Shown piece by piece: positions 1 through 64,000 of a DNA stretch of 64,000 nucleotides. The position numbers and the translations under genes were made by a program. How positions within the stretch are numbered: position 1 is the first letter of the stretch; each line of letters opens with the position of its first letter. Location of the stretch: positions 992,001 to 1,056,000 of the forward strand of contig NZ_VTOU01000002.1 of assembly GCF_008274695.1 (NCBI RefSeq). The letters run 5' to 3'. The notes under the pieces were generated by a model that was given only the letters and a program-made list of their open reading frames with translations, made no database searches and had not been told where the DNA came from. Source of the stretch: Sphingomonas montanisoli (GTDB taxonomy: Bacteria; Pseudomonadota; Alphaproteobacteria; Sphingomonadales; Sphingomonadaceae).

Positions 1-198
1 AATTCGGCGTCGAACGGGCGCGGGTCGGGCCTTGGGCCCCGCATCAACCCGGAATTAACAATCCTTTGCTAAATGGCAGGCTCCCCGCGCCGTTTTCCGT
101 TTTGAGACAACAGTCTTTTGGGGCAGACGGAACGGAACGTGGGATTGGGTTACGGCGATGTCCCGGCATGGGACGATGACCGGGACGCGAGCAACGGG

Positions 199-843
199 AT
201 GATGTGTGTGATGCGTAAGCCGGGTGTTGGGGCGATTTTGGCGGCGACGCTGGTGGGGCTTTCCGCCATGCCCACGGCCGCGCAGACCAGCGCGGCGGTG
301 GCCGCCGTTTCGGACGGCGCCGTGGCTCCCTCTCCCCTGAAGCCCTATCGCATCAATCCAGGTGACGAGATCGAAGTTTATGTGTGGGGCGACGAACGGC
401 TCCAGCGCGCGCTGAAGGTGCTACCCGACGGCAGCGTCTCCTTCCCGCTGATCGGCCGGATCGACGCTCTCAACAAGCTGCCGTCCGATCTGGAGACGGT
501 GATCACCGCTGGCCTGGCGGATCAGTATCGCAACGGCGTGCCGCGCGTCACCGTGGCGGTGAAGAGCCCGTCGGGCCTCAGCTTTTCGGTTGCCGGCCGC
601 GTCAAGGCGCCGGGCAGCTTTACGCCCGGTCATTATATGAACGTCCTCGAAGCGGTCAGCGTCGCCGGCGGCCCCACCGAGTTCGCGGATCTTTCCAAGG
701 TCAAAATCTACCGTAAGCGCGGTGCGCAGCTCACGGTAATCGACGTCAAGCTCGACAGCGCAATGAAGGGATCGCCCACGCAGGCCGATCTCCAGAGCGG
801 TCTTGTCGAGCTTCAGAGCGGGGATGTGGTGGTCGTTCCATGA
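199..843 (+). CDS. GumB/Wza-like polysaccharide export protein
   Basis: This is a periplasmic or outer-membrane protein that helps export exopolysaccharide. After a signal peptide (hydrophobic AILAATLVGL, then an AQ cleavage region) comes a polysaccharide-export domain opening with YRINPGDEIEVYVWGDE, then one SLBB-like segment (FSVAGRVKAPGSFTPGHY). The protein is about 214 residues, matching GumB rather than the longer Wza. There is no lipobox cysteine, so it is probably not a lipoprotein. In-frame starts exist at 118 (TTG), 199, 202 and 211; those at 199-211 best fit the signal peptide, and 211 is a good alternative. The stop overlaps the next start (ATGA), so it heads a translationally coupled export operon. 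Confidence 0.85.
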   Translation: MMCVMRKPGVGAILAATLVGLSAMPTAAQTSAAVAAVSDGAVAPSPLKPYRINPGDEIEVYVWGDERLQRALKVLPDGSVSFPLIGRIDALNKLPSDLETVITAGLADQYRNGVPRVTVAVKSPSGLSFSVAGRVKAPGSFTPGHYMNVLEAVSVAGGPTEFADLSKVKIYRKRGAQLTVIDVKLDSAMKGSPTQADLQSGLVELQSGDVVVVP

Positions 844-2054
844 AGATGAATGTGGGGGCATATCGGTCGGGCATCGCGGCGATCGCGGTGATGATGGTGG
901 GCGTCGCGGCGCCGGCCGTGGCCGCGAACGTGAAGGCCGCTGTCGAAACGTCGGTTCGGCTTGGTTATTCGAGCAATCCGTTTCTGTCGGCGGGCAATGA
1001 CCTGGCGTCGGGATCGGTCACGGGCAGCATCGATCCGTCGCTCAGTTGGGTCACCGAGAAGGGAAGTGTGGTCCTGCGCGGCAATTACGACCGCACCGAG
1101 TATTTCCGCAATTATGATGGCGTGAGCGGCTATGGCGGCGGGCTCGACGTCAAACAGAAGCTCAGCCCGAAGCTCGATGTCTTCGGTGGCCTGCGTTACG
1201 ACAGCCGCATCATCGGTCAGAATGATGACACGATCACCGGCGTGCCGGGTTCGTTGCCCGTCGACGATACCGACGTGAACCTGATCGGCACGCGTCAGCG
1301 CAGCAACACGCTCCAGGGATCGGCCGGCTATAACTGGCAGGTGTCACCGCGGGACACGATCACGGGCAATGTCTCGGCGGCGCTCACCCGCTATCCGAAC
1401 CGTCCGGTGGGATCGGATTCGGATAATCTTGGCGGCACAATCGGCTATCAGCGCGCGATCAGCGAGAAGACCAAGGTCGGCCTCAGCGGCACCGTCTATC
1501 ACATCAGCTATGATACGCCGGGCCTCGACACGCTGGTGATGCAACCGAACGTGACCTTCTCCACCAGCATTTCGGAAACGTGGAGCTTCGATGCGTCTTT
1601 GGGTATCTCGTTCACCGATCTCAAGGTGCCGGGGCCGGGCAACGATCAGCGCAATACGGGCTGGGCCGGTACGGCAGACCTCTGCCATCGCGGGCGCATG
1701 AACAATTTCTGCTTCTCGGCATCGCGCCAGGTGAGCGCCTCGGGCTTCGGCGGTACCGTCACGCGCGATCAGTTGGCGTTCAACATGCACCAGCAGTTGA
1801 CCGAGCGGCTCGGATTCAACGGCGGCGGCAGCTTCTCGCAGAGCGAGAGCCAACTCGCGCTCATCGGCAAGCGCCGCTACGTGTCGGCGCAGGGCGGGCT
1901 CGACTACAAGCTGTTTCCGAACGTGGTCGTGGGCGCGAGCGCGCATTATCGCGACGTCTTCGGAAACCGAACGTTCCTGGGTGCCGGGCAGGATATCAAG
2001 GCCGATATCGGCGGCGAAGTCAGCGCCACCCTGGTCCTGCCGCGATCGTCATGA
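840..2054 (+). CDS. outer-membrane beta-barrel protein of the EPS operon (BBP2-like)
   Basis: The 404-residue product has a signal peptide ending near APAVAA and then repeated amphipathic strands (GYSSNPF, SGYGGGLDVKQKLS, YRDVFGNRTF) typical of putative beta-barrel porin 2 proteins. Such proteins often sit next to GumB/GumC-type export genes in alphaproteobacteria. A role as outer-membrane conduit or accessory barrel for the polysaccharide is inferred from position. It overlaps the genes on both sides by four bases, which supports co-translation. The family call is good; the transport role is not proven. Confidence 0.75.
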   Translation: MKMNVGAYRSGIAAIAVMMVGVAAPAVAANVKAAVETSVRLGYSSNPFLSAGNDLASGSVTGSIDPSLSWVTEKGSVVLRGNYDRTEYFRNYDGVSGYGGGLDVKQKLSPKLDVFGGLRYDSRIIGQNDDTITGVPGSLPVDDTDVNLIGTRQRSNTLQGSAGYNWQVSPRDTITGNVSAALTRYPNRPVGSDSDNLGGTIGYQRAISEKTKVGLSGTVYHISYDTPGLDTLVMQPNVTFSTSISETWSFDASLGISFTDLKVPGPGNDQRNTGWAGTADLCHRGRMNNFCFSASRQVSASGFGGTVTRDQLAFNMHQQLTERLGFNGGGSFSQSESQLALIGKRRYVSAQGGLDYKLFPNVVVGASAHYRDVFGNRTFLGAGQDIKADIGGEVSATLVLPRSS

Positions 2055-3502
2055 CCGAAGCCGGCCTGCCGAACGCCGATCAGGAGATTTACGAGGGTAT
2101 CCTCGGCTATCTGCCGTCCATCCTGCTTCAGCGGAAATGGTTCGTGCTGGGGCCGATGTTCGCGTGCGAGATTGCGGGCCTCGCCTTCGCCTTTGCGCTG
2201 CCGACGCGCTACCAGTCGTCGGCGACGATCGTCGTGCAGTCGAAGGATCTGCCCGACGATATCGCCAATTCGCCTGCAGGCGACATGATCGATCAGCGGC
2301 TGGCCAAGATCAAACAGCAGGTGCTCAGCCGTCCCGAGCTGATCGAGATCATTCAGGGCAACGCCCTCTACCTCGACGAACGGCGCACCCAGCCGCTGTC
2401 ACAGATCATCGACAAGATGCGCGGCGATACCGACATCGTGCCGGTATCGTCCGATTTCGCGCCGACGGCCCGCAATCGTTCGAACACGATCGCCTTCGCG
2501 ATCAGCTTTACTTACGACGATCCGGCCAAGGCGCAGGCAGTGACGCAGGAATTCACCCAGCGTCTCTTGCGCCTCGATTCGAGCCAGTTGAGCAACCAGG
2601 CGAATGCCACGGTCAACTTCCTGCGCGATCAGGCGCAGGGGATCCAGATCAAGGTCGGTGAGGTCGAAGCGCAGATCGAACAGATCAAGAGCCGCAACGG
2701 CCTGGCCCTCTCGCGACTGGGCGGATATGTGCCCAATACGAGCAGCTATGACATCCAGATTTCGGGGCTGCAGCGCGAGAATACCGAGCTGATGGCCAAG
2801 GCCAGCGGCATGGCCAATGCGGGCGACGACAATCTCGCCAAGGCCGAGGCCCAACTGGCGGCCGCCAAGGCGCTCTATTCGGACAACCATCCCGACGTTA
2901 TCGCCGCCGAGCAGCGCGTGATCGAGGCGCGCGCGCTGGCCAAGTCCGTCGCGACCAAAACCACGCCGAACGCACTGTCCAGCAAGCAGATCGCCGACAA
3001 CAACCGTGCGATCGCCGCGCTGAACGCGCAGCGTTCATCCGAAAGCGCGCGGGCCAATGCGACGATGTCGGCGCAGGCGGGCGCGCCGTTGATCGAGGAA
3101 CAGCTGCGCCAGCTTCAGGGGCGCGCAGATGGCTTCCGGCAAAGCTACGACAAGGTGCAGGCGAGCCTGATGGCGGCCGAAGCCGCGCAGAAGATGGAGA
3201 TCGAGCAGCGCGGCGATCGGCTGGTGCTGGTCGATCCGCCGACCTTGCCCGATCGCCCCTCCTCGCCCAACCGGCCGCTGCTGATCGGTGGCGGCATCGC
3301 ACTGGGCACATTTGGCGGCGTGATGCTCGCGCTCCTGATCGAGCTGTTCATGCGGCCGATACGGGGGACCGCTTCGCTCCAAAATCTGTTAGGGGTAGGG
3401 CCACTGGTCGTCATTCCGACGATCCGGGGCAATGGCCGCGGATCGGCGCCCAAACGGCGCTGGTGGCAGCTGTTCAAGCGTAAGGATCACGCAACGGCAT
3501 GA
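2051..3502 (+). CDS. GumC/Wzz-type polysaccharide co-polymerase
   Basis: This 483-residue inner-membrane protein is predicted to control polysaccharide chain length and link the polymerase to the export channel. The Wzz-type N-terminus carries a membrane segment around residues 29-50. A long periplasmic helical region rich in Q, A and E follows (about 170-390), and a second membrane segment at about 409-433 is preceded by the PNRP proline-rich motif seen in this family. The basic cytoplasmic tail has no kinase domain; the kinase is the next gene. The ATG at 2051 overlaps the upstream TGA. An open frame reaches further upstream but lies inside the barrel gene and is not coding. Confidence 0.88.
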   Translation: MTEAGLPNADQEIYEGILGYLPSILLQRKWFVLGPMFACEIAGLAFAFALPTRYQSSATIVVQSKDLPDDIANSPAGDMIDQRLAKIKQQVLSRPELIEIIQGNALYLDERRTQPLSQIIDKMRGDTDIVPVSSDFAPTARNRSNTIAFAISFTYDDPAKAQAVTQEFTQRLLRLDSSQLSNQANATVNFLRDQAQGIQIKVGEVEAQIEQIKSRNGLALSRLGGYVPNTSSYDIQISGLQRENTELMAKASGMANAGDDNLAKAEAQLAAAKALYSDNHPDVIAAEQRVIEARALAKSVATKTTPNALSSKQIADNNRAIAALNAQRSSESARANATMSAQAGAPLIEEQLRQLQGRADGFRQSYDKVQASLMAAEAAQKMEIEQRGDRLVLVDPPTLPDRPSSPNRPLLIGGGIALGTFGGVMLALLIELFMRPIRGTASLQNLLGVGPLVVIPTIRGNGRGSAPKRRWWQLFKRKDHATA

Positions 3503-4287
3503 CCTACGAACCCGCGCAGCGTGACGAAGCCGTTTTTCCGGTGGTCGGCTCCGCCGGACGCCCGTCGGCGTTCGAGCGACTGCGCAAGAATGGCGTCTAT
3601 GGTTTCGACAGCCGCGATATACGCTCGCGGCCGTTCAATCTGTTGCGCGCGCAGGTGCTGCGCATCGCCAAGGCCAAGGGTTGGAAGCTGATCGGCGTCA
3701 CTTCGCCTGCGCCGCGCGTGGGCAAGTCGTTCGTCGCGTCGAACCTCGCCGCGTCGCTCGCGCGCCAGCCCGAACTGCACACCTATCTGTTCGACTTCGA
3801 TCTGCGTCGCTCGACGATCGCGCAGAATTTCGCGCTATCGGGCAAGTTCGGCATCTCGCACTTCCTCGACGGCACGATCTCCGATCTCCAGCAGGTCGCG
3901 CGCACGATCGAGGGCGAGCAACTGACGATCTTCCCCAGCTATCCGAACGATGCGGCGTCCGACGAGCTCGTCGCGTCGGCGCGGATGGACGCGCTGATCG
4001 CCGCGATGCGCCAGCTGCCCGACAACACGATCTGCATCTGCGATCTGCCGCCGGTGTTTGCCAATGACGACGCGGTCGTCATCTCGCAGAAGATCGACGC
4101 CTATCTGATGATCGTCGAGGATGGCGTCACTACGCGTAAGCAAGTGCGGGACAGCTTCCGCCTTCTGTCGCCGGCGCCGTGCATCGGCACCGTGCTCAAC
4201 CGCTACGACACCACCCTGCTGTCGGACGATTATGGCTACAGCTATCGTCCCGACCGCGCCTATGCCGAATATTACAGCAAGAGCTGA
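3499..4287 (+). CDS. BY-kinase-like EPS tyrosine autokinase (CpsD/GelE type)
   Basis: The product is a cytoplasmic ATPase of the bacterial tyrosine kinase family that partners with the co-polymerase. The Walker A region is PAPRVGKS (residues about 69-76), Walker A' is LFDFDLRR (about 97-104) and Walker B is ICDLPPVF. The last 28 residues hold seven tyrosines (from RYDT to EYYSKS), resembling the autophosphorylated tail of BY-kinases. Glycine positions of the usual P-loop are replaced by P and R, but GKS is kept. The stand-alone kinase with a separate GumC-like protein resembles sphingan clusters rather than the fused ExoP form. The start overlaps the upstream stop. Confidence 0.85.
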   Translation: MTYEPAQRDEAVFPVVGSAGRPSAFERLRKNGVYGFDSRDIRSRPFNLLRAQVLRIAKAKGWKLIGVTSPAPRVGKSFVASNLAASLARQPELHTYLFDFDLRRSTIAQNFALSGKFGISHFLDGTISDLQQVARTIEGEQLTIFPSYPNDAASDELVASARMDALIAAMRQLPDNTICICDLPPVFANDDAVVISQKIDAYLMIVEDGVTTRKQVRDSFRLLSPAPCIGTVLNRYDTTLLSDDYGYSYRPDRAYAEYYSKS

Positions 4288-4352
4288 GCACCGCTGATTG
4301 ACGCTCCCCGTCGACCGCGCAACACTTTGCGGCGACAACAGGGGAGAGGTCG

Positions 4353-5138
4353 ATGAATCGCTGGATGATCGGCGGCGTGGCGGCGGCACTGGCCGCCATT
4401 CCAATGATGGTGGTGGCGCAGGATGAAAAGCCCAAGGGCTTCCTGCCATCGGGCTATTTCGACCTGATCGACGTCCTGCCACCGGCTCCCATCAAGGAGG
4501 AGCCGCGCGGTGTCGCCGATCGTGAAATCTTCAAGCTCACCCGCGCGTTGAAGGGCACCCCGCGTTGGGACATGGCGGTGAACGATGTCGCCGCCGATAC
4601 CGCGTCGATGATGCGCGACTTCAGTTGCGCGGCCGGGATCAAGTTGACCCCGCAGACCGCGCCCAAGACGGCGGCGCTTCTCGACAAGGCGAGCATCGAC
4701 AGCAACGAGGCGATCGAGAAGATCAAGATCTTCTACCGCCGCCAGCGTCCTTTCCAGATCGATCAGGGCGAGGTGTGCGAGCCGATCGCCAATCTCGGCC
4801 GCTCCTATGACTATCCGTCGGGTTCGGCGACGCGCAGCTGGACGTGGGGACTGATCCTGGCCGAGGTGCTGCATAAACAGGCGTCCCCCATTCTCGCCCG
4901 CGCGCGGGCGTTCGGGGAGAGTCGGGTCGTGTGCGGATCGCATAATGCCAGCGCGATCGAGGCGGGGCGGATGGCGGCGGGCTCGATGCTCGACGTGGTC
5001 CGGACCGAACGGGCTTATGCCGACGCCGTCGTCGCCTCACGCGTGGAGCTGACAGCATTGGCGAAGAGCGCGCCGATCACCGACGGGGCGGCATGCTCGA
5101 ACGAGGCTCTGCTCGTCAGCCAGCCCGTGATGCGGTGA
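4353..5138 (+). CDS. PAP2/class A acid phosphatase-like exported protein with altered motifs
   Basis: The 261-residue product has a signal peptide (cleaved near VVAQDE) and the layout of class A nonspecific acid phosphatases. Motif 1 is intact: K125 with R132-P133 fits KX6RP. Motif 2 reads P155-S-G-S158 where PSGH is expected. Motif 3 begins S190-R191 with H197, but A201 stands where the family has Asp. The nucleophile-equivalent His is therefore kept while the acid/base His and its partner Asp are lost. It lies 65 bp after the kinase gene, on the same strand, and may belong to the EPS operon. Polyprenyl-phosphate recycling would be the obvious role, but activity is doubtful. Confidence 0.7.
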   Translation: MNRWMIGGVAAALAAIPMMVVAQDEKPKGFLPSGYFDLIDVLPPAPIKEEPRGVADREIFKLTRALKGTPRWDMAVNDVAADTASMMRDFSCAAGIKLTPQTAPKTAALLDKASIDSNEAIEKIKIFYRRQRPFQIDQGEVCEPIANLGRSYDYPSGSATRSWTWGLILAEVLHKQASPILARARAFGESRVVCGSHNASAIEAGRMAAGSMLDVVRTERAYADAVVASRVELTALAKSAPITDGAACSNEALLVSQPVMR

Positions 5139-5149
5139 AGCCCAAAAAG

Positions 5150-5179
5150 AAAGGGCCGCACCCGAAGGCGCGGCCCTTT
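5150..5179. terminator. bidirectional hairpin terminator
   Basis: A perfect 10-bp stem, AAAGGGCCGC (5150-5159) and GCGGCCCTTT (5170-5179), encloses a 10-base loop. It lies between the convergent ends of the PAP2-like gene and the small lipoprotein gene. The A-rich left flank and T-containing right flank would let it work in both directions. Confidence 0.6.
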
Positions 5180-5218
5180 CCAAATCTTCCGGCGCCGCAC
5201 GGGGCGGCGCCAGCGAGA

Positions 5219-5416
5219 TTACATCGCGTTCGAAGCAGCGTTGCTGTCGACAGCCATCGCGTTGGTGTCGGCCATCGCAGCGTTCGAGTCTTCGACGACT
5301 TCGGTCGAGTTCTCGACGACGTTGGTGTCGTTGGCGACCGGGGCTTCGGTCTTCTTGCAAGCGGCGACCGAAAGCGACGCAGCGGCGATCAGCGAAAGGG
5401 CAACGATCTTCTTCAT
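5219..5416 (-). CDS. small lipoprotein, function unknown
   Basis: This 65-residue protein has a short signal peptide and a clear lipobox (LSVAAC, Cys20). The mature part (about 45 residues) is low-complexity and rich in N, A, D, V and T with recurring D-S/T-N-A units, so it is probably disordered and tethered to the outer membrane. Similar tiny Asn/Ala-rich lipoproteins are common in sphingomonads and are usually left unnamed. An upstream GGAGATTCC segment can serve as the ribosome binding site. No function is assigned. Confidence 0.7.
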   Translation of the reverse strand: MKKIVALSLIAAASLSVAACKKTEAPVANDTNVVENSTEVVEDSNAAMADTNAMAVDSNAASNAM

Positions 5417-5452
5417 GATCGGAATCTCCGGAAGTTTTCAAAATCAGTGGCG

Positions 5453-5495
5453 TGAACGGTCCCAATCCCGTTCAGGCTTGTTTCCCCCCGAAACA
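5453..5495. promoter_or_regulatory. two adjacent inverted repeats upstream of the small lipoprotein gene
   Basis: TGAACGG (5453-5459) pairs with CCGTTCA (5468-5474) across 8 bases. Immediately beyond, TGTTTC (5479-5484) pairs with GAAACA (5490-5495) across five C residues. They lie 37-79 bp before the lipoprotein start and downstream of mlaA, so they could be operators for the former or a weak mlaA terminator. Neither role can be decided from sequence alone. Confidence 0.3.
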
Positions 5496-5552
5496 GGCGA
5501 CGACCGTCTTACCGTTTTGCTGTGTGCGATGCAATGTCTCTTGTTCCGGTAG

Positions 5553-6482
5553 TTATTGGGGCTGTGCAGGCGGGGTCTGGGGCGCTGCGGGCTGGGGTGC
5601 GGGGGCAGGTGCTGCATCCGCCGGCGGAATGCCCGCATCGGCGTCGGCCGCCGAAGTCGCGTCGGGGGCCGGAATACCGGCATCTTCGTCCACCCCGGTG
5701 GCCGGACTGCCGCCCATCGGGTTGGCAACCGAGTCCGCGGCGGCTGCGTCCTCGGCGGCCTGATCGCCGCCTTCCTGGTTCAGGATCTGTGCGTGCCGGC
5801 GCTGCAAATAGGCCGACCGCGCCGCAGCATAAGGATCGAGCGCGCTTTCAAGGAAGCTGTCGGCGCCGCTTTCGATCAGCGAGTTTCGCGCGTCGACGAC
5901 GGTTGCAGCGAGGAGGCCGTAGCGTACTTCCTTGGGCAACCCGCACTCGCGCCGGCAGACGCTGTAGGGATCGGCAACCCACGCCACGCCAAGGCCGACG
6001 CCATCGCGCATCGTCGACGGCCCGAAGAATGGCAGCATCAGATAAGGCCCGCCATTGGCACCCCACGCACCGAGCGTCTGGCCGAAATCTTCGGGGGCCG
6101 GCTGAATCTTCGCGCGGCTCGCGACATCGAACAGGCCGCCGATACCTGCGGTCGTGTTGACCAGGAATCGGCCCAGATTGCGTGCGGCGCGATCGAACTT
6201 GCCCTGCAGGACGTTGTTGATGAGGCTGAACGGTTCGCTGACGTTGTTGAAGAAGTTGCGCACGCCGTCGCGGCCGGGCTTCGGTACCACGGCGCGATAG
6301 ACCGTGGTCACCGGCTTGATGACCACCTTGTCGGCCCCGCGATTGAAGCCCCAGACGCCACGGTTGAAACCTTCGAGGGGATCGCGCTGGGCCAGTCGAT
6401 CCTCGCCGACGCGGGTCGTGGTGCAGGCGGGAAGCGCGGCGACGATCGCCAGCGCGGAAAGGATTTGGGCCGTGCGGCGCAT
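5553..6482 (-). CDS. mlaA: MlaA/VacJ family phospholipid-transport lipoprotein
   Basis: MlaA is the outer-membrane lipoprotein that removes mislocalised phospholipids from the outer leaflet and passes them to MlaC. The N-terminus has a lipobox (ALPAC, Cys20). The core shows family features: DPLEGFNRGVWGFN, then VPKPGRDGVRNFFNNVSEP, then FGQTLGAWGANGGPYLMLPF. The last 80 or so residues are a Pro/Ala/Asp-rich tail (309 residues in total) longer than the family core and probably disordered. An AGGGGA ribosome binding site lies just before the ATG. The other mla genes are not in this window. Confidence 0.92.
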   Translation of the reverse strand: MRRTAQILSALAIVAALPACTTTRVGEDRLAQRDPLEGFNRGVWGFNRGADKVVIKPVTTVYRAVVPKPGRDGVRNFFNNVSEPFSLINNVLQGKFDRAARNLGRFLVNTTAGIGGLFDVASRAKIQPAPEDFGQTLGAWGANGGPYLMLPFFGPSTMRDGVGLGVAWVADPYSVCRRECGLPKEVRYGLLAATVVDARNSLIESGADSFLESALDPYAAARSAYLQRRHAQILNQEGGDQAAEDAAAADSVANPMGGSPATGVDEDAGIPAPDATSAADADAGIPPADAAPAPAPQPAAPQTPPAQPQ

Positions 6483-6547
6483 GCGGAATTGTCCCCTTGG
6501 TGCGTATTTACGCGCCTGTCATACTCATAAGCTGATCGCAAGTTCCC

Positions 6548-6576
6548 TTGACCGCATATAAAGACATCTTTATGTC
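6548..6576 (+). promoter_or_regulatory. sahR-metF-metH promoter (inferred)
   Basis: TTGACC at 6548-6553 resembles a sigma-70 -35 box. TATGTC at 6571-6576 gives a 17-bp spacer and a weak -10. The predicted start point falls close to the ATG at 6584, so the transcript may be leaderless or nearly so. The same TTG could be misread as a start codon extending the first gene, which would run coding sequence through the operator. Confidence 0.4.
6558..6573. promoter_or_regulatory. SahR-type operator (perfect palindrome)
   Basis: ATAAAGACATCTTTAT is a perfect inverted repeat (ATAAAGA, centre CA, TCTTTAT) lying between the inferred -35 and -10 boxes, 10 bp upstream of the preferred start of the ArsR-type regulator gene. 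Its length, AT-richness and place before a methionine operon fit an operator for that regulator. SahR regulators are known to control methionine and SAH-recycling genes in proteobacteria; the assignment here is inference. Confidence 0.6.
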
Positions 6577-6583
6577 TGCATAT

Positions 6584-7543
6584 ATGGCCTCAGATGCATC
6601 CGCGATCTTCCGTGCACTGGCCGATCCGACCCGCCTGCGCATCTTTCAACTGCTGCGCGCGATGGAGTTGTCGATCGGCGAGCTGGCCCAGGTGTTGGGC
6701 CAGAGCCAGCCGCGTGTTTCGCGCCATGTCAAGATTCTTGCCGACGCCGGTCTGACCGATCGGCGAAAGGAAGGCAGCTGGGTGTTCCTGGGGCTGGGGG
6801 ATGGCGATCGGGTCGCGCCGCTGGTCGCCGCGCTCGATGCGTGGACGGGCGAGGGTGAGGATGCCTGGGTGGTTGCGGATCGCGCACGCCTTGCCGCCGT
6901 CCGCGCCGATCGCGCGTCTGCCGCCGCGCGCTATTTCGCCGATCATGCCGAGGAATGGGATGCGATCCGGTCGCTCCACGTTCCCGAAAGCAAGGTCGAG
7001 GCGCGGATCGTCAAGCTGCTCGACGGTTCACCTATCGGTCGGCTGGTCGATATCGGCACCGGCACCGGGCGGATGATCGAGTTGCTCGGCCCGAATGCGC
7101 AGAGCGCACTGGGCATCGATCGCAGCCCGGAGATGCTCCGTCTGGCTCGCGCCAAGTTCGCCGAAGAGGGGCTAAGCCAGGCCGAGCTGCGGCAGGGCGA
7201 CATGTATGCGCTGCCGCTGGGCGATGGTGCGGCCGATGTTGTCATTCTCCATCAGGTGCTGCATTTCGCGCAGCAGCCGGCGGCGGCGATCGCGGAGGCG
7301 GCGCGGTTGCTCGACGCGGGCGGGCGCCTGTTGATCGTCGACTTCGCCAGCCATGATCGTGAGGAGCTTCGCACGCGGGACGCGCATGCCCGGCTCGGCT
7401 TCGACGACGATCAGTTGCGCGGCTGGTTCGAAGCGGCGGGGTTGTCGCTGGTGGATGTGGATGCGCTGGTGGGCGATGCGCTTACCGTGAAATTGTGGTT
7501 GGGCGCGCGGGGTACGCGCGCCGCATTGAAGGCAGTCAGATGA
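6584..7543 (+). CDS. sahR: ArsR-family regulator fused to SAM-methyltransferase domain (SahR type)
   Basis: The N-terminal 90 or so residues form an ArsR winged helix (FRALADPTRLRIFQLL, then SIGELAQVLGQSQPRVSRHV as recognition region). The C-terminal half is a class I methyltransferase fold with SAM motif I DIGTGTGRM and a following acidic GIDRSPEM strand. SahR regulators sense S-adenosylhomocysteine and repress methionine-cycle genes, so the methyltransferase-like domain is probably the ligand sensor rather than an enzyme. The ATG at 6584 is preferred because 6572 lies inside the operator and 6548 is the apparent -35 box. The TGA overlaps the metF ATG. Confidence 0.75.
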   Translation: MASDASAIFRALADPTRLRIFQLLRAMELSIGELAQVLGQSQPRVSRHVKILADAGLTDRRKEGSWVFLGLGDGDRVAPLVAALDAWTGEGEDAWVVADRARLAAVRADRASAAARYFADHAEEWDAIRSLHVPESKVEARIVKLLDGSPIGRLVDIGTGTGRMIELLGPNAQSALGIDRSPEMLRLARAKFAEEGLSQAELRQGDMYALPLGDGAADVVILHQVLHFAQQPAAAIAEAARLLDAGGRLLIVDFASHDREELRTRDAHARLGFDDDQLRGWFEAAGLSLVDVDALVGDALTVKLWLGARGTRAALKAVR

Positions 7544-8484
7544 ACTCGGTTCCTTTCGGTCAGCTTGAAGAAGCGCGCCGCGCGCTCGATGCGCCCCTGT
7601 TCGCCGATGTCGCGGGGGACGCGACGGTATCGTTCGAGTTCTTCCCGCCCAAGACCGAGAAGATGGAAGAGACGCTTTGGGCGTCGGTCCAGACACTCAA
7701 GATTCTGAAGCCGCGCTTCGTGTCTGTGACCTACGGCGCGGGCGGATCAACCCGCGAGCGCACCCACAACACGGTCGCGCGGATTGCGAAGGAAACCGAC
7801 ATTCCGGCGGCGGCGCACCTGACCTGCGTCGAGGCGTCGAAGGCGGAGATCGCCGACGTCGCCAACGCTTATTGGGATGACGGCGTGCGCCACATCGTCG
7901 CCCTGCGCGGCGATCCGCCGGTCGCGGGCGCGAAGTTCCAGGCGCACCCGGACGGCTATCAGAATGCGGCCGATCTGGTCGCGGGCCTCAAGAAGCTGCA
8001 CCCGTTCGAAATTTCGGTCGCGGCCTATCCCGAATGCCACCCGGATTCGGAAAGCGCTGAATTCGACCTGGCCAATCTCAAGGCCAAGTTCGATGCGGGA
8101 GCGGACCGGGCGATCACCCAGTTCTTCTTCTCGCCCGAGCATTATTTCCGCTTCTGCGACAAGGCGCGCGCGGCCGGCATCGATGCCGAGATCGTCCCCG
8201 GCATCATGCCCGTGTCGAACTTTGCCGCGACCCAGCGGATGTCGGCAATGTGCAACACCGAGGTTCCCGCCTGGATGGGGCGTCTGTTCGAAGGGCTCGA
8301 CGATCATCCCGGCGCACGTCAGCTTGTCGCCGCGACGATCGCCGCCGAGATGTGTCGCCGCCTCTATGCGGGCGGTGTCCGCCAGTTCCATTTCTACACG
8401 CTCAACCGTGCCGAGCTGTCTTTCGCGATCTGCCACCTGCTGGGGCTGCGCGGCGACAAGGCCGGGCTGGAGAAGGCCGCGTGA
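7540..8484 (+). CDS. metF: methylenetetrahydrofolate reductase
   Basis: MetF reduces 5,10-methylenetetrahydrofolate to 5-methyltetrahydrofolate, the methyl donor for MetH. At 314 residues it is the standard bacterial length. Family segments are present: SFEFFPPKTEKMEETLW near the N-terminus, SVTYGAGGSTRERT, HLTCVEAS, HIVALRGDPP and GADRAITQFFF in the TIM barrel, and GIMPVSN near the end. It is coupled to the regulator upstream (ATGA) and to metH part 1 downstream (GTGA), so the three are co-translated. Confidence 0.96.
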   Translation: MNSVPFGQLEEARRALDAPLFADVAGDATVSFEFFPPKTEKMEETLWASVQTLKILKPRFVSVTYGAGGSTRERTHNTVARIAKETDIPAAAHLTCVEASKAEIADVANAYWDDGVRHIVALRGDPPVAGAKFQAHPDGYQNAADLVAGLKKLHPFEISVAAYPECHPDSESAEFDLANLKAKFDAGADRAITQFFFSPEHYFRFCDKARAAGIDAEIVPGIMPVSNFAATQRMSAMCNTEVPAWMGRLFEGLDDHPGARQLVAATIAAEMCRRLYAGGVRQFHFYTLNRAELSFAICHLLGLRGDKAGLEKAA

Positions 8485-9542
8485 CGATCAAGAAATCCGA
8501 AGCCGCCGCGCTCTTCCGCCAGCAGGCGAAGGAGCGGATCCTGCTGACCGACGGCGCTGCCGGCACGATGATCCAGCGCTACAAGCTCACCGAGGCCGAT
8601 TATCGGGGATCCTATGATCTGCCGAGCGATCAGAAGGGCAATAACGACCTGCTCGTGCTGACCAAGCCCGAGGTGGTCGACGAATATACCCGGCAGTATC
8701 TGGATGCCGGGTCGGACATCGTCTCCACCAACACCTTCAACGCGAACATCATCAGCCAGGGTGATTATGACGCGGTCCATCTGGTGCGCGACATGAACCT
8801 CGCCGCCTCACGCATCGCGCGCAAGGCCGCCGACGATTATGCCGCGAAGGACGGGCGCCCGCGCTTCGTGGCCGGTGCGATCGGGCCGACCAACAAGACG
8901 CTGTCGCTATCGCCCGACGTCAACGATCCGGGTTTCCGCGCGGTCGATTTCGATACGATGCGCGATGTGTATCAGGATCAGGTCGCGGCGCTGATGGACG
9001 GCGGCTGTGACTTCATCCTGATCGAGACCATCTTCGACACGCTCAACGCCAAGGCGGCGATCATGGCGGTGTTCGAGGAGCAGGCGAAGCGCGGGGTCGA
9101 AATCCCGATGATGCTGTCGATGACGATCACCGACATGTCAGGCCGCAACCTTTCGGGCCATTCGGTCGAGGCGTTCTGGTATGCGGTGCGCCATGCGCAC
9201 CCGCTGACCGTGGGCCTCAACTGCGCCTTCGGGGCGGACTTGCTGCGCCCGCACGTTCAGGTGCTGTCGGGCATCGCCGACGCGCTGGTGATGATTTATC
9301 CGAATGCGGGCCTTCCCAACGATCTCGGTCAATATGATGAGCAGCCGCACACGACCGGCGGCTTCATCGAGGATTGGGCGGACACGCAACTGGTCAACGT
9401 CGTCGGTGGATGCTGCGGATCGACGCCCCCGCACATCGCGGCGATGGCCAAGGCGGTCGCGGGCAAACCCCCGCGTCAGCCGCACGCGCACGATCACCGC
9501 ATGAAGCTGGCGGGTCTCGACCCGTTCACGATGGTGGCGTGA
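8481..9542 (+). CDS. metH: methionine synthase, homocysteine-binding module (split MetH, part 1)
   Basis: This 353-residue protein is the homocysteine S-methyltransferase domain of cobalamin-dependent methionine synthase as a separate polypeptide. It has the ILLTDGAAGTMIQ start and the zinc ligands in GLNCAFGA and GGCCGSTPPHI. The start is GTG at 8481, overlapping the metF stop. Open frame further upstream belongs to metF antiframe. Splitting MetH after this module is common in alphaproteobacteria. The remaining modules are in the next gene, separated by a palindromic repeat. Confidence 0.95.
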   Translation: MTIKKSEAAALFRQQAKERILLTDGAAGTMIQRYKLTEADYRGSYDLPSDQKGNNDLLVLTKPEVVDEYTRQYLDAGSDIVSTNTFNANIISQGDYDAVHLVRDMNLAASRIARKAADDYAAKDGRPRFVAGAIGPTNKTLSLSPDVNDPGFRAVDFDTMRDVYQDQVAALMDGGCDFILIETIFDTLNAKAAIMAVFEEQAKRGVEIPMMLSMTITDMSGRNLSGHSVEAFWYAVRHAHPLTVGLNCAFGADLLRPHVQVLSGIADALVMIYPNAGLPNDLGQYDEQPHTTGGFIEDWADTQLVNVVGGCCGSTPPHIAAMAKAVAGKPPRQPHAHDHRMKLAGLDPFTMVA

Positions 9543-9551
9543 CGACCTTAA

Positions 9552-9663
9552 CCCCTCCCGCTTGCGGGAGGGGCAGGGGTGGGCCTCCGCGCTCATCCCG
9601 AAAGCGATCTTGACTTGGCGACCGGGCGCCCACCCCCGGCCCTTCCCGCAAGCGGGAGGGGGG
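9552..9663. repeat. palindromic repeat pair inside the met operon
   Basis: A perfect 22-bp palindrome (9552-9573, centred on CCCGCTTGCGGG) and a near copy at 9642-9663 (core CCCGCAAGCGGG) flank mirrored GGGGTGGGC and GCCCACCCC segments, so the two halves are inverted copies of each other. The element fills the 132-bp gap between the metH genes. Its right end (GGGGGGAAGGA) forms the Shine-Dalgarno of the next gene. Confidence 0.75.
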
Positions 9664-9674
9664 AAGGACACAGT

Positions 9675-12278
9675 ATGACGACCCCCGCCTCCACCCAGTT
9701 CGTGAATATCGGCGAGCGCACCAACGTCACCGGATCGGCGGCGTTCAAGAAGCTCATCATGGGCGGCGATTACACCAAGGCGGTCGAGGTCGCGCGCCAG
9801 CAGGTCGAAAACGGCGCGCAGGTGATCGACGTCAACATGGACGAAGGTCTGCTCGACGCCGAAATGGCGATGACGACCTTCCTCAAGCTGATCGCCGCCG
9901 AGCCCGATATCGCGCGCGTGCCGGTGATGGTCGACAGTTCGAAATGGAGCGTGATCGAGGCGGGGCTCAAGTGCGTTTCGGGCAAGCCAATCGTCAACTC
10001 GATCAGCATGAAGGAGGGCGAGGAAGCCTTCCTGCTCCACGCGCGCAAGTGCCGCCAATATGGCGCCGCCGTCGTCGTCATGGCGTTCGACGAGGTCGGG
10101 CAGGCCGACACCAAGGACCGCAAGGTCGAGATTTGCGAGCGCGCCTACAAGCTGCTGATCGCCGACGGTTTCCAGCCCGAGGATATCATCTTCGATCCCA
10201 ACATCTTCGCGGTGGCGACCGGGATCGAGGAGCACAACAATTACGGCGTCGACTTCATCGAGGCGTGCAAGGAAATTCGCGCCCGCTGTCCGCACGCGCA
10301 TATCTCTGGCGGTCTGTCCAACCTCAGTTTCTCGTTCCGCGGCAACGAGCCGGTGCGCAAGGCGATGCACAGCATCTTCCTGTATCACGCGATTCCCGCG
10401 GGCATGGACATGGGCATCGTCAATGCGGGCCAGCTTGATGTCTATGACACGATCGATCCCGATCTGCGCGAGGCATGCGAGGACGTCATCCTCAACCGCC
10501 CGGCGCGATCGGAGAAGGAGACGCCGACCGAGCGGCTGATCAAGATCGCCGAGCGCTTTCGCGGCACCGATGCCGTAGCCGAAAAGGCGGCCGAGGAATG
10601 GCGCGGCTGGGACGTGGTCAAGCGGCTCGAACATGCGCTGGTCAAGGGCATCGATGCCTATGTCGTCGACGATACCGAGGAATGCCGGCAGAAGTTCGCA
10701 CGCCCGATCGAGGTGATCGAAGGCCCGTTGATGGACGGTATGAACGTGGTCGGCGACCTGTTCGGATCGGGCAAGATGTTCCTGCCGCAGGTCGTGAAGT
10801 CCGCCCGCGTGATGAAGAAGGCGGTCGCCCACCTGCTGCCCTTCATCGAAGCGGAAAAGGAGGCCGGCGCGCGTTCGAAGGGCCGGATCATCATGGCCAC
10901 GGTCAAGGGCGACGTGCACGATATCGGCAAGAACATCGTCGGCGTCGTGCTCCAGTGCAACGGTTACGAGGTGATCGATCTCGGCGTGATGGTGCCGTGG
11001 ATGACGATCCTGCAGGCCGCGAACGAGAACGATGCCGACATGATCGGCCTTTCGGGCCTCATCACCCCCTCGCTGGACGAGATGGTGACGGTGGCGTCCG
11101 AGATGCAGCGCACCAGCATGACGATGCCGCTGCTGATCGGCGGGGCGACCACGTCGAAGGTCCACACCGCACTGCGTATCGCGCCGGTCTATGAAGGTCC
11201 GGTCGTCCACGTCCTCGACGCGAGCCGCGCGGTCGGCGTCGCATCGACCCTGTTGTCGGACACGCAGCGCGACGAGTTCGTCCGCAAGACCGCCGCCGAC
11301 TACAATGCGGTGCGCATCGCGCGTGAGGGCAAGGGCCAGAACGAACTGTCGACGATCGAGGAGGCGCGCGCCAACGCCTTCGTCGCCGATTTCGCGCTCA
11401 AGCCCGATGCGCCCAAGCAGCCGGGCACGCATGTCTTCGCCGATTGGCCGCTCGAGGATCTGCGTGAACTGATCGACTGGACGCCGTTCTTCCGCGCGTG
11501 GGAGCTGGCGGGCATTTATCCCGCGATCCTCACCGATCCGGTCGTTGGCGAGAGCGCGAGTAGCCTGTTCGCCGATGCGCAGAAGATGCTCGATACGATC
11601 ATCGCGGAGAAGTGGCTGACTGCGCGGGGCGTCGCCGCACTCTGGCCGGCTTATAGCGATGGCGACGACGTGATCGTGAACGGCGAGACAAGGCTCGCCT
11701 TCCTGCGCCAGCAGATCAAGAAGCGCGAAGGCCGTGCGAACATGTGCCTCGCCGATTTCGTCGCGCCGCAGGACGACTGGATGGGTGGCTTCGCGGTCGG
11801 CATTCACGGCATCGATCCGCATATCGCGCGCTTCAAGGCCGACACGGACGACTATAACGACATTCTGCTCAAGGCGCTGGCCGATCGCCTCGCCGAAGCC
11901 TTTGCCGAGCGGCTCCACCTCCACGTCCGCACGACGCTCTGGGGCTATGCCGAGGGCGAGCAGCTGACCAATGAAGCGCTCATCAAGGAACAGTATCGCG
12001 GCATCCGTCCAGCACCCGGCTATCCGGCGTGCCCGGATCACAGCCTGAAGCCGATCCTGTTCGATCTGCTCGGCGCCGAGGAAAAGACCGGCATCACGTT
12101 GACCGAAAGCTTCGCGATGCTGCCGACGGCGGCGGTCTCTGGCTTCTATTTCGGCCACTCGGAGGCGAGCTATTTCGGCGTCGCGCGGATCGGGCCGGAT
12201 CAGGTCGCTGACTATGCGGCACGCCGGGGCGAACCGCTCGACATCACCGAGCGCTGGCTGCGGCCTAACCTGGACTAA
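9675..12278 (+). CDS. metH: methionine synthase, folate/B12/activation modules (split MetH, part 2)
   Basis: This 867-residue protein carries the pterin-binding domain ([13 protein letters not shown], then [12 protein letters not shown]), the cobalamin-binding domain with the [10 protein letters not shown] histidine loop (about residue 415) and the reactivation domain ([14 protein letters not shown], then [15 protein letters not shown] and [13 protein letters not shown]). Together with part 1 it makes a complete MetH. The ATG at 9675 follows an AAGGA site by six bases. An open frame reaching further upstream runs through the repeat and is not credible. The protein needs methylcobalamin and a flavodoxin-type reductase for reactivation. 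Confidence 0.96.
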
Positions 12279-12283
12279 ATCTC

Positions 12284-12411
12284 AATCCTCCCCCGCCAGG
12301 GGGAGGTGGCGCCGAAGGCGACGGAGGGGGAGGTTGCGACTCAAATGAGTTGGCTGCCGTCCTCCCCCTCCGTCAGCTTGCGCTGACACCTCCCCCTGGC
12401 GGGGGAGGATT
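12284..12411. repeat. palindromic intergenic repeat pair (CTCCCCC family)
   Basis: Two oppositely oriented copies of a GC-rich element (outer ends AATCCTCCCCC and GGGGGAGGATT) flank a short centre. Each copy has internal stems such as CCGCCAGGGGGAGG and GGCGCCGAAGGCGACGG. It fills the gap between convergent metH and the isochorismatase-fold gene, and the latter's stop codon overlaps its end. It may act as a terminator. Confidence 0.75.
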
Positions 12412-13015
12412 AAGAGGCGATCGCCGTCTTCACCTCTTCGGCGCTGGCGATCCGCGCCACCATGCGAAGCTGGTTCTCGACGATCACGCGATGCGTATCG
12501 GCATCCGAACCAGCGATGCAGTCCTCGACCACGACGATATTATAGCCCAGGTCCGAACCCGCGATCGCGGCGCCGGGGATGGCGAGGTTGGTCGAAACGC
12601 CCGTCAGCACTACTGTCTCGATCTTCATCCGGCGCAGGGTGAGGTCGAGCGTCGTGCCGTGAAACGGAACCATGCCCGCGGTGCGCGGGATCGAGAAGTC
12701 GCCCTCGACCGGCTGGAGTTCGTCGACGAACTCGACCGCTTCGGTGCCCAGCACCATCTGCTTATGCTTGCGCGCGAGCGCCGCGATCAGCGTGTTGGCG
12801 GGCGCGTCGGCGAAGTCGGGACGATGGGTTGCGGGGAGGTGGATCACCGGCAGGCCGGCGGCGCGGAAGGCCGCCGCGAGATCGGCGATGCGCGGGGTGA
12901 TGCCGCGTTCGGCGACCTGGCCCGCAAGCGCGTTGAACGTGCCCCCGGCCTCGATCACGCCGCGCTGCATTTCGGAGATGAGGAGGGCGGCGCGGCCAGT
13001 GATGGTGATGCTCAT
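12410..13015 (-). CDS. isochorismatase-fold (cysteine hydrolase family) protein lacking catalytic residues
   Basis: The 201-residue protein has the fold signatures of the isochorismatase/nicotinamidase family: the first beta strand (ALLISEMQRG), the FHGTTLDLTLRR segment and the TGVSTNLAIPGAAIAG strand-turn. Each of the three usual catalytic positions differs: E15 replaces the strand-1 Asp, R111 lies where the Lys is expected, and A145 replaces the Cys. Isochorismatases such as PhzD naturally lack the Cys but keep the Asp. The protein may bind a ligand without hydrolysing it, or use an altered mechanism. The substrate is unknown. Repeats bound it on both sides. Confidence 0.7.
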   Translation of the reverse strand: MSITITGRAALLISEMQRGVIEAGGTFNALAGQVAERGITPRIADLAAAFRAAGLPVIHLPATHRPDFADAPANTLIAALARKHKQMVLGTEAVEFVDELQPVEGDFSIPRTAGMVPFHGTTLDLTLRRMKIETVVLTGVSTNLAIPGAAIAGSDLGYNIVVVEDCIAGSDADTHRVIVENQLRMVARIASAEEVKTAIAS

Positions 13016-13088
13016 GGTTGTACGGTGGCGCGGCTCGATGGGAGCGCCAAGTGGGGGAGGGCGATTTCCGAACAGGCGGACGTCAACG

Positions 13089-13215
13089 ATCCTCCCCCGG
13101 AGGGGGAGGTGGCAGTCCGCAGGACTGACGGAGGGGTATTGGCCGGCAGCGAGCCGCTTGTGGCGAATACCCCTCCACCGGCTGCGCCGGTCCCCCTCCC
13201 CCTCCGGGGGAGGAT
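13089..13215. repeat. palindromic intergenic repeat pair (CTCCCCC family)
   Basis: The outer arms ATCCTCCCCC and GGGGGAGGAT are inverted, with internal GGCAGTCCGCAGGACTG-type and CACCGGCTGCGCCGGT stems. It sits between the isochorismatase-fold gene and the end of the efflux operon, ending two bases before the outer-membrane factor stop codon. Confidence 0.75.
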
Positions 13216-14661
13216 TTATTTGGACGCCACCTTCGCGTCCGCCACCGCCGGTGCCTGCTGCCAGCCGCCGCCCAGCGCGCGGAACAGCGCGATCTGCGCG
13301 GTCGCGATGCGGGCATCGGAGGAGGCCAGGGCAGCTTCGGAATCCGCGAAGGTGCGCTGCGCGTCGAGCGAGGCAAGATAGTCGATCTGCCCCTCGCGCT
13401 GGCGGGCGGCGCTGATCCGGGCGACGGCGGCCGATTCATCGCGCGCGGCCTGGAGAGCGTCGCGGCGCTGGAGTTCGCGTTGGTAGGCAGACAGCGCCGT
13501 CTCCGTCTCGCGCAGCGCGGTCAGCACCGTGCCGTCGAAGCTTGCAAGCGACGCTTTCGCGTCCGCTTTCGACGCCGCGATCCGCGCGCGCACCGGCTCC
13601 TGGTTCGGGAAGGCCCAATTGATCAACGGACCGAGGAACCAGTTGAGCGGCCCGCCGCCGAACAGGTTGCCGAGGCCGGTGCTCGTCTGCCCGATCCCGC
13701 CGCCCAGCGAGATGCGCGGATAGAGATCGGCGGTCGCCACGCCGATCCGCGCGGTGTCCGCCGCCAGGCGGCGTTCGGCGGCGCGCACGTCGGGGCGACG
13801 CGCGAGCAGGTCGTGCCCGTCGCCCACCGGCACCGGGCTGGCGAGGCGCGGGATCGTGGTGCGCTTACCCGCATCGGTCGGCAGGTCGCGCGGGGCCCGG
13901 CCGGTGAGCGTCGCGAGGCGGAACAGCGCATTCTCGCGCTCGGCGAGCAAGGCGGGAATGTCGGCCTTGCGCTGGTCGCGCAGCGCCTGAACGCGGATGA
14001 CGTCGAGCCGGGTCGCGCGACCCGCCTCGAAGCGGCCGTTGGTGATGCGGGTGCTGTCGTCGAGCAGCTTCACGATCCGCTCTGCCACACCGATCCGTTC
14101 GGCAGCCGAGGCCGCGTCGAGATAGGCGCGCGCCGTATCGGCGGCGACCGCGACGCGCACCGCATCCGCATCGAAGGCGGCGGCGGCAAGGTCACCCTTT
14201 GCCGCCTCGACTCCACGGCTGACGCGCCCGAACAGGTCGACCTCGTAGGAGACGCTTAGCCCAGCATCGATCCGCCAGCCTTCGCGATCGATGCCCGGAG
14301 GGGCGGCGATCTGCGACACCTGGCCATATTGGCTGCTCGCATCGATACCCGTCTGCGGCAGACGTCCGTTGGCGGCTCCGCGCAGGGCGGCGCGCGCCTT
14401 TTCGATCCGGGCGACCGCGACGCGCACATCGGTATTGGCGGCAAGCGCATCGGCGATCAGCCGGTCGAGCACGGGATCGTCGTAAAGCCTCCACCACTGC
14501 TCGGCCGCAGGGTTTGCCGAGACCGTGGTGGAGGAGGTAGCGCCGAGGAAGGGGGCCTCGGCGCTGGGGCTGACGGTGGGCGCCTTATAGTTCGGGCCGA
14601 CCGCCTGAGCGGCGGTTCCCACAAGGGCGCTGGCTGCGAGAAGTGCGTGGATGAGGCGCAT
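13216..14661 (-). CDS. RND efflux outer-membrane factor (NodT/OprM-like)
   Basis: This 481-residue TolC-type channel completes the efflux pump encoded upstream. It shows the family start AVGPNYKAPTV, the WWRLYDDPVLDRLI helix, two OEP repeats and a QREGQIDYLASLDAQRTF segment. Most NodT proteins carry a lipobox ending in a Cys just before VGPDY. Here the region reads TAAQAVGPNY with no cysteine, so the protein should be cleaved by signal peptidase I and not lipidated. It is last in the operon, 13 bp after the pump gene. Confidence 0.9.
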   Translation of the reverse strand: MRLIHALLAASALVGTAAQAVGPNYKAPTVSPSAEAPFLGATSSTTVSANPAAEQWWRLYDDPVLDRLIADALAANTDVRVAVARIEKARAALRGAANGRLPQTGIDASSQYGQVSQIAAPPGIDREGWRIDAGLSVSYEVDLFGRVSRGVEAAKGDLAAAAFDADAVRVAVAADTARAYLDAASAAERIGVAERIVKLLDDSTRITNGRFEAGRATRLDVIRVQALRDQRKADIPALLAERENALFRLATLTGRAPRDLPTDAGKRTTIPRLASPVPVGDGHDLLARRPDVRAAERRLAADTARIGVATADLYPRISLGGGIGQTSTGLGNLFGGGPLNWFLGPLINWAFPNQEPVRARIAASKADAKASLASFDGTVLTALRETETALSAYQRELQRRDALQAARDESAAVARISAARQREGQIDYLASLDAQRTFADSEAALASSDARIATAQIALFRALGGGWQQAPAVADAKVASK

Positions 14662-14674
14662 CGTTCGATACTCC

Positions 14675-17600
14675 TTATTCGGCGGGCTGGAGCGCGGGGT
14701 CGTTACCCTTGCCCCGACCCCGCCATGCGCTCAGCCGATCGGCTGCAGCGCGGGTGACGACATAGAAGGTCGGCGTGAAGATCAGGCCGAAGGCGGTGAC
14801 GCCGATCATCCCGAAGAAGACCGCCGTGCCCAAAGCCTGACGAAGCTCCGCACCCGCGCCTTCGGCGATGACCAGCGGAACTGCGCCCAGGATGAAGGCG
14901 AAGCTGGTCATCAGGATCGGCCGCAGACGCATTTGCGCAGCCTGCACCGCCGCCTTGGCTGGGCTCAGCCCCTCCTGCTCGCCCTGCCGCGCGAACTCGA
15001 CGATCAGGATCGCGTTCTTGGCGGCCAAAGCTATCAGCACGATCAGGCCGATCTGGGTCAGGATGTTGTTATCCATGCCCCGCAGGTTCACGCCGATCAT
15101 CGCGGCAAGCAGAGTCATCGGCACGATCAGGATGATCGCGAAGGGCAGGGCCACGCTTTCATATTGCGCGGCCAGCACCAGGAAGACGAACACCACTGCC
15201 ATGCCGAAAACGATGCCGGCGGTGTTGCCGACCATCTTCTGCTGATAGGCGATGTCGGTCCACTCATGCGTGTAGCCCTTGGGCAGCGAGGCATCCGCCA
15301 GCTTTTCCATCGCCACCAGCGACTGGCCCGACGAACTCCCTTGCGGCACGTTCCCCGCGACGATCGCGGCGGGATAGAGGTTGTAGCGGGTCACGCGCCA
15401 CGGGCCGGTCTTGTCCTCGAACTTTGCGACCGAACCGACCGGCACCATCCCGCCTGCTGCCGACCGCGTCTTGAGGTTGGCGATATCGGCGGTGCTGGTG
15501 CGGAAGGGCGCATCGGCCTGCGCGGTCACGCGATATGTGCGGCCGAGCAGGTTGAAGTCGTTGACGAAGGCCGAGCCCAGATAGACCTGCAGCGCTTCGA
15601 AAATCTTCTCCGGCGGCACGCCCAGCATGTCCGATTTGGCGCGATCGACGTCGGCGAAGATGCGCGGCGTCGCGCTTTCGAAGAGCGTGTAGACCATCGA
15701 CAGATGCTCGGTCTGGTTCGCCTTGCCCGCCAGACCATAGGTGGTGTTGGCGAGGTTGGCATAGCCCTGGCTCGAACGATCCTGCAGCGCCATCGCATAG
15801 TCGCCGCCATTGCCGATCCCCTGGATCAGCGGCGGCGGCAGGAAGATCAGGCGCGCGCCATTGATGTCGGCGACACGCTTCTGGGCCTCGGCATAGATCG
15901 CCTTGAAGTCGCCATGTTCCAGCTTCGATCGGTCAGCAAAGCTGTCGAGCGGGAAGTAAGCGGCGGCGGCGTTGGGCTGCAGCGTCTGCGACGGGCCGTC
16001 GAGGCCGGCGAGCATCACCGAACCCTTGATGCCGGGGATCGGCAGGATGCGTTCGGCGACCTTGCGCATCATCGCGTCGGTGCGTTCGAGCGAGGAGCCG
16101 GCGGGTAGCTGGATGACGGTCAGGAAATAGCCCTGATCCTGCGCGGGGATGAAGCCGGTCGGGGTCGACCAGAACAGAGCCACCGTCGCTGCGACCAGCA
16201 AGCCATAGCCCGACAGCACCTTACGCGGTCGGTTGATCAGCCAGCGGGTCGCACCGGCATAACGCTCCGACATCCGCTCGAAGCCGCGGTTGAAGCGATC
16301 ACCGGCCTTGGCGATCACGCGGCGCCAGCGCGGGCCATCCTCAGTGCCATGCTTGGCCTTGAGGAGGATCGCGGCGAGCGCAGGCGACAGCGTCAGCGAC
16401 AGGATCAGCGAGATGACGGTCGAGGTCGAGATCGTCACCGCGAACTGGCTGTAGAAGGCGCCGGAGATGCCCGTGAGGAACAGGGTTGGGATGAACACCG
16501 CGCATAGCACCAGCACGATCGCGACGAGGGCAGTCGAAACCTCGTCCATCGAGACGCGGGCGGCCTCCTTGGGGGACAGCCCGCGCTCCAGATTGCGTTC
16601 GACATTTTCGACCACGACGATCGCGTCGTCGACGACGATGCCGATCGCCAGCACCAGCCCGAACAGCGACAGGCTGTTCAACGAGTAACCCACCCCCGCC
16701 AGCACCGCGAAGGTGCCGATCAGCGACACCGGGATCGCGATCACCGGAATGATCGCCGCGCGCCAGCTCTGCAGGAAGATCAGGATGACCAGGACGACCA
16801 GGATCACGGCCTCGATCAGCGTGTCATAGACCGCGTCGATCGACTGGGCGATGAACTCGGTGGGGTTGTAGATGACGCGATATTCCAAGCCCTTGGGGAA
16901 GGACTTCGCCATATCGTCCATCGCGGCGTTCACCTCTTCGGCGGCGGCGAGCGCATTGGTGCCGGGGCGCTGGAACACGCCCAGCACGACGGTCGGCTTG
17001 CCGCTGAAATACGTGTTGCTGTTATAGTCCTCGGCGCCCAGTTCGACCCGTCCGACGTCCTTGACGCGGACCTGGCGGCCGTCGGGATCGGTGCGGATCA
17101 CGATATCGGCGAACTGCGCCGGATCGGTCAGGCGGCCCTGCGTCTCGACATTCATCTGGAAGGCGGCGCCGGTGTCGTAAGGCGGCTGGCCGATCGTGCC
17201 GGCGGCGACCTGCACATTCTGCGCGCGCAGGGCCGCGACGATCTCGCCGGCGGTCAGATCGAGTGCCGCGGCGCGGCCCGGATCGATCCAGACCCGCATC
17301 GCATAATCGCGCGAACCGAACAGGCGCACGTCGCCCACGCCGCCGATGCGGCTCAGCCGATCACGGACCTGGGTCAGCGCGTAGTTGGAGATGTAGCCGC
17401 GATCAAGGCTGTTGTCGGGCGAGATCAGGTTCACGACCATCAGGAAGTCGGGAGACGTCTTGCGCGTGACGATACCCAGCCGCTGGACGCTTTCCGGCAG
17501 GCGCGGTGTGGCGACCGCGACGCGGTTCTGCACCAGCACCTGCGCGGCATCGAGATCGGTGCCCAGCTTGAAGGTGACGGTGATCGTCAGCCGCCCGTCG

Positions 17601-17857
17601 CCGGTCGAGTGCGACTGGAGGTAGAGCATGTTGTCGACGCCGTTGATCTCCTGCTCGATCGGAGCAGCGACCGTTTCGGCGACGGTTTCGGCCGACGCGC
17701 CCGGATAGGTGGCGCTGACCGTCACGGTCGGCGGCACGACATCCGGATATTGCGCGATCGGCAGCGTGAAATAGGCGATCGCGCCGATCAGGGTGATGAC
17801 GATCGCAATGACCCCGGCGAAGATCGGCCGGTCGATGAAGAAGCGGGACAGGCGCAT
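14675..17857 (-). CDS. RND multidrug efflux permease, HAE1 family (AcrB/MexB-like)
   Basis: The 1060-residue inner-membrane proton/drug antiporter has the standard AcrB start (SRFFIDRPIFAGVIAIV), twelve predicted membrane segments in two halves and two large periplasmic loops. The proton-relay acidic pair is in GIVVDDAIVVVE (helix 4) and the conserved Lys in IALAAKNAILIVEF (helix 10). GxxP-type porter segments such as PTGFIPAQDQGYF are present. It lies between the adaptor and outer-membrane genes, and the TetR system upstream is its likely regulator. Substrates cannot be told from sequence. Confidence 0.95.
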   Translation of the reverse strand: MRLSRFFIDRPIFAGVIAIVITLIGAIAYFTLPIAQYPDVVPPTVTVSATYPGASAETVAETVAAPIEQEINGVDNMLYLQSHSTGDGRLTITVTFKLGTDLDAAQVLVQNRVAVATPRLPESVQRLGIVTRKTSPDFLMVVNLISPDNSLDRGYISNYALTQVRDRLSRIGGVGDVRLFGSRDYAMRVWIDPGRAAALDLTAGEIVAALRAQNVQVAAGTIGQPPYDTGAAFQMNVETQGRLTDPAQFADIVIRTDPDGRQVRVKDVGRVELGAEDYNSNTYFSGKPTVVLGVFQRPGTNALAAAEEVNAAMDDMAKSFPKGLEYRVIYNPTEFIAQSIDAVYDTLIEAVILVVLVILIFLQSWRAAIIPVIAIPVSLIGTFAVLAGVGYSLNSLSLFGLVLAIGIVVDDAIVVVENVERNLERGLSPKEAARVSMDEVSTALVAIVLVLCAVFIPTLFLTGISGAFYSQFAVTISTSTVISLILSLTLSPALAAILLKAKHGTEDGPRWRRVIAKAGDRFNRGFERMSERYAGATRWLINRPRKVLSGYGLLVAATVALFWSTPTGFIPAQDQGYFLTVIQLPAGSSLERTDAMMRKVAERILPIPGIKGSVMLAGLDGPSQTLQPNAAAAYFPLDSFADRSKLEHGDFKAIYAEAQKRVADINGARLIFLPPPLIQGIGNGGDYAMALQDRSSQGYANLANTTYGLAGKANQTEHLSMVYTLFESATPRIFADVDRAKSDMLGVPPEKIFEALQVYLGSAFVNDFNLLGRTYRVTAQADAPFRTSTADIANLKTRSAAGGMVPVGSVAKFEDKTGPWRVTRYNLYPAAIVAGNVPQGSSSGQSLVAMEKLADASLPKGYTHEWTDIAYQQKMVGNTAGIVFGMAVVFVFLVLAAQYESVALPFAIILIVPMTLLAAMIGVNLRGMDNNILTQIGLIVLIALAAKNAILIVEFARQGEQEGLSPAKAAVQAAQMRLRPILMTSFAFILGAVPLVIAEGAGAELRQALGTAVFFGMIGVTAFGLIFTPTFYVVTRAAADRLSAWRGRGKGNDPALQPAE

Positions 17858-17897
17858 GGGGGCCGTCTCCTGTGAACGGAGTGGTTCAAAGCTCTAC

Positions 17898-17981
17898 CGT
17901 CACCCCCGCGCAGGCGTGGGCCTATCCAGTGTAGTCTCTCGCGGAGAGACTGGATGGGTTCCCGCCTTCGCGGGAATGACG
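17898..17981. repeat. palindromic repeat (CGTCAC...GTGACG-like family)
   Basis: CGTCACCCCCGCGCAGG at the left and the mirrored CGCGGGAATGACG at the right bound an inner perfect stem (ATCCAGT.GTCTCTC with GAGAGAC.ACTGGAT). It is related to the GTCATCCCAGC family elsewhere in the window. It lies between the adaptor and pump genes, so it would be transcribed in the efflux mRNA and may affect processing. Confidence 0.65.
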
Positions 17982-18000
17982 GCGTGGGTTTAGATCAAAG

Positions 18001-19254
18001 CTATCGGGCGAACGTGGCCTGGGCCGACGCCGGGGCGGAGATCGCGGCGGGTGCGGCCTCCTTGTCCGGGGCGAAGCGGCCGGGTTTCACGTCCACCTTG
18101 GCGCCGGGCATCACCGACTGCATTCCTTCGATGACGACGCGGTCGCGCAGGTCGGCGCCCGATCGGATCACGCGCAGCCCGTCGACGACCGGACCGAGCA
18201 CCACCGGCTTGGCGGCGATCGTCCCGTCCTTGGCGACGACGAACAGGATCTTGCGTGCCTGATCGGTCTGGACGGCGGCGTCGGGCACCAGCAGCGCGCG
18301 AACCTTGTCGGCATTGGCGAGGCGCATGTTGCCAAACATCCCCGGCGTCAGGAAACCCTTGGGATTGTCGAGGACCGCGCGGCCCCGGATCGTGCCCGAA
18401 CGGTTGTCGAGGCCGTTGTCGGTGAAGTTGATCTTGCCCTTCCAGCGATAGTCGGGCTCGTCCTGCAGACGCACTTCCACGGTGGGGGCGGGGGCGCCGG
18501 CCTGGCGATGGCGCTGCGCCTTGAGGAACAGGGCTTCCGACGCATCGAAGCCAAAATAGATCGGATCGAGCGCGTTGATCGTGGTGAGCAGGGTCGCAGC
18601 ACCGCCTTCGCCGCCCGCGACGAGATTGCCGATGTCGACGCGGCGATCGGAGACGCGGCCGGTGATCGGCGCGCGAACGACCGTGAACTCGACATCGAGC
18701 GCGCGGGCGCGGATGCGGGCGTCGGCGCCGGCAAGGCCGGCTTCGGCCGCCTGGACACGGGCACGCAGCCCGTCCAGCTCGCCGGTCGACAACGCCTCGT
18801 CCCCCTTCAGCCGATCGGCGCGGGCAAGGTCGGCGCGGGCGAGCGCGAGCGTGGAGCGGGCGCTGGCCGCTGCGGCGCGAGCCTCGGCAAGCGCGGCCGT
18901 GAAGGGACGCGGATCGATCGTGAAAAGCGCGGCGCCCTTGCGGACCGTATCGCCGTCCGTGAAGTGACGGGCGACGATCTGCCCCGCGACGCGCGGGCGC
19001 ACCTCGACCGACTGGCTGGCGGCGAAGCGGCCGACATAGCTGTCCCATTCGGTGACTTCGCGCGCGATCGGGCTAGCGACGGTGACGACCGGGGTGGGCA
19101 TCGCCATCGCGGGCTGGCCGCGGTGGAAGAGGAACCATGCGATCGCTGCGATCAGGACCGCTGCAGCGCCGATGACGAGCCGGATCGGCAGCGGGCGCTT
19201 TTCGGGCGCGTCCGCTACCGTCTCGGGCGGGGTGATGTGGGTAGGAGCGTTCAT
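18001..19254 (-). CDS. RND efflux periplasmic adaptor (membrane fusion protein)
   Basis: This 417-residue MFP links the pump to the outer-membrane factor. It has one N-terminal membrane anchor (PIRLVIGAAAVLIAAIAWFLF), a lipoyl half-motif (VEVRPRVAGQIVARHFTDGDTVRKGAALFTIDPRPF), an alpha-helical hairpin rich in A, R and L, the second lipoyl half (VVRAPITGRVSDRRVDIGNLV) and a beta-barrel domain. The start overlaps the stop of the small gene upstream. A 143-bp gap containing a repeat separates it from the pump gene. Confidence 0.93.
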   Translation of the reverse strand: MNAPTHITPPETVADAPEKRPLPIRLVIGAAAVLIAAIAWFLFHRGQPAMAMPTPVVTVASPIAREVTEWDSYVGRFAASQSVEVRPRVAGQIVARHFTDGDTVRKGAALFTIDPRPFTAALAEARAAAASARSTLALARADLARADRLKGDEALSTGELDGLRARVQAAEAGLAGADARIRARALDVEFTVVRAPITGRVSDRRVDIGNLVAGGEGGAATLLTTINALDPIYFGFDASEALFLKAQRHRQAGAPAPTVEVRLQDEPDYRWKGKINFTDNGLDNRSGTIRGRAVLDNPKGFLTPGMFGNMRLANADKVRALLVPDAAVQTDQARKILFVVAKDGTIAAKPVVLGPVVDGLRVIRSGADLRDRVVIEGMQSVMPGAKVDVKPGRFAPDKEAAPAAISAPASAQATFAR

Positions 19255-19643
19255 GCGAGCACCTCACGGCCGCGGCCGATGCGATAGGGAGCGATCCGGG
19301 AGAGCATCAGCTCGACATGATCGGGGGTGTAGCCGACGCGGCGCGCCTCGGCCTGTGCTTCGGGCGACAGGCGGTGCCCGTCGCGCCAGCCGTGGACGGC
19401 CAGGCGGCGCAGCGTTTCGAGCTTGGCGTCGGCGAGCTTGCGGTTCGAACCGAAGCCGAAGAGGAGGCCCAGCAGGCGCGATAGACGGCCGGGTTCTTCC
19501 AGGCTGTCGAGCCCGTCCTGGCGGGCGAGCGCGATGACCGACCATTCGAGCCCGGTGAACCGCGCGGTCGCGACGGTTTCGGTGCGGGCCGGCGCCAGGT
19601 TCGCCGCGAGCGGCAGGGCATCGCTGAAGTTCATATAGGCCAT
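19251..19643 (-). CDS. conserved hypothetical protein leading the efflux operon
   Basis: The 130-residue product is not recognised as a named family. It is soluble, with no signal peptide or membrane segment, and has helical stretches TGLEWSVIALARQDGLDSLEEPG and KLADAKLETLRRLAVHGWRDGHRLS, plus a C-terminal YTPDHVELMLSRI. The ATG at 19643 has a strong GGGAGG site; an upstream open stretch lacks one. Its TGA overlaps the adaptor ATG, so it is translationally coupled to the pump. A regulatory or assembly role for the efflux system is possible but unsupported. Confidence 0.7.
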   Translation of the reverse strand: MAYMNFSDALPLAANLAPARTETVATARFTGLEWSVIALARQDGLDSLEEPGRLSRLLGLLFGFGSNRKLADAKLETLRRLAVHGWRDGHRLSPEAQAEARRVGYTPDHVELMLSRIAPYRIGRGREVLA

Positions 19644-19782
19644 CGTGACCTCCCTCGATTGGACTTGACCATCCGTCCGACGAAACACTGTCTCGCGCGC
19701 CGGTACTTCGGATCATGTGTGTCAAAGCAGACTGGGGATCGGGGCGATGGCCGCGACTTAATCGCTCCGTCACCTCGTTCCG

Positions 19783-19794
19783 TACCAATCGGTA
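19783..19794. promoter_or_regulatory. TetR-type operator 1 (overlaps -10 of efflux promoter)
   Basis: TACCAATCGGTA is a near-palindrome and is the exact reverse complement of operator 2, 48 bp away. It abuts the -10 box of the minus-strand promoter for the efflux operon, a position suited to repression. Confidence 0.6.
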
Positions 19795-19820
19795 TATAAA
19801 TAGACGCTGCACCGCGTCAA
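19793..19820 (-). promoter_or_regulatory. promoter of the RND efflux operon
   Basis: On the minus strand, TTGACG (19820-19815) and TATATA (19798-19793) form good -35 and -10 boxes with a 16-bp spacer. They point at the small leader gene whose ATG is at 19643. Operators flank the promoter on both sides. Confidence 0.6.
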
Positions 19821-19830
19821 GGACTTTTTA

Positions 19831-19842
19831 TACCGATTGGTA
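19831..19842. promoter_or_regulatory. TetR-type operator 2 (upstream of -35)
   Basis: TACCGATTGGTA is the reverse complement of operator 1 and lies 10 bp upstream of the -35 box of the efflux promoter. The pair brackets the promoter. Confidence 0.6.
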
Positions 19843-19905
19843 TGTTTCGGTAAAGGGGGGATTTTGGCGGCTACGGAATGACCGTTATTCCGGCGGAGGC
19901 ATTTA

Positions 19906-20030
19906 ATCATCCCCCGCTAGGGGAAGGTGTCAGCGCAAGCTGACGGAGGGGGAGGGCGGCGGAAAACTGGAGGTCTCGTGACCTCCCCTCCGTCGACTTC
20001 GGCGCCACCTCCCTCTGGCGGGGGAGGATT
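19906..20030. repeat. palindromic intergenic repeat pair (CTCCCCC family)
   Basis: Inverted arms ATCATCCCCCGCTAGGGG and CTGGCGGGGGAGGATT flank GTCAGCGCAAGCTGACGG and CCGTCGACTTCGGCGCC stems. It ends eight bases before the tetR-type stop codon and may terminate that gene. Confidence 0.7.
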
Positions 20031-20038
20031 AAATCGGG

Positions 20039-20653
20039 TTAGCGTCCCGGCCAGATCGCCAGAGCGGTGTCGACCAGCTGGCTGAGCTGTTCGGGCGTCG
20101 CGCCCGAACTCGCCTGCACGGCCATGCCCTGCGTGATCGAGCTGAGAAGGCGCGCGAGCGCTTCCGGATCGGTGCCTTCGGGCAGATCGCCCTCATCGCA
20201 CGCACGGGCGAAGCGATCGACCAGGGCGGTGTGGATCGACGCGGTGCGCTGGGTAACGTCGGCGCGGATCGACTCGGCCTGCGCACTGCACGCGACACTT
20301 GCGATCACGCCCAGGCAACCTGCCGGATCGTTTCCGCTATTCTGCATCGCAAGCGCACCGCGCAGCAGCCGTTCGGCGACACCGCGCGCGGTCTGCGCCT
20401 CGAGAGCCTGCCCGACATAGGCCAGCTTCTCGCGCTCGTAGAGGTCGAGAGCCTTGTGAAACAGGGCTTCCTTATTGCCGAACGCCGCATAGAGACTCGG
20501 CTTGCTGATTCCCATCGCGTCGGTCAGGTCGGCCATCGACGCGCCGTCGAAACCCTTCGACCAGAAGACGCGCAATGCAGCACCGAGCGCAGCTTCGCAG
20601 CAGAACTCCCTCGGGCGGCCCTTGGTGGGCGGAGGTGCCAGAACGGTTTCCAT
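20039..20653 (-). CDS. TetR/AcrR-family repressor
   Basis: The 204-residue regulator has an N-terminal helix-turn-helix (ALRVFWSKGFDGASMADLTDAMGISKPSLYAAFGNKEALF) and a C-terminal ligand domain resembling the group with GCLGVIASVACS (Cys-containing, NemR/YxaF-like). It faces the same way as the efflux operon downstream. A degenerate copy of the same operator overlaps its own start, suggesting autoregulation and control of the pump. The inducer is unknown; the cysteines could be sensing residues, which is speculation. Confidence 0.9.
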   Translation of the reverse strand: METVLAPPPTKGRPREFCCEAALGAALRVFWSKGFDGASMADLTDAMGISKPSLYAAFGNKEALFHKALDLYEREKLAYVGQALEAQTARGVAERLLRGALAMQNSGNDPAGCLGVIASVACSAQAESIRADVTQRTASIHTALVDRFARACDEGDLPEGTDPEALARLLSSITQGMAVQASSGATPEQLSQLVDTALAIWPGR

Positions 20654-20664
20654 AACGGTCGGTA
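20653..20664. promoter_or_regulatory. TetR-type operator 3 (over the regulator start)
   Basis: TAACGGTCGGTA matches the efflux operators at 10 of 12 positions of the TACCGATCGGTA consensus and, like operator 1, is followed by TATAA. It overlaps the first codon of the regulator, fitting negative autoregulation. Confidence 0.5.
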
Positions 20665-20701
20665 TATAAGTATCCTCTGTGGGTTCGTCCAGTGCCTGGC
20701 G

Positions 20702-21241
20702 TCAGGCGCTGGCCGGCCGCTCTTCATAGGTCGGCAGAAACAGATACATCGTACGGCTGGTAAAATACCAGCGCCCATCGATGCGTGCGAACTTGTCGTG
20801 ATACTCGCATACGATATGGCCGAATCCAGGGGCGGTCGGGCTTTCCATCATGCACCATCCGGTCGCACGCTCGCCGTCGACTTCGATGATCTCGTTGTGG
20901 ATCAGGGGATAGACGGCACCGCGCTTGCCGATCGACGGTGCAAGGAACGCGGCGAGATTGTCCCGACCCTTCACCACGGCGCGCTTGCCCGGCCCCGCAG
21001 GGCCGTCGAACACGCAATCCTCGGTGAAGAGGCCCGCGACGCCCCGATAGTCGCCATTCACCGCGAAGCGCGCGTAGCGTGATCGCAACTCACTGATCTC
21101 GGTGCGTGATTCGACGCGGTCGAGCCGCTCGGTGATGGTCAGTGGCTTCTTGGGCGCTGCCAACACTGTGGCGGGCAGCGCGGCGGCGACCACCACGGCG
21201 CCGCCGAGGGCCACGACATGACGTCGGCTGATCTCTTCCAT
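20702..21241 (-). CDS. NTF2/SnoaL-like protein with twin-arginine-like signal
   Basis: The 179-residue protein begins MEEISRRHVVALGGAVVVAA, a twin-arginine-type signal with cleavage near VLAAP. The mature part is an NTF2-like cone (ERLDRVESRTEISELRSRYARFAVNGDYRGVAGLFTED, then IIEVDGERATGWCMMES and DGRWYFTSRTMYLF), as in SnoaL, scytalone dehydratase and ketosteroid-isomerase relatives. The catalytic role is unknown. The ATG at 21241 is chosen for its GGAGAGG site; the longer open frame upstream is the antiframe of the next gene. It is probably co-transcribed with the 2-hydroxyacid dehydrogenase, 41 bp upstream. Confidence 0.82.
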   Translation of the reverse strand: MEEISRRHVVALGGAVVVAAALPATVLAAPKKPLTITERLDRVESRTEISELRSRYARFAVNGDYRGVAGLFTEDCVFDGPAGPGKRAVVKGRDNLAAFLAPSIGKRGAVYPLIHNEIIEVDGERATGWCMMESPTAPGFGHIVCEYHDKFARIDGRWYFTSRTMYLFLPTYEERPASA

Positions 21242-21282
21242 ATGTCCTCTCCTGCCAGGTCCAGCGCACCAGTTCGATCCAC

Positions 21283-22245
21283 TTAATATCCCTTCGAAAG
21301 ATCGATCTCGTTTTCGAGCGGCCGACCTTCCAGGAAAGCGTTCAGATTGCGCAGGAACAGGTCGGCGGCGCGGCGGAACAATCCGGTCTGCGCCCGACCG
21401 GACAGGTGCATCGTCACGATCGCGTTCGGCGCCTTCCACAGCGGATCGTCTGGGGTCAGCGGTTCGGGGTCGGTGACGTCGAGGAAGGCGCCGCCGATCC
21501 GCCCTTCGCGCAACGCCTCGATCAGTGGCTCGCGATCGATCAAGGGACCGCGCGCGATGTTCACCAGCCACGCGGTCGGCTTCATCCGCGCGATCACGGC
21601 GGCATCGACCAAAGCCCTGGTCTCGTCGGTCGAGGGCGCGGCGATGACGATGAAGTCATAGTCGCCGGCTTTGTCCTGCCACTCGTGCGGCCCCATCGTG
21701 CCGTCACCCGGGCGTGGAGTGTTGCGGACCGCGTCGACCCGCATCTCGAACGCGCGGAGCCGATCGGCGATCTTGGCGCCGATATGGCCGAGCCCGACGA
21801 CGAGCGCGCGGGCGCCTTCCAGCTCGATCTTGCCCGGCGAGTCGGGTAGCCATTCGGCGCGGTCATGCGCGCGCACCACCTCGTCGAAGCGCTTCGCGCC
21901 CACCAGCACGCCCATTACCGCATATTCGGCGACGACCGACGCGTTGATCCCTGCGCCGTTGGTCAGTCGCACATTGTTCGCCCGCAACGTATCGAGCGGC
22001 AGATGCTCGATCCCTGCACCGATCACGTGCGTCCAGCGCAGCCGATCGGCCTTCGCGAAGACGTTCATGGTCCGCTGTTGCGCGCGATGATCGAACCAGG
22101 CGACGTCGACGTGGGGAGCGCCTTCGAAATTGTCCTCAACGCTGTCGAAGAAGCGCACCTCGACCCCGACGGGCAATCGCCCTTCGATATCATGACGCAC
22201 GAAAGCCGGCAGGCCGACGATCAGGGGCTTGGTGATTTCGCCCAT
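21283..22245 (-). CDS. D-2-hydroxyacid dehydrogenase
   Basis: This 320-residue NAD(P)-dependent oxidoreductase interconverts 2-oxo and D-2-hydroxy acids. It has the Rossmann motif VGLGHIG, the catalytic Arg in NIARGPLIDR, the Glu in DVTDPEPL and the His in MHLSGR, where the more usual sequence is PHIxG. The ATG at 22245 has a GAGAGGAAAA site; another in-frame ATG at 22260 is possible. The divergent MFS gene shares its control region. The substrate is not deducible. Confidence 0.88.
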   Translation of the reverse strand: MGEITKPLIVGLPAFVRHDIEGRLPVGVEVRFFDSVEDNFEGAPHVDVAWFDHRAQQRTMNVFAKADRLRWTHVIGAGIEHLPLDTLRANNVRLTNGAGINASVVAEYAVMGVLVGAKRFDEVVRAHDRAEWLPDSPGKIELEGARALVVGLGHIGAKIADRLRAFEMRVDAVRNTPRPGDGTMGPHEWQDKAGDYDFIVIAAPSTDETRALVDAAVIARMKPTAWLVNIARGPLIDREPLIEALREGRIGGAFLDVTDPEPLTPDDPLWKAPNAIVTMHLSGRAQTGLFRRAADLFLRNLNAFLEGRPLENEIDLSKGY

Positions 22246-22283
22246 TTTTCCTCTCCCCATCTCTTCCGAATGTGGACAGCGCC

Positions 22284-22300
22284 ACTCTAGCCGATAGAGT
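22284..22300. promoter_or_regulatory. 17-bp inverted repeat in divergent promoter region
   Basis: ACTCTA-GCCGA-TAGAGT is a perfect 6-5-6 inverted repeat midway between the divergent starts of the 2-hydroxyacid dehydrogenase and the MFS transporter. It is a candidate operator for a regulator not encoded in this cluster. Confidence 0.45.
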
Positions 22301-22329
22301 TATCTCAAATACAAGCGAGGATATCGGGG

Positions 22330-23679
22330 ATGGTGTTGGCGGCAGCAAGCGAGAGTGAGTTTTCCGGACATCCGGGGCTGCAGACGCGCCACCCGCGCGC
22401 GATCCTCACGCTCGGCATCCTGCTGGTCTTCACGATCCTGTCCTATGTCGATCGAATGGTGCTGGTGCTTCTGATCGATCCGATCAAGCGCAGCCTGTTG
22501 ATCAGCGACGTGCAGGTCAGCCTGCTCCAGGGGCTCGCCTTCGCCTTGTGTTTCTCGATTGCGGGGTTGCCGCTCGGCTGGCTGGCGGATCGCTTCTCGC
22601 GGCGCTGGATCATCTATTGCGGCATCACCGCCTGGTCCTTCGCGACGGCGGCGGGCGGCCTTGCGAGCAGCTTTGGCGAACTCTTCCTCGCGCGCTTCTG
22701 CGTCGGCGTGGGGGAGGCGGCCCTGGCGCCCGCGGCCTACACCATGCTCGCCGATCTCTTCCCCCGGCGGCAGCTTGCGGCGGCGACGGGCGTGCTGGCG
22801 ACGGGCGGGGCGATCGGCGGCGGTTCCGCCGTGCTGGCGGGTGGTCTGGTCGTCGCTTGGGCCGAACAGGCCGGCATGGTGACGTTGCCGCTGATTGGCA
22901 CGGTGCAGCCGTGGCAGCTCGTCTTCCTCAGCTTCGGCGTTCCCGGCATTCTCGCGGCATTCCTCATCTTCCTCGCGCCCGAGACGCGGCACATGGCACC
23001 TCCGTCGCAGGGCGGGACGGAGGCGGGTTTCGGGAGCTGGCTCTCGGCCAACCGGCTGTTCGTATCGACCCTTGTCGTCGGGACGGGTGGACTGGGTATC
23101 CTTGCTTATGCCGTCACCAACTGGACGCCGGCCTATTTGTCGCGTGCGTTGGGGCTCGATCCGCGTGAGATCGGGCTGACCCTGGGCCTGGTGCAGCTTT
23201 TCGCGGGCATCGTCGGCTTTGCGGGTTCGGGCGTCCTGATCGACTGGCTCACCGCGCGCAACCTGCGCAACGCCACCTATTCCTATCTGATCGCGAGCGC
23301 GGTGGTCAGCGGGGCGATGGCGGTGATCGCTTTTGCCTTCGCGCCGAGCCTGACGGTCGTGATGATCTGTCTCGGCCTGTTCCATATGGCGATCCCGTTC
23401 ACGACGGCGATGATCGCGGGGGTGCAGGCCGGCACCCCGCGGGCCTATCGTGGACGCATGATCGCGATCATGAACCTGGCGGCGTCGCTGGTCGGCATGA
23501 TCCTCGGCCCCTGGAGCGTGGCGATGCTGACGGACCATGTGTTCGTCGATCCGGCCAAGGTCGGCCTGTCGGTCGCGATCGTGTGCGGCGTGACCGCGCC
23601 GATCTGTGTGCTGATCTATCTTGCGGGGTTCCGCTCAGCGGCGCGGGCCATGGACTCGGTACGGAAGAGCGGCGAATGA
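22330..23679 (+). CDS. MFS transporter, organic-acid type
   Basis: The 449-residue protein has twelve predicted membrane segments, the MFS loop motif GWLADRFSRRW between helices 2 and 3, and a family start TLGILLVFTILSYVDRMVLVLLIDPIKRSL. It resembles the spinster-like/aromatic acid MFS carriers common in sphingomonads. Its stop overlaps the start of the class II aldolase gene (ATGA), so transporter and enzyme are co-translated and probably handle the same compound. Confidence 0.88.
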   Translation: MVLAAASESEFSGHPGLQTRHPRAILTLGILLVFTILSYVDRMVLVLLIDPIKRSLLISDVQVSLLQGLAFALCFSIAGLPLGWLADRFSRRWIIYCGITAWSFATAAGGLASSFGELFLARFCVGVGEAALAPAAYTMLADLFPRRQLAAATGVLATGGAIGGGSAVLAGGLVVAWAEQAGMVTLPLIGTVQPWQLVFLSFGVPGILAAFLIFLAPETRHMAPPSQGGTEAGFGSWLSANRLFVSTLVVGTGGLGILAYAVTNWTPAYLSRALGLDPREIGLTLGLVQLFAGIVGFAGSGVLIDWLTARNLRNATYSYLIASAVVSGAMAVIAFAFAPSLTVVMICLGLFHMAIPFTTAMIAGVQAGTPRAYRGRMIAIMNLAASLVGMILGPWSVAMLTDHVFVDPAKVGLSVAIVCGVTAPICVLIYLAGFRSAARAMDSVRKSGE

Positions 23680-24452
23680 GCGACATTCAGGCACAGGTGA
23701 GCGAGGCCGAATGGGCGGCGCGGGTCGAACTCGCGGCTTTCTATCGCATCATCCACCGGCTCGGCATGACCGACATGATCTATAACCATGTCACGCTCAA
23801 GGTGCCGGGCGAGGAGGGGGCTTTCCTGATCAACGCCTTCGGCCTGGATTATTCGGAGATGACCGCGTCGAGCCTCGTGAAGATCGATCTCGATGGCACC
23901 ATCCTCCTCCCGCCGCCGCACGATTATGGCATCAACTATGCGGGGCTGGTGATCCACAGTGCGATCCACGGCGCGCGTCCCGATCTCCACTGCGTCGCCC
24001 ATACGCACACCCGCGCTGGCGTCGCCGTGTCCAGCCTCGAATGCGGGCTGCTGCCCATCAACCAGAACGCGCTGCGTTTCGCGGGCGACCTTGGCTATCA
24101 CGATTATGAAGGCCCGGCCTTTCGCATGGAGGAGCGCGATCGGCTGATCGCCAATCTCGGCACCGCCAACAACATGATCCTGCGTAACCACGGCCTGATC
24201 GCGGGTGGGCGCGATGTCGCCCAATGCTACGTTAACCTGTGGAGCCTCGAGACCGCGTGCCGGATGCAGATCGACACTATGGCCTGCGGTACGCCGATCC
24301 ACGCCGTGAGCGAGGAGGCGATCGAGGAGAGCAAGCGCATCTACAAGCTTGCCAACGATCCCGACGGCATGGGCAGCTACACCGGCGCGAAGCTCGAATG
24401 GGCGGCGGCGCTGCGCCTGCTCGATCGCGAGGATGGCAGTTACCGGAACTGA
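23676..24452 (+). CDS. class II aldolase/adducin-family protein
   Basis: The 258-residue product has the class II aldolase fold with zinc ligands in CVAHTHTRAGVAVS and a later ILRNHGLI histidine. The HVTLKVPGEEGAFLINAFGLDYSEMTASSLVKIDLDG segment is typical. Family members cleave or decarboxylate sugar- or aromatic-derived acids. Coupling to an MFS carrier and closeness to a 2-hydroxyacid dehydrogenase suggest a small catabolic pathway. The exact reaction is unknown. Confidence 0.88.
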   Translation: MSDIQAQVSEAEWAARVELAAFYRIIHRLGMTDMIYNHVTLKVPGEEGAFLINAFGLDYSEMTASSLVKIDLDGTILLPPPHDYGINYAGLVIHSAIHGARPDLHCVAHTHTRAGVAVSSLECGLLPINQNALRFAGDLGYHDYEGPAFRMEERDRLIANLGTANNMILRNHGLIAGGRDVAQCYVNLWSLETACRMQIDTMACGTPIHAVSEEAIEESKRIYKLANDPDGMGSYTGAKLEWAAALRLLDREDGSYRN

Positions 24453-24455
24453 TGC

Positions 24456-24902
24456 TCAGACGGCCAGCGCCATCGGCCGGGCATAGCTGCTCTCGCCCAT
24501 CAGCATCGCCATCGCGCGCGCCTCTCTGGCCATGTGCAGCCGTATCATCTTGATCAGGTTCAGCGCCTCGGGCTTGTATGTGGCCCAGTCGCACACTCCG
24601 CTCTGGGTCCAGCGTGCGACATAAGCGCGAAACTCGTCGCCCAGCTTGATGCAGCGGGCCTTGAGTTCCTTCGCGGCTTTGATCTGATCGGGCATTCCGC
24701 GCGCGATCATCGGGTCCAGAACCTCGGCATGTTTGTAATATTGATAGCTGGTCATGGCGCGCAGCAATTCCCAGCGCTTCTGGCTCATCGAATAGCTGTC
24801 GCTCGCCGATCCATGCAGCAGTATTTGCTCGGCACCTTCCATGATGCCGAGGATCTTGCGCTGATGCTCCGCCAGCAGTTCGAGAGCGCCCCTTGCTTCC
24901 AT
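24456..24902 (-). CDS. hypothetical helical protein (hemerythrin-like?)
   Basis: The 148-residue soluble protein is predicted to be almost wholly helical. Spaced histidines and acidic residues (LLAEHQRKILGIME near residue 13, YYKHAEVLDPMI near 57, LIKMIRLHMAREARAM near 122) suggest a four-helix bundle like hemerythrins, but the classic HHE pattern is not clear. It ends three bases from the convergent aldolase gene. A role in signalling or oxygen/metal sensing would be a guess. Confidence 0.6.
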   Translation of the reverse strand: MEARGALELLAEHQRKILGIMEGAEQILLHGSASDSYSMSQKRWELLRAMTSYQYYKHAEVLDPMIARGMPDQIKAAKELKARCIKLGDEFRAYVARWTQSGVCDWATYKPEALNLIKMIRLHMAREARAMAMLMGESSYARPMALAV

Positions 24903-25087
24903 GATGGGAAGCCTTGGGAGGCCAGGGTAACTGAAACCTTACCGAAGGGCTTTCAGTTCGACCAAAGTCGCGCGACTACGGGGGTTTACGGAGGGGATTT
25001 CAGGCCGATATGCCGATCGTTGCCGTGCCGGTCTAACCGCCAACACGCTGCCGAGAAGGACGGCGTCATCGCCGCGATCTTGCCCTT

Positions 25088-25126
25088 CGTCGCCTTTGGC
25101 GCCACGTGCCCCCGGCGGGGGAGGAA
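25088..25126. repeat. partial copy of the CTCCCCC palindromic repeat
   Basis: A truncated half-element with CGTCGCCTTTGGCGCCAC and CCCCCGGCGGGGGAGGA lies just beyond the single-receiver gene. The surrounding gap (24903-25142) holds no gene or tRNA that I can recognise. Confidence 0.5.
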
Positions 25127-25142
25127 TGGGAATGCTCGCGCG

Positions 25143-25517
25143 TTAAGCCGGGATCAGCCCCAGCACCTGATCGCCTAGGCCGATCGGATCGAAAGGTTTG
25201 GTGATGACGCCCTTGGCGCCCTGCGCGATATAATCGTCGATGTCCTGCGGCCGCGCGCGCGCCGTTACGAAGATGACGGGCAAGTCGGCGGTGTCGGGAT
25301 TGGCTTTCAGCCGCGCCAGCACGTCCGGCCCGGTCAGCCCCGGCATCATCACGTCGATCATCGCAAGATCGGGGCGCCATCCTTCGTCGATCAGGATCGC
25401 CAGCGCCTGTTCGCCCGATTCCGCCGTGCGGACGTCCAGGCCGGGCTTCAGCTTCAACGACATCTCGACGATCAGCCGGATGTCCGGTTCGTCGTCGACA
25501 TAAAGGATCGATGTCAT
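25143..25517 (-). CDS. single-domain response regulator
   Basis: The 124-residue CheY-like receiver has acidic residues D8-D9, the phospho-acceptor D55 in LAMIDVMMPG, Thr in IFVTARA and Lys in GVITKPFDP. It has no output domain. Its ATG overlaps the stop of the hybrid kinase gene (ATGA), so it is the last gene of a three-gene operon and probably a phosphorelay partner of that kinase. Confidence 0.92.
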   Translation of the reverse strand: MTSILYVDDEPDIRLIVEMSLKLKPGLDVRTAESGEQALAILIDEGWRPDLAMIDVMMPGLTGPDVLARLKANPDTADLPVIFVTARARPQDIDDYIAQGAKGVITKPFDPIGLGDQVLGLIPA

Positions 25518-28006
25518 GCGGCCTCCCTCCGCTTTTCCAATATCTCGTTCACCGCGGCCACCAGATCGGGCAGCGATCGGCGCGATTTGACGAGGACAGC
25601 GTCGACATTGCCGCGCACGCGATCGTCGACGTCCTGCGCGGTATAGACGACGATCGGCAGGCTATTCCCGGCCCCATCGACGAGCTTGGGCAGCATGCTG
25701 GCGCCGTTGCCGTCGGGAAGGCCGAGGTCGAGCACGACCAGATCGGGCGGATAACGTTCGAGCAGCCCGGTCGCCTCGTCGATGCTGTGCGCGGTGATGA
25801 CGCGGCCATGCCCGGCCATCGCACGGACGAACAGTTCGCGGGTATCGCCATCGTCGTCGACGTGCAGGACCAGCGGCAGATCGCGGCCCGCCCGGTCGAG
25901 CGCACGTTCGACCGCGTGGATCAGACGATTGGTGTCGAAGGGCTTGCGCAGCCAGTCGATGATCTCTGCGCTCGGAATATCCTCGACCTCGCGGCTCGGC
26001 GGCGCGCCGGAGATGACGATGACGGGCTGGCGGCGCGTCCCATCATTCGGCCCGGTATGAAGCGCGCGCAGCACGTCGGCGCCGTCGGAATCTGACAGGG
26101 TCATGTCGAGCAGGATGACGTCATAGCGATAGTTGCGCGCCAGGCTAGCGGCCTCCTGCACGCTGGGCGCCAGATCGCTGTCATAGCCCTTGCTGGCCAG
26201 CATCGTGCGCACCGTTTCGCCGACATCGGCATCGTCCTCGCACACGAGGATGCGGTAGAAACGGTTGCGTGCGCGATCGGCCGGATTGGCGAGATAGGGG
26301 ACCGAGAAGCCGAAGCACGCGCCTGCACCCTCGACGTTCTCGAACCAGATTTCGCCGCCGTGCGTGTGGACGATTTCCCGCGAGATGGCGAGGCCGAGGC
26401 CGGTGCCCGCGATCATCTTCGCCTCAGGCTGTGCGCCCTGGGCGAAGCGGCCGAAGATGTGGGGTGCGAATTCGGGCGCGATGCCCGGCCCCTTGTCGGT
26501 GATCCGGACGACATAGCGGTCTGTCTCGTCGACGATCTCGATGTCGATCGTCGATCCGTCGGGCGAATATTTGATCGCGTTGGATAACAGGTTGGTCGTG
26601 ACCTGGATGAGCCGCTCCACATCGGCGTGCACCATCGCCGGCGCATCGGTCAGATGCTGCGCGATGTCGATCTGCTTACGATCGGCCAGGCCGTTCATCG
26701 CCTGGGTGGCGCGGATCGCGACATCGCGCAGATCGATCGTCACCTGATCGAAGGCGAGCTTGCCGGTGCGCAGTTGATCGATGTCGAGGATGTCGTTGAT
26801 CAGCCGGATCAGCCGCTGGCAATTGTTCTCCGCGATCTCCGCAAGCCGTTGGGCAGGGGGCGGCAGATCGCCCGCCGCGCCGCCGCGCAGCAGGCTGAGC
26901 GAGCCGAGCACCGAGGTCAGCGGTGTACGCAGTTCGTGGCTGACGGTCGATATGAACTCGTCCTTCAGCCGCTCGACCTGCTTGCGGGCCGATGCGTCGC
27001 GGAGGGCGGCGACGATGTGGACCCCGTCGGGCAGCGGCATGACGCTCAGCACGACATCGAGCGCGATCGTGTTGCCGTTAGCGCAATGCCCCACCAGATC
27101 CATCCGCGCAGGATGGTCGAGCGTGCCCTCGCGATAGCCGACCCGGTCCAGGAAACTGCCTTCGCCGGGCGCCAGTTCGACCAGCGTCGATATGTCGCGG
27201 CGCAGGAGGTTTTCGGTGCGATAGCCGAAGATCGTTTCCGCTGCCGGATTGATCGTCTCGATACTGCCGCTGGGATTGATCAGGATGATCGCGTCGCTGA
27301 CGCTGTTGAAGATCGCGTGCTGGCGCGCGGCGGCATCGGCGGCGTCGAGCGCGAGTTCGTTGCGCAGGCGCCGATTCTGCCCGAACATATAGCCGGCGAT
27401 GGCGACGATTGCCGCGATGATCGCGATCGCCAGCCAGATCAGCTGTTGCGTTGCGCTCGTGCGCTCGGCATTTTTGCGCACATTGGCTTCCAGCAGCCGG
27501 CTTTCGTCCGCGATGAGCTTAGCGACCCGTGTTCGGATATCGTCCATCAGCCGCTTGCCGGCGCCTTCGGACAGCCGGTCGCGCGCGATCGTGAAGCCCT
27601 GGCGGTCGCGCAGTTCTATCACCTCTTGCATCTCGGCGAGTTTGACCTGGATCAGCGCCGCGAGCTGGCGCTCCTCCGCCCTGCCTTCGCTGTGCGGATT
27701 GCTGCGTTCCATGCGCGCGACCACTCCGGGCAGTCGAGCTCGGGCGTCCTCATATGGCTTCAGGAAACTGCGGTTGCCGCTGATGATATAGCCGCGCTGC
27801 CCGGTCTCGGCGTCCTGCACGAGCGAGAAGAGCTGCTCGATATCGCGGCGATGCTCGTAGGACTGGCGCGTCAGGATGCGCCCATCCTCCGCGCGGCCAT
27901 ATTCGCCGCCCAGCCACACCGCCATCATCGCCAGGATCATCGGCCCGAGGGCAGCGAGTGCGAAAATCTGAAGCCAACTCGGACGGATCTGTCGGCGTCT
28001 CCTCAC
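25514..28006 (-). CDS. CHASE3-PAS hybrid histidine kinase with two receivers
   Basis: The 830-residue membrane kinase has a membrane segment near residues 12-32, a CHASE3 extracellular domain (DAETGQRGYIISGNRSFLKPYE), a second membrane segment near 187-208, a PAS domain (AIFNSVSDAIILINPSGSIETINPAAETIFGY), HisKA (FISTVSHELRTPL) and HATPase (NLLSNAIKYS, DKGPGIAPE, GTGLGLAI). Two receivers follow, with acceptors in LLDMTLSD and VLDLGLPDG. No HPt domain is present; the divergent gene at 28726 supplies one. The start is GTG at 28006 overlapping the stop of the LuxR-type regulator. Confidence 0.93.
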   Translation of the reverse strand: MRRRRQIRPSWLQIFALAALGPMILAMMAVWLGGEYGRAEDGRILTRQSYEHRRDIEQLFSLVQDAETGQRGYIISGNRSFLKPYEDARARLPGVVARMERSNPHSEGRAEERQLAALIQVKLAEMQEVIELRDRQGFTIARDRLSEGAGKRLMDDIRTRVAKLIADESRLLEANVRKNAERTSATQQLIWLAIAIIAAIVAIAGYMFGQNRRLRNELALDAADAAARQHAIFNSVSDAIILINPSGSIETINPAAETIFGYRTENLLRRDISTLVELAPGEGSFLDRVGYREGTLDHPARMDLVGHCANGNTIALDVVLSVMPLPDGVHIVAALRDASARKQVERLKDEFISTVSHELRTPLTSVLGSLSLLRGGAAGDLPPPAQRLAEIAENNCQRLIRLINDILDIDQLRTGKLAFDQVTIDLRDVAIRATQAMNGLADRKQIDIAQHLTDAPAMVHADVERLIQVTTNLLSNAIKYSPDGSTIDIEIVDETDRYVVRITDKGPGIAPEFAPHIFGRFAQGAQPEAKMIAGTGLGLAISREIVHTHGGEIWFENVEGAGACFGFSVPYLANPADRARNRFYRILVCEDDADVGETVRTMLASKGYDSDLAPSVQEAASLARNYRYDVILLDMTLSDSDGADVLRALHTGPNDGTRRQPVIVISGAPPSREVEDIPSAEIIDWLRKPFDTNRLIHAVERALDRAGRDLPLVLHVDDDGDTRELFVRAMAGHGRVITAHSIDEATGLLERYPPDLVVLDLGLPDGNGASMLPKLVDGAGNSLPIVVYTAQDVDDRVRGNVDAVLVKSRRSLPDLVAAVNEILEKRREAA

Positions 28007-28635
28007 GGCATGGCGCCTGTCAGGGGGCGGACCATCAATATGGCCTGGGTGCGATTGGTGACGCCCAGCTTGCGGAAGATCGCGGACAGATGCGCCTTGA
28101 TCGTCGCCTCGGTGACGCCAAGTTCCGCCGCGATCTGCTTGTTCAGGTCGCCATGCGCCAGCGCCATCAGCACGCGGCGCTGCGCGTTGGACAGGCTGTC
28201 GATCCGCTTGCGAAGCTGCTCGGCCTCGTCGGCGCCGTCGTCGACGGGCGGGAAGAAGCTTCCCCCACGCAGCACCATGCTGATCGCGGCGACGATGGCG
28301 TCCAGCGGCTGGCGCTTCGATATGAAGCCCGATGCGCCCACGGCGCGCGCGGCAGACAGGATTTGCTTGCTGTCATGCGCCGAGATGATCGCGATCGGTA
28401 CGCGGCCGAGCAGATGCTGTAATTTGAAGAAGCCGTTGAAGCCGTTGCTGTCGGGCAGCTCGTAATCGAGCAGAAGCAGCCGGTAATCATTGTGCTGCTG
28501 GATCAGGACTTCGGCGTCGGCGATCGATCCGGCGACGTCCACGACATAGCCCGGCTGATGCACACGGAGCGCTATCTGAATTCCTTCGTTGATCAGCGGG
28601 TGATCGTCGGCGATCAGGATGCGTCCAAGTGTCAC
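28003..28635 (-). CDS. LuxR/NarL-family response regulator
   Basis: The 210-residue regulator has an N-terminal receiver (ILIADDHPL; acceptor D57 in LLLLDYELPD; Lys in GFISKRQPL) and a C-terminal LuxR helix-turn-helix (LSNAQRRVLMALAHGDLNKQIAAELGVTEATIKAHLSAIFRKLGV). The GTG at 28635 starts exactly at the receiver; the open frame continues upstream without domain content. It heads an operon with the hybrid kinase and single receiver and is the only DNA-binding output of the set. Confidence 0.88.
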   Translation of the reverse strand: MTLGRILIADDHPLINEGIQIALRVHQPGYVVDVAGSIADAEVLIQQHNDYRLLLLDYELPDSNGFNGFFKLQHLLGRVPIAIISAHDSKQILSAARAVGASGFISKRQPLDAIVAAISMVLRGGSFFPPVDDGADEAEQLRKRIDSLSNAQRRVLMALAHGDLNKQIAAELGVTEATIKAHLSAIFRKLGVTNRTQAILMVRPLTGAMP

Positions 28636-28676
28636 GTTTTGCTCGTCTCTGATTGCGCGTCGGAGGCATCTTATGG

Positions 28677-28700
28677 ATACCGCCCCACGGGGCGTAGTAT
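28677..28700. promoter_or_regulatory. inverted repeat in the divergent two-component promoter region
   Basis: ATAC (28677-28680) with GTAT (28697-28700) bracket the perfect inner palindrome GCCCC-AC-GGGGC (28682-28693). It lies between the LuxR-type regulator start (28635) and the receiver-HPt start (28726). It is a candidate binding site for the LuxR-type regulator. Confidence 0.35.
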
Positions 28701-28725
28701 AAGTTAACAGGAAGGTTCTTGGCCC

Positions 28726-29394
28726 ATGCCAACGTCCGAGGAAAACTCCGTAATACTCCTTGTGGACGATGAACCCGCTTACGCGCAGATCATGTCGGCG
28801 CTCGCGCTTTCCATGGGCCATCGTCTGGAACATGTGGCCAGCGCCGCCGATCTGGACGAGCGGCTCGATGCCAAGGACTATGCGTTGATCCTGATGGACG
28901 TGGAAATGCCGGGGATCGACGGCTACGCGGCGACGGCGGCGATCCGATCGCGCGGCGGCTGGGCGACGGAGGTGCCGATCATCGCCTTCACGACGCTCGG
29001 CAAGTCACGCGACACCGATCGCTTCGTGGCGGCCGGGATGGACGGGGTCCTCGCCAAGCCGTTCGGGATCGTCGAATCTGCGGCCACGTTGCGGCAATGG
29101 CTGCACGACGGAAAGGCGCCGAAGAAAACCCGTCAGACGTTGGAGGCGCTGTTGGGTGCCGAACAGGCGGCCAGCATGTTCGATCGCTTCTACATCTCGC
29201 TCGAAGAGGCCGTCGAACTGGTCGACGCAGGGGGCGACAAGGCGCGGATCGGGCACAAGATCGGTGGTCTCGCGGGCACCCTGGGCCTCAGCGTTCTCAG
29301 CGCGGGCTGGCTGGCGCTGCAGGATGGGGCGGACCATGCCTGGCCAACGGTGCGCGCTTTGTCCCGCGACGCGATTGCGCGCCACACCGGTTAG
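28726..29394 (+). CDS. receiver-HPt fusion protein
   Basis: The 222-residue protein has an N-terminal receiver (ILLVDDEPAYAQ; acceptor D58 in LILMDVEMPGIDGYAA; IAFTTLG; Lys in GVLAKPFG) and a C-terminal helical domain with the HPt signature around H177 (IGHKIGGLAGTLGLSVLSAGW). It can receive a phosphoryl group on D58 and carry one on H177, the missing step between the hybrid kinase and final receivers encoded divergently. There is no DNA-binding domain. Confidence 0.82.
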   Translation: MPTSEENSVILLVDDEPAYAQIMSALALSMGHRLEHVASAADLDERLDAKDYALILMDVEMPGIDGYAATAAIRSRGGWATEVPIIAFTTLGKSRDTDRFVAAGMDGVLAKPFGIVESAATLRQWLHDGKAPKKTRQTLEALLGAEQAASMFDRFYISLEEAVELVDAGGDKARIGHKIGGLAGTLGLSVLSAGWLALQDGADHAWPTVRALSRDAIARHTG

Positions 29395-29522
29395 TTAATA
29401 TGACATTTTTGTTACAGACATCCGGGCGCGAATCGCCTAGGGGCTGAGCCGCCAGAGAGGGAATCATCATCCGCCAGATCGCTGCCTTACCCTACCGAAT
29501 CGGGACTGACGGACGGGCTGAG

Positions 29523-30581
29523 GTGTTGCTGATCACGTCGAGAGAGACGCGCCGGTGGATCATTCCGAAGGGCAACAAAATGCGCGGCTATGCCCCTCAC
29601 GAGGCGGCGGCGCAGGAAGCCTATGAAGAGGCAGGCGTCCGGGGAATCCCGTGTCCCACGGCGTTGGGAGCCTTTGTTTATTTGAAACGGCGGCGAAATG
29701 GTGCAGATCGGCACACGACCGTCGACGTCTTTCCGCTCAAATTTCTGTTCCAGGCAGACGACTGGCCCGAACGTAACCAAAGAGAAATACGGTGGTTCGC
29801 GCTTGACGAAGCCGCCGCCGCAGTGGACGAGCCAGATCTCAAGACGCTGATCGCCACCTTCCGGATACCGCCACCCACGCCGGGTGTCGCTCAGCGGATG
29901 GTGCCGGTCGTGCGATCACGTTTGAGCGAGGTGATCCCGATGCTGCGCTGGTTCCAGGCACTCATGCCGTCCCAGGGTCGTTTTTTCGAACAGTTTGAAT
30001 CGCATTCGGCGCTGCTGGTCGCAGGCGCGGAGGCTCTCGCGCAGCTGCTGCAGGGCGACGACATCGCCACGCATATCCGCACGATCGTCGATCGCGAGCA
30101 TGATGCGGACGAGATCACCCGCGACGTCCTGATGGACGTGCGCCGGATCTTCGTGACGCCGTTCGATCGCAGCGCGATCACCGGACTGATCGGCGTCATG
30201 GACGACGCGATCGACCAGATGAACAAGACCGCCAAGGCGATCGAACTTTACGAGGTCACCAGCTTTGAACCGCAGATGCGCGACATGAGCGGCATCATCG
30301 TCGAAGCCGCGCGTATCACCGCGGAGGCGATCCCACTGCTGCGCTCCATCGGATCGAACGGCGCGCGGCTCCATTCGCTGACCGAACGGCTGATCAAGAT
30401 CGAAGGCGATGCCGACGATATCCACGATGCCGGCATCAAGGCGCTGTTCAAGGCCAGCGAAGGCAGCGATGCGTTGCGCTTCGTCGTGGGCCGCGAAATT
30501 TACAGCCATCTGGAGCGCATCGTCGACAGGTTCGAGGATGTCGCCAACGAGATCCAGGGTCTCGTCATCGATCACGCATAA
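29523..30581 (+). CDS. Nudix (DIPP-like)-DUF47 (PhoU-like) fusion protein
   Basis: The N-terminal 115 or so residues are a Nudix domain whose order (EVLLITS, RRWIIPKG, then EEAGV) matches diphosphoinositol polyphosphate phosphohydrolases. In the Nudix box the catalytic EExG is kept, but the first Glu is Tyr and the Arg of REU is Gln. From about residue 140 the protein is DUF47, a PhoU-like helical bundle (MLRWFQALMPSQGRFFEQFESHS, DREHDADEITR). There is no stop between the two. The PiT gene follows by 12 bp. The GTG at 29523 is the first canonical start, but coding sequence for an earlier Nudix strand (IRQIAALPYR) extends to 29466-29469; translation may begin at an ATC there, after GAGAGGG. 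Confidence 0.8.
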   Translation: MLLITSRETRRWIIPKGNKMRGYAPHEAAAQEAYEEAGVRGIPCPTALGAFVYLKRRRNGADRHTTVDVFPLKFLFQADDWPERNQREIRWFALDEAAAAVDEPDLKTLIATFRIPPPTPGVAQRMVPVVRSRLSEVIPMLRWFQALMPSQGRFFEQFESHSALLVAGAEALAQLLQGDDIATHIRTIVDREHDADEITRDVLMDVRRIFVTPFDRSAITGLIGVMDDAIDQMNKTAKAIELYEVTSFEPQMRDMSGIIVEAARITAEAIPLLRSIGSNGARLHSLTERLIKIEGDADDIHDAGIKALFKASEGSDALRFVVGREIYSHLERIVDRFEDVANEIQGLVIDHA

Positions 30582-30593
30582 GGGATCAGGGAC

Positions 30594-31592
30594 ATGATGA
30601 TTTCCCTGACTGCGCTCTATGCGCTGATCGCGATCGCGCTGCTGTTCGATTTCCTGAACGGGCTGCACGACGCGGCCAATTCGATCGCAACGATCGTGTC
30701 GACGCGCGTGCTCAAGCCGCAATATGCGGTGCTGTGGGCGGCCTTCTTCAACTTCATCGCCTTCCTGTTCTTCGGCCTTCACGTCGCGCAGACGGTGGGC
30801 AAGGGGATCGTCGTCGCTGAAATCGTCGATGCCTATGTGATCTTCGGCGCGCTGATGGGCGCGATCATCTGGAATGTCATCACCTGGGTGCTGGGTATCC
30901 CGTCGTCGTCCAGCCACGCGCTGATTGGCGGCCTGCTGGGGGCTGGCGTGGCCAAGGTCGGATCGGCGGCGGTCGTGTGGGGCGGCGTGATCAAGACGGT
31001 GTCGGCGATCGTGATCTCGCCCGCTTTGGGCCTGTCGCTCGCGCTGCTGCTGGTGCTGATCGTCGCGTGGACGACGTTGGGCATGACCCCGCTCGCGGTC
31101 GACAAAAGGTTCCGCAAGCTCCAGCTCGTCTCGGCGTCGCTCTACTCGCTCGGCCATGGTGGCAACGATGCGCAGAAGACGATGGGGATCATCACCGTGC
31201 TGCTCTACTCTCAGGGCATGCTCAGCGGCGATTTCAACGTGCCCTTCTGGGTCGTGATCTCGTGCCAGGCGGCGATGGGGCTCGGCACGCTCGCGGGCGG
31301 ATGGAAGATCGTCCACACGATGGGGTCGAAGATCACGCGGCTCACCCCCGCGCAGGGCTTCTGCGCGGAGACGGGTGGCGCGATCACCCTGTTCGGCTTT
31401 ACCTGGCTGGGCATTCCGGTGTCGACCACGCACACGATCACCGGCGCCATCGTCGGCGTGGGCGCGGCGCGGCGGCTGTCGGCGGTCCGCTGGAACGTCG
31501 CGAGCAGCATCGTCGTGGCGTGGGTCGTGACGCTGCCGGCAGCGGGGCTGATCGCCGCCGCATTTTACTGGCTTGCGAAACTCGTCTTCTGA
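30594..31592 (+). CDS. PiT-family inorganic phosphate transporter
   Basis: This 332-residue inner-membrane carrier imports phosphate, often as a metal-phosphate complex. It has the two inverted PiT repeats: FDFLNGLHDAANSIATIVSTR near the N-terminus and SLGHGGNDAQKTMGII in the second half, plus GIPSSSSHALIGGLLGAG and GIPVSTTHTITGAIVGVG. DUF47 genes are classically paired with PiT genes and are thought to regulate them; here the partner also carries a Nudix domain. Confidence 0.95.
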   Translation: MMISLTALYALIAIALLFDFLNGLHDAANSIATIVSTRVLKPQYAVLWAAFFNFIAFLFFGLHVAQTVGKGIVVAEIVDAYVIFGALMGAIIWNVITWVLGIPSSSSHALIGGLLGAGVAKVGSAAVVWGGVIKTVSAIVISPALGLSLALLLVLIVAWTTLGMTPLAVDKRFRKLQLVSASLYSLGHGGNDAQKTMGIITVLLYSQGMLSGDFNVPFWVVISCQAAMGLGTLAGGWKIVHTMGSKITRLTPAQGFCAETGGAITLFGFTWLGIPVSTTHTITGAIVGVGAARRLSAVRWNVASSIVVAWVVTLPAAGLIAAAFYWLAKLVF

Positions 31593-31626
31593 TCGATCGT
31601 TGGCCGGGTCATCCTGTGGAGGCCCG

Positions 31627-32619
31627 ATGCGCATTCCGTTCGTCCTGCTTTTTCTGGCGGCCGCACCCGTCGGGGCCGCGCCCTACACGCTCCTGCCGGG
31701 CGGGCAGGGCTATGATGGCCTCCAGGCGGCGGTCGATGCGGTGGGGGATGGCGACGCCACGATCCTGATCGCCCCTGGCGTCCATCGTGACTGCGCGGTC
31801 CAGAGCGCAGGCCGCATCACCTATCGCGGCGCCATACCCGGCAAGACAATCTTCGAACGCGCGGCGTGTGAGGAGAAGGCAAGCCTGGTCCTGCGCGGGC
31901 GCGGCGCGGTGGTCGAAGGGCTGCTCTTCCGCCGGCTCGGCGTCAGCGATGGCAATGCGGCGGGCATCAGGCTCGAAAAAGGGCCGCTGGTCGTCACCAA
32001 CAGTATTTTCCGCGATTCCGAACAGGGCATATTGGGCAACGACGATCCGCAATCGGATATCCGGATCGATCGATCGACCTTCTCGGGACTTGGCCGCTGC
32101 GATCGCGACCTTGCCTGCGCCCATTCGATCTATATCGGTCACTATAAAAGTCTGACGATCACCCGCAGCCGCTTCGATCGCGGGCGCGGCGGCCATTATG
32201 TGAAAAGCCGCTCGGGCCGCATCGCGATCAGCGACAGCAGCTTCGACGACACGCGCGGCCACACCACCAACTATATGGTCGACCTGCCCGCCGGCGCCAC
32301 CGGCACGATCCAGCGCAACATCTTCGTCCAGGGCCGCGATAAGGAGAACCACTCCGCCTTCGTCGCAGTCGGCGCGGAATCGCGCGACAATCCGTCGGCT
32401 GGCCTTGCCGTCGTCGGCAACCGCGCGCATCAGGCGCCCGGCCTCACTTGGCCAGCGGCGCTCGTCGCGGACTGGACCAAGTACCCGATGCGGATCGAAC
32501 GCAACGTCATCAGCCCCCGCATCGCCGAATATCGCGGCGCCGAAGGGGCCGAGCCGCCGAGCCTGAAACGCGATATCCGCCGCGTCCTGGCGGCGGTGAG
32601 GGACAAGCTGCTGGGTTAA
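31627..32619 (+). CDS. exported right-handed beta-helix protein
   Basis: The 330-residue protein has a signal peptide (FVLLFLAAAPVGAAPYT) and a parallel beta-helix repeat region (GLQAAVDAVGDGDATILIAPGVHRD, then repeated short strands such as VVTNSIFRDSEQGI, LTITRSRFDRGRGGHYVKSRSG and IAISDSSFDDT). The fold is shared by polysaccharide lyases and glycosidases, but I cannot place catalytic residues. An N-terminal QAAVDAV segment is usual in this group. It lies 34 bp after the PiT gene. Confidence 0.78.
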   Translation: MRIPFVLLFLAAAPVGAAPYTLLPGGQGYDGLQAAVDAVGDGDATILIAPGVHRDCAVQSAGRITYRGAIPGKTIFERAACEEKASLVLRGRGAVVEGLLFRRLGVSDGNAAGIRLEKGPLVVTNSIFRDSEQGILGNDDPQSDIRIDRSTFSGLGRCDRDLACAHSIYIGHYKSLTITRSRFDRGRGGHYVKSRSGRIAISDSSFDDTRGHTTNYMVDLPAGATGTIQRNIFVQGRDKENHSAFVAVGAESRDNPSAGLAVVGNRAHQAPGLTWPAALVADWTKYPMRIERNVISPRIAEYRGAEGAEPPSLKRDIRRVLAAVRDKLLG

Positions 32620-33411
32620 TTACTCCGCCGCCTCCGCCCGCCAGTCTTTCACGCCCAGCACCGGCTCGCCCATGATCGTCAGCCGGTGCATCTTGCGCGG
32701 CGCCGTGTAGTCCGCGACGGCATAATGCTGGGTGAAGCGATTGTCCCAGATCGCGACCGTGTGCGGTGTCCAGCGATAGCGCACCTGCACGTCGGGTATC
32801 GTCGCCAGCGTGCAGAACATGTCGATCAGCTGCTGGCTCTCGACCTTGCTGACGCCGAGGATGCGCTGCGAAAAGACGCTGTTGACGTAAAGCGCGCGTC
32901 GCCCGGTGCGCGGGTTCACGCGCACGACCGGGTGGACATGTTCGAACCGGTTGATCGCCTGCACCACCTGCAGTTCGTCCGCGAGTCTCCGGAGCGGTTC
33001 GGCCATCAGCTCATAGGCGGCATACATGCTCGCCCAGATCGTATCGCCACCGATCGGGGGCAGGTGGACCGGCTTGATCGTGGTCGCATAAGGCGGGCGT
33101 TCGAGATAGCAGGCGTCGCTGTGCCAGCTGTCGGTGTAGAGGCCGCGCACCGTGCCGGGCTTCATCTCGACGATCTGGACCGCGGGCTCGTCCTGCTTCT
33201 CGTTGGACAGCAAGACGAGATTGTCGAGATCGCCGACCACCTGACCATAGGTCTTGAACTGTTCCTCGCTCAGATCCTGCCCTTCGAAGAACAGCACCAG
33301 ATGCTCCTCCAGAAGATCGCGGATCATCGGCCGGTCGGCGATCGTCAGGTCGCGCAGGTCGAGGCCCGTCACGCGGACGCCCAGATAGGGGCCAAGCCGT
33401 TCGATATGCAT
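32620..33411 (-). CDS. TauD/TfdA-family Fe(II)/2-oxoglutarate dioxygenase
   Basis: The 263-residue enzyme has the iron-binding HxD in TDSWHSDACYLERPP, the distal His in DNRFTQHYAVADY and the 2-oxoglutarate-binding Arg in RKMHRLTI. The start MHIERLGPYLGVRVTGLDLRDL is typical of the family. It would hydroxylate a small acid such as a sulfonate, phenoxyacetate or similar. No sulfonate genes are adjacent. It is convergent with the beta-helix gene, the two stops being adjacent. Confidence 0.9.
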   Translation of the reverse strand: MHIERLGPYLGVRVTGLDLRDLTIADRPMIRDLLEEHLVLFFEGQDLSEEQFKTYGQVVGDLDNLVLLSNEKQDEPAVQIVEMKPGTVRGLYTDSWHSDACYLERPPYATTIKPVHLPPIGGDTIWASMYAAYELMAEPLRRLADELQVVQAINRFEHVHPVVRVNPRTGRRALYVNSVFSQRILGVSKVESQQLIDMFCTLATIPDVQVRYRWTPHTVAIWDNRFTQHYAVADYTAPRKMHRLTIMGEPVLGVKDWRAEAAE

Positions 33412-33539
33412 GGGCGCTCTCCTTGGCACCCGGTCATCGCGTGCCGGGCTTGGGCTGCAGGATATCATCGCGCAGCCGCCCGCACAGCGCCCTGTCGCCC
33501 GTGCTTGCCTTTTGTCGCCCTTGCCCCACATGAAGGCGC

Positions 33540-33785
33540 ATGGAGATCGTCAAGCTCGCCCCCGGCGCACAGCCCCCCGAAACGGCCGACTATGTCGCCA
33601 TCGTCGAGGAGGACGGCCAGTTCGGCTTCAGTGGCCAGATCGAGAAGATCCACGGCCCTATGAAGGCCAGCGTCTACCTGATCGGTCCCGAATGGTATCC
33701 CAGCTTCGACGAGGCGCTTACGGCCGGCCTCGTCTGGGCGGACAGCCACGGCGCGGGCCGGATCTACGTCGAGGTGGCGGCTTAA
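33540..33785 (+). CDS. small conserved hypothetical protein
   Basis: The 81-residue protein is acidic and soluble and is predicted to be alternating strands with one helix (YVAIVEEDGQFGFSGQIEKI, then PSFDEALTAGLVWADSHGAGRIYVEV). It has no signal peptide. A GAAGG site precedes the ATG. The gene is divergent from the dioxygenase and flanked downstream by a repeat. I do not recognise the family; codon use looks normal for the genome. Confidence 0.65.
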   Translation: MEIVKLAPGAQPPETADYVAIVEEDGQFGFSGQIEKIHGPMKASVYLIGPEWYPSFDEALTAGLVWADSHGAGRIYVEVAA

Positions 33786-33788
33786 TTA

Positions 33789-33914
33789 AATCCTCCGCCG
33801 GAGGGGGAGGGGGACCGCGAAGCGGTGGAGGGGTATTCGCAACAAGCGTATCGCTGCCGGCCAATACCCCTCCGTCAGTCCTTCGGACTGCCACCTCCCC
33901 CTCCGGGGGAGGAT
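33789..33914. repeat. palindromic intergenic repeat pair (CTCCCCC family)
   Basis: Inverted outer arms (TCCTCCGCCGGAGGGGGAGG and CCCCTCCGGGGGAGGAT) surround GGACCGCGAAGCGGTGG and CAGTCCTTCGGACTG stems. It separates the convergent small hypothetical gene and the alkaline phosphatase gene and could terminate both. Confidence 0.75.
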
Positions 33915-33920
33915 CAGAAA

Positions 33921-35555
33921 TCAGCGCTTGCAGCTGTCCGCCGCACTCGCATCGAGATCTAGGCAGCGGCCGTCGATCTCGGGCGTCGTTACGGGCAAGC
34001 CGATCAGCGCGGCGAGCGTCGGCAGGATGTCGACCGTCTCGATCGGGTTCGGCTGTTCGAAGCCATGCGCGTTGGGCCACCAGAACAGGATCGGCACGCG
34101 ACGGTCATAGTCCCACGGGCTGCCATGCGTCGCGACCGAACCGCGCGCCGGATCGGGGATCGGCGTGACGTTGGGCTTGAGCAGGACGATCAGGTCGCCC
34201 GAGCGGCCGGGATGATAGCTCGCCGCCGCGCGATCGAGCAGGCTCCATTCGGTTACGGGCATCGTCGTCGGTTTGTAGCCCACGAAATCCTCGGCGGTGA
34301 AGACCGCGCCGACCTGCGGATCGGCCGACAGCCGCGTCTTGGTCGCTTCGATCGCGCGCTTGCGGTCGCGGTCGGACAGGCCCTTGGAGATGTAGAAGTC
34401 GCCGAAGCTGCCGCCGCCATAGACAGTCACGCCGTCGAGCTTGAGCGCCTGCGTGATCGCGGCATCGACGACCTTGGGCGCCTTGTCCGGATCGACCCGC
34501 ATGTCCGACGGCAGGCCGTGGATGCGGTTGCGCTCGGGCAGGTCATGCCCGCCATGATCGGCGGTCAGCACGACGACATACGGGATCTTTGCGGCATTGA
34601 GCTTGGTGAAGAAGGTGCCGAGGATCTGATCGACCAGCATTACCTGACCGCAGCTTTCCGGGCCTTCGGTGCCGAAGGTGTGGCCGACTGCGTCGGTGGC
34701 GGAAAGGCCGATCGACAGCACGTCGGGCGCCTCGCCACGGCCCAGCTTCATCTCGTCGACCAGCGCGGAGGCTAGGTCGATCGTCGACTGATCATATTCG
34801 GGCGAAACGCGCCACGCGCCCTTGTCGCCCGCCTTGCGCGCCGGGATCGGCACGCCCACGGCCTTGTTCGGCGACACCGGCACCGCCGACACGCGCGTCT
34901 GGCAGATCGGGGGCAGGACGTAGGGCTTGCCGGCGCGGGCGAGCTGCGCGGCGATGCGCGCATTCGCGGCCTTCACCGCCGGGGTTTGGGCCTTGCCGAC
35001 GAAGCTGGCGAAATGATCCTTGTCCCACCACCACATCTGATCGGCATTGTGCCCGCCCATCATCAGCGCGGCGCGATCCTTGCCCGCGACCGAAACGACG
35101 CGCGAAGCCGGATTGGCGGCCTTCATGCGATCGCCCAGCGTCGGCATCAGCAGGTGGACCGGCGAGACGGTATAGTGGTCCGAGCTCGATCCGGGGACGG
35201 TCTCGTCCTCCGAACAGTAGATCGTCTTGTCGGCGCGCGCGACGGACAGGTCCATCCAGTCGTTCGCGATGATGCCGGTCTTCGCGGGGTGCGCGCCGGT
35301 CAGGATCGTCGAGTGGCCGGGGCAGGTCTCGGTCGCCGCATGGCTCTGATAGCCCGAGGGGAAGACCACGCCCTGCGTCAGCGTCTTGAGGCCGCCCGTA
35401 TAATATTGGCGATATTCGCTGAAAAGATCGGCCGAAAACTGGTCGACCGAGACGGCGACGATCAGCTTGGGCGTGGGCGGCGGGACGGTTGCGGGCGTCG
35501 CCGCGAGGGCCGGGGTGGCGATCGTGGCGAGCAACGCGCCGAGCAGCTTCTTCAT
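33921..35555 (-). CDS. phoK: PhoK-type alkaline phosphatase
   Basis: The 544-residue exported phosphomonoesterase belongs to the nucleotide pyrophosphatase-like alkaline phosphatases described from Sphingomonas (PhoK). It has a signal peptide (LLATIATPALAA), metal ligand Asp in VAVSVDQF, the Thr nucleophile in the ATETCPGHST stretch (Thr77), the GLSATDAVGHTFG loop, LTADHGGHDLPE and late His residues in SVATHGSPWDYDRRVPILFW. It releases phosphate outside the cytoplasm. The phosphate uptake genes are about 3 kb away. Confidence 0.85.
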   Translation of the reverse strand: MKKLLGALLATIATPALAATPATVPPPTPKLIVAVSVDQFSADLFSEYRQYYTGGLKTLTQGVVFPSGYQSHAATETCPGHSTILTGAHPAKTGIIANDWMDLSVARADKTIYCSEDETVPGSSSDHYTVSPVHLLMPTLGDRMKAANPASRVVSVAGKDRAALMMGGHNADQMWWWDKDHFASFVGKAQTPAVKAANARIAAQLARAGKPYVLPPICQTRVSAVPVSPNKAVGVPIPARKAGDKGAWRVSPEYDQSTIDLASALVDEMKLGRGEAPDVLSIGLSATDAVGHTFGTEGPESCGQVMLVDQILGTFFTKLNAAKIPYVVVLTADHGGHDLPERNRIHGLPSDMRVDPDKAPKVVDAAITQALKLDGVTVYGGGSFGDFYISKGLSDRDRKRAIEATKTRLSADPQVGAVFTAEDFVGYKPTTMPVTEWSLLDRAAASYHPGRSGDLIVLLKPNVTPIPDPARGSVATHGSPWDYDRRVPILFWWPNAHGFEQPNPIETVDILPTLAALIGLPVTTPEIDGRCLDLDASAADSCKR

Positions 35556-35575
35556 TCGTCCCTCTTAAACCTGTT

Positions 35576-35662
35576 CCGTCATCCCAGCGAAAGCTGGGAT
35601 CTCGGGAGAGTAGCAATGCCCTTCGCCTCAAGAAATTCCAGCGTCCGCTGGGATTACGAGAC
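35576..35662. repeat. palindromic repeat pair (CCCAGCGAAAGCTGGG family)
   Basis: A perfect palindromic unit CCCAGCGAAAGCTGGG with a GTCAT flank lies at the left, and a mutated inverted mate (CCAGCGTCCGCTGGGATTACG) at the right. It sits just upstream of the alkaline phosphatase start and beyond the amidohydrolase end. Confidence 0.65.
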
Positions 35663-35702
35663 GGGGGCTATCCAGCGGCCATGACGCGAAAATGTGACAA
35701 CA

Positions 35703-37343
35703 TCACTTCGCGACCCACACCCGCTTACCGCCGATCCACGTCTCGAGCGGCCGTGCCTGCTGGATCGCAGGCGCGCCGGCTTCGAAGATGTCGCGGTCGA
35801 GGATCAGGAAATCGGCGAGATGGCCGGGGGTCAGCACGCCCACCTTGCCCTCCGCAAAGCCCGCATGCGCGGCATCGGCGGTGAAGGCACGGAACGCCTG
35901 GGTCATCGTTATCGCCTGTTCGGGATGCCACCCGCCCACCGGCTGCCCGTCCGGCCCCGTCCGGCTGATCGCGGCGGCGAGCGCGGGGAAGGGGTTGGGG
36001 CTTTCCACCGGATAGTCCGATCCGAAGGCGAGCGGCGATCCCGCATCGATCATCGCCTTCCACGCATAGGCGCCCGCGAGCCGCGCCGGCCCAAGCCGCG
36101 CCTCGGCCATCAGCCGATCGCTCGTCTGATGGACCGGCTGCATCGACGCGACCGTGCCGTTCTTGCCGAAGCGGGGGATATCCACGGGATCGACGATCTG
36201 CGCATGTTCGATCCGCCAGCGCCGATCGCCCTTATAGGTGTTGGCGAGTTCGTCGATCGCGTCGAGCGCCTGCTGGTTCGCCGCATCGCCGATCGCGTGG
36301 ATCGCGACCTGAAACCCATCCATCGCAGCGCGGCTGCCCAGATTGCGCAGCTTCGCATCGTCGAGGAACTGGATGCCGCGATTGTTCGGCGCATCCGCAT
36401 AGGGCGCCTTGAGCCACGCCCCGCGCGATCCCAGCGCGCCGTCGGCGTATAGCTTCACGCCGATCATCCGCAGGCGATCGTCGTAGAGCCACGGCGTCGG
36501 CCCGGTCCCCGCGACCGCAAGCAACGTGTCGATCCCATGCGCGTAACTGGTGATCCGAACACGCAGCCGCCCCGCATCGCCCGCGCGGCGCATCACCAGC
36601 CAATCGTCGCTGGTCGTGCCCATGTCGGCGGTGGAGGTGATGCCGTAGCCGAGCAATATTTCCTGCGCCTTCGCCAGCATCGCATCCCGATCGCGCGGCA
36701 GAGGGGCGGGGACGACATCGGTGATCAGCTTCTGTGCGGCATCGACGAACACGCCGGTCGGATTGCCCTTCGCATCGCGCTCGATCCGGCCGCCGGCTGG
36801 ATCCTTGGTCTTGGCGTTGATGCCCGCGGCCGCCATCGCCGCGCTGTTGGCGAGCAGCGCGTGGCCGTCGACCCGGCTGAGCACGACCGGGCGGCCTGGC
36901 GTGACCGCGTCGATGTCGGCTGCGGTCGGGAAGCGTCCGAGCTTCCACCTTTCCTGATTCCACCCGCCGCCGCCGATCCATGGCGGGGTCGGGCGATCGG
37001 CGGCATATTTGACGAGCGCCGCCTGCGCTTCGGCCAGGCTGTTGGTGGCGGACAGATCGAGCGACAGCGCGACCTGCCCCAGATCCATCACATGGCCATG
37101 CGCGTCGATCAGCCCGGGGATGATCGTGCGCCCCTGCGCATCGAGGCGGAAGTCGAGCTTCTCGGGGCGCCTATCGCCCTTCTGCAGCAATCGGGAGACG
37201 CGCCCCTTGTCGTCGATCAGCAGCCCGTCGAACCGGACCAGATCGCCTTTGTCGTTGAGCGTGTAGCCATTGGCATTGTCGATGACGCCGTCGGCGAATG
37301 CGGGGGTGGTGAGGGTTGCGAGAGCCAGACCCGTTATCGTCAT
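35703..37343 (-). CDS. exported amidohydrolase-family (YtcJ-like) protein
   Basis: The 546-residue metal-dependent hydrolase has IPGLIDAHGHVMD (HxH), GVKLYADGALGSRGAWL, a His in FQVAIHAIGDAANQQALD, IEHAQIV and PLAFGSDYPVESPNP (metal Asp), the layout of YtcJ-type amidohydrolases. The ATG at 37343 gives a signal peptide cleaved near PAFADG. This ATG lies inside a palindromic repeat. The frame stays open through the repeat to an ATG at 37439, which overlaps the upstream stop (ATGA) and may be the ancestral start; with it, 32 repeat-derived residues would precede the signal. The substrate is unknown. Confidence 0.85.
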   Translation of the reverse strand: MTITGLALATLTTPAFADGVIDNANGYTLNDKGDLVRFDGLLIDDKGRVSRLLQKGDRRPEKLDFRLDAQGRTIIPGLIDAHGHVMDLGQVALSLDLSATNSLAEAQAALVKYAADRPTPPWIGGGGWNQERWKLGRFPTAADIDAVTPGRPVVLSRVDGHALLANSAAMAAAGINAKTKDPAGGRIERDAKGNPTGVFVDAAQKLITDVVPAPLPRDRDAMLAKAQEILLGYGITSTADMGTTSDDWLVMRRAGDAGRLRVRITSYAHGIDTLLAVAGTGPTPWLYDDRLRMIGVKLYADGALGSRGAWLKAPYADAPNNRGIQFLDDAKLRNLGSRAAMDGFQVAIHAIGDAANQQALDAIDELANTYKGDRRWRIEHAQIVDPVDIPRFGKNGTVASMQPVHQTSDRLMAEARLGPARLAGAYAWKAMIDAGSPLAFGSDYPVESPNPFPALAAAISRTGPDGQPVGGWHPEQAITMTQAFRAFTADAAHAGFAEGKVGVLTPGHLADFLILDRDIFEAGAPAIQQARPLETWIGGKRVWVAK

Positions 37344-37420
37344 CCCAGCGAAAGCTGGGATCGCTTGAGAGACGCGATGCGCGAGAGCCTTGAGAGATCC
37401 CAGCTTGCGCTGGGATGACG
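37338..37420. repeat. palindromic repeat pair inserted at the 5' end of the amidohydrolase gene
   Basis: Two inverted copies of the CCCAGC..GCTGGG unit (CCCAGCGAAAGCTGGG at the left, CCCAGCTTGCGCTGGG at the right), each with GTCAT or ATGAC at the outer edge. They lie within the open reading frame of the amidohydrolase between its two candidate start codons. The length is such that the frame is kept. Confidence 0.75.
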
Positions 37421-37435
37421 AAAAGGGGGGCGCCT

Positions 37436-38308
37436 TCATTGGTCGAGCGGCAGGCGGCGGACCAGCGCCGACGTATCCTGCCGGTGGCCACCCATCTGCT
37501 GGATGTCGGCGTAGAACTGGTCGACCAGCGCCGCGACCGGCAGGGCCGATCCGTTCGATCGAGCCTCGTCGAGCGCGAGGCCCAGATCCTTGCGCATCCA
37601 ATCGACCGCAAAGCCGAAGTCGAAGCTGTCGTCGGCCATCGTCTTCCAGCGATTGAGCATCTGCCAGCTCGCCGCTGCGCCGCCCGAAATCGCTTCGAAC
37701 ACCTTGTCCAGATCGAGGTTGCTGTTCTGGGCGAAGCGCAGCGCCTCCGACACGCCCTGCAACGCGCCGGCGATGCAGATCTGGTTGCACATCTTGGTCG
37801 TCTGGCCCGCGCCGGCGCCGCCGACATGGACGATCCGCGCGGCATAGGCCTGCATCAGCGGCTCGGCGGCTTCCATCGCCTTGGCGGATCCGCCGCACAT
37901 GATCGACAGCGTCCCGTTCTCGGCCCCCGCCTGTCCGCCCGAAACGGGTGCGTCGACGACGAGCAGCCCGCGATCGCGCCCCTCGACCGCCAGCTGCCGC
38001 GCGATGCGTGCGGACACGGTGGTGTGGTCGACGAAGACAGCGCCCTTCTTCATTGCGCGGAAGCAGCCGTCCGATCGCAGCGTCACCGCTTCGAGATCGC
38101 CGTCCGCGCCGACGCAGGAGAACACCGCATCGGCATCCTCGGCCGCCGCCGCCGGGGTCGGCGCCGATCGGCCGCCATTTTCGACCACCCACGCGTCGGC
38201 CTTTGCCGGCGTGCGGTTATAGACGGTCACGTCGTGCCCCGCCTTCGCCAGATGCCGCGCCATCGGGGCGCCCATCACGCCCAATCCCAGGAAGGTCACT
38301 TTTGCCAT
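37436..38308 (-). CDS. NAD(P)-dependent beta-hydroxyacid dehydrogenase (GarR/MmsB-like)
   Basis: The 290-residue enzyme is of the 3-hydroxyisobutyrate/tartronate semialdehyde reductase family. The NAD(P) motif is FLGLGVMGAPMARHLAKAG, the substrate-binding segment is DAPVSGGQAGAENGTLSIMCGG and the catalytic Lys lies in GAGQTTKMCNQ. The ATG at 38308 fits the family start (MAKVTFLG); upstream extensions run into a repeat. Its stop overlaps the distal start candidate of the amidohydrolase gene, suggesting they were one operon. Confidence 0.9.
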   Translation of the reverse strand: MAKVTFLGLGVMGAPMARHLAKAGHDVTVYNRTPAKADAWVVENGGRSAPTPAAAAEDADAVFSCVGADGDLEAVTLRSDGCFRAMKKGAVFVDHTTVSARIARQLAVEGRDRGLLVVDAPVSGGQAGAENGTLSIMCGGSAKAMEAAEPLMQAYAARIVHVGGAGAGQTTKMCNQICIAGALQGVSEALRFAQNSNLDLDKVFEAISGGAAASWQMLNRWKTMADDSFDFGFAVDWMRKDLGLALDEARSNGSALPVAALVDQFYADIQQMGGHRQDTSALVRRLPLDQ

Positions 38309-38358
38309 GCTGCGAGGCATAGGGTGGATTTTTGCGCGGGGGAAGGTGGCCCGTTCCC

Positions 38359-38382
38359 AATCCTCCCCCTGGCGGGGGAGGA
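38359..38382. repeat. single copy of the CTCCCCC palindromic unit
   Basis: A 24-bp stretch with ATCCTCCCCC and GGGGGAGGAT arms lies in the divergent region between the hydroxyacid dehydrogenase and threonine ammonia-lyase genes. It is a half-element compared with the paired copies elsewhere. Confidence 0.5.
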
Positions 38383-38435
38383 TGAAGTGGATCGGGGGTG
38401 ACGTGCAGTCCCGCAACCGCTATGGCCCGCCCCCT

Positions 38436-39680
38436 ATGGCAAGTGTGCAGAAAAGCGACGCTTCGGGCGTCCCCGTCACCATCGATGATGTCCGTGCCGC
38501 GCATGTGCGCGTCGCCCCGTCGATCGTGCGCACGCCGATTATGCTCAGCCGGACGCTCAGCACGCTGACCGGCGCCAATGTCTGGCTGAAGTTCGAGAAT
38601 CTTCAGTTCACCGCCGCCTACAAGGAGCGCGGCGCGCTCAACAAATTGTGCCTGCTGACCGAAGAGCAGAAGGCGCGCGGCGTGATCGCCGCGTCGGCCG
38701 GAAACCATGCGCAGGGGCTTGCCTATCATGGCGCGCGGCTCGGCATCCCTGTCACGATCGTGATGCCCAAGTCGACGCCGACGGTGAAGGTGCAGCAAAC
38801 CGAAGGGCACGGCGCGCGCGTCGTCCTGAGCGGCGAGCGGTTCGATGATGCGTCGGAAGCGGCGGTGCTGTTGGCCGAAGCGGAGGGGCTGACCTTCGTC
38901 CACCCGTTCGACGATCCCGATACGATCGCGGGACAGGGGACCGTCACGCTCGAAATGCTGCAGGATGCGCCGGATATCGACACGTTGATCGTGCCGATCG
39001 GCGGTGGCGGGCTGATCTCGGGTGCGGCGATCGTGGCGCGGGCGCAGGGAAAGCCGATCCAGGTGATCGGCGTCCAGGCCGAACTCTACCCGTCGATGTA
39101 CGCCAAGATGAAGGGCGTCACCCTGCCGTGCGCGGGCGATACTCTGGCCGAGGGCATCGCCGTCAAGCAGCCGGGGGGCATCACCGCGGGCATCGTCGAA
39201 CAGCTGGTCGACGACATCGTTCTCGTCGGCGAACGCGAACTCGAACATGCGGTGGCGATGCTGCTGCAGATCGAAAAGACGGTGGCCGAGGGCGCTGGCG
39301 CCGCCGGCCTCGCGGCTTTGCTCGCGCATCCCGAGCGGTTCCGCGGGCGCAATGTCGGCATCATCCTGACTGGCGGCAATATCGATACGCGCCTGCTCGC
39401 CAACGTCCTGCTGCGCGATCTCGCGCGGTCGGGCCGTCTCGCACGCCTGCGCATCGCGATGCAGGACCGGCCGGGCGCGCTGTTCCATGTCGCGCGCGTG
39501 TTCGACGAGCAGCAGGTCAACATCGTCGGCATCGATCACCAGCGCGTGTTCACGACCCTCCCCGCCAAGGGCACGATCGCGGACATCGAATGCGAAACCC
39601 GCGATGCCGCCCACCTCGATCGTCTCCTCCAGGCGCTGCGGGCCGAGGGATATGACGTGACCCCGATCGAGGCGGCCTGA
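38436..39680 (+). CDS. ilvA: threonine ammonia-lyase with ACT domain
   Basis: This 414-residue PLP enzyme deaminates threonine to 2-oxobutyrate, the first step to isoleucine. The PLP lysine is K63 in AAYKERGALNK, followed by AASAGNHAQGLAY, the glycine-rich phosphate loop PIGGGGLISG and ILTGGNID. The last 80 or so residues form a single ACT-like domain (LRIAMQDRPGALFHVARVFDEQ), the short form rather than the two-ACT biosynthetic IlvA, so allosteric control may differ. The ATG at 38436 suits the family start. Confidence 0.92.
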   Translation: MASVQKSDASGVPVTIDDVRAAHVRVAPSIVRTPIMLSRTLSTLTGANVWLKFENLQFTAAYKERGALNKLCLLTEEQKARGVIAASAGNHAQGLAYHGARLGIPVTIVMPKSTPTVKVQQTEGHGARVVLSGERFDDASEAAVLLAEAEGLTFVHPFDDPDTIAGQGTVTLEMLQDAPDIDTLIVPIGGGGLISGAAIVARAQGKPIQVIGVQAELYPSMYAKMKGVTLPCAGDTLAEGIAVKQPGGITAGIVEQLVDDIVLVGERELEHAVAMLLQIEKTVAEGAGAAGLAALLAHPERFRGRNVGIILTGGNIDTRLLANVLLRDLARSGRLARLRIAMQDRPGALFHVARVFDEQQVNIVGIDHQRVFTTLPAKGTIADIECETRDAAHLDRLLQALRAEGYDVTPIEAA

Positions 39681-39685
39681 TCTTT

Positions 39686-39808
39686 ATCCTCCCCCGCCAG
39701 GGGGAGGTGGCGCCGAAGGCGACGGAGGGGGAGGGCGGCGAACCAATTCGCGTCCCGTATCCTCCCCCTCCGTCAGCTGCGCTGACACCTCCCCCTGGCG
39801 GGGAGGAT
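39686..39808. repeat. palindromic intergenic repeat pair (CTCCCCC family)
   Basis: This copy closely matches the one at 12284-12411: ATCCTCCCCCGCCAGGGGG, then GGCGCCGAAGGCGACGG, a short unique centre and the mirrored CCGTCAGCTGCGCTGAC and CCCCCTGGCGGGGAGGAT. It follows the threonine ammonia-lyase stop and may terminate it. The rest of the gap to 39947 looks like the leader of the next gene. Confidence 0.75.
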
Positions 39809-39947
39809 GGGGCCGGAGGGACTCCGCATCCCCCAATGGTCGCAAAAAGAGGGTTAACGCTCTTTCCATAGGAACGATGGCACGGCATATTCGCTGACTT
39901 GGGGCCAAGCACTGGCGATTCACGCTTTTGAGGAGGGCAGGACGGGC

Positions 39948-40745
39948 ATGACCGCGCAATTCCGTTTCCCGCGCTTCTTCGTGACGACGCCCGGCCCGTG
40001 CCCCTATCTGCCGGGCAAGATCGAACGCAAGGTTTTCACCGAACTCAGCGGCCCGAATGCGACCGAACTGAACGATGCGCTGGGCCGGATCGGCTTCCGC
40101 CGTTCGCAAGGCGTCGCCTATCGGCCGAGTTGCGTCGATTGCCAGGCCTGCGTGTCCGTCCGCGTCGTCGCGCGCGAGTTCCGGCCGAATGCCAGCCAGC
40201 GCAAGCTGATGCGTCGCCATGCGGATCTCGAAATCAACGTGTGCGAACCGTGGACCACCGAGGAGCAGTTCACGCTGCTACGATCCTACCTCAAGGCGCG
40301 TCACCCGGGCGGTGGCATGGCCGAGATGGACGAACTCGATTTCGCCGACATGGTCGAACAGACGCCGATCCGGACCCAGGTGGTCGAATATCGTGAGCCT
40401 TCAGTGGATGGGCGCCCCGGCAAGTTGGTCGGCGCCTGCCTGACCGATAATCAGAATGACGGCCTGTCGATGGTCTATAGCTTCTTCGAGACCGACGATG
40501 AGGCGCGTCCCGGGCTCGGCACCTACCTCATCCTCGATCATATCCGCCGCGCCGCGCAAGGTGGGCTGAGCTTCGTCTATCTCGGCTATTGGGTCGAGGG
40601 ATCGTCGCGGATGCAGTACAAGACCCGCTTTCAACCCCTCGAACGGCTCGGCCCCAATGGCTGGCAGCGTTTCGAAGCTCCGCCGCAGCAGCCGCAGGCC
40701 GGCCCGCAGCAGGCGCTCCCGCCGAAGCTGACGCAGATCGTCTGA
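39948..40745 (+). CDS. bpt: aspartate/glutamate leucyltransferase or arginyltransferase (Bpt/Ate family)
   Basis: This 265-residue aminoacyl-tRNA-protein transferase adds an amino acid to N-terminal acidic residues, marking proteins for ClpS/ClpAP degradation. Family features are [16 protein letters not shown] near the N-terminus, the Cys-rich [15 protein letters not shown], and [21 protein letters not shown] near the end. A strong GAGGAGG site precedes the ATG. A short Pro/Gln tail ([14 protein letters not shown]) follows the domain. The family transfers Leu in Vibrio and Arg in eukaryotes; which is used here is not certain. Confidence 0.93.
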
Positions 40746-40916
40746 TCGACGTTCGGGTTTGCGCGCGCAAAAGGCGCATTCATACTATTTCTCTAGATGG
40801 CTGCAGTCGATTATGGGAGATTTCCGACAGTCGTGCAAATCGAGCAATCGATTGTTTTGTGATTTCCGAGGTGAGATGGATCATAATTTGAACTATCTCG
40901 AACTAATACAGGTTAA

Positions 40917-40936
40917 CTCACTGAGAGATTAGTGAG
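40917..40936 (+). promoter_or_regulatory. hairpin overlapping the Shine-Dalgarno of the orphan receiver
   Basis: CTCACT (40917-40922) pairs with AGTGAG (40931-40936) across an 8-base loop. The right arm runs into the GAGAGG ribosome site of the receiver gene starting at 40946, so the stem could limit its translation. The stem is short and may be weak. The 200-bp gap before it is AT-richer than average and also holds the palindrome CAATCGATTG (40845-40854). Confidence 0.3.
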
Positions 40937-40945
40937 AGGTGCGTC

Positions 40946-41284
40946 ATGTTGGTCGTGTGCGTAGATGATGATAAGCTGGTTCGCCAGGTTACGAGCGATA
41001 TGATCCGACATCTGGATCATCAGGTTCTCGAAGCACCCGACGGTACATCAGCGCTCGATCTGATAGATTGCGTTTCGGATCGCATCGACGTCCTGCTCAC
41101 CGATGTTCGAATGCCCGGAATGAACGGTGTCTCGCTGGCCAATGCCGTGCGCCACCGTTATCCCGATATCGGCATTATTTATATGACCGGTTATGCGGGC
41201 GAGTTCGAGTTGTCCGGCCCCGTGCTCGAAAAACCCTGCACGTTAGGCGATCTGGAAAAGGTGTTGAGCCGGGCAAGGCACTGA
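40946..41284 (+). CDS. orphan single-domain response regulator
   Basis: The 112-residue CheY-like protein has acidic D7-D9, the acceptor D53 in VLLTDVRMPGMNGV, Thr in IIYMTGYAG and Lys in VLEKPC, and is slightly short at the C-terminus. It has no output domain and no kinase gene nearby; it stands between the Bpt gene and an MFS pump. It resembles FixJ-type receivers (TDVRMPGMNG). Partner kinases are not evident. Confidence 0.88.
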   Translation: MLVVCVDDDKLVRQVTSDMIRHLDHQVLEAPDGTSALDLIDCVSDRIDVLLTDVRMPGMNGVSLANAVRHRYPDIGIIYMTGYAGEFELSGPVLEKPCTLGDLEKVLSRARH

Positions 41285-41390
41285 TCCCGGATTATCGCGA
41301 TTTCGATATCCGTATCGCAATATTGACTCGGGATTGGTGCGGGTTACCGTGACGGCCTAAGCCAGCGCAGTCTGGCGGGAGAGGCCGGTC

Positions 41391-42764
41391 ATGAACGCCC
41401 CATCGCAACCGCCTCTTCCGGCGGCAGACGCCCATGACGGTCTTCCCATGCCGCGTCGTCTGCGGGCGATTGCAGCCATTTGTTGCGGGACTGCGCTCGT
41501 CATATTGGACGCGGCAATTCCGGTGGTGGCGCTGCCGACGATCGGGCGCGAGCTCCACGTGCCCGCTTCGTCCACCGTATTGACCGTGACGATTTATCAA
41601 TTGACCCTGGTCATGGCGATCATGCCGTTGTCGGCGGTCGGCGACATGATCGGATTGCGGCGGCTCTATGCACTTGGCCTGACCGTCTTCGCGCTAGCGG
41701 CAGCGACATGCCTTTTCGTGAATTCGTTCGTCCTGCTGCTCTTCATCCGCTTCGTCCAGGCGCTGGGCGCGGCGGCGGTGTTGAGCATGACGTCGGCGTT
41801 GATCCGATCGATCTACCCGTCCGGGCAGCTTGGGCGCGGCCTGGGCGTCAACAGCCTGATCAACGCCAGCTTCACCGCGCTCGCGCCGACCGTCGGGGGC
41901 TATATTGTCGCGTTCGCGCCGTGGCAGTGGGTATTTGCGGCGTCCGCGCCGTTGGGCGTGCTGGCATTGATCGGCGTGCGCAACCTGCCCGATCCGGAGC
42001 CCAGGCAGGGGCGGTTCGGCTGGCTGTCGGCGGCGATGTCTGCGGCGACCTTCGGTCTGATCGTCGGCGGTCTCGAAACCGGGGCGCACGGCGGCGGAGC
42101 GGTCGCGACATTGCTCGTGCTCGCGGCGGGCATCGGGATCGGTGTGGTGTTCGTGCGCCGCGAATTGCGGGTCGAGCAGCCCGTCATGCCGGTCGACATG
42201 CTCGCCTCGCCCGCGCTTGCTCTGGCGATGCTCGGTGCGATGGCGGGGTTCATGGCCATGATGACCTTCGTCATCTCGATGCCATTCCGGCTGGAAACCG
42301 GATACCATTTCAGCGCAGGGGAGGTCGGCACGATGATGGCCACATGGCCGTTGGCCGCGCTCCTGATCGGCCCGTTCGCCAGCATCATGGCCGATCGTTT
42401 CTCGCTGCGGCTGCTAAGCGGCATCGGTGCGTCCGTTACGGTATTGGCGTTGCTGTCGCTGGCGATGATGCCGGCGGATGTGTCGCCCCTCGGCATCTGC
42501 GCGCGCCTGTTCGTGACGGGCGGTGGCATCTCGCTCTATCTGTCGCCCAACGCCCGCGCGCTGATCGCTTCGGCCCCGCGCCATCGCGCCGCATCGGCAG
42601 GCGGGCTGTTCCAGACGGTGCGCCTGTTGGGCCAGGCGATCGGCGCCACGGTCGCGGCGGCATTGCTGTCCTTCGGCCTCGGATCCGGACCGGGGCCGGC
42701 TTATGCCGCCGCCACCCTCGCGACGATCGCAGGGCTGTGCAGCGTGGTCCGTATCCGACGTTAG
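41391..42764 (+). CDS. MFS drug-type transporter (DHA2-like)
   Basis: The 457-residue protein has many membrane segments (12-14), starts with the DHA2-like IAAICCGTALVILDAAIPVVALPTIGRELHV and has TIYQLTLVMAIMPLSAVGDMIGLRRLYALGL, matching loop 2-3 motif A in weak form. It is probably a proton-coupled exporter of small hydrophobic compounds. A GGGAGAGG site precedes the ATG. No regulator gene is adjacent; the C-terminus is convergent with the small dimeric-barrel gene, with one base between them. Confidence 0.85.
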   Translation: MNAPSQPPLPAADAHDGLPMPRRLRAIAAICCGTALVILDAAIPVVALPTIGRELHVPASSTVLTVTIYQLTLVMAIMPLSAVGDMIGLRRLYALGLTVFALAAATCLFVNSFVLLLFIRFVQALGAAAVLSMTSALIRSIYPSGQLGRGLGVNSLINASFTALAPTVGGYIVAFAPWQWVFAASAPLGVLALIGVRNLPDPEPRQGRFGWLSAAMSAATFGLIVGGLETGAHGGGAVATLLVLAAGIGIGVVFVRRELRVEQPVMPVDMLASPALALAMLGAMAGFMAMMTFVISMPFRLETGYHFSAGEVGTMMATWPLAALLIGPFASIMADRFSLRLLSGIGASVTVLALLSLAMMPADVSPLGICARLFVTGGGISLYLSPNARALIASAPRHRAASAGGLFQTVRLLGQAIGATVAAALLSFGLGSGPGPAYAAATLATIAGLCSVVRIRR

Positions 42765-42765
42765 G

Positions 42766-43065
42766 TCAGTCCACCGCTTCGCCCAGCAGCGCCAGCGACA
42801 TCGCCTGATCGAAGGGCGGTTCGAGCGGGTGGAGGCGCGCCGCCATGTCGGCCTTGAACGCCTCGATATCGTCGGTCTCGACCTCGTAAGCGGTGAAGTA
42901 AGGCTGATCGATCCCCTTGCCGAGCGCGACCTTGTAACGCTGCGCGCTGTTCACGCCGGGGATAGTGCGGATCTTTTCGACCTGCGCGCGATACCAGGCG
43001 TTATAGTCGTCCTCTTCGATCCCCGGCTTCGGGCCGTTGATCGCGAGCATCAGATATTTGGGCAT
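42766..43065 (-). CDS. small dimeric alpha/beta-barrel protein (EthD/DUF4286-like)
   Basis: The 99-residue protein begins MPKYLMLAINGPKPGIEEDDYNAWY and has IPGVNSAQRYKVA, a layout seen in dimeric ferredoxin-like barrels of the EthD/DUF4286 kind that act on aromatic or polyketide substrates. There is no signal peptide. The stop of the sugar dehydrogenase gene is 12 bp upstream, so the two are probably co-transcribed. The substrate is unknown. Confidence 0.7.
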   Translation of the reverse strand: MPKYLMLAINGPKPGIEEDDYNAWYRAQVEKIRTIPGVNSAQRYKVALGKGIDQPYFTAYEVETDDIEAFKADMAARLHPLEPPFDQAMSLALLGEAVD

Positions 43066-43077
43066 GCCTTTTCCCGA

Positions 43078-44418
43078 TCACTTCGCGGCGGTCACCCGCC
43101 ACACGGTGTTGCCGACATCGTCGGTGACGAGGAGGGCGCCGTCCTTCGCGACCGTCACGGCGACCGGGCGGCCGCGCGCGTCCTCGTCGGGCGACAGGAA
43201 TCCGGTCAGCACGTCGACCGGCTTGCCCTTGGGGCGCCCGTTGGCGAACGGCACGAAGACGACCTTGTAGCCCGACAGCGGCTTGCGGTTCCACGACCCA
43301 TGCTCGCCGATGAACGCGCCCGAGCGATAGGCGTCGCCAAGCATCGCATTGGTCGAAAAGGTGAGGCCGAGCGCGGCGACATGCGGCCCCAGCGCATAAT
43401 CGGGGCGGATCACATAGCCGCTCATATCGTCTTCGGGCGGGGTCACGCGCTCGTCGGGAACGCCGCCCCAATAATAATAGGGCCAGCCGTAAAAGCCGCC
43501 GAGCTGCACCTCGGTCAGATAATCGGGGACCATGTCCGAACCCAGCATGTCGCGTTCGTTGACAACGGTCCAGAGATCGCCCGTGGCCGGCTCCAGCGCC
43601 ATGCCATTGGCGTTGCGCAGGCCATAAGCGTAGATGCGGTCCTCGCCCGTCTCCAGATTGATCTGCCAGATGGCGGCGCGCTTGGCCTCCTTGTCCATGC
43701 CGTTCTCGCCGATGTTGCTCGCCGAGCCGACCGACACGAACAGCGACTTGCCGTCGGCCGCCGCGATCACGTTGCGCGCCCAATGGTTAAATCCGCCGGG
43801 CAGCTTGGTGACGACCACCGGTTTGACGCTGATCTTGGTTTCGCCGACCTTGAACGGCACCTTCACCAGCGCGTCGGTGTTCGCGATGTAGAGCGTGTCG
43901 CCGACCAGGGCCATGCCGCTGGGCGAATTGAGCCCGGAGATCAGCACGGTCTTGAGCTCGGCCTTGCCGTCGCCATCGGCGTCGCGCAGCAGCATGATCT
44001 TATTGGGGGAGGGGACGGTCGCCCCCGCGCGGCCCATCAGCGTCTTCATCACGAAGCCGGTGATCCCGCCCCCGCCATTCTTTGCATCGCGCGGCGGCGA
44101 ATTGCTTTCGGACACCAGCACATCGCCATTGGGCAGGACGTAGATCCAGCGTGGATGGTTCAGGCCGCTGGCGAAGGCAGCGACCTTCAATCCCTTGGCT
44201 GCGGTCGGTGCTTCGCCGGTCTTCCAGCCGACCGCCTTGGCGACGCCGACCGTGGGGAAGGTCTGCTCGCGCACGTCCGTCAGCTTGGGCCGCTCACCCG
44301 TCACCTGATCGAAAGCGACCTGCGCCTTGTCGCCGCGCGACAGCCAGAAGCCGCCTGCGATCAGCAGCACGGCGATGACGCCCGCTGCGATGAGGATGAT
44401 GCGCTTCAAACGGCTCAT
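43078..44418 (-). CDS. membrane-anchored PQQ-dependent sugar (sorbosone-type) dehydrogenase
   Basis: The 446-residue protein has an N-terminal membrane anchor (IILIAAGVIAVLLIAGGFWL) and a six-bladed propeller with the family segments FASGLNHPRWIYVLPNGDVLVSE, LFVSVGSASNIGENG, YAYGLRNANGMALEP, GWPYYYWGG and GEHGSWNRKPLSGYKVVFVPF. It is predicted to oxidise an aldose or sorbosone in the periplasm with PQQ. The ATG at 44418 has an AGGTG site. No pqq genes lie in the window. Confidence 0.87.
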   Translation of the reverse strand: MSRLKRIILIAAGVIAVLLIAGGFWLSRGDKAQVAFDQVTGERPKLTDVREQTFPTVGVAKAVGWKTGEAPTAAKGLKVAAFASGLNHPRWIYVLPNGDVLVSESNSPPRDAKNGGGGITGFVMKTLMGRAGATVPSPNKIMLLRDADGDGKAELKTVLISGLNSPSGMALVGDTLYIANTDALVKVPFKVGETKISVKPVVVTKLPGGFNHWARNVIAAADGKSLFVSVGSASNIGENGMDKEAKRAAIWQINLETGEDRIYAYGLRNANGMALEPATGDLWTVVNERDMLGSDMVPDYLTEVQLGGFYGWPYYYWGGVPDERVTPPEDDMSGYVIRPDYALGPHVAALGLTFSTNAMLGDAYRSGAFIGEHGSWNRKPLSGYKVVFVPFANGRPKGKPVDVLTGFLSPDEDARGRPVAVTVAKDGALLVTDDVGNTVWRVTAAK

Positions 44419-44524
44419 GGCACCTGCTTCCTGCTCAATTTTTGCATGAACTAGCATGCGTTTGTGGGGATGGCGAGGTCGCCCACCGCCTGTCAGACTG
44501 CGCAAAACGAGATGATGGGATCGG

Positions 44525-45862
44525 ATGATGGAGGGCACGGCCGAAGCGCGGATCGTCGCGTGGCTGGAGGCGCGGCTGGGGCGGGTCGTGCGGATCGAAC
44601 GCCAGCCGCGTTGGCGCCCGGCCTGGTTCGTCGATGTCGAGCGCGCGGGCGGCGTGCTGCCGCTCTATGTGCGCGGCGATCGCGAAGGGATGGCGGGCAG
44701 CGTCCCCGTCTCTCTCGAAGCCGCGGTGCTCGAACGGCTGGAGGCGGCGGGTGTGCCGGTGCCGCATGTCTATGGCCTGATCGACGCAGCGAGCGCGGTG
44801 GTGATGGATCGCCTGCCCGGCCGCGCCAATCTGGCGACCGCCGAAAGCGACGCCGCGCGCGGCACGATCCTCGATCACTATATGGACGTGCTGGCGGTAA
44901 TCCACGCGCGCGACCCGGGCGAGTTCACGCCTTTGGGCTTTGCGGTGCCGCCGGATGCCGAGGCGCTGGCGCTCGGCAATTTCGATCGCTTCGAGCGGCG
45001 CTATCGCCCAGCCAAGCAACGACCCGAACCACTGCTGGAATTCGGGATCAAATGGCTGCGGCGCAATGTGCCGCGTCATCGCTACGATCCACGCTTCATC
45101 CTGGGCGATCCCGCGCAGTTTATGTTCGAGGGCGATCGGATGACGGGGCTGATCGACGTCGAACTCGCGCATATCGGCGATGTCGCACACGATCTGGCGG
45201 GGCTGCGGCTGCGCACGATTCCCGAGCCGCTGGGCGATATCGGCCGTGCCTTCCGGCGGTACGAAGCGGCAAGCGGGCAGGCGCTCGATCGGGTGGCGAT
45301 CGAATTTCACACTGCCCAATTCTCGCTGGCGACGCCGATGTCTCTGGTCGGCGAACTCCACGCCCCGCGCGCGGTGCCCGAGACGCTGCAATATCTGGAG
45401 TGGTTCCACCAATATTCGCTGACCGGGATCGAGGCGATCGCGGCGATCCTTGGTGTCGATCTGCCGGTTGTCGCCTTGCTGCAGCCCGCGCCGGGACGCC
45501 ATGCCGGAATGGCGGACACGCTGCCGGGAACGATCGGCGATCTTCTGGCGGCCGATCCCGACGCGGCCTATCGGCGCGATGCCACCGCGCGGACGGCGCG
45601 TTTCGCCCAGCGCGCCGCGTTGTTTGGGCCGGGGATCGAGGCCGCCAATCTCGAAGAGATCGCCGCGCTCACGGGGGCCCGGCATACCGACTGGCAGAGC
45701 GGCGACGCCGCGCTCGAGGCTTTCGTCCTGGCGGCGGGGCCGGAGCATGACGCTGCCCTGGTCGCGCTGTTCCATGCGCGTACGATGCGCCAGATGCTGA
45801 TGCTCGAACCCGTCCTCCATCGCACCGGCCGGATCGAACATCTCGCGCCGCTGCCGGACTGA
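44525..45862 (+). CDS. APH-family phosphotransferase-like protein with altered catalytic loop
   Basis: The 445-residue protein has the aminoglycoside phosphotransferase fold: a variable N-lobe (LPLYVRGDREG), a hinge (VVMDRLPGRANL) and the C-lobe loop FILGDPAQFMFEGDRMTGLIDVELAHIGD. The Brenner motif HGDxxxxN reads L193-G-D195-P-A-Q-F-M200: the catalytic Asp stays, but the His and the metal-binding Asn are replaced. The second metal Asp (D211 in IDVE) is kept. The long C-terminal extension of about 150 residues is unusual. Substrate and activity are unknown. Confidence 0.72.
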   Translation: MMEGTAEARIVAWLEARLGRVVRIERQPRWRPAWFVDVERAGGVLPLYVRGDREGMAGSVPVSLEAAVLERLEAAGVPVPHVYGLIDAASAVVMDRLPGRANLATAESDAARGTILDHYMDVLAVIHARDPGEFTPLGFAVPPDAEALALGNFDRFERRYRPAKQRPEPLLEFGIKWLRRNVPRHRYDPRFILGDPAQFMFEGDRMTGLIDVELAHIGDVAHDLAGLRLRTIPEPLGDIGRAFRRYEAASGQALDRVAIEFHTAQFSLATPMSLVGELHAPRAVPETLQYLEWFHQYSLTGIEAIAAILGVDLPVVALLQPAPGRHAGMADTLPGTIGDLLAADPDAAYRRDATARTARFAQRAALFGPGIEAANLEEIAALTGARHTDWQSGDAALEAFVLAAGPEHDAALVALFHARTMRQMLMLEPVLHRTGRIEHLAPLPD

Positions 45863-45864
45863 GA

Positions 45865-46353
45865 TCAGGCGGGCAGATCCCTGATCCGGCGGGCGGGGGC
45901 GCCGACATAGAGGCCATGCGGCTCGGTGCTTTTGGTGACGATCGCGCCTGCGCCGACGATGCAGCCTTCCGCGATCGTAACCCCCGAAAAGACGACCGCG
46001 CGGGCGCCCAGCCAGCTGCCCTTTTCGATCCGGATCGTGCCGGAGAACGGCGTGCCGGCGCGCTTCTTCGCAGCACCGATCTTATGGTCGGTGGTCAGCA
46101 GCGTCACGCCCGGGCCCAGATGGACATATTCGCCGATATGGATGTCGCCCGCATCGTCGAAGAAGCAACCGGCGTTGATATACGCCTTTGGCTCGATCCT
46201 GACCCGGACGTCGGGGCCGAGATGCAGGCCCGGGCTGACGATCGCGTCGCGAATGTCGACGCCCGCCAGGCGGAGGAGCCGGGTGCGGAGTGATTTCGGA
46301 ATCAGATAGCTGCGCTGGAGCTTGCGTAACGTGCCCTTGATCCCATTGCCCAA
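45865..46353 (-). CDS. hexapeptide-repeat (left-handed beta-helix) acyltransferase
   Basis: The 162-residue protein is a LbH transferase like WcaF/NodL/maltose acetyltransferases: repeated hexapeptides (VSPGLHLGPDVRV, IEPKAYINAGCFFDDAGDIHIGEYVHLGPGVTLLTTDH, IEKGSWLGARAVVFSGVTIAEGCIVGAGAIVT) and the usual end LYVGAPARRIRDLP. The catalytic-type His is in TTDHKIG. It would O- or N-acetylate a sugar, and could decorate the cell-surface polysaccharide. The start is TTG at 46353 with an AAGGA site 8 bp upstream; no ATG is available in frame. Confidence 0.85.
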   Translation of the reverse strand: MGNGIKGTLRKLQRSYLIPKSLRTRLLRLAGVDIRDAIVSPGLHLGPDVRVRIEPKAYINAGCFFDDAGDIHIGEYVHLGPGVTLLTTDHKIGAAKKRAGTPFSGTIRIEKGSWLGARAVVFSGVTIAEGCIVGAGAIVTKSTEPHGLYVGAPARRIRDLPA

Positions 46354-46436
46354 CGCTTCGATCCTTGTCGTACCGCGGCCCTTTGGCGGATTTCCGGCAT
46401 CTAGCGCCGATTGGCGTTACAGCGTCAAGCGCAGCT

Positions 46437-47330
46437 CTAATCCTGCGGCTCGGGTTCCATGACCGGCGGATGAAGCAGCATGCTTTTCACCCGGCGCTCG
46501 TCGGCATCGGCTATTTCGAGGCGCCAGCCGCTCGGGTGCAAGACGATCTCGCCCGGCTGGGGGACATGGCCGGCAAGCGATGAGGCGAGACCGCCCAGCG
46601 TCTCAACGTCGTCGTCGATGATCGCGAGGCGCGGATCGATCAGCTTGGCGACGTCGTCGAGCTCGGCGCGCGCATCGGCCTGCCAGATCGAATCGCCGAG
46701 CGGGATCAGCAGCTCTTCCTCGGCCTCGTCATGCTCGTCCTCGATCTTGCCGACGATCTCCTCGACCAGATCCTCGATCGTCACGAGTCCGTCGGTGCCG
46801 CTATATTCGTTGAGCACGATCGCAAGGTGGGTGCGAGCCTCGCGCATGTCCGCCAGCAGATCGATGATCCGCATCGATGAGGGCACGTAGCGCGGCTGGC
46901 GGATCAGCGGCGTGATCGTCTGCGGCGGGGGGGCGCCGGTCGCGATGATGCGGAACACGTCCTTGACGTGGATCATGCCGATCACGTGATCCAGATTGTC
47001 GCGATAGACGGGCAGCCGGCTATGCTCGGCCTCGACGAAACGCTCGACGAGTTCGACGAAGCTGATCGTTTCGGGCACAGCGACGATGCGGCCGCGCGGT
47101 ACGCCGACATCGCCGACATTGCGTTCGCCGAAATGCAGGATGTTGCGGAGCATGTCGCGCTCGGCCTGGGAGAGATCGTCCTCCTCCGCCGAGGATTCGC
47201 CCTCATGCTCCTCGATCGCTTCTTCGATCTGATCGCGCAGGCTGGGCTCGGGCTCTTGTCCGAAGAGCGAGCGCAGGCTGCGCCAAAATCGTCCGCCGCT
47301 GTCCGCGGCGCTACTACTGTCGTCTGGCAT
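46437..47330 (-). CDS. corC: CorC/HlyC-type CBS-domain protein
   Basis: The 297-residue cytoplasmic protein has an acidic N-terminus, two CBS domains (FVELVERFVEAEHSRLPVYRDNLDHVIGMIHVKDVF and the following ADMREARTHLAIVLNEYSGTDGLVTIEDLVEEIVG) and a C-terminal CorC_HlyC domain. CorC proteins lie beside ybeY and phoH in most alphaproteobacteria; here two extra genes separate it from ybeY. A function in magnesium/cobalt tolerance is known for relatives. Confidence 0.9.
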   Translation of the reverse strand: MPDDSSSAADSGGRFWRSLRSLFGQEPEPSLRDQIEEAIEEHEGESSAEEDDLSQAERDMLRNILHFGERNVGDVGVPRGRIVAVPETISFVELVERFVEAEHSRLPVYRDNLDHVIGMIHVKDVFRIIATGAPPPQTITPLIRQPRYVPSSMRIIDLLADMREARTHLAIVLNEYSGTDGLVTIEDLVEEIVGKIEDEHDEAEEELLIPLGDSIWQADARAELDDVAKLIDPRLAIIDDDVETLGGLASSLAGHVPQPGEIVLHPSGWRLEIADADERRVKSMLLHPPVMEPEPQD

Positions 47331-47390
47331 CGTCTTTCAGGTTGCCCATCGCGAGGAAGATCATGCGCTATCCGATATTGCGGCCGGTAA

Positions 47391-48938
47391 TCAAGCCGCG
47401 GGTTCGATGACGAAAATCTCGCCGTCGATGCCGACGATGTAGAGATTGCCCGTCTGGTCGAGGCCGAAGCTGGTGACATTGTCGATCGTGCCCGCATTGG
47501 GGGCCAGGTTACGAAGGGTGAAGCGGCTGCTGGGCGCGGTCTGGCCGGGGACGAGTTCGGCGACGGGGATCGACCAGATGCGCGATCGCACGAAATCGGC
47601 GAAGAAATACAGGCCGCGCAGTGATGTGATCGGCCCGCGATAGACATAGCCGCCGGTGATCGAATCCCCCTGCATCTCCCCGGTGCCGTGCGCATATTCG
47701 GTGACGGGCGGGGTGAAGATGGGGTCGTTAGTGCCGCCATTATAGGGCTGGGTGCCTTCGCGCCGGTTCCACCCGAAGTTCGCGCCGCCATCGGTGGGGC
47801 GCATCAGATTGACCTCTTCGATCACGTCCTGCCCGACATCGGCGATGTAGAGATTGCCGGTCGTCGGATCGAAGCTGTTGCGGAACGGATTGCGCAGGCC
47901 CAGCGCCCAGACCTCACCCGCACCGCCGCCGCCTGCGAAGGGATTGCCGGTGGGGATCGTGTAATTGCGGTTGGGATCGGCCGGGAAGGCATCGCTGCGC
48001 GGATCGATGCGCAGGATCTTGCCGAGCAGGGCGTTGCGGTTCTGCGCATTGCCGGCAGGATCGCCGCCGCCGCCGCCGTCGCCCACTGCGACATAGAGCA
48101 GATTATTCGCGTCGAAGCCGATCCAGCCGCCATTGTGATTGTCGAAGGTCGGGTGCGGGATCGACAGGATCACGTCGCCGCTGTTGACGTCGCCGACGTC
48201 GCGATTGCCCGTCTGCGTCTGATAGCGGCGCAGTTCGATCGTGCCGCCGGGGTTGGTCAGGTAGATGTAGAACGTGCCGCTGGTCGCAAAGTCGGGCGCG
48301 GTGGCGAAGCCGAGCAGGCCCCGCTCGCCCTGGGTCGATATCTGGCTCGATACGTCGAGGAAGGGCGCGCCCGCAACTGCGCCGGTCGACGGGGTCAGGA
48401 TGCGGATAAAGCCGGTGCGCTGAACAACGAACACCCGGCCCGAATTGTCGGGGACCGGTGCTAAGAAGACCGCGCCGCCCAACCCGGTGGCGACACGACG
48501 CGTGCGGAAGCTGTCGTTCGGATCATTGGTGACCGTCACCGTCAGTGCGAGCGTTGTCGACGTGGTCCCGTCGCTGACGCTCAGTTCGACCTGATAGACA
48601 TTGTTCCTGTCGGAATCAGCCGGGGCTTCGAAATCGGGACTGGCGGCGAAGGAGAGCGCGCCGCCAGCGCTGATCTGAAATGCCGACCGATCGAGCCCGC
48701 CCGAAATCGCGTAGCTCAGCGGGTTGCTGTCGGCGTCGGTCGCGGTCGCGGTGTAGATCGTGCCACTCGCATTCTCGACGACCGAGAGCGTCGCGGGCGA
48801 GGTGAAGACCGGCGCTGTGTTGGCGGGCGGGGAGCCGCCTCCGCCGCCCGATCCGGAACCGCCGTCACCGCCGCACGAAGCGAGCAGGGCTGCAGAAGCC
48901 ATGATGGACGAGGCGCGAAGCAGGTAAGAACGCAACAT
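47391..48938 (-). CDS. PQQ-dependent sugar dehydrogenase lipoprotein with cadherin-like domain
   Basis: The 515-residue lipoprotein (lipobox LLASC, Cys22, then a Gly/Ser linker) has a cadherin-like domain (NTAPVFTSPATLSVVENAS.., TVTVTNDPND) of about 100 residues and a PQQ-GDH propeller with WIGFDANNLLYVAVGDGGGGGDPAGNAQN, LGKILRIDP and GLRNPFRNSFDP. It would oxidise sugars at the cell surface. It separates corC from ybeY together with the DUF2490 gene. It is the second PQQ-type sugar dehydrogenase in the window. Confidence 0.88.
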   Translation of the reverse strand: MLRSYLLRASSIMASAALLASCGGDGGSGSGGGGGSPPANTAPVFTSPATLSVVENASGTIYTATATDADSNPLSYAISGGLDRSAFQISAGGALSFAASPDFEAPADSDRNNVYQVELSVSDGTTSTTLALTVTVTNDPNDSFRTRRVATGLGGAVFLAPVPDNSGRVFVVQRTGFIRILTPSTGAVAGAPFLDVSSQISTQGERGLLGFATAPDFATSGTFYIYLTNPGGTIELRRYQTQTGNRDVGDVNSGDVILSIPHPTFDNHNGGWIGFDANNLLYVAVGDGGGGGDPAGNAQNRNALLGKILRIDPRSDAFPADPNRNYTIPTGNPFAGGGGAGEVWALGLRNPFRNSFDPTTGNLYIADVGQDVIEEVNLMRPTDGGANFGWNRREGTQPYNGGTNDPIFTPPVTEYAHGTGEMQGDSITGGYVYRGPITSLRGLYFFADFVRSRIWSIPVAELVPGQTAPSSRFTLRNLAPNAGTIDNVTSFGLDQTGNLYIVGIDGEIFVIEPAA

Positions 48939-49030
48939 CAGGCTCTCCCATTCCCCTAGGAGCGCCCCCCGAACATCAGGCTAGATCAGCGAACTTTTTC
49001 GTTCAACCCAAGTAATGATGATGGTCTGGT

Positions 49031-49705
49031 TCACTGGCGTGCCCAAAGCGTTATCGACGCGACGTGGTTGATGCGGGTGTTGCCGGCGGTCTGGTTGATC
49101 ACCTGGTTAAGATAGCCGATCTCGACTGTCGACCTGCCGGCGAGCGGGATTTCCATGCCGGCGAAGGTGCGGAATTGATCGAAGCCCTTGCGTGCGCCCC
49201 AATCGGTGTCGTTCAGTGCAACGAAGCCCTCCATCCAGCCGAGTGCGGCGGGGCCGCTCTTCGACGCGCCCAGCGGGGTTTCGGCGCGAACGAACTGGCG
49301 CAGCCGCCAGCCGGTGTCGCGCCCGTCCGACACGAAGCGCTGTTCAAGTCGGGTGCGCGACGACAGCTCGATCTTGCCGACGGTGCCGATCGACCAGCTG
49401 AGCTGCTGGAAACTGCGCTCCTCGTTACGATCGCCACGGCCTTCGCGCGGAACTTCGACATGGGCATAGCCCTGGTAGATCGTGAGCGCGGGCGACAGCT
49501 TCCACCCGATCGCAGGCCGCATCAGCAACTGATCGATCGGGCCGGCATCGCCGTTCAGCCGCGGCTGGATCTCGGCGAAATAGACGAGGTCGCCTTTAAG
49601 GCTGCCCATTGCGGTGAAGTTGATCCAGACCTGCTCCTCCTGCCGGGTGGCGGCGAGGGCGGGGGTGGAGAGGGCTGCGAGGACGAGCAGGAGTTTGCGG
49701 AGCAT
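49031..49705 (-). CDS. DUF2490 outer-membrane-like protein
   Basis: The 224-residue protein has a signal peptide (LLLVLAALSTPALAA), the DUF2490 opening EEQVWINFTAMG, and a barrel of alternating strands (RPAIGWKLSPALTIYQGYAHV, RTRLEQRFVSDGRDTGWRLRQFVRAETPL) ending in a terminal aromatic-like motif (ITLWARQ). It is probably a small beta barrel of unknown substrate. It lies with the sugar dehydrogenase between corC and ybeY. Confidence 0.8.
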   Translation of the reverse strand: MLRKLLLVLAALSTPALAATRQEEQVWINFTAMGSLKGDLVYFAEIQPRLNGDAGPIDQLLMRPAIGWKLSPALTIYQGYAHVEVPREGRGDRNEERSFQQLSWSIGTVGKIELSSRTRLEQRFVSDGRDTGWRLRQFVRAETPLGASKSGPAALGWMEGFVALNDTDWGARKGFDQFRTFAGMEIPLAGRSTVEIGYLNQVINQTAGNTRINHVASITLWARQ

Positions 49706-49775
49706 CGTTGCGGGTTAGCTGCGCCGTGTTTCCCGTTGTTTTCCGGGGTGCTGCAAGGGGTTTCAACGTTGGCAA

Positions 49776-49798
49776 ATCCTCCCCCGGAGGGGGAGGAT
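49776..49798. repeat. single copy of the CTCCCCC palindromic unit
   Basis: ATCCTCCCCCGGAGGGGGAG is part of a perfect 23-bp palindrome eight bases downstream of the ybeY stop codon. It may terminate the phoH-ybeY transcript. Confidence 0.55.
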
Positions 49799-49805
49799 GT
49801 GAACG

Positions 49806-50315
49806 TCAGTCGTCAGCCACAGCATAGGGATCGTCGATCCCCAATGTCGCGAGCGCTGCGCGTTCGAGGTCTTCCATATGCTCGGCTTCGTCGTCGGCCA
49901 TATGGTCGTATCCGATCAGGTGAAGCGTGCCATGTGTGATCAGGTGGGTCGCGTGGGTGGCGGGAGGGACGCGCTTGTCGGCGGCCTCGGCCTCGCACAC
50001 GCCAAGCGCAAGAATGATGTCGCCGAGCAGCACTTCGCCGTCGTCGCTGTTTTCGAGCCCTTCGAGCAGATCTTGCTGCACCATCGGGAAGGACAGGACG
50101 TTGGTCGGCTTGTCCTTCTGCCGATATTGGCGATTGAGCGCCTGCACCTCGTCATTGTCGGTCAGGCGGACCGATATTTCGGCGGTGTAGGCCGCCGTCA
50201 GGATCGCGGCGTGGGGGCTGACCCTGAGCGCGGCGGTTACCGCCTCGGTCGCGAGCGCCTCCCAGTCGACGGACACATCCCAGCCTTCTTCAATCTGAAC
50301 CGCGACTTCGATCAT
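49806..50315 (-). CDS. ybeY: endoribonuclease YbeY (rRNA maturation factor)
   Basis: The 169-residue metalloenzyme matures the 3' end of 16S rRNA and takes part in ribosome quality control. The signature zinc motif is HLITHGTLHLIGYDHMADDEAEHME (H-x3-H-x5-H pattern), preceded by the family strand LNRQYRQKDKPTNVLSFP. A GGAAG site precedes the ATG. It follows phoH by 24 bp as in most alphaproteobacteria. Confidence 0.96.
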   Translation of the reverse strand: MIEVAVQIEEGWDVSVDWEALATEAVTAALRVSPHAAILTAAYTAEISVRLTDNDEVQALNRQYRQKDKPTNVLSFPMVQQDLLEGLENSDDGEVLLGDIILALGVCEAEAADKRVPPATHATHLITHGTLHLIGYDHMADDEAEHMEDLERAALATLGIDDPYAVADD

Positions 50316-50339
50316 TCATTCTTCCGATGGGAGGTGGGA

Positions 50340-51356
50340 TCAGAACGGTGCGTCGTCCGGGCCTTCATAAGCCTGGACGATGCGGCCGACGATCGGGTGA
50401 CGGACCACGTCGGCGGCGCCGAAGCGGACCGTCGCGATGCCTTCGGTCCCTTCAAGCTTGCTGACCGCATCCGCAAGCCCCGACTTGCCGATATCGGGCA
50501 AATCGATCTGGCGCGGATCGCCGCACACGACCATCCGGCTGTTCATGCCGAAGCGGGTGAGGAACATCTTCATCTGCGCGGGCGTGGTGTTCTGCGCTTC
50601 GTCGAGGATGACGAAGGCGTCGCTGAGCGTGCGGCCGCGCATGAACGCGATCGGCGCGATCTCGATCTCGCCGCTCGCGATCCGCCGTTCGACCTGCTCG
50701 GTCGGCAGCATATCGTAGAGCGCGTCGTAGAGCGGGCGGAGATAGGGATCGACCTTCTCCTTCATGTCGCCGGGCAGGAAGCCCAGACGCTCGCCCGCTT
50801 CGACAGCGGGGCGTGACAGGATCAGGCGATCCACCGTGCCCTGGATCAGCTGCTGCACCGCTTGGGCCACCGCGACATAGGTCTTGCCGGTGCCTGCCGG
50901 CCCGAGCGCGAAGATGATGTCGGCGCGGTTGAGCGCCTCCATATAGGTGGTCTGCGTGGCCGAGCGCGGGACGATCGTCTTCTTGCGCGTGCGGATCATA
51001 ACCTTGGGCGGATCGGACACGTCCTGCCGGATGATGCCGTCGAGCATCGGCTCGGCCGACATCGCGATCACCGCCTCGACCGCGCCGGTATCGATATCCT
51101 GGCCCTGCACGATGCGATTGTAGAGGCCGGTCAGAACTTCACGAGCGCGCGCCGCGGCTTCGGCCTCGCCCTCGATCTGCAATTTGTTGCCGCGCGCCGC
51201 GATATAGACGCCGAGGCGGTTTTCGATGGCGACCAGGTTCTGGTCAAACTGCCCGAACAACTGACCCAGCAACTGGGGCTTGTCGAACGTGACTTCGATC
51301 CGGGCGCGATCCCCGGCCTGCGCTTGCACGGCTTTACGCGACATAAAGTGCGGCAC
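50340..51356 (-). CDS. phoH: PhoH-family ATPase
   Basis: The 338-residue cytoplasmic ATPase has a KH-like N-terminal domain (RLGVYIAARGNKLQIEGE), Walker A (FALGPAGTGKTYVAV), Walker B (DAFVILDEAQNTTPAQMKM) and VVCGDPRQIDLP. It is thought to work with YbeY in RNA metabolism. The start is GTG at 51356; an ATG at 51344 is an alternative, and neither has an ideally spaced ribosome site. The gene lies between the P450 gene (upstream) and ybeY. Confidence 0.94.
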   Translation of the reverse strand: MPHFMSRKAVQAQAGDRARIEVTFDKPQLLGQLFGQFDQNLVAIENRLGVYIAARGNKLQIEGEAEAAARAREVLTGLYNRIVQGQDIDTGAVEAVIAMSAEPMLDGIIRQDVSDPPKVMIRTRKKTIVPRSATQTTYMEALNRADIIFALGPAGTGKTYVAVAQAVQQLIQGTVDRLILSRPAVEAGERLGFLPGDMKEKVDPYLRPLYDALYDMLPTEQVERRIASGEIEIAPIAFMRGRTLSDAFVILDEAQNTTPAQMKMFLTRFGMNSRMVVCGDPRQIDLPDIGKSGLADAVSKLEGTEGIATVRFGAADVVRHPIVGRIVQAYEGPDDAPF

Positions 51357-51442
51357 GTTCCTTTCGCAAACCTCGCGGGACTCGCGAAGCCCACGCCAAG
51401 TCTAGTCGCATTTGCGTCACTGCAAAGGCAAAAGGCTGGATT

Positions 51443-52678
51443 TCACGCCGGATCCCATTCGATGTGGAGTTCGGGCAACGCTACGGTGATGCCGGAGACC
51501 GCCGCGCCGGTGTCTTTTTCCGCCAATCGCAGGTTCTTGAGACGGGGCAGCGCCTCTTCCAAAAGGATGCGCAATTCCATCCGGGCGAGATAGGCGCCGG
51601 GGCAGATATGGATGCCGGAGCCGAACGCCCAATGCTTCACGCGGCCGTCGCCCTTGTCGAAGCGGACGTCGCGCGCGGCGGGGTAGGTGGTGTTGTCGAG
51701 CCCCGCGATGGCGGTGGAGCACAACACCATCTCGCCCGCCTTCATCTGCACGCCGTGAAACGCGACGTCGTCGCGGACCATGCGGCCGGTGTTGATCATG
51801 CCGAAGCGGCGCAGCATGACCTCGACCGCGTGGGGGATAAGTGCGGGATCGTCGATCAGCGCATCACGGTGAGCGGGATGGCCGGCGATGAAGCGCATCT
51901 GGTGCGTCATTTGGGCAGTGGTGGTGTCGAGCGCGCCGTTCACCAGCAGGAAGCAGAGCGCCATCATTTCCTGTTTCGTCGCCGGGCGGCCATCGGGGCG
52001 GGCGGCGAGGAGCGCGGGCATGATGTGCCCGTCGGTCGCCGAAGACGGATCGGCGATCTGCCGGTCGATCCAGTCGTCGAGCAGGCCCAGGATCGCGTCG
52101 CGCGCCTGGAAGCGTTCCTCGGGCACTGACGAGCGGAAGAACTGTTCGACCCACGGCACGAAGGCCATGCGGCGATCGCGGCCCATGCCGAACATGCTCA
52201 TGAAGACGTCGACCGGCATCGGCCGCGCGAATTCGGCCGCGAAATCGCAGGCGCCGCGGGCGGCGAAACCGTCGATGATCTCGCGCGTGACCTTGCGCGC
52301 CTCCTCCTCGACGCCCGCCAGCGCGCGCGGCGAGAACATGGTGTTGGCCAGGATCGAGCGGAAGCGCGCATGATCCGGGGGATCATCGGTGTTCACGATC
52401 CCGAACCCGCTCGACATCATCGGCGGGATCATCACGCTGCGGCTCGAAAAAAGTTCGTGGCGGCGGAACACCTCCTCGATGATGGGCGCGCGAGTCGCGA
52501 CCCAGTAACCGCCAAGATCGGGCGACCAGAAGATGTCGGGACGATCGTTCATCGCCTCGGCCAGTGCCCACACGTCTCCCTGGGTCGAGAAATCGCGGCG
52601 GAAATCGAAGGGAAAGACCAAGTCCGGAGGGACGTGCGCCGGAATATCAGCGGTGGTGATCTCACGCAGTTCGCCCAT
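51443..52678 (-). CDS. cytochrome P450 with non-canonical ExxR helix
   Basis: The 411-residue soluble bacterial P450 has the heme loop FGSGIHICPGAYLARMELR with axial C359, and the I-helix segment NGALDTTTAQM (D251-T252). In the K helix the sequence is AVEVMLRRF: the position of the invariant ExxR glutamate is V287, with R290 in place and a glutamate one residue earlier (E286). Substrate and redox partners are unknown; no ferredoxin gene is next to it. It interrupts the usual miaB-phoH order. Confidence 0.88.
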   Translation of the reverse strand: MGELREITTADIPAHVPPDLVFPFDFRRDFSTQGDVWALAEAMNDRPDIFWSPDLGGYWVATRAPIIEEVFRRHELFSSRSVMIPPMMSSGFGIVNTDDPPDHARFRSILANTMFSPRALAGVEEEARKVTREIIDGFAARGACDFAAEFARPMPVDVFMSMFGMGRDRRMAFVPWVEQFFRSSVPEERFQARDAILGLLDDWIDRQIADPSSATDGHIMPALLAARPDGRPATKQEMMALCFLLVNGALDTTTAQMTHQMRFIAGHPAHRDALIDDPALIPHAVEVMLRRFGMINTGRMVRDDVAFHGVQMKAGEMVLCSTAIAGLDNTTYPAARDVRFDKGDGRVKHWAFGSGIHICPGAYLARMELRILLEEALPRLKNLRLAEKDTGAAVSGITVALPELHIEWDPA

Positions 52679-52806
52679 CGATCGATCCTCTCTATTCTAT
52701 TTTTGGCCAGCCTATACTTCGGCCGTGCGCGAGGGAAGTTGATGGCGGCGATGAAGGTCAGGGCGATGCGGGCGAGGGCGATGCGGGCGTGCGCGGGGCA
52801 TTTAGT

Positions 52807-52827
52807 TATCCTCCCCTGGCGGGGATG
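52807..52827. repeat. partial copy of the CTCCCCC palindromic unit
   Basis: ATCCTCCCCTGGCGGGGAT-like arms lie between the P450 gene start and the VOC gene stop. The copy is degenerate and single. Confidence 0.4.
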
Positions 52828-52830
52828 GTT

Positions 52831-53307
52831 TTAGATGCCGTCCGCCGCTTCCAGCACCTTGGCGACGTCGATCTTCACCATCGTCATCATCGCCCGCATC
52901 GCGCGAGCGGCGCGGGCCTTGTCGGGGGCGGAGTAGATGTCCATCAGCACTTTGGGCGTGATCTGCCAGGGGACGTTATACTTGTCGCGCAGCCAGCCGC
53001 ATTGTTCGGGCTTGCCGTCGGCGATCAGCGCATCCCAGTAAAGGTCGACCTCCGCCTGGTCCGCGCATTCGGCGCTGAGCGACATACACTCATTATATTC
53101 GAAGGCGACGCCGCCGTTGAGCGCAAGCATCGGCGTGCCGAGCAGGGTGAACTCGACGACAAGGACCGACCCTTCCGGCCCGCCCGGCGCGTCCGCAGGG
53201 TTGCAGGTGACGCGGTCGACGCGGGTGTTGGGCAGGATCGAGGCGTAATAGTTCGCGGCGTCCTCGGCCTCGTCCTTGAACCAGAGACAGGTCGTGATCT
53301 TCGACAT
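52831..53307 (-). CDS. VOC-superfamily protein (PhnB/3-dmu-9_3-mt-like)
   Basis: The 158-residue protein begins ITTCLWFKDEAEDAANYYASIL and has LLGTPMLALNGGVAFEYNECMSLS, the layout of PhnB-like glyoxalase-fold proteins. It lacks the four metal ligands of a typical glyoxalase I. The function of the group is poorly known. The ATG at 53307 is 35 bp downstream of the miaB stop, so it may be read in the same transcript. Confidence 0.85.
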   Translation of the reverse strand: MSKITTCLWFKDEAEDAANYYASILPNTRVDRVTCNPADAPGGPEGSVLVVEFTLLGTPMLALNGGVAFEYNECMSLSAECADQAEVDLYWDALIADGKPEQCGWLRDKYNVPWQITPKVLMDIYSAPDKARAARAMRAMMTMVKIDVAKVLEAADGI

Positions 53308-53342
53308 GACGGCTCTCCCGGATGAATCCGGGACAGAACGTA

Positions 53343-54677
53343 TCAGGCCGCGGCGCGCTCCGCGACGATTTCGCCGACGAGGCTGTTGGGGCCGCCCGAA
53401 ATGATGTCGACCGTCACCAGCTCGCCGATCGCGGGGCCATTCTCCACGATCACCGACTGAAGCCAGGGCGACTTGCCGATGCGCTGGCCCGGGCGCTTGC
53501 CGTCGCGCTCGACCAGCACTTCGCAACGTTTTCCGACGGTGGCGAGGTTGAAGCGGTGCTGCTGTTCGTTGAGCAGGGCCTGGAGCCGCTGGAGGCGTTC
53601 GTCCATCACCTCAGGCGCCACCTGATCGCCCATCGTCGCGGCAGGGGTGCCGGGGCGGGGCGAATATTTGAAGCTGAACGCCTGCGCATGATCGACCGCG
53701 CGGACGATCGCGAGCGTGGCTTCGAAATCGGCTTCGCTCTCGCCGGGGAAGCCGACGATGAAGTCGCCCGATATCGCGATATCGGGTCGCACGGTGCGGA
53801 CACGATCGATCAGCTTCAGGTAACCGGCGGCGTCGTGGCTGCGGTTCATGGCCTTGAGGATGCGATCCGATCCCGCCTGCACGGGCAGGTGAAGAAAGGG
53901 CATCAGCTTGGGAATGTCGCGATGCGCAGCGATCAGCCCATCGGCCATGTCGTTGGGGTGGCTGGTGGTGTAGCGGATACGTGCGAGAGCGGGGATGGTC
54001 GCGAGCGCTTCGATCAGGTCGTGGAGGCCACGGCCGCTGTCGTCGGACCATGCGTTGACGTTCTGGCCGAGAAGCGTGATCTCACGCGCGCCGGCATCGA
54101 CGAGCGCCTTCGCCTCATCGACGATCTGGCCCCAAGGACGCGAGATTTCGGCGCCGCGCGTATAGGGCACGACGCAATAGGTGCAGAACTTGTCGCAACC
54201 CTCCTGCACGGTCAGGAAGGCGGTCGGCCCCTGCTTGCGGCGCTTGGGCAGCGCATCGAACTTCGACGCGGCGGGCATGTCGGTATCGAGCGCACGGGTG
54301 CCGGAAGCGGCCTTGGCAACGAGATCGGGCAGGTTGTGATAGGCCTGCGGGCCGACGACGATGTCGACCGCCGGCGCGCGTACCCCGATCTCGGCGCCCT
54401 CGGCCTGCGCGACGCAGCCGGCGACCGCGATCATCGGCTTGGCGCGGCCGTTGGTCTTCGCGTTCTTGGTCAGCCGGCCGATGTCCGAATAGACCTTTTC
54501 GGCGGCCCTCTCGCGGATGTGGCAGGTGTTGAGGACGACGAGGTCCGCTTCGTCGGCGCTCGCGGCGGCGGCGAGTCCGTCCGCCTCGAGCAGTTCGGCC
54601 ATGCGCGTGCCGTCATAGGCGTTCATCTGACAGCCGAACGACTTGACGTGGTAGCTTTTGGGCTTGGGGGAAGTCAT
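53343..54677 (-). CDS. miaB: tRNA-2-methylthio-N6-dimethylallyladenosine synthase
   Basis: This 444-residue radical-SAM methylthiotransferase modifies A37 of tRNAs reading UNN codons. The N-terminal UPF0004 domain has the three cluster cysteines in [20 protein letters not shown] and [11 protein letters not shown], and the radical-SAM cluster is [17 protein letters not shown]. The TRAM domain is at the C-terminus ([10 protein letters not shown]). The plsC stop lies 31 bp upstream. It starts the minus-strand block that in most relatives continues directly into phoH. Confidence 0.96.
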
Positions 54678-54708
54678 CGGCGCGCCATAGCGGAAAGTGG
54701 GCGCGGGT

Positions 54709-55431
54709 TTAAGCCCCGCTCAGTGCCTCGGCGATCGCAGCCTGAGCCGCGGCCGCGAGCGCCTTGCGGTCGTCGATCGGCGGCAGAGGCGGGAGGAAGC
54801 GGACGGTGGCGCGAATGCGACCGCGGCGGCCGACGACGCGAGCGGCATTCACACCCATCGATTCGCCATCAGGCCAGGCGACGTCGGCGGTCGCATCGCC
54901 ATAGTCGATCGCAACCGGCTGGACGGCGATGCCGGACGGCGGGGGCGTGACGGTGGCCAGCAAAGCAGGGCGGAAGGGAAGGAGGGCGCGGCCGTCGCCG
55001 GTGGTCCCTTCGGGAAAGAGCACGACGGGGCGGCCCTCGCTCAGCGCGGCGCTGAGCTGATCGGCCTGGCCGCGCACCGCGCGCTTGCTCTGGCGCTCCA
55101 CCAGAACGGTGTCGCCGATTCGCGCGATCATGCCGACCACCGGCCAGTTCGCGACCTCGGCCTTCGACACGAAACGCGCGCCCGCCGCCCCGCCGATCGC
55201 AAGGATATCGAGCCAGCTGACGTGATTGGCGATGAGCAGGACGTTGTTGGGAAGGGGCGTGCCCTCGATCCGCAGATCGAGGCCGATGATCCCGCCTGCG
55301 CGATGCAGGAAGGTGCGCTTCCACCAATGGCCGGGGCCGAACAGGCGGCTCACGCCATAGCCGACGAGACAGACGAGCAGCAGGCCGAGCAGAAGCCCGA
55401 CCCGCCAGCCCGTCCGTATCTTACGGCTCAC
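54709..55431 (-). CDS. plsC: 1-acyl-sn-glycerol-3-phosphate acyltransferase
   Basis: The 240-residue membrane enzyme makes phosphatidic acid. It has one N-terminal membrane helix ([21 protein letters not shown]), the acyltransferase motif ANHVSWLD (HX4D), and [11 protein letters not shown] as the acceptor-binding motif. The start is GTG at 55431, overlapping the fur stop (GTGA), so fur and plsC are translationally coupled. The pairing is typical of sphingomonads. Confidence 0.94.
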
Positions 55432-55850
55432 TTCGCGCGAGCGTTCGAGACCCCGTAGAGTTCGAGACGATGATCGACGAGGCGGAAGCCGAGTTTTTCG
55501 GCGATCTTGCGCTGCAATTCTTCGAGTTCGGGATCGGTGAACTCGATGACGTTGCCGGTTTCGACGTCGATCAAGTGATCGTGATGTGTTTCGGCCGCCG
55601 CTTCGTAACGGGCGCGGCCGTCGCCGAAGTCATGGCGTTCGAGGATGCCGGCATCCTCGAACAGGCGAACGGTGCGATAGACGGTAGCGATCGAGATACC
55701 CGGATCGATCGTCGAGGCGCGCTCGTGGAGCAGCTCGACGTCCGGATGATCCTCTGCATCCGAAAGGACGCGCGCGATGACGCGGCGCTGTTCGGTGATG
55801 CGGAGGCCCTTCTCGGCGCAAAGCGCTTCGATGTCGATTTTGCGATTCAT
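55428..55850 (-). CDS. fur: Fur-family metal-responsive repressor
   Basis: The 140-residue regulator has the Fur winged helix (GLRITEQRRVIARVLSDAEDHPDVELLHERAS, then ISIATVYRTVRLFEDAGIL) and the metal site HHDHLIDVETG. It lacks the C-terminal CxxC structural zinc motifs, as many alphaproteobacterial Fur/Mur proteins do, so iron or manganese could be the co-repressor. The ATG at 55850 matches the family start (MNRKIDIEALC). Coupled to plsC. Confidence 0.93.
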   Translation of the reverse strand: MNRKIDIEALCAEKGLRITEQRRVIARVLSDAEDHPDVELLHERASTIDPGISIATVYRTVRLFEDAGILERHDFGDGRARYEAAAETHHDHLIDVETGNVIEFTDPELEELQRKIAEKLGFRLVDHRLELYGVSNARAK

Positions 55851-55943
55851 GCGACCCCTTGGCGCGGGAGAGTTGCGATGCAGCATGGATTAGGCGCTTT
55901 TCGCGCGAAACGAAAGACTGGCGGCATCGAGAAATTTTGGCGG

Positions 55944-55984
55944 GAAAACGAAAACGGGGGCGAAACCTGGCGGCCGCCCCCGTT
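55944..55984 (-). terminator. intrinsic terminator of mucR
   Basis: Reading the minus strand, a perfect 10-bp stem (AACGGGGGCG at 55984-55975, CGCCCCCGTT at 55962-55953, 12-base loop) is followed by TTCGTTTTC. It lies 20 bp after the mucR stop and has the form of a rho-independent terminator, isolating fur from mucR. Confidence 0.7.
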
Positions 55985-56003
55985 CCGCATTCGATGGAAG
56001 GGA

Positions 56004-56417
56004 TCAGCGCGTACGGCGCTTCGTGCCCAGACCGATCTTCTTGGCGAGCGAGCGGCGCTGCTCGGCATAGTTCGGGGCGACCATCGGATAGTCGGCCGGC
56101 AGGTTCCACTTGGCGCGATACTGTTCCGGGGTGAGCTGGTAATGCGTCATCAGGTGGCGCTTGAGCATCTTCAGCTTCTTGCCGTCTTCGAGGCACACGA
56201 TGTAGTCGGGACGGATCGAGGCGCGCACCGAAACGGCCGGTTCCTGCTTCACTTCCGGCTCAGCCTGATCGCCACCCAGCGACGTGAGTGCGTTGTGAAC
56301 ATTCTGAATCAGAACGGGAAGATCCGAAACCGAGACGCTGTTGTTGCTGACATGCGCAGATACGATATCGGCCGTAAGGGCGATCAAGGTTTCGTTCTGG
56401 GCGTTATTATCGTTCAT
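56004..56417 (-). CDS. mucR: MucR/Ros-family zinc-finger regulator
   Basis: The 137-residue regulator has the Ros-type finger PDYIVCLEDGKKLKMLKRHLMTH followed by QLTPEQYRAKWNLPADYPMVAPNYAEQRRSLAKKIGLG. MucR proteins are alphaproteobacterial regulators or nucleoid-like silencers of exopolysaccharide, motility and cell-cycle genes, so a link to the two EPS segments is plausible but inferred. A terminator follows. Confidence 0.94.
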   Translation of the reverse strand: MNDNNAQNETLIALTADIVSAHVSNNSVSVSDLPVLIQNVHNALTSLGGDQAEPEVKQEPAVSVRASIRPDYIVCLEDGKKLKMLKRHLMTHYQLTPEQYRAKWNLPADYPMVAPNYAEQRRSLAKKIGLGTKRRTR

Positions 56418-56522
56418 TGGCGGACCCTTTATTGTAAATAAGGATTAACTTGGTCACTACTTGGCCGGGGAAGCCAAGGGCGGCCTCTGCGCCATTTTGC
56501 ACTTCAATGCAACAAGCTTCTT

Positions 56523-57008
56523 TCAGGGATGTAAGTCCACCCCATGATCGAGTTGGCAGGACAAGGTCAACGCATCGAAAGCTTCGCCATTCGCGCCACG
56601 GTAATAGCCTGTTCTGCGCCCGACCAAGCTGAACCCCGCATTTACATAAAGCAAATAGGCCGGATTATTGTCTCGTACTTCCAGATGAACGTGGGATGCG
56701 CCGCGCGCCAGAGACAATTGACGAACAGCATCGATCAATCGACGAGCAGTCCCCTGCCTGCGGCGAGCCGTTGTTACAGCGAGCAACAACAGTTCGACTT
56801 CGTCCACAATGTGGCGGTTTAGCGCGAATCCGACGGGTTCTCCGTCCTGTCTTGCAATCACGAGGAAGGTGCCGGGCAGCGACATCATCGACAAGCATTG
56901 CCCGGCATTCCATGCTTCGCCGAAACGCGGATCGAAGGCGTTGTTCATGACTGCCATCACATCATCGATATCGGCGGTGGTGCCTTCGCTGATGTCGAAG
57001 CCGGTCAT
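56523..57008 (-). CDS. rimI: ribosomal-protein alanine N-acetyltransferase-like GNAT
   Basis: The 161-residue GNAT enzyme has the acetyl-CoA loop ARRRQGTARRLIDAVRQLSLARGASHVHLEVRDNNPAYLLYVNAGF. RimI genes sit beside tsaB in most alphaproteobacteria, as here with an ATGA overlap, so this is probably rimI rather than another GNAT. Its substrate is the N-terminus of a ribosomal protein in E. coli. Confidence 0.9.
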   Translation of the reverse strand: MTGFDISEGTTADIDDVMAVMNNAFDPRFGEAWNAGQCLSMMSLPGTFLVIARQDGEPVGFALNRHIVDEVELLLLAVTTARRRQGTARRLIDAVRQLSLARGASHVHLEVRDNNPAYLLYVNAGFSLVGRRTGYYRGANGEAFDALTLSCQLDHGVDLHP

Positions 57009-57628
57009 GCAGGAAGCTTCGCATCGGCATCACGGCCGTAGATCGGCTGCGCAGGAAGCTTCGCCAGATCGGCGGGCAGCCGCCATGCCTGCGCCGCATC
57101 GGGCAGCAGATCGACGGCACGGCCGGTGGCGCGCGCGGCGACGAGTGCTTCGGCGCCCGATCCGAAGATGGTTTCTTCTGTGGTCCGGTTCGCGGCGTCG
57201 GCCGGCAGGAGCGAGGCGAGCGTGCCGATCGGGGTGAGCGGATTGCGCGAATATCGCTGCACGAACAGCTCGCCATGTCCGCCCGTCATCGCGACGGCGA
57301 GGATCGTGTCGTCGCCTTGCGCCATCGCGGCGAGCAGGGCGGTGGCCGAATAGCCGCAGACCGGCACGCCCCAGCCCAGGCCCAGCGCACGCGCTGTGGC
57401 CAGGCCGACGCGCACGCCGGTGAAGCTGCCGGGGCCGCAATCGATCAGGATCGAATCGGCGCGCCCGCCATCGGGCAGCGCCGCGATCATCGGCATCAGC
57501 CGTTCGGCATGGCCGCGGCCGACCAGCTCATGCGTCGCTGCCAGCACGACATCGCCGTCCAGCAGCGCCACCGAGCAGGCGGCGGTGGCGGTGTCGATCA
57601 CCAGCCGTCTTGTGCCGCCCCCCGGCAT
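57005..57628 (-). CDS. tsaB: tRNA threonylcarbamoyladenosine biosynthesis protein TsaB
   Basis: The 207-residue protein has the TsaB/YeaZ opening LVIDTATAACSVALLDGD and the segment LIDCGPGSFTGVRVGLATARALGLG. TsaB is the ASKHA-fold dimerisation partner of TsaD in making t6A37 of ANN-reading tRNAs. It overlaps both the upstream reductase gene and the downstream rimI gene by four bases (ATGA). Confidence 0.95.
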   Translation of the reverse strand: MPGGGTRRLVIDTATAACSVALLDGDVVLAATHELVGRGHAERLMPMIAALPDGGRADSILIDCGPGSFTGVRVGLATARALGLGWGVPVCGYSATALLAAMAQGDDTILAVAMTGGHGELFVQRYSRNPLTPIGTLASLLPADAANRTTEETIFGSGAEALVAARATGRAVDLLPDAAQAWRLPADLAKLPAQPIYGRDADAKLPA

Positions 57629-58215
57629 CAGGCGATCTTGTTGAACTCCGCAAAGTCGGGGCGAGGCAGGCGATCGAAGATCGTCGAGGCATCGCCATGC
57701 CCGATCGTGCAGATGAAGTTGGATTTGTAGCTGGTGCCCGCGAAGAAGGCGGCGTCGACGGCGTCATTGTCGAAGCCCGACATCGGGCCGGTATCGAGCC
57801 CGATCGCGCGTGCGGCGATGATCAGATAGGCACCCTGCAGCGCGCTGTTGCGGAAGGCTGTGTCGGCGATCGACTTCTCATTGCCCGCGAACCAGGGGCG
57901 GACATCGTCGTGCGGGAACAGCTTGTGGCCCTGCTCGTAAAATTCGAGGTCCATCGCGATGATCGCGGTGATGGGGGCGCTGCGCACCTTGGCGGCATTG
58001 CCCGAGGAGACGAGCCCGGCGAGCTTTTCCTTCGCCTCGTCGCTCTTCACCCAGATGATGCGCGCGGGAAGAAGATTCGCCGAGGTCGGCCCGAACTTCA
58101 TGATGTCCCAGATCGCGTGCAGCTCCGCATCGGACACCGGCTGATCGGTGTAACCGTTATAGCTGCGCGCTTTGCGGAAAATCTGGTCGAGCGCGTCGTC
58201 GGAAAGCTTGGCCAT
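57628..58215 (-). CDS. rutE: nitroreductase-family malonic semialdehyde reductase-like protein
   Basis: The 195-residue FMN enzyme has the nitroreductase/RutE layout (LDQIFRKARSYNGYTDQPVSDAELHAIWDIMKFGPTSANLLPARIIWVKS, then GLDTGPMSGFDNDAVDAAFF). RutE reduces malonic semialdehyde to 3-hydroxypropionate in pyrimidine breakdown; no other rut genes are present, so the physiological role may be different. It is linked to tsaB by an ATGA overlap and to the NifU-type gene by a 26-bp gap. Confidence 0.87.
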   Translation of the reverse strand: MAKLSDDALDQIFRKARSYNGYTDQPVSDAELHAIWDIMKFGPTSANLLPARIIWVKSDEAKEKLAGLVSSGNAAKVRSAPITAIIAMDLEFYEQGHKLFPHDDVRPWFAGNEKSIADTAFRNSALQGAYLIIAARAIGLDTGPMSGFDNDAVDAAFFAGTSYKSNFICTIGHGDASTIFDRLPRPDFAEFNKIA

Positions 58216-58241
58216 ATAGTCCCCCCTAAATTTTCGTTCGA

Positions 58242-58823
58242 TCAGGCCGCGCGGACTTCCGTCACTTCGGGCACATAATGTTTGAGCAGGGTTTCGATGC
58301 CCTGCTTGAGCGTCGCAGTCGATGACGGGCAGCCCGCACAGGCGCCGTGCATCGCAAGATAGACGGTGCCGCGATCGAAGCCGCGATAGACGATGTCGCC
58401 GCCATCCTTGGCTACCGCCGGGCGAACGCGCGTGTCGATCAGATCCTTGATCTGCGCGATGATCTCCGCATCCTCGGGATCGTCGTTGAAATCGGGGGTG
58501 TCGTCGATCGCGATGGCCCCGGCCGATCCGGGCGCGAACAATGGCGCTTCCGACGCGAAATGATCGAGCAGTACGCCAAGTACCTGCGGCTTCAGATGGC
58601 GCCATTCGACGCCTGGCGCCGCCGTGACCGACACGAAGTCGCTGCCGAAGAATACGCCTTCGACATCGCCCAGGCCGAACAGGGCATTTGCAAGCGGGGA
58701 CGCTTCGGCTTCTTCCGGATCGGCGAAGTCGCGCGTGCCCGCGGACATCACCGTGCGACCGGGGACGAACTTGAGCGTGGCCGGGTTGGGCGTTGGTTCT
58801 GTTTCGATCAGCATGGGCGTCAT
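58242..58823 (-). CDS. NifU/NFU-type iron-sulfur scaffold protein
   Basis: The 193-residue protein has the N-terminal Nfu domain (MLIETEPTPNPATLKFVPGRTV) and a C-terminal NifU-like domain with the CxxC pair in HGACAGCPSSTATLKQGIE. Such NFU proteins carry Fe-S clusters to target enzymes. Start choices at 58823 and 58814 are both possible. It heads the minus-strand housekeeping run. Confidence 0.93.
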   Translation of the reverse strand: MTPMLIETEPTPNPATLKFVPGRTVMSAGTRDFADPEEAEASPLANALFGLGDVEGVFFGSDFVSVTAAPGVEWRHLKPQVLGVLLDHFASEAPLFAPGSAGAIAIDDTPDFNDDPEDAEIIAQIKDLIDTRVRPAVAKDGGDIVYRGFDRGTVYLAMHGACAGCPSSTATLKQGIETLLKHYVPEVTEVRAA

Positions 58824-58971
58824 TTGGGGGCTGTCGCGCGCATGATCAAGATAATCCTCCCATCAGGGCGAATAACCCGACTTGGGGCGTGGTTAGGCGA
58901 TGGCAAAGCTTTAAGATAATTGCCATAGCAACGCAGTGGACGACACGGGGTAGGACGGCAACAAGCGGCAA

Positions 58972-60462
58972 ATGTTCTACTGGAAGAACGCCATAGTCCT
59001 CGTCGGCATCGTCGTGCTGCTCTATCCGGCGGCGATGGCGTTGGCCCGCTCCAATTGGGAGCGGATGATGACCCAAAAAATGATGGTTTCGGCGGGCCTG
59101 ATCGCCTGCCTAACCGTCAGCGCGGTACCGATCCTGGTCACGCCGATCCTGTTCGCAATCATGATGTTGTTGTGCATCGATCAGCGCGCGCCGGCCAGCG
59201 CGCCCTTCCTGATGTTCGTGGTGTGGACGCCGATGGCGGCGGGCCTTCTCGAATTGGCGGGCCTCTATCTGATGCCACTGACGCCGACTTTGGTGTTCGG
59301 CGCGACCCTGGCGGTGGCGTTCGCGCTCTATCCACGGATCAAGCTGCGGCCGGGTGTCGTCGCGACCGACATCTATCTGGCGATCTTCCTTGTCGTCTTC
59401 TGGATCTGCGTGTCGCTGCGCGACGGCATCACAATCGCGATGCGCAATTTCTTCATCTACGCGGTTCCCTATGGGCTGGCTTATTGGGGCGTGTCGCGCA
59501 CGCGGATCGAGCGGCCCGAACTGGCGCTGCGGTGGCTGGTGATCGGATCGGCCATGGCGGGCGCGGTGTGTCTGTTCGAAACGCTGCGCAGTTGGCCGCT
59601 CTACAGTGGGCTCTACGCGATCAAGCGTGCGGGCAACATCATCCAGTATAACGACATGATGCTGCTGCGCGCCGGCGTGATGCGATCTTCCGGCCCTTTC
59701 GTGCATCCGTTGGTGGGCAGCGTGGTATTCGGCATGGCGGGCGTGGCGGCGGCGGGGCTTGTGGCGCTGCGCGGTATGCGCTGGCCCATCCTGTTGCTGG
59801 GTGCGGCGATCGTGATCGGCATGTTGGTAACGGTGTCGCGCAGCGGCCTCGTCGCGCTGGTCGTCGGCGTGATCGCTTTGATGGCGCTGCGCGGAAGACC
59901 GCTTACCGCCTTGTCTGCAATGATCCTTGGGCTCGGCGGCTTTTTCCTGCTGCAGTTCATCTCGGGCAGCGACGGATCATCGACCGCGGCTTATCGGCTC
60001 TACATCCTCGGCGGCATTCCCGCGACATTGGGCAGTAAGCTGATCCTGGGCTATCGCGAGGCGATCGGTCTGGGGCTGCTGGATGCTTTTATGCAGGGGC
60101 AGGGGCTGGTCGATCTGGTCAACATCTACCTTGCGATAGCGGTGGTGGGTGGGCTGGTATCGCTTCTGCCCTATATCGCCTTTCTGCTCAGCAGTTTTAC
60201 CCAATATCGTGCATTGCGACGCACCGGGCCGGCGCGTGAGCAACTGATCGCCGGGCAGACCTTGGTCGCCATGCAGATCAGCTATATGGTTGCGGCCATG
60301 TTCGTGGGTGCGTGGAGCACTCCTATGTTGCTGTCGATCCTGTGCGCGGCCTTGCTGGTCGCTTTACGCGTCGAAGCGGAGCAGGCCCCGAAGCGTGCTG
60401 CGATCGCGGCACAGAAAGCTGCGCGAGACCAGGATCCCTATCTTTTGCCGGCGATACGGTGA
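58972..60462 (+). CDS. O-antigen ligase/polymerase-like membrane protein (Wzy-type)
   Basis: The 496-residue protein has about twelve predicted membrane segments and the O-antigen ligase family features (GVMRSSGPFVHPLVGSVVFGMAG, then LLVTVSRSGLVALVVGVIALM-like core and YREAIGLGLLDAFMQGQGLVDLVNIYLAIAVVGGLVSLLPYI). It is a candidate polymerase or ligase for the surface polysaccharide. The weak ribosome site before the ATG is unusual. Its stop overlaps the flippase start (GTGA). Confidence 0.8.
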   Translation: MFYWKNAIVLVGIVVLLYPAAMALARSNWERMMTQKMMVSAGLIACLTVSAVPILVTPILFAIMMLLCIDQRAPASAPFLMFVVWTPMAAGLLELAGLYLMPLTPTLVFGATLAVAFALYPRIKLRPGVVATDIYLAIFLVVFWICVSLRDGITIAMRNFFIYAVPYGLAYWGVSRTRIERPELALRWLVIGSAMAGAVCLFETLRSWPLYSGLYAIKRAGNIIQYNDMMLLRAGVMRSSGPFVHPLVGSVVFGMAGVAAAGLVALRGMRWPILLLGAAIVIGMLVTVSRSGLVALVVGVIALMALRGRPLTALSAMILGLGGFFLLQFISGSDGSSTAAYRLYILGGIPATLGSKLILGYREAIGLGLLDAFMQGQGLVDLVNIYLAIAVVGGLVSLLPYIAFLLSSFTQYRALRRTGPAREQLIAGQTLVAMQISYMVAAMFVGAWSTPMLLSILCAALLVALRVEAEQAPKRAAIAAQKAARDQDPYLLPAIR

Positions 60463-61856
60463 CCGTTCGATCGACCGCCGGCCTTGCCATCGTGAATCGC
60501 CTCGTCGCGCAGGTGCTGGGCATCGTGCGGGGGCGGACCGGCGGGGTGATGTTGCTTTTCACCGCGGCGACCCTGCTGCTGCGGATAGCGAGCAATGCGG
60601 TGCTGACGCGAATCCTACCGCCTTATGTGTTCGGCGTGATGGGCGTGATCGCGTCGGCAATGGTGATCCTCACCATGCTGTCCGATCTTGGCTATGCCAG
60701 CTTCGTGATCCGCCACGAACGCGGCGACGATCCGCGCTTCATCGACGTGACCTGGACGATCCGGCTGGGCCAGTCGGTGTTGCAGGCGATCGCGATGGCG
60801 CTGCTTGCCGCGCCGTTCGCGGCGATGCTGGGCAAGGATTGGCTGGCGCATCCGATCGCGATCTGCGCGCCGGTTTTCGTGCTGAACGCCTTGTGTCCTA
60901 TGTCGCTGCTGGTCGCGCAACGACATGGTCGGGTTCGGATGGTGGGCGCGATCGAACTGGGTGCGCTGATCGTCCAGATCGGGTGCAATGTCGGCCTCGT
61001 CTCGGTCTTTATGGACTATCGCGCGCTTGTCGTCGGGCTTTATGCGGGCGCGCTGACGCGGATCGCCGTGGCGATCATCCTGTTGCGGCCGATGCCGCGA
61101 TTGAGCTTCGAACGCGCCCTGGCGACAGAGTTCTTCGGCTTTTCGCGCATCATCATGGTGTCGAGCATTCTGACCCTGCTGATCACGCAGGCGGACAAGG
61201 TGCTGTTCGCGCGGCTCTTTGCCATGCCGACCTTCGCTGTCTATGCGATGGCGACCAACATGGCGCTGTCGACCCAGCCGTTCGGCCGCAATTACGTCCA
61301 GAACTACTTTTTCCCGCTGGTGTCGCGCGTGTGGCGCGAGGCGCCCGATACGATCGCGCATACTTTCTATCGTGGTCGGGGCCGCGCCTATCGGCTGTTG
61401 TTTGCAGGGTTCGGCTTCGCGACCGGGCTGGCGCCTGTGATATTCGCGATCCTGTTCGACTGGCGATACGAATATGGTTGGGTGTTCATGTCGGTGCTGA
61501 TGGTGCGTGGTGCGCTTGATCTCGACAGTTTCATCGGCAGCCAGACCTTGATGGCGATGGGCTTCACCGCGACGACTTTGCGCGCCAATGTCCTACGGCT
61601 GATCCTGTTCGCGGCGGCAGTGGCGGGGTTGTTCCGGTTGCTCGGCCCGATCGCGCTACCGCTGGCGCTGGCCATCGCGGAAGGGGGGGCTGCGGTCTAT
61701 ATCGGCTGGCTGCTGCATCGGCGCGGCATCTTCAAGCCGCGGCTGCACGCGGCCTATGCGGTCATTTTTGTGGCGGCATTCGTGGCCGGCGGCGCTATCA
61801 GCATGGCCGCCGCTCCGGGCAAGACGATCGAAGGTCTCGCGCGGATGGGACGGTAA
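60459..61856 (+). CDS. Wzx/polysaccharide-flippase-like membrane protein
   Basis: The 465-residue protein has about fourteen predicted membrane segments and the oligosaccharide flippase start (GGVMLLFTAATLLLRIASNAVLTRILPPYVFGVMGVIASAMVILTMLSDLGYASFVIRHERGDD). It would move the lipid-linked repeat unit across the inner membrane. The start is GTG at 60459, overlapping the preceding stop; longer open frames upstream lie in the polymerase gene. Together with that gene it is part of a Wzx/Wzy-type system. Confidence 0.86.
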   Translation: MTVRSTAGLAIVNRLVAQVLGIVRGRTGGVMLLFTAATLLLRIASNAVLTRILPPYVFGVMGVIASAMVILTMLSDLGYASFVIRHERGDDPRFIDVTWTIRLGQSVLQAIAMALLAAPFAAMLGKDWLAHPIAICAPVFVLNALCPMSLLVAQRHGRVRMVGAIELGALIVQIGCNVGLVSVFMDYRALVVGLYAGALTRIAVAIILLRPMPRLSFERALATEFFGFSRIIMVSSILTLLITQADKVLFARLFAMPTFAVYAMATNMALSTQPFGRNYVQNYFFPLVSRVWREAPDTIAHTFYRGRGRAYRLLFAGFGFATGLAPVIFAILFDWRYEYGWVFMSVLMVRGALDLDSFIGSQTLMAMGFTATTLRANVLRLILFAAAVAGLFRLLGPIALPLALAIAEGGAAVYIGWLLHRRGIFKPRLHAAYAVIFVAAFVAGGAISMAAAPGKTIEGLARMGR

Positions 61857-61875
61857 ACGGCAGGAGGCGGACCCA

Positions 61876-63429
61876 GTGAATCGTTCGGAACGTGGCGCCC
61901 TGTTGCTGCTCGCAGCGGCGATCGTGGCGGTGCTGGGGGTCGGATCTGCGATCTGGTCCACCGTGGCCCGCGCTAATGGCGTGCCGCCGGCGCAGCTGGG
62001 CATCAATTTGAATTCGCCCGCCTTTTGGATGGAGTCCCGATCCTATACGAACCTGGCCGTCTATGCGAACCCAAACACGCAGCTGCCCGGCAAAGGATAT
62101 AAGAAGATCGAGCCGCAACAGGTTGGTCCGGGCGGGTGGCCATCCAGGTTACCCGCGGGCGCGACCGCGACGGTGGCGCTGTTCTACCCGCTGGATGCCA
62201 AGCCTGGTCAGGTGATCCGCTGCACATGGCAAGGGCAGGCCAAGAGCTGGGCCGATGGTGATGTGCGAATGCTGGCGAGCGGCCCGAACATGTTCGAGTT
62301 CGCCTTCACCCGCGAAGGCCGCAACGCCATTCGCGGCACCGATGCCAAGCCGCCTCGCGCGACGATATGGTTCGGCGACGTGGTCGACACCGTCAGCGAC
62401 GTCGATTGCCGTGAGGCGGACCGTCCGCGCGATCAGGTATTTGATCCCGCTTTCGTCCGCTCGCTCGCGCCCTTCCGGGTCGTGCGCTTCATGGAATGGA
62501 TGAACGTCAACGGACAGCGTTCGTTCAGCGCTGCGCTGGATGCCGGCCCGACGATGCCGCGGAATTACCGGAATAGCGCGACGGCGCGCGACATGATGGC
62601 GCTGGTGCGGCAGGCCAATGTCGATCCGTGGTTCGCGCTGCCATACGATTCCACCGACGATTATATCCGCAGCTTCGCGCAGATGGTGCACGACAAATTG
62701 CCGCGGGGGCGCACTGTCTATGTCGAGATCGGCAACGAGGCGTGGCACGGCGGCTTCTTCACAGGCCAGCAGGCTATGATCGATGGCAAGGCCGCCGGCC
62801 TTGGCCGCTATCCGTACGAAGGGCAGTTGATGCAATATGCTTTGCGCGCCAAGCGGATGGCTAGCATCTGGAGCCGCACGTTCGCCGATCGGCCTCGCGA
62901 TCTGGTGCGCGTCTATTCGGGCAATCTGAACTATCTCCAGTCGCTGGAGATCATCGAGCAGAACGACGTGGCGGCGTCGATCGATGCGATCGCAGTCGCT
63001 CCTTATTTCGGCGAGAAGGTCTTCCCAAAAGACCCCAAGTTGCCGCGTCCCGATATCGACGAGGCTTTCGCCCAGCTCGATAAGGAGGTCGACGCGACCG
63101 TCGCGCAGATCGGTAAGGCCAAAGCCGTGGCCAACCGCCTTGGCAAGCGCCTGATCGCTTATGAAGGCGGCGCGCACGTCCTGATCGCCTATGATGTGCC
63201 CTTGCTGGATCGCATCAACCATGATCCGCGGATGGCGTCGCTTTACACCCGGCTGCTCGACGGGTGGGCACGCGAGGCGGGGGATGTGTTCGCGATCTAC
63301 AGCCTCGTCGGCGGGTCCGGCGCGCAGGGCGGATTCGGCCTGCGCGATTATGACGGTGCGCCGCTGGCGGAATCGCCCAAGGCGCGCGCGGTAGAGGCGT
63401 TCGCCAAGGCGCATCCGCCCGGCAAATGA
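61876..63429 (+). CDS. secreted or membrane-anchored clan GH-A-like glycoside hydrolase
   Basis: The 517-residue protein has an N-terminal hydrophobic anchor (LLLLAAAIVAVLGVGSAIW) and a barrel with the acid/base candidate in VYVEIGNEAWHGGFFTG and the nucleophile candidate in RLIAYEGGAHVLIAY, the spacing seen in clan GH-A enzymes. The start is GTG at 61876 with an AGGAGG site at 61862-61867. The position after polymerase and flippase suggests trimming or processing of the exported polysaccharide. The GH family is not certain. Confidence 0.75.
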   Translation: MNRSERGALLLLAAAIVAVLGVGSAIWSTVARANGVPPAQLGINLNSPAFWMESRSYTNLAVYANPNTQLPGKGYKKIEPQQVGPGGWPSRLPAGATATVALFYPLDAKPGQVIRCTWQGQAKSWADGDVRMLASGPNMFEFAFTREGRNAIRGTDAKPPRATIWFGDVVDTVSDVDCREADRPRDQVFDPAFVRSLAPFRVVRFMEWMNVNGQRSFSAALDAGPTMPRNYRNSATARDMMALVRQANVDPWFALPYDSTDDYIRSFAQMVHDKLPRGRTVYVEIGNEAWHGGFFTGQQAMIDGKAAGLGRYPYEGQLMQYALRAKRMASIWSRTFADRPRDLVRVYSGNLNYLQSLEIIEQNDVAASIDAIAVAPYFGEKVFPKDPKLPRPDIDEAFAQLDKEVDATVAQIGKAKAVANRLGKRLIAYEGGAHVLIAYDVPLLDRINHDPRMASLYTRLLDGWAREAGDVFAIYSLVGGSGAQGGFGLRDYDGAPLAESPKARAVEAFAKAHPPGK

Positions 63430-63999
63430 TCAGCGGTGCTTGAGCAACAATATCTCGGGCGTGAGCGCACGCACCGTATAGTTGCGATTGGCGAGCGCGA
63501 CGAACGTCGCCACCGCGGGCGTCGGCCGCACGCTGACGGGTAAAGGTAGCCGATCCGGGCGCCCCGGCATCTGATCGCGATCGATGATCATGAAGACGGG
63601 GGCACGAGCGGCCAGTTCGTGCCGGAAGGTGCCGATCCACGGCGCGAACAGTCGATCGTCGGCCGATAGTCGGGCGATCAGCTGCGAATTGATATAGCGG
63701 CTGGCCGACAGCCTTTCGCTGAGCACCGCGACATCATAACGGCGCCCCCATTGCAGGATGGGTTCGTCGGGCCGGCTTTCCGACCGGATGATCCCGGCGA
63801 TGGTCCGCCGATCAATCTCCACCTGCGATATCGGCGGGTTCCAGGCGAGAAGCGGCCCGACGGCGCGTGCGCCACTGCCCATCGCAAGCCCGCCCCCGGC
63901 GATCAGCATCATCATCGTGAGCGCCGCGCGCAGTGCGCCCCGGGCTTCACGCAGTCGGCTCCACCCCGCATCGATTCCAGCGGCGGTCGACAGCAGCAT
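63430..63999 (-). CDS. C-terminal part of a GT39-like membrane protein (runs off the window)
   Basis: The visible 189 residues include one membrane segment (ALTMMMLIAGGGLAMG) and a soluble C-terminal domain (VEIDRRTIAGIIRSESRPDEPILQWGRRYDVAVLSERLSASRYIN.., PVFMIIDRDQMPG) of the kind that ends PMT/ArnT-like glycosyltransferases. The true start is beyond the window edge; the ATG at 63999 is internal or an artefact of the cut. It is convergent with the glycosidase gene. Confidence 0.6.
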   Translation of the reverse strand: MLLSTAAGIDAGWSRLREARGALRAALTMMMLIAGGGLAMGSGARAVGPLLAWNPPISQVEIDRRTIAGIIRSESRPDEPILQWGRRYDVAVLSERLSASRYINSQLIARLSADDRLFAPWIGTFRHELAARAPVFMIIDRDQMPGRPDRLPLPVSVRPTPAVATFVALANRNYTVRALTPEILLLKHR

Positions 64000-64000
64000 G

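Follow-up and report, generated by a model that had tools for sequence, protein, structure and literature searches.

What does a Nudix domain do inside a regulator of phosphate transport? This question is raised by one gene of the window (the whole 64,000-nucleotide stretch of Sphingomonas montanisoli DNA that was analysed), which joins Nudix to DUF47 in a single protein and lies directly ahead of a PiT phosphate transporter gene. DUF47 (PF01865) is the PitR family. According to the 2026 PitR study, Staphylococcus aureus PitR is a single-PF01865 protein that restrains PhoPR, its loss raises PhoPR output and the expression of pst and nptA, and the model of the authors couples it to PitA (PMC13170248). 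Across 926 genomes, PitR has pitA as its neighbour in every case but one; as the survey chose single-domain PF01865 proteins only, fusions fell outside it, and the paper does not use the word Nudix (PMC13170248).

We assign a probability of about 0.5 to the reading that the gene belongs to a phosphate-homeostasis unit, in which a PitR-type accessory regulator of PiT carries its own Nudix pyrophosphohydrolase. The computed part of this reading consists of the fusion and its conservation, the intact glutamates, a fold like that of DIPP, DDP1 and MutT1, a recurrent Nudix-PiT neighbourhood, and PHO-box-like sites.

The fusion gene and its start codon

In the window protein, Pfam places NUDIX (PF00293) at residues 14–130 (33.5 bits, cut-off 21.1) and PhoU_div/DUF47 (PF01865) at residues 172–368 (134.7 bits, cut-off 24.4), and the next gene matches PHO4/PiT with 324.1 bits against a cut-off of 33.7 (Table 1). 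The original prediction of a Nudix-DUF47 fusion followed by PiT is thus borne out, with one frame and all three domains above cut-off, and the three motifs that it quoted (EVLLITS, RRWIIPKG and EEAGV) are correct. Only 12 bases separate the fusion gene from the PiT gene, which places the protein next to pit as is usual for PitR. Like S. aureus PitR and Pit accessory proteins such as Streptomyces pap, it contains PF01865 above cut-off, adjoins PiT and has a PhoU-like fold (3l39); it differs from them by the extra N-terminal Nudix domain. The equivalog cut-off of TIGR00153 is not reached (41.5 bits vs 104.3), and the protein falls outside the single-PF01865-domain definition of the PitR survey, since NUDIX is found in the same protein (PMC13170248).

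Table 1 Features of the fusion locus in the window
Feature	Position	Strand	Basis or remark
PHO-box-like site CTGTAAC AAAA ATGTCAT	29400..29417	-	11/14 positions of the consensus; best site upstream
Shine-Dalgarno-like AGAGAGGGA	29454..29462	+	6 nt before ATC at 29469
Nudix-PitR (DUF47) fusion gene	29466..30581	+	Single open frame, both Pfam domains
Probable ATC start codon	29469..29471	+	ATC also at 29463 and 29466; ATG in this column in 27/102 fused loci
Nudix domain, catalytic Glu 51, 54, 55 (numbered from 29466)	29505..29855	+	Pfam, alignment, fold
Met159, fusion joint	29940..29942	+	Aligns with start Met of stand-alone DUF47
PhoU_div/DUF47 (PitR) domain	29979..30569	+	Pfam; PDB 3l39 fold match
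PiT inorganic phosphate transporter	30594..31592	+	Pfam PHO4, 1.2e-96

Between the upstream stop and 29469 the frame contains no ATG, GTG or TTG, ATC being the only candidate (29463, 29466 and 29469). The first canonical start is GTG at 29523, the use of which would remove the first 19 residues. Among the 102 fused loci described below, 45 have ATC (33), ATT (11) or ATA (1) in the start column, without an in-frame ATG, GTG or TTG there or upstream. At these 45 loci a start inside the Nudix domain is possible, but the stretch ahead of it is conserved as protein. Noncanonical starts of infC (ATT; ATC in Streptomyces) and sigR (GTC) are repressed by IF3 (PMC5472188), and the start of the fusion gene is possibly IF3-sensitive as well.

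Directly upstream of the fusion (25514–29394), we have observed genes for a histidine kinase of CHASE3-PAS type, in which there are two receiver stretches, and for two response regulators, one LuxR-type and one receiver-only. The window genome (4.1 Mb) has one DUF47 place, one classical two-domain PhoU frame and one PPK place. The PhoK-like phosphatase that had been pointed out downstream is a real gene (33921–35555, minus strand) but is not conserved at fused loci: in 80 loci, with flanks of up to 5 kb and some shorter, there is one strong match (L060) and one weak match (L084). It has therefore been rejected as a part of the unit.

Conservation of the fusion

A search for Nudix-DUF47 fusions and their neighbours, as the original prediction had proposed, gives 102 loci at which a single frame encodes both domains, the window's own included. 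PiT is next to the fusion in 101 of them, and the remaining locus (L065) lies at a contig end. The whole fusion occurs in 19 of the 147 genomes of the window's order, its own included; six genomes of this order have a close DUF47 without the Nudix part. All 80 loci kept from a collection of named genomes (the best 80 of 482 confirmed, picked by similarity) are fused, and the named relatives in that search are sphingomonads. This conservation excludes a chance fusion. A sequencing error that removed a stop codon is rejected as well, as the 102 fused loci come from many assemblies; separate neighbouring genes do exist elsewhere (G188, Methylobacterium nodulans and Agrobacterium larrymoorei). The fusion joint is even visible, since the stand-alone DUF47 proteins of relatives start with MFxWFQ, MLGWFQ or MMGWFR, in alignment with Met159.

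In a Nudix tree of 82 rows, computed from 134 columns by a quick method that left 40 of the 79 inner branches open, the 26 fused rows correspond to one state change, with an SH-aLRT support of 94. The nine unfused rows linked to DUF47-PiT are scattered in the same tree and need nine changes, that is, as many as shuffled labels.

Three loci, L112, L113 and L114 (in G184, G311 and G407, respectively), carry the full fusion outside the window's order. In the tree, L112 and L113 are placed among members of the window's family, so transfer may have taken place. On the other side, six DUF47-PiT loci of the window's family (L021–L026) are without the Nudix part, and L021 shows 70% identity in DUF47, which suggests domain loss.

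Unfused Nudix relatives beside PiT

Using the window protein as query, we have found an unfused Nudix relative in 37 of 289 genomes of the class. PiT is present in 28 of the 37, and the two genes are at most 2 kb apart in 21 of the 28; this figure rests on the window protein alone as query, not on profile A2, and three weak Nudix-region hits (G151, G266, G294), none among the 90 PiT-bearing genomes, were removed before the count. When the genomes from the profile search are added, there are 126 Nudix places in 95 alphaproteobacterial genomes, and of the 70 genomes that also have PiT, 46 show the link (at most 2 kb), though the profile search may favour linked relatives since A2 was built mainly from PiT-linked rows. 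The rest comprise 25 genomes without a detected PiT and 24 with an unlinked one.

The 49 linked places show four orientations: Nudix then PiT (29), PiT then Nudix (8), convergent (8) and divergent (4). The linked genomes span 20 group codes of family rank by hand count, and two types of PiT are involved: the short type (~330–340 codons) comes with DUF47, and the long type has ~500 codons. PF01865 was searched for in 37 of the 46 linked genomes; it is present in 7, and 30 give no match (in the other nine, DUF47 was seen beside PiT by tblastn, or the genome was left out as being of that type). This rejects the explanation that the Nudix gene merely rides along with DUF47, and indicates that Nudix is paired with PiT even in genomes that lack PitR.

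Two controls support the specificity of the neighbourhood. Outside the alphaproteobacteria, 44 pseudomonadotal genomes had a relative, and 43 were searched for PiT (G594 was left out). They hold 45 Nudix places, and in none of the 30 genomes with PiT does a relative lie within 2 kb, the nearest being at 10 kb; many of these assemblies consist of hundreds of contigs, which may hide neighbours, and the relatives are also more distant. Within 12 linked genomes, PF00293 detects 134 Nudix places, and the PiT neighbours make up 10 of them (it missed the linked Nudix of G202 and G355). None of the other 124 is within 2 kb of PiT; they lie at least 14 kb away or on other contigs.

PiT occurs in 90 of the 289 genomes of the class and has a linked Nudix in 25 of the 90 (21 neighbours and 4 fused), so a Nudix partner is one option for PiT, not the rule. 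For the co-occurrence of Nudix and PiT (32 of 41 vs 58 of 248 genomes), a Fisher test that ignores relatedness and genome size gives P = 2.5e-11.

The INTERMEDIATE orders illustrate how the genes are arranged. In G188, Nudix, DUF47 and PiT are collinear as in the fusion and remain separate genes, with 17 bases between Nudix and DUF47, and in G655 and G667 DUF47 stands between a Nudix and a short PiT. Plasmid pMNOD02 of M. nodulans has the order DUF47-PiT-NUDIX. In A. larrymoorei NUDIX is divergent from DUF47-PiT, with a 14/14 PHO-box-like site in between. In Lichenicola cladoniae NUDIX adjoins a DUF47 that is annotated in two pieces, and in Niveispirillum the Nudix is divergent from DUF47-PiT by tblastn, where the record has no annotated feature. 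Nudix matches in Ruegeria, Ensifer sp. PDNC004 and Acidisoma plasmids have no adjacent PiT.

Some further loci deserve a record. G664 (C10, C15) and G667 (C54, C56) have two PiT genes each, every one with its own Nudix within 2 kb, and G261 has two PiT domains in one open frame of 1123 codons (G261:C119:17531-20449). In G328, a Nudix relative joined to a histidine phosphatase, which is the MutT1 architecture (L173:6034-7029), is separated by 2.7 kb from a DUF47-PiT pair. The interval contains a metallophosphoesterase gene and one open frame without Pfam match. Six unfused Nudix relatives were compared with NCBIfam, and all of them stay below the curated cut-offs. PADLOC gave no match for the fusion or for one unfused relative, and a defence function has been rejected on this ground.

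PHO-box-like sites and a possible housekeeping role

The PHO box has the consensus CTGTCAT-N4-CTGTCAT. We scored upstream regions by matches out of the 14 positions of this consensus, with the expectation taken from first-order shuffles. A score of at least 11 is reached by 26 of the 102 fused upstream regions vs 0.6% of shuffles, and a score of at least 10 by 41 of 102 vs 6.6%. The other 61 fused loci score 9 or less, and about a dozen have a TGTAAC-N5-TGTCA-like variant. Elsewhere, sites of at least 11 are found upstream of 2 of 9 Nudix genes and 3 of 8 DUF47 genes at DUF47-type loci and of 2 of 28 unlinked Nudix genes, and at none of 12 Nudix genes in operons with the long PiT and none of 7 convergent pairs. 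Together with the single tree group of the fused rows and the 46 of 70 genomes with an unfused Nudix beside PiT, these sites strengthen the proposed connection with phosphate.

The same sites would also fit if the Nudix were a housekeeping pyrophosphohydrolase that supplies phosphate or clears nucleotides, having a locus or a PHO box in common with PiT and no part in its regulation. The 24 of 70 genomes in which both genes are present and unlinked agree with this. So does the closest precedent that we have found, a nine-gene Streptomyces cluster (pap-pitH1, pstSCAB, pptA, nudA and ppk), where a Nudix gene is near a pap-pit pair and the authors think of assimilation, storage or degradation of phosphate stores; it belongs to another phylum, its Nudix is unfused, and in the available part of the paper nudA is not tied to Pit (PMC7866108). 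A covalent fusion to a PiT regulator, kept across many sphingomonads, and the pairing with two PiT types in four orientations speak against it, and we regard the housekeeping role as rather unlikely.

As to the literature, the matches listed in a full-text search, which covered neither subscription papers nor preprints, include no paper on a Nudix-DUF47 fusion or on an alphaproteobacterial Nudix-PiT link. PMC12210691 was discarded, as its match is to DUF4743, another family, and a table of PMC8269224 has DUF47, named there as Pit accessory protein, in one row and a NUDIX gene in another. The Nudix-PiT link of the alphaproteobacteria is, to this extent, new here and little-noticed, and it suggests a polyphosphate-type molecule tied to phosphate uptake.

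Catalytic residues: cleavage or binding

As had been predicted, the Nudix box of the window departs from the full GX5EX7REUXEEXGU pattern: Tyr replaces the first Glu and Gln replaces the Arg, and E51, E54 and E55 are kept. These three glutamates occur without exception in the 102 fused rows; 22 region-repeating loci were removed before this count, and rows of well-sampled groups (f29, f167) are not independent. In the same rows the first Glu position mostly holds Leu (77) or Met (15), with Tyr in 3, and the Arg position is taken by Gln in 32 rows, Leu in 27, His in 18, Val in 8, Ile in 4 and other residues in the rest. Among 37 unfused rows, Glu51 is found in 37, Glu54 in 35, Glu55 in 37 and the box Arg in 15. 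The Lys of the PKG motif is invariant in both sets (102/102 and 37/37). Two rows with Nudix and histidine phosphatase (L138, L180) belong to neither set.

In the alignment, the catalytic Glu residues of yeast DDP1 line up with Glu51, Glu54 and Glu55, and its Lys63 with the PKG Lys. The DDP1 study reports that Glu80 and Glu84 bind Mg, that the Glu80 and Glu83 mutants (E80Q, E83A) are inactive or nearly so, and that Lys63, which is present in MutT1 and missing in human DIPPs, contacts the phosphates of inositide, dinucleotide and polyphosphate ligands (PMC8064635). There, Arg79 forms a triad with Glu80 and Glu83, and Arg32 and Arg171 are also essential for phosphate binding (PMC8064635). Since the equivalent of Arg79 is replaced in the window protein, the activity could be low.

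It had been suggested that the domain might bind more than cleave. Nudix-derived sensors do exist elsewhere, such as NrtR and TRPM2, and a non-catalytic domain that switches PitR upon nucleotide or polyphosphate binding would fit a box without the first Glu and the Arg, and a fusion to a regulator domain. We nevertheless consider such a sensor unlikely, because the glutamate triad is invariant throughout the fused rows, and unfused relatives likewise show variation at the two lost positions. The triad makes hydrolysis likelier than binding alone. Judged from residues, a working pyrophosphohydrolase for a polyphosphate-chain ligand is favoured, and among candidate ligands ApnA or polyphosphate would fit best, with inositol pyrophosphate unproven.

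Structure and the comparison with DIPP, DDP1 and MutT1

The AlphaFold2 model (63 rows) has a mean pLDDT of 88.1 and a pTM of 0.86. Segments 134–156 and 158–168 are below 50, that is, the linker at the fusion joint is poorly ordered. The DUF47 half matches PDB 3l39 (Z 30.1, rmsd 1.6, 205 aligned) and has the PhoU-like fold. Its acidic pairs E210/D214, D245/D249 and E312/D316, which we take to be ExxxD motifs, are invariant in the 63 rows; so is D353, and D357 is nearly so.

The Nudix half has a DIPP-type fold that is not exclusive to DIPP. It matches DIPP3 (3mcf_B; Z 18.3, rmsd 2.0, 117 aligned), human DIPP1 (6wof; Z 17.4, rmsd 2.1, 120 aligned), DDP1 (Z 17.2, rmsd 3.9, 131 aligned) and MutT1 (6m6y; Z 17.1, rmsd 2.7, 134 aligned), where rows within Z 1 of each other are ties. 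With human DIPP1 and DIPP3 and yeast DDP1, the window protein has the Nudix fold, the Glu triad and an RW(I/V)P stretch in common, whereas its first box Glu and box Arg are replaced and it is fused to PitR. It has PKG as in DDP1, where the human DIPPs have PGG. Mycobacterial MutT1 shares the fold and the PKG Lys, but consists of Nudix plus histidine phosphatase, and no domain of the latter kind was found by Pfam in the window protein (NUDIX and PhoU_div only). The predicted likeness to DIPP is therefore upheld by profile and by fold, and the model does match DIPP1; DIPP itself is not singled out, since DDP1 and MutT1 match about equally and the PKG Lys is a DDP1/MutT1 feature absent from human DIPPs. 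A strict DIPP reading, in which the domain is a bacterial inositol-pyrophosphate phosphatase, is very improbable. In sequence, DIPP1, DIPP3 and DDP1 are indeed the closest solved relatives of the domain, and they are also among its top fold matches; MutT1 and the Ap6A/Ap4A hydrolases, however, come close to them by fold.

A possible phosphate-homeostasis unit

In the phosphate-homeostasis unit that we prefer, PhoB would control the operon, and at the membrane the PitR domain would work together with PiT. The Nudix domain would cleave a polyphosphate-chain molecule, most likely a diadenosine polyphosphate or a short inorganic polyphosphate, whose level would report the phosphate or energy state. 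This cleavage might tune the action of PitR on PiT and, via PhoR, the Pho response, and the fusion would let the reaction act at the PiT-PitR site. In genomes without PitR, a separate Nudix would serve PiT alone. An inefficient ATC or ATT start may keep the regulator scarce.

A broader idea is possible, and we put it forward tentatively, with the odds against it: the alphaproteobacterial Nudix may be a dedicated enzyme that erases or reads a second messenger with a polyphosphate chain, by which PiT import is set. It would replace PitR in many genomes and be fused to it in sphingomonads, and would so provide a bacterial counterpart of the inositol-pyrophosphate control of phosphate transport. 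In the PitR study, a phosphate-sufficiency signal is placed between the sensing of import and the sensing of a cytoplasmic signal (PMC13170248). A Nudix coupled to PitR and PiT offers a defined enzyme, and its substrate would name a candidate for this signal. As the same Nudix-PiT pairing is found in 20 group codes of family rank, it can be tested in several hosts.
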